IMG/VR virus record: IMGVR_UViG_3300021960_000575 | Location: 1-22,313 of that record | Strand: one strand, 5' to 3' | Length of the DNA stretch: 22,313 nt | Source: a virus | Shown: piece by piece, positions 1 to 22,313 of the stretch | Layout: each line of letters opens with the position of its first letter | How positions within the stretch are numbered: the first letter of the stretch is position 1 | Position numbers and translations under genes: made by a program | Notes under the pieces: generated by a model | Told to the model about the DNA's origin: nothing | Database searches by the model: none | What the model saw: the letters and a program-made list of their open reading frames with translations, nothing else

Positions 1-680
1 TAGTAGACAGTGCTAAAGCTTTCAAATTCATCGTAGATGATATTGAAACAAATATGTCACATGTAAACTTTAAAGAAGTAGCTTCAAGCTCTGCAGCTTA
101 CTCTTTAAAAGATTCATATGATGCTGCTGTACTTTCTACAATGTTTGCCGGAGTATCTGCTTCAGGACCTGACCATGTCATCGGTGCTGATGCTGCTGCT
201 GGTACTGGCGGTGTAAACGAAACAACTGCTTCTGTAGACTTAGGTGTCGCTTCTGAAGTTGACCCTCTAGACTTAATGGCTAGAATGGCTAGACTTCTTG
301 ACGACCAATCAGTCCCAGAAGAAAACAGATGGTTCGTTGCATCTCCTGATTTCTACGAAGAACTATCACAAAGTGGTTCTAAGTTATTATCAGTAGATTT
401 TAACGCTGGTCAAGGCTCAATCAGAAATGGTTTAGTTTCAAGTGGAAAATTAAGAGGCTTTGATATGTATAAGTCTAATAACATACCTTCAGTTTCGACT
501 GCTACAGGTCAATGTTTAGGCGGACATATGTCATCCACAGCAACTGCTAACACAATTTTATCAACAGAAGTAATTAGAGACCCTAGTTCTTTTGGTGATA
601 TTGTTAGAGGTTTACATGTCTATGGTGCGAAAGTACTTAGAGATGATGCTATGGTTAAAGCTTTCTACACAATTGACTAA
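1..680 (+). CDS. Major capsid protein, C-terminal part (5' end outside window)
   Basis: The frame is open from base 3 to the stop at 678-680, giving about 225 visible residues. An internal Met codon at 54 is not the start because coding continues upstream of it to the window edge. The protein reads like an HK97-fold major capsid protein of podovirus type. It has a central segment with VPEENRWFVASPDFYEEL, the usual 'NR..V.SP..Y..L' signature of such coat proteins. This is followed by a small-residue-rich stretch and a C-terminus with GLHVYGAKVLRDD, matching the 'YG.KVLR' strand seen near the end of many coat proteins. It would form the icosahedral shell. The context supports this, since a terminator, tail adaptor and nozzle genes follow. 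The assignment rests on family pattern recognition, as no alignment could be run. Confidence 0.8.
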   Translation, partial: VDSAKAFKFIVDDIETNMSHVNFKEVASSSAAYSLKDSYDAAVLSTMFAGVSASGPDHVIGADAAAGTGGVNETTASVDLGVASEVDPLDLMARMARLLDDQSVPEENRWFVASPDFYEELSQSGSKLLSVDFNAGQGSIRNGLVSSGKLRGFDMYKSNNIPSVSTATGQCLGGHMSSTATANTILSTEVIRDPSSFGDIVRGLHVYGAKVLRDDAMVKAFYTID

Positions 681-690
681 TAATCAATAC

Positions 691-719
691 GGGGGGTCTT
701 AATTGACCCTCCACTTTTA
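691..719 (+). terminator. Hairpin terminator after the capsid gene
   Basis: An 8-bp stem (GGGGGGTC at 691-698 and GACCCTCC at 705-712, with one G-U pair) encloses the loop TTAATT and is followed by ACTTTTA. It is by far the most GC-rich inverted repeat in an otherwise AT-rich region and lies 10 bases after the capsid stop codon. The U-tract is short (four T), so termination may be partial. That would fit high capsid expression with read-through into the tail genes. Confidence 0.7.
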
Positions 720-733
720 CAGGGAGATAAAGA

Positions 734-871
734 ATGAAAAAAAGAAAAATGTATAACAAAGGTAAAAAAGTTGACGGTAATGCAATGGCTAGACGTGAAT
801 ATAAACATGGTGGAATGGCAGGATGTCAACCTACATATTCCGAAGATATGCCAAAAGCTAAAGCTAATTAA
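734..871 (+). CDS. Small basic protein of unknown function, 45 aa
   Basis: The start is ATG at 734, with a strong ribosome site AGGGAG at 721-726 just after the terminator hairpin. The 45-residue product is Lys/Arg-rich at the N-terminus (MKKRKMYNKGKK) and contains YKHGGMAG at residues 23-30. The lysine-Gly-Gly element resembles the 'NKGG' and 'SKGG' motifs in two large virion proteins of this window. There is no membrane segment and one Cys (residue 31). Small genes like this between capsid and tail-adaptor genes are common in marine phages. The function is unknown, and a virion-associated or head-decorating role is a guess from position only. It is a real gene by its ribosome site, tight spacing to the next gene (2 bases) and strand. 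Confidence 0.65.
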   Translation: MKKRKMYNKGKKVDGNAMARREYKHGGMAGCQPTYSEDMPKAKAN

Positions 872-873
872 TA

Positions 874-1044
874 GTGGCTAAAGGAGTTAAACATTATTTA
901 AAAGATGGGACTGTATGGAACGGTTCTTATCATAAAATGCCTAACGGTAAATTACATACCAACAAAACACATACAAAAACAAGTAAGCCTTTAGTTCACT
1001 TTAAAGATTTAAGTAAAAAGGCAAAAGAAAAAGCTAGGAAATAA
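874..1044 (+). CDS. Small basic protein of unknown function, 56 aa, GTG start
   Basis: A 56-codon frame begins at GTG 874 and ends at TAA 1042-1044, filling the gap between the 45-aa gene and the tail adaptor gene exactly (2 bases on each side). The product begins MAKGVKHYLKDG and ends with a very basic tail (KKAKEKARK). The middle (HKMPNGKLHTNKTHTKTSK) is rich in His, Lys and Thr. I recall similar 'AKGVKHY..DG' small proteins from marine phage structural regions but cannot assign a function. No ATG is available upstream in frame and the ribosome site is weak, so translation is probably coupled to the gene before it. Confidence 0.6.
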   Translation: MAKGVKHYLKDGTVWNGSYHKMPNGKLHTNKTHTKTSKPLVHFKDLSKKAKEKARK

Positions 1045-1046
1045 TT

Positions 1047-1814
1047 ATGGCTACTACATATTTAGATTTAACTAACGAAGTATTAAGAGAACTTAATGAG
1101 ATTCCTTTAACGTCTGCAAACTTTACAAACGCTATAGGTCTTCAAAAGTTTGTAAAAGATACTGTTAATAAATCTATATTTGATATAGCTAATGAAGAAC
1201 CTCAATTACCTTTCTTTTCTGCAGGAGTTAGTGGAGCTACTGACCCTTTTTATGGTAACGTAACAGTTGCTACAGTTGCAGGACAAAGATGGTATACTTT
1301 GAAAGCTGGTAGTTCTAGTATCACTACTGATTATGCTTCAATAGATTGGGATGATTTTTATGTAACAACAATTAACGTAAGTGGAGAAACAGCTCCTTAC
1401 GTTTCTAAAGGGTTAAGATTTTTAACTCTTGACGATTGGAAAAGATACTATAGAGATAGCGAAAACGAAGATGACGCTAATGCTCAAAATCATGGAGAAC
1501 CTAAATTTGTAATTAAGTCTCCAGATAATAGGAAGTTTGGATTAAGTCCTATTCCTGATAAAGTTTACAATGTACACTTTTATGCTTTCGTAAGACCAAC
1601 TGCTTTATCAGCTTACGATGATACAATGGTTTTACCAGAGCAATACAGTAATATTGTAACAGCTAGAATGAGATATTATGTCTGGCAATTTAAAGAAAGT
1701 CCACAACAGGCTGCTTTTGCATTGGACGATTATAAGAAAGGAATGAAGTATATGAAATCTAATCTTATGAATCCAGCTCCAAAATATATGACAGACGACA
1801 GAAGATACTTTTAA
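1047..1814 (+). CDS. Tail tubular protein A-like head-tail adaptor
   Basis: This 255-residue protein starts MATTYLDLTNEVLRELNE, a typical N-terminal helix of gp11/tail-tubular-A type adaptors in T7-like and marine podoviruses. It also has the late segment FYAFVRPTALSAYDDTMVLP followed by a helical C-terminus. In podoviruses this protein forms the ring under the portal and joins it to the nozzle. It is longer than T7 gp11 (196 aa). The extra length could lie in the beta-rich middle (about residues 60-150). The ribosome site AGGAAA lies at 1036-1041. The gene after it encodes a nozzle-like protein, which is the expected order. The assignment is from N-terminal signature and synteny. Confidence 0.7.
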   Translation: MATTYLDLTNEVLRELNEIPLTSANFTNAIGLQKFVKDTVNKSIFDIANEEPQLPFFSAGVSGATDPFYGNVTVATVAGQRWYTLKAGSSSITTDYASIDWDDFYVTTINVSGETAPYVSKGLRFLTLDDWKRYYRDSENEDDANAQNHGEPKFVIKSPDNRKFGLSPIPDKVYNVHFYAFVRPTALSAYDDTMVLPEQYSNIVTARMRYYVWQFKESPQQAAFALDDYKKGMKYMKSNLMNPAPKYMTDDRRYF

Positions 1815-1817
1815 ATT

Positions 1818-3422
1818 ATGGCACGTTCACAACCTTTTACAGTAGCATGTGAAGGCGGTTTAGTTACTGCTTCTAATCAGATTGATTTGCTACGAAGACC
1901 CGGTGTAGCTACAGAGTTAGAAAACTTTGAAGTGGCTATAGAAGGTGGTTATAGAAGAGTTAGTGGTTTTACTAAGTTTGGTGAAGGTAGTGCAACACAA
2001 CCAACTGGAAGTGCTGATAGAATTAATGGTGTAATGCCTTATGGTGATGGTGTTATAGCTTGTGCTAGTACTGATATTTATTTTACACTAGACGGAATTA
2101 CGTGGATGCAAATAAATAAACTATCTGCCGGTGGTGGTGATAGTTATGCAACCTTTACAGGTAAAACAGCTACAGCAAGAACTGGACAAGGACAATGTCA
2201 GTTTGCATTGTTTGAAGGTGCTGGAGAAGATTTTGGTAGTATTATAATAGCTGATGGAGCTAATAAACCTTGGTACTTTAGAATGGAAGGTACTGGTGAT
2301 TTAACTACTAGAACATTTTTCACACAAGAAATTACAGTTGACAGTACTAACGGTGTAAAATATATTACATCACACGACCACCACTTAATTGCTGCTGGTG
2401 TTGAAGGTAATGAAACTACAGTTTATTATAGCGTACATAATGACCAAGATGATTTTAGTGGAGCTGGTGCAGGAGCTATAACAATATCTGATAAAATAGT
2501 AGGTATTAAAGGTTTCCGTACAGACTTATTTGTATTTTGTGAAAATAGTATTCATAAGCTTATAAACATAGACGATAATCAAAATGTAGCAATTGTTTCA
2601 GTTGCAGAAAATATAGGATGTTTAAGCGGTTATAGTATTCAAGAGATTGGTGGTGACTTAATATTTTTAGCACCGGATGGATTAAGAACAGTAGCTGGTA
2701 CAGCAAGAATTGGTGACGTAGAGTTAGGAACAGTTAGTAAAGCTATACAACCTATAATGAGGGAAGTAGCTGAAAACATTAATACTTATCAAATAACAAG
2801 TATAGTATTAAGAGAAAAGTCACAGTACAGATTATTTTACAGTAACGTAAATGCTGTAGCTGCAGGACAAAAAGGAGTTATAGGAACACTAAGACCAAAC
2901 GGTTTTGAGTGGTCAGAAACAAAAGGAATAGAAGTAACAGAAATAGGTTCAGGATTTGATGTCACAGGAGTTGAAAGATATTATCACGGGAATAATTCAG
3001 GTTATGTGTTTATACATGATTCAGGTAATGATTTTGACGGAACTGCTGTATTAGCAAGATATGCTACACCAGACTATGACTATGGTGATTTAGGAACTTT
3101 AAAAACTTTACACTATTTAAAGGTTTCAATAGCAGCAGAAGGATTGGTTACTCCAGAAATTCAAGTTAAGTTTGACTATAACAGTGGAGACGTACCACAA
3201 CCTAGAAATAATTTTTCATTAGGTACAGTTAATCCTTCATCAATATTTGGTAGTGCTGTATTTGGAACTAATATATTTGGTGCATCAGCATCACCTATGT
3301 TAAGAACACCATTACAAGGAAGTGGAACTTCAAATAACTTTACGGTGATTTCAAACGATAATAAAGCACCATACAGAATTAATGGTTTATATGTAGATTA
3401 CATACCTTCAGGTAGGAGATAA
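1818..3422 (+). CDS. Tail tubular protein B / nozzle-like protein
   Basis: This 534-residue protein starts 3 bases after the adaptor gene. It opens with 'CEGGLVTASNQIDLLRRPG', followed by NFEVAIEGGYRRVSGFTKFG, the 'N.E....GGYRRI.GF..F' pattern that begins many podovirus nozzle (tail tubular B or stabilisation-type) proteins. The body is beta-rich with repeated short strands ending in D/N-G turns, as expected for a beta-propeller. It has no cysteine cluster, signal peptide or membrane segment. It is shorter than T7 gp12 (about 790 aa). In the virion it would form the tail tube end through which DNA exits and to which fibres attach. No strong ribosome site is seen, so translation is probably coupled to the preceding gene. 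Confidence 0.6.
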   Translation: MARSQPFTVACEGGLVTASNQIDLLRRPGVATELENFEVAIEGGYRRVSGFTKFGEGSATQPTGSADRINGVMPYGDGVIACASTDIYFTLDGITWMQINKLSAGGGDSYATFTGKTATARTGQGQCQFALFEGAGEDFGSIIIADGANKPWYFRMEGTGDLTTRTFFTQEITVDSTNGVKYITSHDHHLIAAGVEGNETTVYYSVHNDQDDFSGAGAGAITISDKIVGIKGFRTDLFVFCENSIHKLINIDDNQNVAIVSVAENIGCLSGYSIQEIGGDLIFLAPDGLRTVAGTARIGDVELGTVSKAIQPIMREVAENINTYQITSIVLREKSQYRLFYSNVNAVAAGQKGVIGTLRPNGFEWSETKGIEVTEIGSGFDVTGVERYYHGNNSGYVFIHDSGNDFDGTAVLARYATPDYDYGDLGTLKTLHYLKVSIAAEGLVTPEIQVKFDYNSGDVPQPRNNFSLGTVNPSSIFGSAVFGTNIFGASASPMLRTPLQGSGTSNNFTVISNDNKAPYRINGLYVDYIPSGRR

Positions 3423-3427
3423 AAACA

Positions 3428-6400
3428 ATGGCAGGTTATATAAGACAAAGTACTTTCGTAGATGGCGATACAATTACTGCTGCATTATTTAATAACGAAT
3501 ACAATCAGTTAGTCAATGCATTTAGTAATACATCTGGTCATAAACACGATGGTACAACAGCAGAAGGACCAGTAATAGGTCTGATTGGTGATGCAGGTGA
3601 GACATCTCCAAACAATAAAGTATTAATAGATACTACCAATAACTATATAGAATTTTATGTAGAAGTATCTTCAGCACCTGTACAACAATTATATATTGCA
3701 GATGGAGCTATTATTCCTGTCACAGATAGCGACATTGACCTAGGTACAACAAGTTTAAGATTTAAAGATACATACACAGATACTGTTACTACTACCGGTA
3801 ATGTAAGTATCGGTGGTGATTTAACTGTTACAGGTAGTGCTACTATCTCAGGTAATCTCACATTCGGTGATGCAGATACTGATAGTATTAATCTAGCTGC
3901 TGAAATTGATTCAGATATTATTCCTAACACTGATGGTACATATGACTTAGGAAGTGCTACAAAAGAATGGCAAGACCTTTATATTGATGGTACAGCTAAC
4001 ATAGATAGCCTTGTAGCTGATACAGCAGATATTAATGGTGGTACAATTGATGGTGCTACTATAGCAACTTCAGATATAACTGTAGGAGCTGGTAAAACTT
4101 TAAACGTTTCTGCAGGTACTTTAACACTTGCAGACAATCAAATATCAGGTGATAAAGTTGAAGGTGGTACAATAGCTGCAACTACTATCACTACATTAAC
4201 TTCAACAACTGGTAACATTACTAACGTAAACGCTACAACTCTTGACACAACAAATCTTGAAGTTACAAATTTAAAAGCTAAAGATGGAACTGCTGCAGGT
4301 TCTATAGCAGACTCTACAGGTGTTGTAACGCTTGGAAGTTCTGTACTAACTACAACAGATATTAACGGTGGAACTATTGATGGTGTTACTATCGGTGGAA
4401 CAACTGCAGGTGCTGTTACTTTTACAGATTTATCAGATGGTACAATAACAATTGCAGGATTTGCAGATGAAGATAATATGTCTTCAAACTCTGCAACGCT
4501 TTTACCGACTCAACAATCTGTAAAAGCTTATGTAGACTCTCAGGTGACTGCACAGGACTTAGATTTTCAAGGTGATACAGGTGGTGCCTTAAGCATTGAC
4601 CTCGACTCAGAGAGCCTTACAATCGCTGGTGGGACAGGTTTAGATACTGTAGGTTCAGGCAATACTGTAACAATTAATATAGATTCTACAGTTGCTACAT
4701 TGACTGGCACACAGACTTTAACAAACAAAACATTAACAACTCCAGTTATTAGTTCTATATCTAATACTGGTACATTAACTTTACCAACTTCAACAGATAC
4801 ATTAGTTGGTAGAGCTACAACAGATACTCTAACAAATAAAACACTTACAAGCCCTGTAATCAATACAGGTGTATCTGGTACAGCTTTCCTTGACGATGAT
4901 ACTTTTGCAACTGCAAGTGCTACAACATTAGCTTCTTCAGAATCTATTAAAGCTTATGTAGATACTACAGTTGCTGCAACTAATGAAGTTGTTGAAGATA
5001 CAACTCCACAGTTAGGTGGTGATTTAGATACTAACGGTAATGACATATTATTTGGCGATAACGACAAAGCAGTCTTTGGAGCTGGTTCAGATTTACAGAT
5101 TTATCATGATGGGTCTCATAGTTATATTAAAGATGTTGGCACTGGTACTTTATACATAGCAGGAGATGCTGATATAGGTTTTACAAATGCAGCAGTAAAT
5201 GAATGGAAAATTAAGGCTTCTACTAATGGAGCAGTAGAGCTTTATTATGATGGTTCAACCAAACTTGCCACAACCTCAACAGGCATAGACGTAACAGGCA
5301 CAGCCACAATGGATGGTTTGACTGTTGATGCCTCTAGTGCTGAACTTCAAAAAAACACTGGAGCAACTTTTGTTATTGGAACAAAAGACACTGCTGGCTT
5401 AAGTGCCTCTCCTATATATACAGATTTAAAATTTGAAGGTTGGAATAACAGAACAAATTCTTTATTAAGAAGTTGGGATGAATCAAATAGCACTGGATTT
5501 GGTCGATTAGAAGTACACACCAATGACAACGCATCATTAAAACGCAGAGCATTGTTTGATTACAACGGAGACATCTCCTTCTACGATGATACAGGAACTA
5601 GCCAAGCTCTATTCTGGGATGCAAGTGCTGAGAGATTGGGTATTGGAACGACTTCGCCTCAAACATCTTTGTCGATTGAAACATCTGGCACTCAGGATGT
5701 TGTATCGCCTGTTGTTACTGGGCAGACAGCAGGTGTTACTTACGGTGGCCTATACACTGTTCGTGACGGTGCTGGTGACCAACGTGGATTAGACTTAAAG
5801 GTCTATACAGCCAATGTCGGTCTAAACACAGCCATGAGAATAGACTCATCAGGCAACGTTGGAATTGGAACGGATAGTCCTAGTGTTGCTTTAGATGTAA
5901 ATGGTGATTATCAAGGTGCAGGAAATATAATTACAAGTAGTGGTTTTATTCGCAGCCCTGATGGAAGTGCTGGTACTCCAAGTATTCAACCAGGTGTTGA
6001 TGCAGATACAGGATTTTTTAGACCAACAACAAATAATATAGGTTTTAGTACAGGTGGCTCAGAAGCCATGCGTATTGATGCTTCAGGCAACGTTGGAATT
6101 GGAACTGATAGTCCATCAAATGCTTTAGATATTACAAGAGCAAGTGGAACAAAAACTGCTATAAGATTATTACAGACTGGTTATGAGTCTTGGGAAGTTG
6201 GTATACCCGCAGGTAATACTGCATTAACTTTTGCTAATAGTGGCACAGAAAGAATGCGACTTGATTCTTCAGGCAACTTGTTGGTGGGGACTACTAATAC
6301 AGACCCAACATTTAATAGAGTAGACGGTATAAATATTTCTAATCAAGATGCAATTTTTAGTAGAGGTGGAGCTGCTTGGGATTTAGGAAGAAATAGCACT

Positions 6401-6784
6401 TCAGGAGTTCATATAGCTTTTTACACTGACAATGGTTCAGCTAGGGTTAGTGCTGGAAATATATCATCTGATGGCTCTACAACATCCTATACCACCTCAT
6501 CTGATGCAAGACTCAAAGACGTTACAGGCGAAGCTAGAGGATTAGAAGTAATCAACGAACTCAACCCAGTAGCTTACAACTGGAAAGCAGATGGTAAAGC
6601 TGACGAAGGTCTTATAGCTCAAGAAGTACAAGAAATAGTACCAAATGCAGTATCAGGTTCAGAAGAAGAAATGTATCAAATGGATTACAGTAAATTGGTA
6701 GTACATCTTGTAAAGGCTGTAAAAGAACAACAAGCACAGATTGATGCCTTACAATCTGAAATTAACTTACTTAAAGGAGAATAA
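3428..6784 (+). CDS. Tail fibre with C-terminal S74 self-cleaving chaperone domain
   Basis: This is a 1118-residue receptor-binding fibre with ribosome site AGGAG at 3414-3418. The N-terminal ~70 residues (FVDGDTITAALFNNEYNQL, then GHKHDGT) are of the virion-attachment kind. A long beta-repeat shaft follows, with duplicated segments (DINGGTIDG twice, LTNKTLT.PVI twice, KAYVD twice). Next come a SDLQIYHDG segment and 'SGNVGIGTDSPS' repeats. The last ~94 residues are an S74 intramolecular chaperone domain. SSDARLKD carries the Ser1025 and Lys1030 expected for the autocleavage dyad, followed by LNPVAYNWK, GLIAQEVQEIVPNAV, MDYSKLVVHLVKAVKE and a terminal coiled coil. In this family the domain trimerises the fibre and then cuts itself off before the Ser. 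The fibre probably determines host range. Confidence 0.85.
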   Translation: MAGYIRQSTFVDGDTITAALFNNEYNQLVNAFSNTSGHKHDGTTAEGPVIGLIGDAGETSPNNKVLIDTTNNYIEFYVEVSSAPVQQLYIADGAIIPVTDSDIDLGTTSLRFKDTYTDTVTTTGNVSIGGDLTVTGSATISGNLTFGDADTDSINLAAEIDSDIIPNTDGTYDLGSATKEWQDLYIDGTANIDSLVADTADINGGTIDGATIATSDITVGAGKTLNVSAGTLTLADNQISGDKVEGGTIAATTITTLTSTTGNITNVNATTLDTTNLEVTNLKAKDGTAAGSIADSTGVVTLGSSVLTTTDINGGTIDGVTIGGTTAGAVTFTDLSDGTITIAGFADEDNMSSNSATLLPTQQSVKAYVDSQVTAQDLDFQGDTGGALSIDLDSESLTIAGGTGLDTVGSGNTVTINIDSTVATLTGTQTLTNKTLTTPVISSISNTGTLTLPTSTDTLVGRATTDTLTNKTLTSPVINTGVSGTAFLDDDTFATASATTLASSESIKAYVDTTVAATNEVVEDTTPQLGGDLDTNGNDILFGDNDKAVFGAGSDLQIYHDGSHSYIKDVGTGTLYIAGDADIGFTNAAVNEWKIKASTNGAVELYYDGSTKLATTSTGIDVTGTATMDGLTVDASSAELQKNTGATFVIGTKDTAGLSASPIYTDLKFEGWNNRTNSLLRSWDESNSTGFGRLEVHTNDNASLKRRALFDYNGDISFYDDTGTSQALFWDASAERLGIGTTSPQTSLSIETSGTQDVVSPVVTGQTAGVTYGGLYTVRDGAGDQRGLDLKVYTANVGLNTAMRIDSSGNVGIGTDSPSVALDVNGDYQGAGNIITSSGFIRSPDGSAGTPSIQPGVDADTGFFRPTTNNIGFSTGGSEAMRIDASGNVGIGTDSPSNALDITRASGTKTAIRLLQTGYESWEVGIPAGNTALTFANSGTERMRLDSSGNLLVGTTNTDPTFNRVDGINISNQDAIFSRGGAAWDLGRNSTSGVHIAFYTDNGSARVSAGNISSDGSTTSYTTSSDARLKDVTGEARGLEVINELNPVAYNWKADGKADEGLIAQEVQEIVPNAVSGSEEEMYQMDYSKLVVHLVKAVKEQQAQIDALQSEINLLKGE
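5848..6105 (+). repeat. Direct repeat within the fibre shaft
   Basis: A 23-base identical segment (5849-5871 and 6083-6105) encodes the SGNVGIGTDSPS units. Diverged copies occur near 5634 (LGIGTTSPQ) and 6267 (SSGNLLVGTTN). Local base use is more GC-rich than the flanks. Such repeats allow swapping or expansion of shaft modules by recombination. Confidence 0.6.
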
Positions 6785-6786
6785 TT

Positions 6787-7131
6787 ATGGCAATAGGATA
6801 TACATGGGACGTTTCAACAGTTGATACTTACCCAACACTAGAAAGTAATGCAGACGTTGTTTATAACGTGCATTGGAGATTAACAGCAGAAGATGATGCT
6901 AATCAGGATGCTGATGGCAACAACTGGACTGCTTCTAGCTACGGAACTCAATCTGTAGATACTTCAGACTTGTCAAGCTTTACAGCTTTTGCAGATTTAT
7001 CTGCTTCAGACGTACAAGGCTGGGTAGAAGCTGCTATGGGTGCTGATGCAGTTCAAAGTCTTAAAGACGGTTTAGATGCTCAAATCGCTTTAAAAATTAC
7101 ACCAACATCGGTTACTAAAACAATAGGATAA
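6787..7131 (+). CDS. Small phage protein of unknown function, 114 aa (DUF7936-like)
   Basis: This acidic, soluble protein has a beta-rich start (IGYTWDVSTVDTYP, VVYNVHWRLTAED), then a run of Thr/Ser, and then a helical part (DLSASDVQGWVEAAMGADAVQSL). The last residues (LKITPTSVTKTIG) look like a strand. The pattern of a 'VV..V.WR....D' strand followed by 'W......' with a QI-rich tail matches a small family often found after tail or fibre genes in marine phages, which I associate with DUF7936, from memory only. The function is unknown. Good ribosome site AGGAG at 6775-6779, inside the end of the fibre gene, so expression is coupled to the fibre. Confidence 0.55.
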   Translation: MAIGYTWDVSTVDTYPTLESNADVVYNVHWRLTAEDDANQDADGNNWTASSYGTQSVDTSDLSSFTAFADLSASDVQGWVEAAMGADAVQSLKDGLDAQIALKITPTSVTKTIG

Positions 7132-7136
7132 ACACT

Positions 7137-7379
7137 ATGGAATTAACACCTTATTTATTTTGGAATATATTTATAACTTTGGTGTTAGCTCCGGTGCTTT
7201 ATAGCATCAAAAGTAATACAGCAGAAAACAAAAGATTAGACATTCTCTTAAATAAAACACGTGAAGAGATTGCAAGAGAATATGTAACTAAAAACGAATT
7301 AAAAGATGACATGGCAGTTCTCATGGATAGGATAGATAAAATTGGAGAAAAGCTTGACAAACTGTTCGAAGTCAAGTAA
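7137..7379 (+). CDS. Small membrane protein with cytoplasmic coiled coil, 80 aa
   Basis: One hydrophobic helix (about residues 5-24, LTPYLFWNIFITLVLAPVLY) is followed by an amphipathic, charged helix (NKRLDILLNKTREEIAREYV and DDMAVLMDRIDKIGEKLDKL) that should form a coiled coil. There is no signal-peptide cleavage site, so it is probably an inner-membrane protein. AGGA at 7125-7128 provides the ribosome site. Proteins with this plan are common next to tail fibre genes in marine phages and are often listed as hypothetical or holin-like. With only one membrane helix, a classical holin is not proven. The 93-aa gene at 18751 has the same architecture, so the phage carries two such proteins. Confidence 0.55.
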   Translation: MELTPYLFWNIFITLVLAPVLYSIKSNTAENKRLDILLNKTREEIAREYVTKNELKDDMAVLMDRIDKIGEKLDKLFEVK

Positions 7380-7396
7380 AATATAGGTATATAACT

Positions 7397-10282
7397 ATGG
7401 CAAGAAAAAAACAACAAAAGAAAAGATTAAAAAAATATCAAGGTAAGTATGTTACTGCTGATAGGTTAGATATGTCTAAAGGTGGTAGAGTACAAGCTGC
7501 TGTAGGTGGTCCTTTTCAAAGAGAAGGAATGCAAGAAGGTAGGAATAGAGAAGATTATATATCTATCGGAGGTCCGGGTGGTGGTCAAGGTGGACCCGGA
7601 GCTGGTGAAAGTGAATCTCAAAGAAGAGCTAGAGAAGAGGCTGAAAGAAAAAAAAGAGAAGAAGAAGAAAGAAAAAAAAGAGAAGAAGAAGAAGCTGCAA
7701 AAAAAGCAGCAGAAGAAGCTGCTAAACGACCTCCTGCTTCTCCTGTAGGAACTCCTGCAGCTCAAACAGAAAGAGCTGCTAGAGCTGGTGCTGCTGGTCA
7801 GCGTATGGAAGATATAGCTACAGGTAAAATAGGTTTAGAAGAGTTAGGAGCTAAAGCTGAAGCAGTAAGAACAGAACAATTTAGAGATGAAGCTGCTGAA
7901 ACTATAACAGGTAAAGATGTAGATATAGCTAAAGACCAAGCTGCTTTAAAAGGTGAAGAATATAAAGCTGATTCTGTTACTAAAGAACAAGTAACTACAG
8001 CTCCCGGAGCAGACGTAGTAAAAGCTCCAGAAGATATTACAGCAGCTCAAGCAGATATAATGCAGGTAAGAGATGAAGATGTTGATGTACAAGCTGCTAA
8101 AGAAAAAGAAGCAAGACGTATAGAAGATGTAGCTCCCGGAGAAATAACAGCAGGTGTTAAGTTTGCAACTGTTGATGAATTACAAGCTGAAGCTGCAAAA
8201 GCTAATACTGTTGATGATATACTTAAAGGAACTTATTTAGTTGATGAAGTTGGTGCTGATGATGTTACTATTAGTGCAACTCCAGATGCTGAAAGACAAG
8301 AACGTGAAACTATTACAGGAGAAGCTGCTCCAGATGCAATAGCTGCTCAAATTGAAAAGACAGTTGGTTATACTGCTGCTAAACAAAGACCTGTAAAAGG
8401 TGTAGCTGCTCAAAGTGCTGCTGCAAATATGATAGCACAAACTGCAGACTTACCACCAGAAATTTCTTCTGCTATTGTTCAAGACCCAGCTAGTGTTGAA
8501 GCTCAAATAGATAATGAGCCAGTAGAAGTTCAAGCTGCAGTTGCTGCATTACCTACAGAAGCTTTAGTATCTTCACAGATGGAAACACTTTTAGGTGGTA
8601 TGGAAGATGGTGAAGTTCCTATGTGGGCTAAACCTGCTGTTGATGCTATTAATGCTAAAATGGCACAAAGAGGTTTAAGTGTTTCTACAGTTGGTAGAGA
8701 TAGTTTATTTAATGCTATTGTTCAAAGTGCTTTACCAATGGCACAAAGTAATGCACAAGCTTTACAAGCTAGAGCAGCTCAAAACTTAAGTAATGAACAA
8801 CAAGCTAACTTACAACAAGCTACACAAGAACAACAATTAAGATTACAGAATTTAGCTAATAGACAAACTGCTGAAAGTCAAACAGCTCAAATGTCTCAGC
8901 AAATGAAAGTTATGCAAAGTCAGTTTGACCAACAAGCTGTAATTACAACTGCTGAACAACAACAACAAACAAGAACACAAAATCTTCAAAACCAACAACA
9001 AGCTGCTGTTATTCAATCTCAAAATGAGCAACAAATGCGTATTCAAAATCTTGGGAATGAACAACAAATAGAAATGGCAGAGCTTCAAATAGAAGCTAAT
9101 GTTGAAGGTGCTAATCAATCTGCAGAGAACCAAGAAAAAATATTAGAGATGCAAGTTGCTGCAGATTTCTTATCTAAGAATGCTGGTTTTAAACAACAAA
9201 TGGAACTTGCAAATCTTAGCAATGAGCAGCAAATGCGACTTGCTAATTTATCAGCAAAGAACCAAGCAGAGTCTGAAAGATTAAGTAATGCTGAAAAAAC
9301 AGAACTGGCAAATCTTAACAAGAATATGCAAACTAATTTGCTTCAAGCAAATATTGCAAAAGATATGGGATTAGCTCAGCTTAATGTTGAACAACAATCA
9401 GCTATACAGAACGCTACTACTAAAGCTAACATGGACTTGACAAAGTTTAATGCAGCTCAACAAGTTGAATTAGCTAATAGTAAGTTTATGCAAACTGTAG
9501 CTCTTACTGATATGAATGCAGAGCAACAAGCTATTATGCAAAATGCTACAGCTATGGCTTCAATGGACTTAGCAAATTTAGGAACAAGAGAAAGATTAGC
9601 TGCACAAAATGCTAAAAACTTTTTAGCTATGGACATGGCTAATATGAACAATGAGCAACAAGCTAATATGATGAAAGCTCAACAAGAACAACAAAGATTG
9701 TTATCAGACCAAGCTGCTTTTAATGCTGCTGAACAATTTAATGCTACTTCAGAAAATCAAACAAATCAGTTTATGACTAGCATGGCTACTCAAATTGATT
9801 TAAACAATGCTGCAAGAATAGATGCAATGAATCAATTTAATACAACTCAACAGAATCAAGCAGAAGCACGTAAAGTTAATAGAGATGTAGATGTTGCTAA
9901 ATTTAATAGTCAAATAGCTGCTAGTGTAGACCAATATAGTAAAACACAAGAATTTTCTAGACAACAATTTAATTCTCAAAATGCTTTAATTATTGAACAA
10001 AGCAATGTACAATGGAGAAGAGATATAACTAGAGCAAACACAGCTATGCAACAACAAGTAAATATGATAAATACTCAAAATGCTTTTGGAATGACTCAAG
10101 CTGCTCAATCACAGCTTTGGCAAGAAATGAAAGATGAGTTTGATTATATTTGGAAGTCTGGAGAAAATGCTGCAGATAGAGATGCTAATCTAGCTATAGC
10201 AGGATTACAAGGTGATGCAAGTGTATTAAAAGAAACATCGTATTTAGATAGATTAAAAAGTTTAATTAATTTATTAGGTTAG
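7397..10282 (+). CDS. Large Gln/Asn-rich internal virion-type protein
   Basis: This 961-residue protein has no catalytic domain that I recognise. It has a basic N-terminus (residues 1-13), a SKGGRVQAAVGG motif at 27-38, a Gly/Pro stretch, and a highly charged helical block with ERKKREEE duplicated in tandem. An Ala/Glu-rich acidic part follows. Residues about 450-850 are extremely rich in Gln, Asn, Ala and Met, with repeated NLSNEQQ-type units (five exact NEQQ copies plus NVEQQ and NAEQQ variants). The C-terminus is less repetitive (LWQEMKDEFDYIWKSGENAADRD). The repeat has helical periodicity and few prolines, suggesting long helices or a coiled rod. By position among ejection-type genes it is probably an internal virion or tail component. 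I recall similar NEQQ proteins in marine phages, with structural annotation only. Confidence 0.55.
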   Translation: MARKKQQKKRLKKYQGKYVTADRLDMSKGGRVQAAVGGPFQREGMQEGRNREDYISIGGPGGGQGGPGAGESESQRRAREEAERKKREEEERKKREEEEAAKKAAEEAAKRPPASPVGTPAAQTERAARAGAAGQRMEDIATGKIGLEELGAKAEAVRTEQFRDEAAETITGKDVDIAKDQAALKGEEYKADSVTKEQVTTAPGADVVKAPEDITAAQADIMQVRDEDVDVQAAKEKEARRIEDVAPGEITAGVKFATVDELQAEAAKANTVDDILKGTYLVDEVGADDVTISATPDAERQERETITGEAAPDAIAAQIEKTVGYTAAKQRPVKGVAAQSAAANMIAQTADLPPEISSAIVQDPASVEAQIDNEPVEVQAAVAALPTEALVSSQMETLLGGMEDGEVPMWAKPAVDAINAKMAQRGLSVSTVGRDSLFNAIVQSALPMAQSNAQALQARAAQNLSNEQQANLQQATQEQQLRLQNLANRQTAESQTAQMSQQMKVMQSQFDQQAVITTAEQQQQTRTQNLQNQQQAAVIQSQNEQQMRIQNLGNEQQIEMAELQIEANVEGANQSAENQEKILEMQVAADFLSKNAGFKQQMELANLSNEQQMRLANLSAKNQAESERLSNAEKTELANLNKNMQTNLLQANIAKDMGLAQLNVEQQSAIQNATTKANMDLTKFNAAQQVELANSKFMQTVALTDMNAEQQAIMQNATAMASMDLANLGTRERLAAQNAKNFLAMDMANMNNEQQANMMKAQQEQQRLLSDQAAFNAAEQFNATSENQTNQFMTSMATQIDLNNAARIDAMNQFNTTQQNQAEARKVNRDVDVAKFNSQIAASVDQYSKTQEFSRQQFNSQNALIIEQSNVQWRRDITRANTAMQQQVNMINTQNAFGMTQAAQSQLWQEMKDEFDYIWKSGENAADRDANLAIAGLQGDASVLKETSYLDRLKSLINLLG
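7643..7690 (+). repeat. Perfect 24-bp tandem duplication
   Basis: Two identical 24-base units (7643-7666 and 7667-7690) lie in frame within the 961-aa gene and encode ERKKREEE twice. Each has an eight-A run, so the site is prone to replication slippage. Loss or gain of a unit keeps the frame. Confidence 0.8.
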
Positions 10283-10290
10283 GAGAAAAA

Positions 10291-11607
10291 ATGGGAATTT
10301 TAAGTAAAATAGGTAAAAATCTTAAAAGTGCTTTTAAAAGTGTTTTTAAAAGAATTAAAAAAGTAGTAAAGCCTATAGGAAGAGCTTTAAAAAAAGGACT
10401 AGGAAAAATAGGTAAATTTTTTGGAAAGCTAGGTCCGTTAGGTACACTAGCCTTGTCCTTGATGTTACCCGGTTTGGGAACTTTATGGACTCAATTTGGA
10501 GGTTGGGCTTCAACTATAGGAGGTCCTTTAGGAACTGTTTTAAATGGAATAGCAACTGCTGGTAATACTATAGGAAAAGTTTATAGTTCTGTTACAGGAA
10601 TGATAAGTGATACTATAGGAACAATAGCAGGAAATACTATTGGCAAAATTCCTGTTGGAGGTGGTAAAAACTTAACTGATGTTTATAAAGGTTTTACAGA
10701 GTGGGTAGGAAAAACTATGGACAATGTAAGAATGAAAGCAGGTTTACCTACTAAAAATATTACACCTACTACTGCTATGGAAGATGCTTCTAAACTTGGT
10801 AAAGAACTTACAGAAGTTCCAGATTTAAAACCAGTTATGGGAGATACAGGAGATATTATTAATTTAAAAATGAAAGAACCTTCTTTACTTTCAGCAGAAG
10901 GAGATGTTTTATTAGGACAAGAAATGCCAAGTTTAGAATTTACTACAGAAGTAACTAAACCTAGTGCTTCTTTAAAAGAATATTTAGGAGATACTATGCA
11001 GTATGATGCTACTCCTACAACAAAAGTTATAACAGGTTTTGAAAAAACTCCTATAAAAGTAGGTCAAGTAGAATTAGAAAGTTTAACTCCTACATATAAA
11101 GAAATAGCAACAGATGCTTTAACATCTGAACAATTAGCTACAAATCAAAGACTTACAAACTATACTGACTATTTAGATAATTACAATAAAAAAATACAAG
11201 AAGCTGCTAGTATTCCTTTTAAAACAGAATCAGGTAAAATAGATTATAAAATTAATCCTGATTTTAGTGAAAAAGATTTATTAGTTTCTAATATAAAAGA
11301 TATAGGAGACTTTGGACAAAAAGCATTTACAGCTCAAAGTATATTATCTGGAGAACCTCAAGAGGACCAAATACAACAAACAGGTTATAGTATACCTTAT
11401 AGTCAATTAGAATTACAAACAGATATTACAACAACAAATGATTATGCAAAAGCTTATGGTCAACAATATACTGCACAAGGATATCAAGGTCCAATGACGA
11501 TGGAAGGTTTTGCAAGTGCTGGTTATTATGGAGGAGACCCTTTTTCTTTTGGTCAATATTTAAACTCTAGACCTATTTCAGCACCTCAACCTACAATTAC
11601 TATATAG
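10291..11607 (+). CDS. Virion-type protein with long cationic amphipathic N-terminus, 438 aa
   Basis: Residues 1-46 carry 15 Lys/Arg and no acidic residue. The basic residues are spaced every 3-4 positions between Ile, Leu, Phe and Val (ILSKIGKNLKSAFKSVFKRI), giving a strongly amphipathic helix like a membrane-active peptide. Then comes a hydrophobic Gly-rich region (about 47-125, LGTLALSLMLPGLGTL, repeated GNTIGK segments). The first acid is at residue 107. The C-terminal two thirds is soluble, acidic, and rich in Tyr, Gln and Thr near the end. It has ribosome site AGGAGA at 10281-10286, overlapping the previous stop. Lying between other virion-type genes, it is a candidate DNA-ejection protein that inserts into or crosses the host membrane, which is an inference from composition. 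A structural role without membrane activity is possible. Confidence 0.5.
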   Translation: MGILSKIGKNLKSAFKSVFKRIKKVVKPIGRALKKGLGKIGKFFGKLGPLGTLALSLMLPGLGTLWTQFGGWASTIGGPLGTVLNGIATAGNTIGKVYSSVTGMISDTIGTIAGNTIGKIPVGGGKNLTDVYKGFTEWVGKTMDNVRMKAGLPTKNITPTTAMEDASKLGKELTEVPDLKPVMGDTGDIINLKMKEPSLLSAEGDVLLGQEMPSLEFTTEVTKPSASLKEYLGDTMQYDATPTTKVITGFEKTPIKVGQVELESLTPTYKEIATDALTSEQLATNQRLTNYTDYLDNYNKKIQEAASIPFKTESGKIDYKINPDFSEKDLLVSNIKDIGDFGQKAFTAQSILSGEPQEDQIQQTGYSIPYSQLELQTDITTTNDYAKAYGQQYTAQGYQGPMTMEGFASAGYYGGDPFSFGQYLNSRPISAPQPTITI

Positions 11608-11615
11608 GATAAATT

Positions 11616-12227
11616 ATGTCAACAATTAATGAACAAAATGCTCAAAGTTTTATAAACTATACAGGACCTGTTCCGGGACAAAGTTTAACTAATAGTCCTG
11701 ATTCTAAACAGGCTTGGGAGTTACCTCCACAGTTTGTTAATAAAAGACAAGCAGAACTTTATATACTTGAAGAACTTACTGAAAAAGAAAAGTTTATTAT
11801 TATTACTGATTTAATTGCAGACGGATTACCTATAGAAACTCTTACAAGAACTTATTTAATGAGTGGATATTCTAGAGGTCTTTGGGATGTTGATATGATG
11901 ATGCTTCTTGTAGAATCTGTTGCATATATACTTATGGCTTTAGCTGAAAAAGTAGGATTAGACTTTGAATTATATGCTGGAGAAAATGAAGAAGAAGCTG
12001 AAATAGAAACACCAGAACAAAAGAAAAAATTAGAGCAGTCTATTAACATTGTTAAAACAGGTATAGAAAAAATTTCTAATAAAAAATTAGAAACTATAAA
12101 AGGAACAAGTTCTGAACTTATTAAAAAAATAGAAGAAATACCAGAAGAAACAATACAAGAAGCTAAAAGTTTATTAGCAAAAAATAACGAACAACCAAAC
12201 AATAAAAGTTTATTAGAGGCAGAATAA
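11616..12227 (+). CDS. Virion-associated protein of unknown function, 203 aa
   Basis: Near the N-terminus it has GPVPGQSLTNSPDSKQAWELPP. This matches a 'PGQSLT..P...PWE.PP' signature I know from uncharacterised marine phage proteins, including T4-like cyanophage ones. After it come a helical core with a Met-rich hydrophobic segment (DMMMLLVESVAYILMALAE) and a highly charged C-terminal half rich in Glu and Lys that looks like a coiled coil. The AGGATAA ribosome site at 11606-11612 overlaps the preceding stop. The stop codon overlaps the next start (TAATG at 12225-12229), so the two genes are translationally coupled. A structural or assembly role is inferred from signature and location. Confidence 0.5.
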   Translation: MSTINEQNAQSFINYTGPVPGQSLTNSPDSKQAWELPPQFVNKRQAELYILEELTEKEKFIIITDLIADGLPIETLTRTYLMSGYSRGLWDVDMMMLLVESVAYILMALAEKVGLDFELYAGENEEEAEIETPEQKKKLEQSINIVKTGIEKISNKKLETIKGTSSELIKKIEEIPEETIQEAKSLLAKNNEQPNNKSLLEAE

Positions 12228-14173
12228 TGGCATCACCATATACACAAGATATTACACAATCAAAAGTTTATAAAAAAATTACAGGTAATAAAGAAGAAAA
12301 AACTATAGATAAAATTTTAAATACTTTAACTGAGTTTAAAGCTTTAGGAGAAAGTAATCTTGCTGATAATATAAAAGAACTTCAAGATTCTAATACTTTT
12401 GAAATACAACAAAAGAAAAATCATTTAAAAAATTTAAACAATATATCAAAAATAACAGATACTATTAATACTAATTATGGTGGTAACGTAGCTATGTGGG
12501 CTATGGATTATGCTAAAAATGATTTTGAAAATTCTGTATTTAGTTCTTTTCCTATGGATGAAATTACTAATAAAAAATTAGAATTACAACCAGACGAAGC
12601 TTATGGAGATATTTTAAAACAACGAGCAAAAAATATAGAAAATAGATATAATAATATTATTAATAAGTTAGATGATGAAGGAATATCTTATAGAGATTTA
12701 GAAAAAGGAGAAACATTTATTGATAAAGAATATCAAAATGTATATAATAATTTAACTAAACAAAATTCTTTTAATGTTATTAAAGGTATCGGAAGTCTTT
12801 TTAAAGGTCAAGGTTTCAATTATACAGACTCTGCAGAATTAAAAAGACAATTTAATGAAAATATAGCTAACAGTAAAGTATCTATGCTTGAAAGTATTAA
12901 TGATGAATTTAAAGCTTTGTATGCTTTATCACCAAAACTTGCAGGAAATTACAAAGAAGCTGTAAAAAATGCTGATGTTAGAAGAGAAATTGTTCACAAA
13001 GAATCTGATTTAAAAACAGGAACAAGAATTAATGCTAAAGGTGAACAAGAAACTTATACATACTTTGAAAAGTTAATGGTCTATACAGATAAAAATGGTA
13101 ATAGGCAAACTAATAAAGAAAGAATAGAATTTGATGGTGAAGTAGTCCCACAAAAAGGACAAATAAATAAACACATGTTAAACTTAACTTTGTATACTGA
13201 CAAAGGTAAAACAGCTTATAGAGCATTAATGGAAGAGGGTTTTACTCCTGAAGCTGCTAATGAACAAATACCAGAAGAACAAAGACTTAGTATGGATAGT
13301 ATTAGACTAACAGACTACGTTGCTCAAAACTTTGAAAAGCTATCAGAAGCAAGATTAAATGATTATTATACAACTGATATTTCTGGAAGAGTTATTGAGA
13401 TAAATCCGGGAGTAAAAGTTCCAAGTCTTAGAGAATATGCTGCAGAGTTATTAAATATTTCTGACATGGATGTTAATCCAAACAATAAAGTAGACGGTGC
13501 TATTATTGTAAATAGTAGTTTAAATGAAGCTACTAAAACTCATTTACAAACTGATGAAGGTCAGCAAGATTTAACAGATATTAAAAATTATATTTTACCA
13601 GCTAATATAGAAGATAAAATTATTAAAGATTATCAAGATGGTAATTTAGATGTTAATTTAAAAGCTAATGGTCATTACTTTGGAGAAACAAATGATACTA
13701 TTTTAGAAAGTCCAGAAGACTTAGCTAAGTTTGGTTTAAATGGTCCAGTTAAAGTAGGTATAGATTTGAATACTATGCTTCCTGTTTTTGTTCCTTTAAA
13801 TACTGATGGTGAAGAAGTTGTTGTTATTCCTGATGAAGAAAAAACAGACTTTCAATTATATATGGAAAAAAGAACAGAAAAAACAACAGAAAGAAAACAA
13901 ACCCAAAAAGATAAAACAAAATTAATATCAGATTTTAGACAAGCTATAAATTTAATAGGAACTGGAACTATAGCTGACAGAGCTGTTGATTATTTTGGCA
14001 GAACTCAAACTGAAAAAGAAGAAAGAAAAAATAGAGAGCCTTTATGGAATACCATAAAAGAAAAATATGGTTTAGATAGAAGAGACTTAGTAGGATTAAA
14101 AGGAGAAATATTTGCAGACTTAAATCCAGAAAAAGCTCAAGAAATTACAAATCTTATACTTAATTACAAATAA
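12227..14173 (+). CDS. Putative internal virion protein, 648 aa, function unknown
   Basis: I recognise no domain in this large soluble protein. It is extremely Lys/Asn/Glu/Ile-rich and its DNA is among the most AT-rich in the window. The N-terminal third is predicted to be mostly helical (repeated charged helices, NYGGNVAMWAMDYAKNDFE). A central part at about residues 255-305 has beta character (GTRINAKGEQETYTYFEKL, VYTDKNGNRQTNKERIEFDG). The C-terminal part is helical again, with a very charged linker (KRTEKTTERKQTQKDKTK) before a final segment DRAVDYFGRTQ. Its start overlaps the previous stop and the next large virion-type gene follows after two bases. It occupies the place where podoviruses encode internal core proteins, so an ejected core protein is the best guess. 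Confidence 0.45.
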   Translation: MASPYTQDITQSKVYKKITGNKEEKTIDKILNTLTEFKALGESNLADNIKELQDSNTFEIQQKKNHLKNLNNISKITDTINTNYGGNVAMWAMDYAKNDFENSVFSSFPMDEITNKKLELQPDEAYGDILKQRAKNIENRYNNIINKLDDEGISYRDLEKGETFIDKEYQNVYNNLTKQNSFNVIKGIGSLFKGQGFNYTDSAELKRQFNENIANSKVSMLESINDEFKALYALSPKLAGNYKEAVKNADVRREIVHKESDLKTGTRINAKGEQETYTYFEKLMVYTDKNGNRQTNKERIEFDGEVVPQKGQINKHMLNLTLYTDKGKTAYRALMEEGFTPEAANEQIPEEQRLSMDSIRLTDYVAQNFEKLSEARLNDYYTTDISGRVIEINPGVKVPSLREYAAELLNISDMDVNPNNKVDGAIIVNSSLNEATKTHLQTDEGQQDLTDIKNYILPANIEDKIIKDYQDGNLDVNLKANGHYFGETNDTILESPEDLAKFGLNGPVKVGIDLNTMLPVFVPLNTDGEEVVVIPDEEKTDFQLYMEKRTEKTTERKQTQKDKTKLISDFRQAINLIGTGTIADRAVDYFGRTQTEKEERKNREPLWNTIKEKYGLDRRDLVGLKGEIFADLNPEKAQEITNLILNYK

Positions 14174-14175
14174 TA

Positions 14176-17100
14176 ATGACACTACAATTTGGTAAAATAA
14201 ATACTACCGAGTTTCAAACAACTACGCCTCAAAAAACAGGATTAAGTTTTAGTAGAATAGGGGATAAAGAACCTTTATCAGAACCTTACATGAGTCGTGA
14301 CGAAGCTTTAAAGTATGCTATGAAATCAGGCAGCATGGATTCTGTTCGTGGTATAAAGCAAATGTTTGGAAAGCTTACAGGCAACGAAGATTTAATTGAA
14401 GAATTAAAAAAGAAAAACAAAAAACTAAAAGAGCTTATGGAACACCCTGAATATGGGGATGAAGTAACTGCTGCATACTTTGGTTCTGCAATTGCTCTTG
14501 ACCCTGTAGGTTATGTACCTTTAGTAGGTTGGGCTAAAAAAGCTAAAACACTTTCACAAGCTACAAAATATGGAGCAGGTTATGGAGGTGCATTTAGTAG
14601 TTTAGCATATGTTGATGAAGAAGCTGGAGAAAGTAGAGCATTTAATCTAGCTGCTGGTACAACACTAGGAGGCACATTAGGTTTAGGTGGTGGTCTTATA
14701 GGTAGGTCTATATCTAAAAGATTTAATAAAGAACCAAACTTTGCTGCTACATTAAAAGATAGACAAGAAAGACTTTTAAGAGAAAAAGTAGAAAAAACTA
14801 AAGAAGGAGAGTTTCAAACTCCACAAGAATTAGAAAAGGCTATTGATGATATAATAGCAGATTTAAGAACTAAAGAACCTAAAAAACTTACGCAAAGTGT
14901 TCAAGACTTTTATACTCAACATGTTGGAGATAAGGTTTGGAATCTTGCTGTTAATAATTGGGGTTCAGCATTAGTCGGTACTGCAGCAGGTGTTGCTGGT
15001 GTTAATGCTTTTACTGATGAAGAATCTACTCAAGCTCAAAAAATATTCTATGGTTTGTTAGCTACTCTTACAGGAGTCGGTGGAACTAAAGCACTAGGTA
15101 GAATACCTGTTGGCGATAAAAATTTAAGTCAGTTAATGTCTCAAGGAATTGTAGATAATTATGCACTTCCTAAAAGATATGTCCAAATACAACAAGAAAC
15201 TTTTGGTGATGTAAATAATTTATCACAACAAGCTGTTGACATAGTTAAAAAAACAGCTACTTTACCTATAGAAGAAAGAAAAGTTTTATATAGAATGTTA
15301 GATGGAGATTTAGAAACAGCTCCAGATTTAATTGGGTTTAAAAAAGAATCAAGAAACTTAATTAAAACTCTTGGTCAAGAAATGGTTGATGCTGGTTTGT
15401 TGTCTGAAAAAATATTTAGAAAAAATGCAGAAACATACGTACATAGAAGTTATTTAAAATATGTAAACGGTGAAATAGACAAGGCTTCGTATAACGCAGC
15501 AAGACAGTTTAAAATTATTGGAGATGAATTAAAACCAAGAGGACAAAAGCTAGACAAAGAAATAAATATAAAAACTTATAAAGATAATTTAAATCCTAAC
15601 AGTAAAAACTATAAACTTTACGAAGGTTACGAAGTTTTTCCTATTGCTAGAGTAGTATCAAAAACTCAATACGATAATATAAAAGCAAGAATAGCTAAAA
15701 AGAAAACACTAAAAGATAAAGATTATAGACTTAACAAAGACGTAGAAGATATACGAGATTGGAAAGTAGCTGAAGAAGGTTTAGATAGTTACAAACTTGA
15801 AAGCACAAAAAGAATAGAGCTTAGAAGAGACTATACTAAAAAAGAAAGAGAGCAAATGGGTGAGATAGAAGATGCTGCTTTTGCAATATCTGAAACTGCT
15901 CGTTTAATGACAAACGATTTAGCTATATTTAAACTATATAGTAACATAGCAAAAGATAGGTCTTTATCACTTTCTAAAATTGATTTTGAAAATAAAGTAA
16001 TAAAAGAAGAAATAAATCCTGAAAACTGGATATTAGTTCCGGATGCTACTTTATCTAAAGCTGCTAAAGTTGATGGAGAAAGTGTTAAAAAGTTTGGTAA
16101 ACTTTCAGATAAATACGTACCAGTAGAAGTATATAACGATATAACACGTTTAAATAAAATTAAAACCGAAGGTAATACTATAGAAAAGAATTATCTAGGT
16201 ATGAACAGGCTATGGAAAAAATCTAAGACTGCTTGGAACCCTGTAGTTCATGTCAACAACATGACATCAAACGTATTGTTATATGATTTTGCTGATGCTA
16301 ATTATAAATTTTTACCACAAGGCTTTAAAGAATTAACAGAAGGTTTAGAAGGAACAGGAAAATCTAAGCTATATGATTTAGCAAAATCACTTGGGGTTTA
16401 TGATGTAGACATAGTTAGTAAAGAATTAACATCTGAAACTAAAGATGTTTTAGCAGATACTTTAAAACTTTTAGCAGATAAATCAAGTTCTGAAATTGTT
16501 AATTCTCAAAAGTATGCAATAGAAACATTTAAAGGTTTAAGTAAAAAAGGTTACGATATGACCTTTGGAAAATTAGAAAACCTTTATCAGTTAGAAGACC
16601 AAGCATTTAGAATGGCTTTATTTATAGATAGATTATCTAAAGGCTTTAGTCCAGATAAAGCAGCAGCAGATGCTAAAAAATGGTTTATAAACTATGATAT
16701 CAATGCTCCATTAATTAATTTAATGAGAAGATATCCTACTCCATTTTTATCTTATACGTATAGAGTTGTTCCTTTACTAGCTGAATCTGCTATTAAAAGA
16801 CCACACAAGTTTGGAAAGTGGGCATTAGGAGCTTACACACTTAACGAAGTTGGTAAACAATACGGTGTTGGTGACGAAGAAAAAGAAAGGTTATTAATGA
16901 GAGATGACCTAAAACAAAAAATGTTTGGTATGCCTTTTTTACCTTCAACAACAATTAAAACACCTTTTGCTTCTGGTAAAGATGAAGAAACACCTTTATA
17001 TTTAGATGTAAAGCGTTTTATTCCCGGTGGTGATGTGTTTGCTTTAGACCCTGAAAGAGGTATAGGTATACCAGTACCATTTACAGATAAGTCATTAAAG

Positions 17101-18309
17101 TTACCGACAACTGTAACTCCTTCTTTTGGAGCTTTAGGAGAAATATTTATACCTTTGATGACTGGAGTAGACCCTTTTACATTACAAAAGCTAGAAGGAC
17201 TTGGATTGGGTAATGATGATAAAGTAAAAGTACAACACATACTTAGTAGGCTTTCACCAAACATACCTACTACTGCTTTTACTGCTCCTATATTTGGACC
17301 AGATAATAGATTTGATAAGTATAATCCTTTTGCAAAATCATTTGGTTCTAAGAAAATTAGTACAGCTTTTAGACAAGCAACAGAAGAAAGTGAAGCACAG
17401 TATTCTACAAACTACACACCTTTTGAAGCTATTATAAATGCTTTTGGTTTTAAATTACAACCAATAGAAATGGAAAAATTATTAGGTATAAAGTCTGCAG
17501 AGTTTAGAAGAAAGTATTCAGATTCTAAAAAGCAAATAAATAGAATAACAAAAAGATATGCAGAAGGTAAAATATCTAAAAGTGAAGCTGAAAAAGACAT
17601 ACAAGAAATATATAAAAATTTACAAACAGAACAAGAAAAAGTATCTAGAATATTTGAACAAGTAAGAGAACCTAAAGTTTTAGGAGGACCTGTAGTTTCT
17701 AATGTAAAAGATGACCCTAAAGATAGAAAAATGGATAATGTTCAAGGAACTTACACACAAGTAGCACGAAATTTAAGTGATGTTGAAAGAGCTATAGATG
17801 AGTTAGAAGAACAAACAAAACCTAAAACAGATATGGAACGATTAGGTTTTAACAAAGGTGGAGAAGTTAATCCAAATATTATAGCAATTGATAACGAATT
17901 AAAAAAATTAGGATATTCAAAAGAAGCTAGAGCTGCTAAGTTAGGAAACATAGGAGTTGAAACAGGTTATACTTATGACTATAAACAACAACAACAAAAT
18001 GGTAAAGGTTATGGTTTATATCAATATGATTTTCAAAAACCTTATTATGAAAAATATTTAAAACAAAATAATTTACAAGATTCTGTAGCTTCACAGGTTG
18101 GTTTTACACATGAAGTTTTGTCAGGTAATGATGCTGTTATGGGTATGAATACAGATGATAGAGTAGCTTTACAAAAAGCTTTAACTGAAAGTAAAGATAT
18201 TTCATTTATAACACAAATGTTTTCTGAAAAATATGAAAAGCCCGGAGTTCCTCATTTAGATAGACGAATAGAAGAAGCTAATAAAATATATAAATTATTA
18301 CAGGACTAA
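14176..18309 (+). CDS. Giant internal virion protein with LPD38-like region and C-terminal lysozyme-like domain
   Basis: This 1377-residue protein is in the size class of podovirus ejection proteins such as T7 gp16 (1318 aa). The N-terminal part has helices and Gly/Ala-rich hydrophobic stretches (DPVGYVPLVGW, TTLGGTLGLGGGLIG, ALVGTAAGVAGV) that could enter a membrane. The middle (about residues 676-930) has KSKTAWNPVVHVNN and RRYPTPFLSYTYRV, resembling the LPD38 region of large phage polyvalent proteins. After a charged linker and FNKGGEV (1225-1231) comes a lysozyme-like domain. AKLGNIGVETG has the likely catalytic Glu1262, followed by GKGYGLYQYD, QVGFTHEVL and a C-terminal FSEKYEKPG...DRRIEEA helix, as in phage tail-lysozyme domains. 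It probably enters the cell with the DNA and opens peptidoglycan. Alternatively the C-terminal domain serves in lysis. Confidence 0.65.
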   Translation: MTLQFGKINTTEFQTTTPQKTGLSFSRIGDKEPLSEPYMSRDEALKYAMKSGSMDSVRGIKQMFGKLTGNEDLIEELKKKNKKLKELMEHPEYGDEVTAAYFGSAIALDPVGYVPLVGWAKKAKTLSQATKYGAGYGGAFSSLAYVDEEAGESRAFNLAAGTTLGGTLGLGGGLIGRSISKRFNKEPNFAATLKDRQERLLREKVEKTKEGEFQTPQELEKAIDDIIADLRTKEPKKLTQSVQDFYTQHVGDKVWNLAVNNWGSALVGTAAGVAGVNAFTDEESTQAQKIFYGLLATLTGVGGTKALGRIPVGDKNLSQLMSQGIVDNYALPKRYVQIQQETFGDVNNLSQQAVDIVKKTATLPIEERKVLYRMLDGDLETAPDLIGFKKESRNLIKTLGQEMVDAGLLSEKIFRKNAETYVHRSYLKYVNGEIDKASYNAARQFKIIGDELKPRGQKLDKEINIKTYKDNLNPNSKNYKLYEGYEVFPIARVVSKTQYDNIKARIAKKKTLKDKDYRLNKDVEDIRDWKVAEEGLDSYKLESTKRIELRRDYTKKEREQMGEIEDAAFAISETARLMTNDLAIFKLYSNIAKDRSLSLSKIDFENKVIKEEINPENWILVPDATLSKAAKVDGESVKKFGKLSDKYVPVEVYNDITRLNKIKTEGNTIEKNYLGMNRLWKKSKTAWNPVVHVNNMTSNVLLYDFADANYKFLPQGFKELTEGLEGTGKSKLYDLAKSLGVYDVDIVSKELTSETKDVLADTLKLLADKSSSEIVNSQKYAIETFKGLSKKGYDMTFGKLENLYQLEDQAFRMALFIDRLSKGFSPDKAAADAKKWFINYDINAPLINLMRRYPTPFLSYTYRVVPLLAESAIKRPHKFGKWALGAYTLNEVGKQYGVGDEEKERLLMRDDLKQKMFGMPFLPSTTIKTPFASGKDEETPLYLDVKRFIPGGDVFALDPERGIGIPVPFTDKSLKLPTTVTPSFGALGEIFIPLMTGVDPFTLQKLEGLGLGNDDKVKVQHILSRLSPNIPTTAFTAPIFGPDNRFDKYNPFAKSFGSKKISTAFRQATEESEAQYSTNYTPFEAIINAFGFKLQPIEMEKLLGIKSAEFRRKYSDSKKQINRITKRYAEGKISKSEAEKDIQEIYKNLQTEQEKVSRIFEQVREPKVLGGPVVSNVKDDPKDRKMDNVQGTYTQVARNLSDVERAIDELEEQTKPKTDMERLGFNKGGEVNPNIIAIDNELKKLGYSKEARAAKLGNIGVETGYTYDYKQQQQNGKGYGLYQYDFQKPYYEKYLKQNNLQDSVASQVGFTHEVLSGNDAVMGMNTDDRVALQKALTESKDISFITQMFSEKYEKPGVPHLDRRIEEANKIYKLLQD

Positions 18310-18310
18310 T

Positions 18311-18751
18311 ATGGGATTTCCTTTTGAGATAATAACTATGTTAGCCTCTACAGTTCTTGGTGGGGTTATGAGTGTTTGGTCTGAAAGTCGTAAAGCTAAA
18401 GCAGAAGCACAAAAACTTCTTATAACTCGTGGTGAGTTTGATATGAAAGCTAGAAAGCAATCACTTGACCAAGGGTTAAAAGATAAAGGCTTTGCATGGA
18501 CTAGAAGAATTATAGCACTAACATCAGTATTTGCTATAGTTCTTTTACCTAAACTTGTAGCTGTATATTACCCTGATGTAAGTGTTACAGTAGGCTATAC
18601 TAACTGGAATCCGGGTGGTTTGTTTAGGAGTGGTAGAGAAGTATTTGAATGGATTACTTTTCAAGGCTTAGTAATAACTCAATTAGATACCAACTTAGTA
18701 TCAGCTATTATAGGCATGTACTTTGGTGGTAGTTTAGCTAAAGGTAAGTAA
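18311..18751 (+). CDS. Holin-like membrane protein, 146 aa
   Basis: It has a hydrophobic segment at about residues 5-22, a charged helical region (AESRKAKAEAQ-type, 24-60), a clear membrane helix at 66-87 (RIIALTSVFAIVLLPKLVAVYY) and a weaker C-terminal hydrophobic segment (126-141, ending GGSLAKGK). Small size, two or three membrane segments, a basic C-terminus and location after the structural genes all fit a holin of the three-helix kind common in marine phages. I did not identify a specific family with certainty. AGGA at 18302-18305 is the ribosome site. Its stop overlaps the next start (TAATG at 18749-18753). No separate endolysin gene is adjacent, which weakens a simple lysis-cassette reading. 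Confidence 0.5.
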   Translation: MGFPFEIITMLASTVLGGVMSVWSESRKAKAEAQKLLITRGEFDMKARKQSLDQGLKDKGFAWTRRIIALTSVFAIVLLPKLVAVYYPDVSVTVGYTNWNPGGLFRSGREVFEWITFQGLVITQLDTNLVSAIIGMYFGGSLAKGK

Positions 18752-19032
18752 TGAACGACTGGATACAAGCTATAGAAACTATAGGTATTCCGGCAGCAGG
18801 TGCAGCAGGTCTAGGATATTTAGTTTGGGTACTCTTTAAATCTTTAATAGCAGACATACATAAAAAGTTAGACACACAACATGGCATGATAGTTGCACTG
18901 ATAGATAGAATAAGACAGATGGATAACGACATGATTAGAATAGATGCTATGTGTCGTGCAGCAATGGGTTTAAAACCTGATATAGATAGGATAGCTAGGG
19001 CAGATGGACAGAAAGACCAACGAAAAGATTGA
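18751..19032 (+). CDS. Small membrane protein with coiled-coil tail, 93 aa
   Basis: It has one N-terminal membrane helix (about residues 9-31, TIGIPAAGAAGLGYLVWVLF) and then a long amphipathic helix (MIVALIDRIRQMDNDMIRID). It ends with KPDIDRIARADGQKDQRKD. I recall this 'PDI.RIARADG..D.R.D' ending from small hypothetical proteins of marine phages, usually beside holin-like genes. It probably sits in the inner membrane with the coiled coil in the cytoplasm or periplasm and may partner the 146-aa protein. Its start overlaps that gene's stop, and its own last 29 bases overlap the start of the csgF-like gene. It is therefore the junction between ordinary phage genes and the curli-type module. The function is unproven. 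Confidence 0.55.
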   Translation: MNDWIQAIETIGIPAAGAAGLGYLVWVLFKSLIADIHKKLDTQHGMIVALIDRIRQMDNDMIRIDAMCRAAMGLKPDIDRIARADGQKDQRKD

Positions 19033-19582
19033 TAAGAAAATATTACAAGTAGTAAATCTTTCTCCAAGTGAATCTTGGATAGAAAAAATTGTAGATATAC
19101 ATCCTATGAAGCAGATTACTGTAGCTTCTATAGTTCAAGTATTGGTATTTGGATTTATGTTGTTAGCTTTCTGGGGTAACTCTAAACTCTTTGCAGACGA
19201 AGTAGTATTTAAGTTTAAGAGTCCTAGCTTTAGTGGTGTTGGTACATCATCACACTACTTGACAATCCAGAATCAAGAGTTTAATCGTAAAGAAGCATTA
19301 AAGGCAGAGATAAAAGCTTTACAAGACCAGATAGAAAGAGACAAAGAGAATACAACACTTGCAAGATTTATAAGAAATTTAGAATCTAGAATATATGCAC
19401 AATTATCTAGACAGTTAGTAGAAAATTTATTTGGTGAGACTCCGAGTGATAATGGCGTACTAGAATTAGAGGGCAACCGAATAGAATATAGTGTTGTCGA
19501 TGGAATAATAACTTTAAAAATAACGGACAGTGATGGGAATACGACAACTATATCTTTGCCTATCGGTAGCTTTACTTTCTAG
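19004..19582 (+). CDS. csgF: CsgF-like curli secretion accessory protein
   Basis: A hydrophobic export segment (about residues 39-58) ends KLFA with a likely cleavage after Ala64. The mature N-terminus DEVVFKFKSPSFSG matches the start of E. coli CsgF (TMTFQFRNPNFGG), the part that sits in the CsgG pore. The C-terminal half also matches. A helical FIRNLESRIYAQLSRQLVENL corresponds to FTQAIQSQILGGLL, and the strands IEYSVVDGIITLKITDSDGN, TTTISLP correspond to the CsgF beta end. The visible frame starts at ATG 19004, giving an unusually long basic/polar leader of 38 residues. A later start at ATG 19106 (residue 35) gives a normal signal peptide but has no ribosome site. The mature middle has a charged helix (97-117). 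The first 29 bases overlap the 93-aa gene and the last 50 overlap csgG. Confidence 0.85.
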   Translation: MDRKTNEKIDKKILQVVNLSPSESWIEKIVDIHPMKQITVASIVQVLVFGFMLLAFWGNSKLFADEVVFKFKSPSFSGVGTSSHYLTIQNQEFNRKEALKAEIKALQDQIERDKENTTLARFIRNLESRIYAQLSRQLVENLFGETPSDNGVLELEGNRIEYSVVDGIITLKITDSDGNTTTISLPIGSFTF

Positions 19583-20387
19583 TTGTGCTGTACTAAATCA
19601 GAATCAGGACTTAGTATTAACACAAGATATAAAGCCTAGTTCTATATTAGATTTACAGTCAGAAGAATTAAAAAACTTACCAAGTGCAAAAGCAAGACCG
19701 ACTATAGCTATATATCCTAATAGCTTTAGAGATTTAACAGGTCAACGTAGAAGTAATAGTTCTTTTGCTTTGTTTAGTACAGCTATTACACAAGCTCCTG
19801 AAGCATTTTTAATTAGAGCTTTTAAACATGCAGCAGGTGGTGAATTTTTTAGAGTTGTAGAACGTGTAGGTTTAGATGACCTAACAAAAGAAAGACAATT
19901 AATTAGAAGTACTCGTAAAGAGTTTGAAGAAGATAAAAAAATGAAACCTCTGCTATTTGCGGGGTTATTGGTTCAGGGAGGAGTTGTTAGTTATGAGGCT
20001 AACCTCAAGTCTGGAGGTGCTGGTGCTAGATATCTAGGTATAGGTAATAGTAAACAGTACAGAGAAGATACAGTTACTATATCATTACGATTAGTTTCTG
20101 TGTCAACTGGAGAAGTGTTGATGGAAACTTTAGTTTCTAAAAGCATTATATCCACAAGTGTTTCTCAGGATGTGTTTCGTTTTATAGAAGCTGGTACTGA
20201 ACTGGTAGAAATAGAAGGGGGAGTTGCTGAGAACGAAAGTGTTTCTATAGCTTTACAAAAAGCAATAGAGACTGGAGTATTAAATATAATATATACAGGA
20301 ATACAGAGAGGGTATTGGGAATATGAAAACATTAAAATTAATGAGCCTGATTGCATTGATGAATGTATCAATGGTATACGGGGCTGA
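19533..20387 (+). CDS. csgG: CsgG-like outer-membrane curli secretion channel lipoprotein
   Basis: The protein is 284 residues from ATG 19533 (GTG 19530 is an alternative; GGA at 19525-19527 favours the ATG). The signal peptide ends in lipobox LSSC with lipid-bearing Cys18. Strong CsgG landmarks follow: ARPTIAIYPNSFRDLTGQ, STAITQAPEAFLIRAFK, LDDLTKERQLIRSTRKE, SYEANLKSGGAGARYLGIG (153-171), VSTGEVL (190-196), DVFRFIE and SIALQKAIETGV, then RGYWEY. In E. coli CsgG forms a nonameric 36-strand outer-membrane pore exporting curlin. By eye, the constriction segment (R72 to F81) keeps the Phe equivalent to E. coli Phe56 but not Tyr51 or Asn55, so pore selectivity may differ. The signal peptide is encoded inside the end of csgF, and the last 65 bases contain the start of the curlin-like gene. 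Confidence 0.92.
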   Translation: MGIRQLYLCLSVALLSSCAVLNQNQDLVLTQDIKPSSILDLQSEELKNLPSAKARPTIAIYPNSFRDLTGQRRSNSSFALFSTAITQAPEAFLIRAFKHAAGGEFFRVVERVGLDDLTKERQLIRSTRKEFEEDKKMKPLLFAGLLVQGGVVSYEANLKSGGAGARYLGIGNSKQYREDTVTISLRLVSVSTGEVLMETLVSKSIISTSVSQDVFRFIEAGTELVEIEGGVAENESVSIALQKAIETGVLNIIYTGIQRGYWEYENIKINEPDCIDECINGIRG

Positions 20388-21039
20388 TAATGAGATATAT
20401 GTTGACCAATCGGGTAATACAGCAAATATTGATTTAGAACAACTTGGAAACTCTAATATTATTGGTGGACTAAATTCTGTTGCTGGTACATTAACAGCAT
20501 TGGATTTAGATGGTTTAAATCTTACACTAGATATAAATCAAATCGGTAATACCAACAAGTTTCTTGGTGATATTTATGGTGATAACGTAACAGGATTCTT
20601 TGAGTTTGATGGTGATAGTAATACATTCACTATACAAGGCGACCCAACGAATACATACGGAATAGATGGTTCTGATTATAATGTTGATGTTACTGGAAAT
20701 TCTAACACATTTACGTTAGATACCGGTACATCTGCACTAGCTGGTACGCTTGATTTAGATTGGATAATCAATGGAGATAGTAACACATTTGATTTTGATA
20801 TTAATTATGATGGTGGTACTAACTACGTAGATGTAGATGGAGATAGTAATACAGTAAACTTTACAGGGAGTGGATATGCAGGTGGATATTTTTACCTCGA
20901 CCAAACAGGTAGTAGCAGAACATTTAACATTACACAATCTTCAACATTGGTTTCTGACTGGCTTAAAATTGAGTCTACTTCTTCTAACGGTACTGTTTGT
21001 GTCGTTCAGAATGATGGTGGTACAAGCACAAGCTGCTAA
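20323..21039 (+). CDS. Secreted curlin-like repeat protein, probable CsgG substrate
   Basis: This 238-residue protein has a signal peptide (residues 1-20, cut after VYG). Residues 24-48 read IYVDQSGNTANIDLEQLGNSN, a near-canonical curlin repeat (Q.G..N.A...Q.G..N). Further units become Asp-rich: NQIGNTN (72-78), DGDSNT (96-101), TGNSNT (124-129), NGDSNT (150-155), DGDSNT (172-177), QTGSSRT (194-200). The key Gly residues are mostly 22-28 apart, close to the 19-23 residue curlin unit. The C-terminus has two Cys (226 and 238) around VVQNDGGTSTS, so a disulfide or anchor is possible. Its position right after csgG makes it the likely exported amyloid-type fibre subunit. It is not a close CsgA or CsgB, and an adhesin with a beta-solenoid is the alternative. 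The start lies within csgG (65-base overlap). Confidence 0.7.
   Translation: MKTLKLMSLIALMNVSMVYGADNEIYVDQSGNTANIDLEQLGNSNIIGGLNSVAGTLTALDLDGLNLTLDINQIGNTNKFLGDIYGDNVTGFFEFDGDSNTFTIQGDPTNTYGIDGSDYNVDVTGNSNTFTLDTGTSALAGTLDLDWIINGDSNTFDFDINYDGGTNYVDVDGDSNTVNFTGSGYAGGYFYLDQTGSSRTFNITQSSTLVSDWLKIESTSSNGTVCVVQNDGGTSTSC
20395..20925 (+). repeat. Degenerate curlin-like repeats
   Basis: About eight protein-level units centre on G-[ND]-x-N. Key Gly residues are at 31, 42, 75, 97, 125, 151, 173 and 196 of the curlin-like protein. The first three keep the curlin Gln (Q.GN), and the middle four have GDSNT or GNSNT. Codons differ between units, so the repeats are old rather than recent duplications. Confidence 0.6.
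20865..20870 (+). promoter_or_regulatory. Ribosome binding site deciding the FecR-protein start
   Basis: AGGGAG ends 5 bases before ATG 20876. It lies in the middle of the coding part of the curlin-like gene and is the best-placed Shine-Dalgarno for the FecR frame. It supports a start that overlaps the curlin-like gene by 164 bases, rather than a start further down that would lack the hydrophobic leader. Confidence 0.6.
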
Positions 21040-22063
21040 TATTGGAAACATAACAGAACTTAATGGAGCTGGTAGAGTTGTTAGGGATGACACTTACCAA
21101 GCTTCATTAGATTTTAACATAGAAAGTTACGATAATGTCCAAACTTCTAATGGGAGATTGGGCATTACTTTTTTAGATGACAGTCAAGTTCGTTTGACTG
21201 AACATTCTGAATTGATTATAGATGAGTTTATTTACGACCCAGACCCATCTAAATCTAAAATGGCTCTACAGTTTGCTAGTGGTACTGCAAGGTTTATCAC
21301 AGGAAAACTAGCAACTATAGACAAAGAAAATATAATTATAAATACACCTAGTGCTACGATAGGTATTCGTGGTACAGACTTTACTGTAACTGTAGATGAA
21401 TTAGGTAGAAGTTTAGTTATATTATTACCAGACGATGACGGTCTTCCAAGTGGAGAGATAGTTGTCGCAACAGCTATGGGACAGGTAATACTTAACAAGC
21501 CTTATCAAGCTACAACAGTTTCAATGTACGAGACTGAACCAACCAAACCCGTTATCCTTGACTTGACTCTTGAGTTAATTGATAACATGTTAATAGTAAA
21601 TGCACCAAAGGAAATACAAGAGAATGACGAAGGAACAAATGGAGGGAACAGCACTAGCATTCTTGATGTTGATTTCCTTGAGTTTGATGATTTAGAAGTA
21701 GACTATCTTGCAGAAGATAACTTAGAGTTTACAGAGCTTGACATCAACTATCTTGATGTAAATTTTCTTGAAGACTTGTTAGATATCATAGAAGATGTCA
21801 ATGAGTTAGACCAGACTGAATCACTTTTAAAAACTGATATAGATTTAAAAGGGACACAAGTCGGATATGATTCTGATACACAGATAAATACTTTTATAAC
21901 GGATAATCTTATTACGTTTTATAAAACTTTAGAAGATACTATACGTTTAGATTTAGATAAGAGTAATGCTTACACTGTTATTCTAATACAAAATGGTAAG
22001 AGTACACAGATAATTGTTAATGGTGGAGGAGACTCTACTATAAAAATTACACAGGATAATTAA
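20876..22063 (+). CDS. Secreted FecR-domain protein with acidic pentad repeats
   Basis: From ATG 20876 (AGGGAG just upstream; GTG 20870 is an alternative) the protein has 395 residues. A basic/polar leader, a hydrophobic helix (about 26-44) and VQAQA|ANIG give a probable signal peptidase site after residue 53. Residues 54-190 form a FecR domain: GNITELNGAGRVVRD, NVQTSNGRLGITFLDDSQVRL, the 'SATIGIRGTDF' motif (159-169) and a VVATAMGQV strand. Residues 261-300 are eight consecutive pentads of the form [DNST]-x-L-[DEA]-x. The rest is mixed, ending in a beta-like YTVILIQNGKSTQIIVNGGG segment. FecR domains are periplasmic sensor or scaffold modules, often encoded with CHASE2 or adenylate cyclase genes. 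A regulatory or fibre-anchoring role in the curli module is inferred. Confidence 0.8.
   Translation: MQVDIFTSTKQVVAEHLTLHNLQHWFLTGLKLSLLLLTVLFVSFRMMVVQAQAANIGNITELNGAGRVVRDDTYQASLDFNIESYDNVQTSNGRLGITFLDDSQVRLTEHSELIIDEFIYDPDPSKSKMALQFASGTARFITGKLATIDKENIIINTPSATIGIRGTDFTVTVDELGRSLVILLPDDDGLPSGEIVVATAMGQVILNKPYQATTVSMYETEPTKPVILDLTLELIDNMLIVNAPKEIQENDEGTNGGNSTSILDVDFLEFDDLEVDYLAEDNLEFTELDINYLDVNFLEDLLDIIEDVNELDQTESLLKTDIDLKGTQVGYDSDTQINTFITDNLITFYKTLEDTIRLDLDKSNAYTVILIQNGKSTQIIVNGGGDSTIKITQDN
21656..21775 (+). repeat. Eight acidic pentad repeats in the FecR protein
   Basis: The pentads are SILDV, DFLEF, DDLEV, DYLAE, DNLEF, TELDI, NYLDV and NFLED. Leu is invariant at position 3, the next residue is acidic in seven of eight, and the fifth is usually Val, Phe or Ile. 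This resembles but does not fit the classical pentapeptide-repeat consensus A(D/N)LXX, because the first position is Asp or Asn rather than Ala. Confidence 0.75.
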
Positions 22064-22064
22064 T

Positions 22065-22313
22065 ATGAAGTGGTCATCATTACTATTAGCTTTACTAACA
22101 CTACCATTACTATTCAATAGTGTCCCGCTAGAAGTACTAAGACTCAAAACCTTTGATGCTATTGTACCTGAACAAAGTCCAACCGGACACTTTACAATCC
22201 TCAACATAGACGAAACTTTCCTAGATGAGCAAGGTGGATATCCCCTACCTAGAGAAACACTTGCAAAGATTCACAATGATTTAATAGAAGCTGGTGCTTA
22301 TGGTGTAGGATGG
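22065..22313 (+). CDS. CHASE2-domain membrane protein, N-terminal part (3' end outside window)
   Basis: There are 83 residues visible. ATG 22065 has AGGA at 22053-22056 as ribosome site. An N-terminal hydrophobic helix (MKWSSLLLALLTLPLLF) is followed by LEVLRLKTFDAIV, then FTILNIDETFLDEQGGYPLPRETLAKI and DLIEAGAYGVGW. These match the CHASE2 pattern: 'L.L.D' helix, 'I..IDE.SL...G.WP.PR..LA.L...L...GA..VG.D'. CHASE2 is an extracytoplasmic sensor domain normally joined to adenylate or guanylate cyclase, diguanylate cyclase or kinase domains, through three later membrane helices. The output domain, if any, lies beyond the window. FecR followed by CHASE2 is a known bacterial gene pairing. It starts two bases after the FecR stop. 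Confidence 0.75.
   Translation, partial: MKWSSLLLALLTLPLLFNSVPLEVLRLKTFDAIVPEQSPTGHFTILNIDETFLDEQGGYPLPRETLAKIHNDLIEAGAYGVGW

Follow-up and report, generated by a model that had tools for sequence, protein, structure and literature searches.

A conserved cationic amphipathic N-terminus on a protein of a probable DNA-ejection cassette in marine podophages

How podophage core proteins enter or pass through host membranes is an unsettled question, and one gene of the IMG/VR virus record IMGVR_UViG_3300021960_000575 raises it in a specific form: does a protein of the phage carry its own membrane-contact segment? The window analysed here is the entire record of 22,313 bases. Its gene g10291 opens with a long, strongly basic segment, which the first-pass annotation had read as a built-in membrane-active peptide on a virion protein that could help DNA ejection proteins to insert in the inner membrane. 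In the open-licence literature we found neither a description of a g10291-type protein nor virion proteomics of phages that carry one.

The N-terminal region of g10291

The ORF g10291 occupies positions 10291..11607 on the plus strand and encodes 438 residues; it has syntenic homologues. A ribosome-binding site, AGGAG, lies 5 nt before the ATG (10281..10285, plus strand). Of the 438 codons of the ORF, only some 126 at its start fall within the interval first annotated, 10291-10670.

Residues 1-46 (10291..10428, plus strand) contain 15 Lys/Arg, at positions 6, 9, 12, 16, 20, 21, 23, 24, 27, 31, 34, 35, 39, 42 and 46, and no Asp or Glu, exactly the count originally given; the acid-free run is in fact longer, reaching residue 106, with K96 as the next charge and D107 as the first acid. 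None of 200,000 shuffles of the protein's own residues reproduced the composition of this N-terminus, and a comparable 46-residue stretch arose anywhere in the shuffled protein in 2 of 20,000 cases. The hydrophobic residues follow a 3-4-4 (11-residue) pattern. At 100 degrees the hydrophobic moment of residues 2-46 was 0.632; randomising the order of these residues 5,000 times gave 0.167 +/- 0.085 and never a value as high. Composition, conservation and AF2 together describe the segment as a cationic amphipathic helix. The structure prediction suggested as a check returned a helix over residues 2-58 for the full protein, with pLDDT 68-81 over residues 1-30, and over residues 3-36 for the N-terminal part (pLDDT about 71); confidence was low from residue 40 to about 110. 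Chance or AT-rich bias was rejected as the origin of the segment, since AT bias also favours Glu codons and yet acids are missing, and it leaves the helical phase unexplained. A Sec signal peptide was likewise rejected: the n-region of such a peptide is far shorter than this 46-residue basic part.

The Gly-rich hydrophobic region described behind the basic part was also recovered. Residues 47-95 (10429..10575, plus strand) form a hydrophobic, Gly-rich stretch of 49 residues without a charge, the start of which belongs to a conserved KLGxxG....LP core. Across the family, a conserved KxGxxG core and then a charge-free stretch follow the helix. Within residues 26-130, the charge-free stretch had a median of 41 in 104 family proteins, compared with 14 in 672 other ORFs, among which it reached at least 25 in 50 and at least 49 in 15. 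A hydropathy of 1.6 is the usual value for calling a transmembrane helix; over 19 residues, this value was reached or exceeded in 22 of 49 family rows, and the hydrophobic segment of the window protein, at 1.43, lies below it.

Further along, residues 241-340 (11011..11310, plus strand) were predicted by AF2 to form a C-terminal domain with a long beta-hairpin and helices, with pLDDT above 90 across most of it. Foldseek searches of the g10291 prediction against PDB and BFVD gave no match below E 0.07, leaving the C-terminal domain without a fold match.

Recovery and conservation of the family

Neither Pfam nor PHROG holds a family of g10291's own. A tblastn search of the phage collection with the g10291 protein gave no match, as did one with a relative as query, and a pattern search using the whole protein found no relative. 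In our view, masking of the basic N-terminus by the low-complexity filter is part of the reason that tblastn failed; for example, T7 gp7.3 aligned to T7 itself begins only at residue 22. Rapid divergence behind the head, together with this filtering, probably explains why BLAST missed most relatives.

Relatives were recovered by synteny instead: the ORF adjoining the stop of the g7397 homologue, the gene directly upstream, nearly always begins MG[FILWK] and shows the same design. This gave 46 distinct members, after two loci (L114 and L126) had been filtered out of the N-terminus set, one of which (L114) was restored for the analysis of the 11-residue pattern. The 46 N-termini carry 9-18 Lys/Arg in their first 46 residues (median 12), and 33 of them are acid-free. 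A motif search then returned 483 stretches and 272 relatives, 80 of which were taken for analysis; these 80 yielded 67 distinct proteins, 61 of them new beyond the syntenic set. The 67 include two cut ORFs (offsets 2 and 9), which set the lowest Lys/Arg count and were excluded from the counts of offsets, repeats and charge-free stretches. A g7397 homologue stood directly upstream in 58 of the 59 distinct motif-found loci with room for one, and a copy of the downstream gene g11616 was detectable in 61 of the 67 distinct loci. For profile work, alignments A2-A7 were chosen subsets of 26, 30, 25, 22, 11 and 26 rows; A1 and A7 leave out truncated ORFs and the locus L140.

Position-wise conservation was scored in the 24 rows that had the motif at offset 34 and no gaps; among these rows are two duplicate pairs. 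Within residues 2-36, positions 4, 11, 15, 18, 22, 26, 29, 32, 33 and 36 were hydrophobic in all 24 rows. Positions 9 and 23 were basic in every row, and positions 6, 9, 16, 20 and 23 in at least 23. Over the first 46 codons, pN/pS did not exceed 0.56 in 104 of 105 pairs, and in the remaining pair pS was 0; the pairs overlap and include near-duplicates, so these are not 105 independent tests. The first 46 codons are under purifying selection. A signature screen applied to the ORFs of these loci with a length of 100 aa or more, with cut-offs derived from the family itself (at least 9 Lys/Arg, at most one acid, moment at least 0.68), passed 43 of 898 distinct ORFs, all 43 of them in the g10291 family. 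Among homologues of the other window genes in these loci, none combined at least 10 Lys/Arg with an absence of acids in 46 residues. These results show that g10291 is a conserved gene and not a chance stretch.

The 11-residue pattern recurs in the family. Lag 11 gave the strongest self-similarity in 19 of 46 members and in 34 of 59 of an independent set, and agreement of residue classes peaked at the same lag (0.567, compared with 0.536 at lag 7 and 0.477 at lag 18). When tested against a more stringent null in which the class pattern is preserved, residue-level repetition was modest (mean Z 0.90, with 8 of 104 above 2). Because the excess at lag 11 is then only modest, we claim an 11-residue pattern and not repeats, and the idea of true 11-residue sequence repeats is weakened. 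One relative has, inside its amphipathic head, a perfect 33-bp tandem repeat of 2.2 copies (L120:5996-6069), that is, a recent duplication of one 11-residue unit; in the same comparison, run on this locus and the window, the window contained no tandem duplication of that length. The motif offset was 34 in 59 of 90 members, 36 in eight, 45 in seven, 41 in six, 27 in three and 39 in two, with five single values; the count omits the 14 of 104 members without the motif. Length steps that preserve the phase of the helix are only a tendency, and the members at offsets 36 and 39 do not fit it.

Gene order, lineage and distribution

From its left end, the window encodes a capsid protein (PF25209), an SU10-type adaptor (PF24175), a 534-aa protein, an S74 tail fibre and DUF7936; g7397, g10291, g11616, g12227, g14176, a small membrane-protein-like ORF and a curli block follow. 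The curli block (19004-22313) comprises csgF, csgG, a further ORF, FecR and CHASE2. A curli/FecR/cyclase block of just this kind is described for HTVC023P-type pelagiphages in the available part of PMC9599517, which also reports these phages among the most abundant in the ocean; on this description, gene content places the window with them. A search of the viral collection found 589 relatives for the 534-aa protein, 80 of which were taken for analysis, and its cultured relatives include the Pelagibacter phages HTVC103P/104P/115P, HTVC033P, HMO-2011 and CRP phages. An Rfam search gave no match.

The five genes from g7397 to g14176, all on the plus strand, are probably a DNA-ejection cassette. 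Directly upstream of g10291, g7397 (7397..10282) encodes a conserved Gln-rich protein of 961 aa. Downstream lie g11616 (11616..12227), an acidic protein of 203 aa with a conserved PIPGQSLT motif; g12227 (12227..14173), 648 aa, gp15-sized and placed in the cassette by size and order only; and g14176 (14176..18309), 1377 aa, gp16-sized, with a C-terminal Phage_lysozyme2 domain (PF18013, E 9e-19). Most loci that reach far enough repeat this order, with an acidic protein of ~170-260 aa followed by proteins of ~440-870 aa and ~1,050-2,050 aa. Profiles of the cassette proteins matched no solved ejection protein in PDB, so the identification rests on gene order and the lysozyme domain, and the same gene order suggests that g10291 is a virion protein. 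Of 40 records searched for the T7 gp13 family, 39 lacked it and only T7 itself had it. A holin or lysis protein was rejected for g10291 on account of its 438 residues and its position in the cassette; a different ORF, small and membrane-protein-like, is present at 18311. The start of g7397 (7397-7500) is likewise basic, and its family consensus has a similar basic start. In HTVC103P-type phages, further small, very Lys-rich ORFs of 51-81 aa separate the cationic gene from the g11616 homologue (L140:26740-27345, L145:27559-28101, L146:26856-27422).

Four cultured phages carry the gene, namely the Pelagibacter phages HTVC103P, 104P and 115P and Pseudoalteromonas phage Slicky01; the family profiles match them at E 4e-9 to 1e-15, and the gene is annotated as 'hypothetical' in all four. 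Its product is gp58 in HTVC103P, gp60 in HTVC104P, gp45 in HTVC115P and WGH49920.1 in Slicky01. The same profiles matched none of 11 whole records of related phages (HMO-2011, CRP-1, -2, -3, -207, -345, HTVC033P, CHOED, MQM1, N3_19 and phiM6). In those 11, the slot between the g7397-like and g11616-like genes holds other proteins, often of 65-145 aa, without the signature. Roseobacter, Rhizobium, Vibrio and Aeromonas relatives likewise have other small proteins in the slot (L154-L159, L141, L143, L147, L153). Given these 11 phages, the helix is not essential to the cassette in general, and its function is either lineage-specific or supplied by another protein elsewhere. The proposed help to DNA ejection proteins agrees with the position of the gene in an apparent ejection cassette, but is tempered by the related phages that do without the helix.

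In HTVC115P (MN698247.1), a HlyC-type lysine-acyltransferase gene (L145:25861-26310) lies directly upstream of the cationic gene (26298-27551) and overlaps it. HlyC was found in 3 of 58 records, all of them cultured pelagiphages, and in none of 50 IMG/VR records; it is absent from the window, and in HTVC103P and 104P it is located elsewhere. The HlyC of HTVC115P might acylate lysines of the cationic protein.

Readings of the N-terminus and known systems

We give an even chance to the reading in which g10291 is ejected and contacts a membrane of the host envelope through its helix and hydrophobic segment. The protein would belong to the DNA-ejection cassette of marine HTVC023P/HTVC103P-like podophages, most likely being packaged in the virion and leaving it early in infection. 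Its N-terminal helix may then bind the anionic membranes of the host envelope, the charge-free hydrophobic stretch behind it may insert, and g10291 could anchor or line a passage, which would be continued as far as the cytoplasm by the larger cassette proteins. From the computed sequence features, their conservation, the order of the genes and the lysozyme domain in g14176, we infer virion location, ejection, membrane binding and the membrane involved. The chance is set this high since conservation is no less strict for the hydrophobic face and the charge-free stretch than for the charge, and neither the face nor the stretch is needed for DNA binding.

The original peptide interpretation is plausible and partly supported, and the observation beneath it is confirmed: the helix is peptide-like and amphipathic by sequence, its faces are kept in dozens of relatives, an uncharged Gly-rich stretch lies behind it, and the antimicrobial peptide LL-37 appeared, though only at E 0.11, in the PDB search with the 26-member N-terminus profile (A2). 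T7 gp7.3 ranked above LL-37 in that search, at E 0.067, with a Rop-like protein at 0.094 between them. This best PDB match, the 11 related phages without the helix, the hydropathy of 1.43 in the window segment, the low AF2 confidence between residue 40 and about 110 and the failure of the other cassette proteins to match a solved ejection protein all speak against the membrane reading.

The strongest rival, which we consider possible though unlikely, is a T7 gp7.3-like protein: inside the virion, its basic helix would grip the end of the DNA or form a lining of the portal-tail channel, and it would be expelled before the core proteins, with no part played by a membrane. T7 gp7.3 was also the top PDB match of the 61-residue head as a single sequence (E 0.12), and the sole match of profile A2 in six frames of the T7 genome (E 1.2e-4). 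It begins MGKK, has 12 Lys/Arg and 2 acids in 46 residues, and bears a Gly-rich hydrophobic stretch behind its helix. According to the available part of PMC11784390, the one resolved part of gp7.3 is its C-terminal loop on the nozzle, density around dsDNA in the T7 tail channel is assigned to its mostly positive N-terminus, and gp7.3 is proposed to leave the virion first. On that account gp7.3 comes close to the case named beforehand as refuting a membrane role, a basic segment confined to binding DNA or protein inside the capsid. Against this rival, the match is marginal and spans only ~25-42 residues of gp7.3, with nothing matched outside this first part, including the C-terminal nozzle-binding part (84-98); the profile-profile probability in hhalign was 32 percent, and the longer profile A7 reached E 0.16 in the T7 genome. 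The gene is also placed differently from T7 7.3, and DNA binding alone leaves the strictly kept hydrophobic face and the charge-free stretch unexplained. A combined reading, with a tail-channel protein that is the first to be expelled and meets the envelope afterwards, is consistent with all the data.

Two further rivals are improbable. In a helix-bundle conduit, the N-terminal helices would form an alpha-helical barrel for DNA, with luminal lysines and the hydrophobic face turned to lipid or to neighbours. The prominence of lag 11 points this way, and the phiX174 H tube is also built from hendecads (PMC7354561, as far as the available text goes); repetition beyond the amphipathic pattern is modest, however, and chains that each carry fifteen like charges would resist association with one another unless DNA or an acidic partner were present. 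We give equally little credence to an assembly signal with no role in infection, by which the basic helix would dock on an acidic partner such as g11616, or on the portal or scaffold, during head assembly. The g11616-like proteins encoded downstream do have a negative net charge in 38 of 38 cases (median -21, range -31 to -7), and the basic face could pair with g11616 rather than with a membrane; the 61 of 67 motif-found loci with a g11616 copy agree with this, but docking does not call for the charge-free stretch, and the docking partner is hypothetical.

The fullest version of the membrane reading seems to us rather improbable: a built-in virion membrane-entry peptide composed of 11-residue amphipathic units and an inserting hydrophobic stretch, with length steps mostly near whole turns (7, 11, 18 residues) and a possible lysine-acylation switch in some lineages. 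For the question of membrane entry, the g10291 head offers a defined membrane-contact candidate that is short, strongly conserved and easily synthesised, with four cultured carriers.

Among known systems, the T7 gp14/gp15/gp16 cassette, whose counterpart is P22 gp7/gp16/gp20, resembles the cassette of the window in gene order and sizes after the tail genes and in the wall-degrading domain of its last protein; it differs in that the window cassette gave no sequence match to the solved T7 or P22 ejection proteins. The N-terminus of T7 gp14 has 4 Lys/Arg in 46 residues, and the available part of PMC8954989 describes gp14 as a protein of about 200 aa with 4-5 predicted TM helices. T7 gp7.3 shares with g10291 the MG start, the Lys-rich amphipathic helix and the Gly-rich hydrophobic stretch after it, but it is 99 aa long instead of 438, and its gene lies outside the core-protein cluster, upstream of the one for the portal. 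Tail tape measure proteins have similar Gly/Ile-rich basic-hydrophobic stretches, and for 11 of 42 members phrog_167, a family of such proteins, came up at E 1e-3 or below, perhaps for compositional reasons; the matches are partial, and the profiles run to 1,001-1,853 positions as against 438 aa. Cationic amphipathic antimicrobial peptides, LL-37 and amphibian peptides among them, are likewise net positive and helical with a strong hydrophobic moment, a likeness to the g10291 head by sequence alone, whereas the g10291 helix is the N-terminus of a large phage protein. The phiX174 H pilot protein belongs to an ssDNA microvirus, and the accessible portion of PMC7354561 describes a lumen lined mostly by N, Q and R, not Lys; its likeness to g10291 is one of pattern, an 11-residue helix pattern in a DNA-delivery protein.
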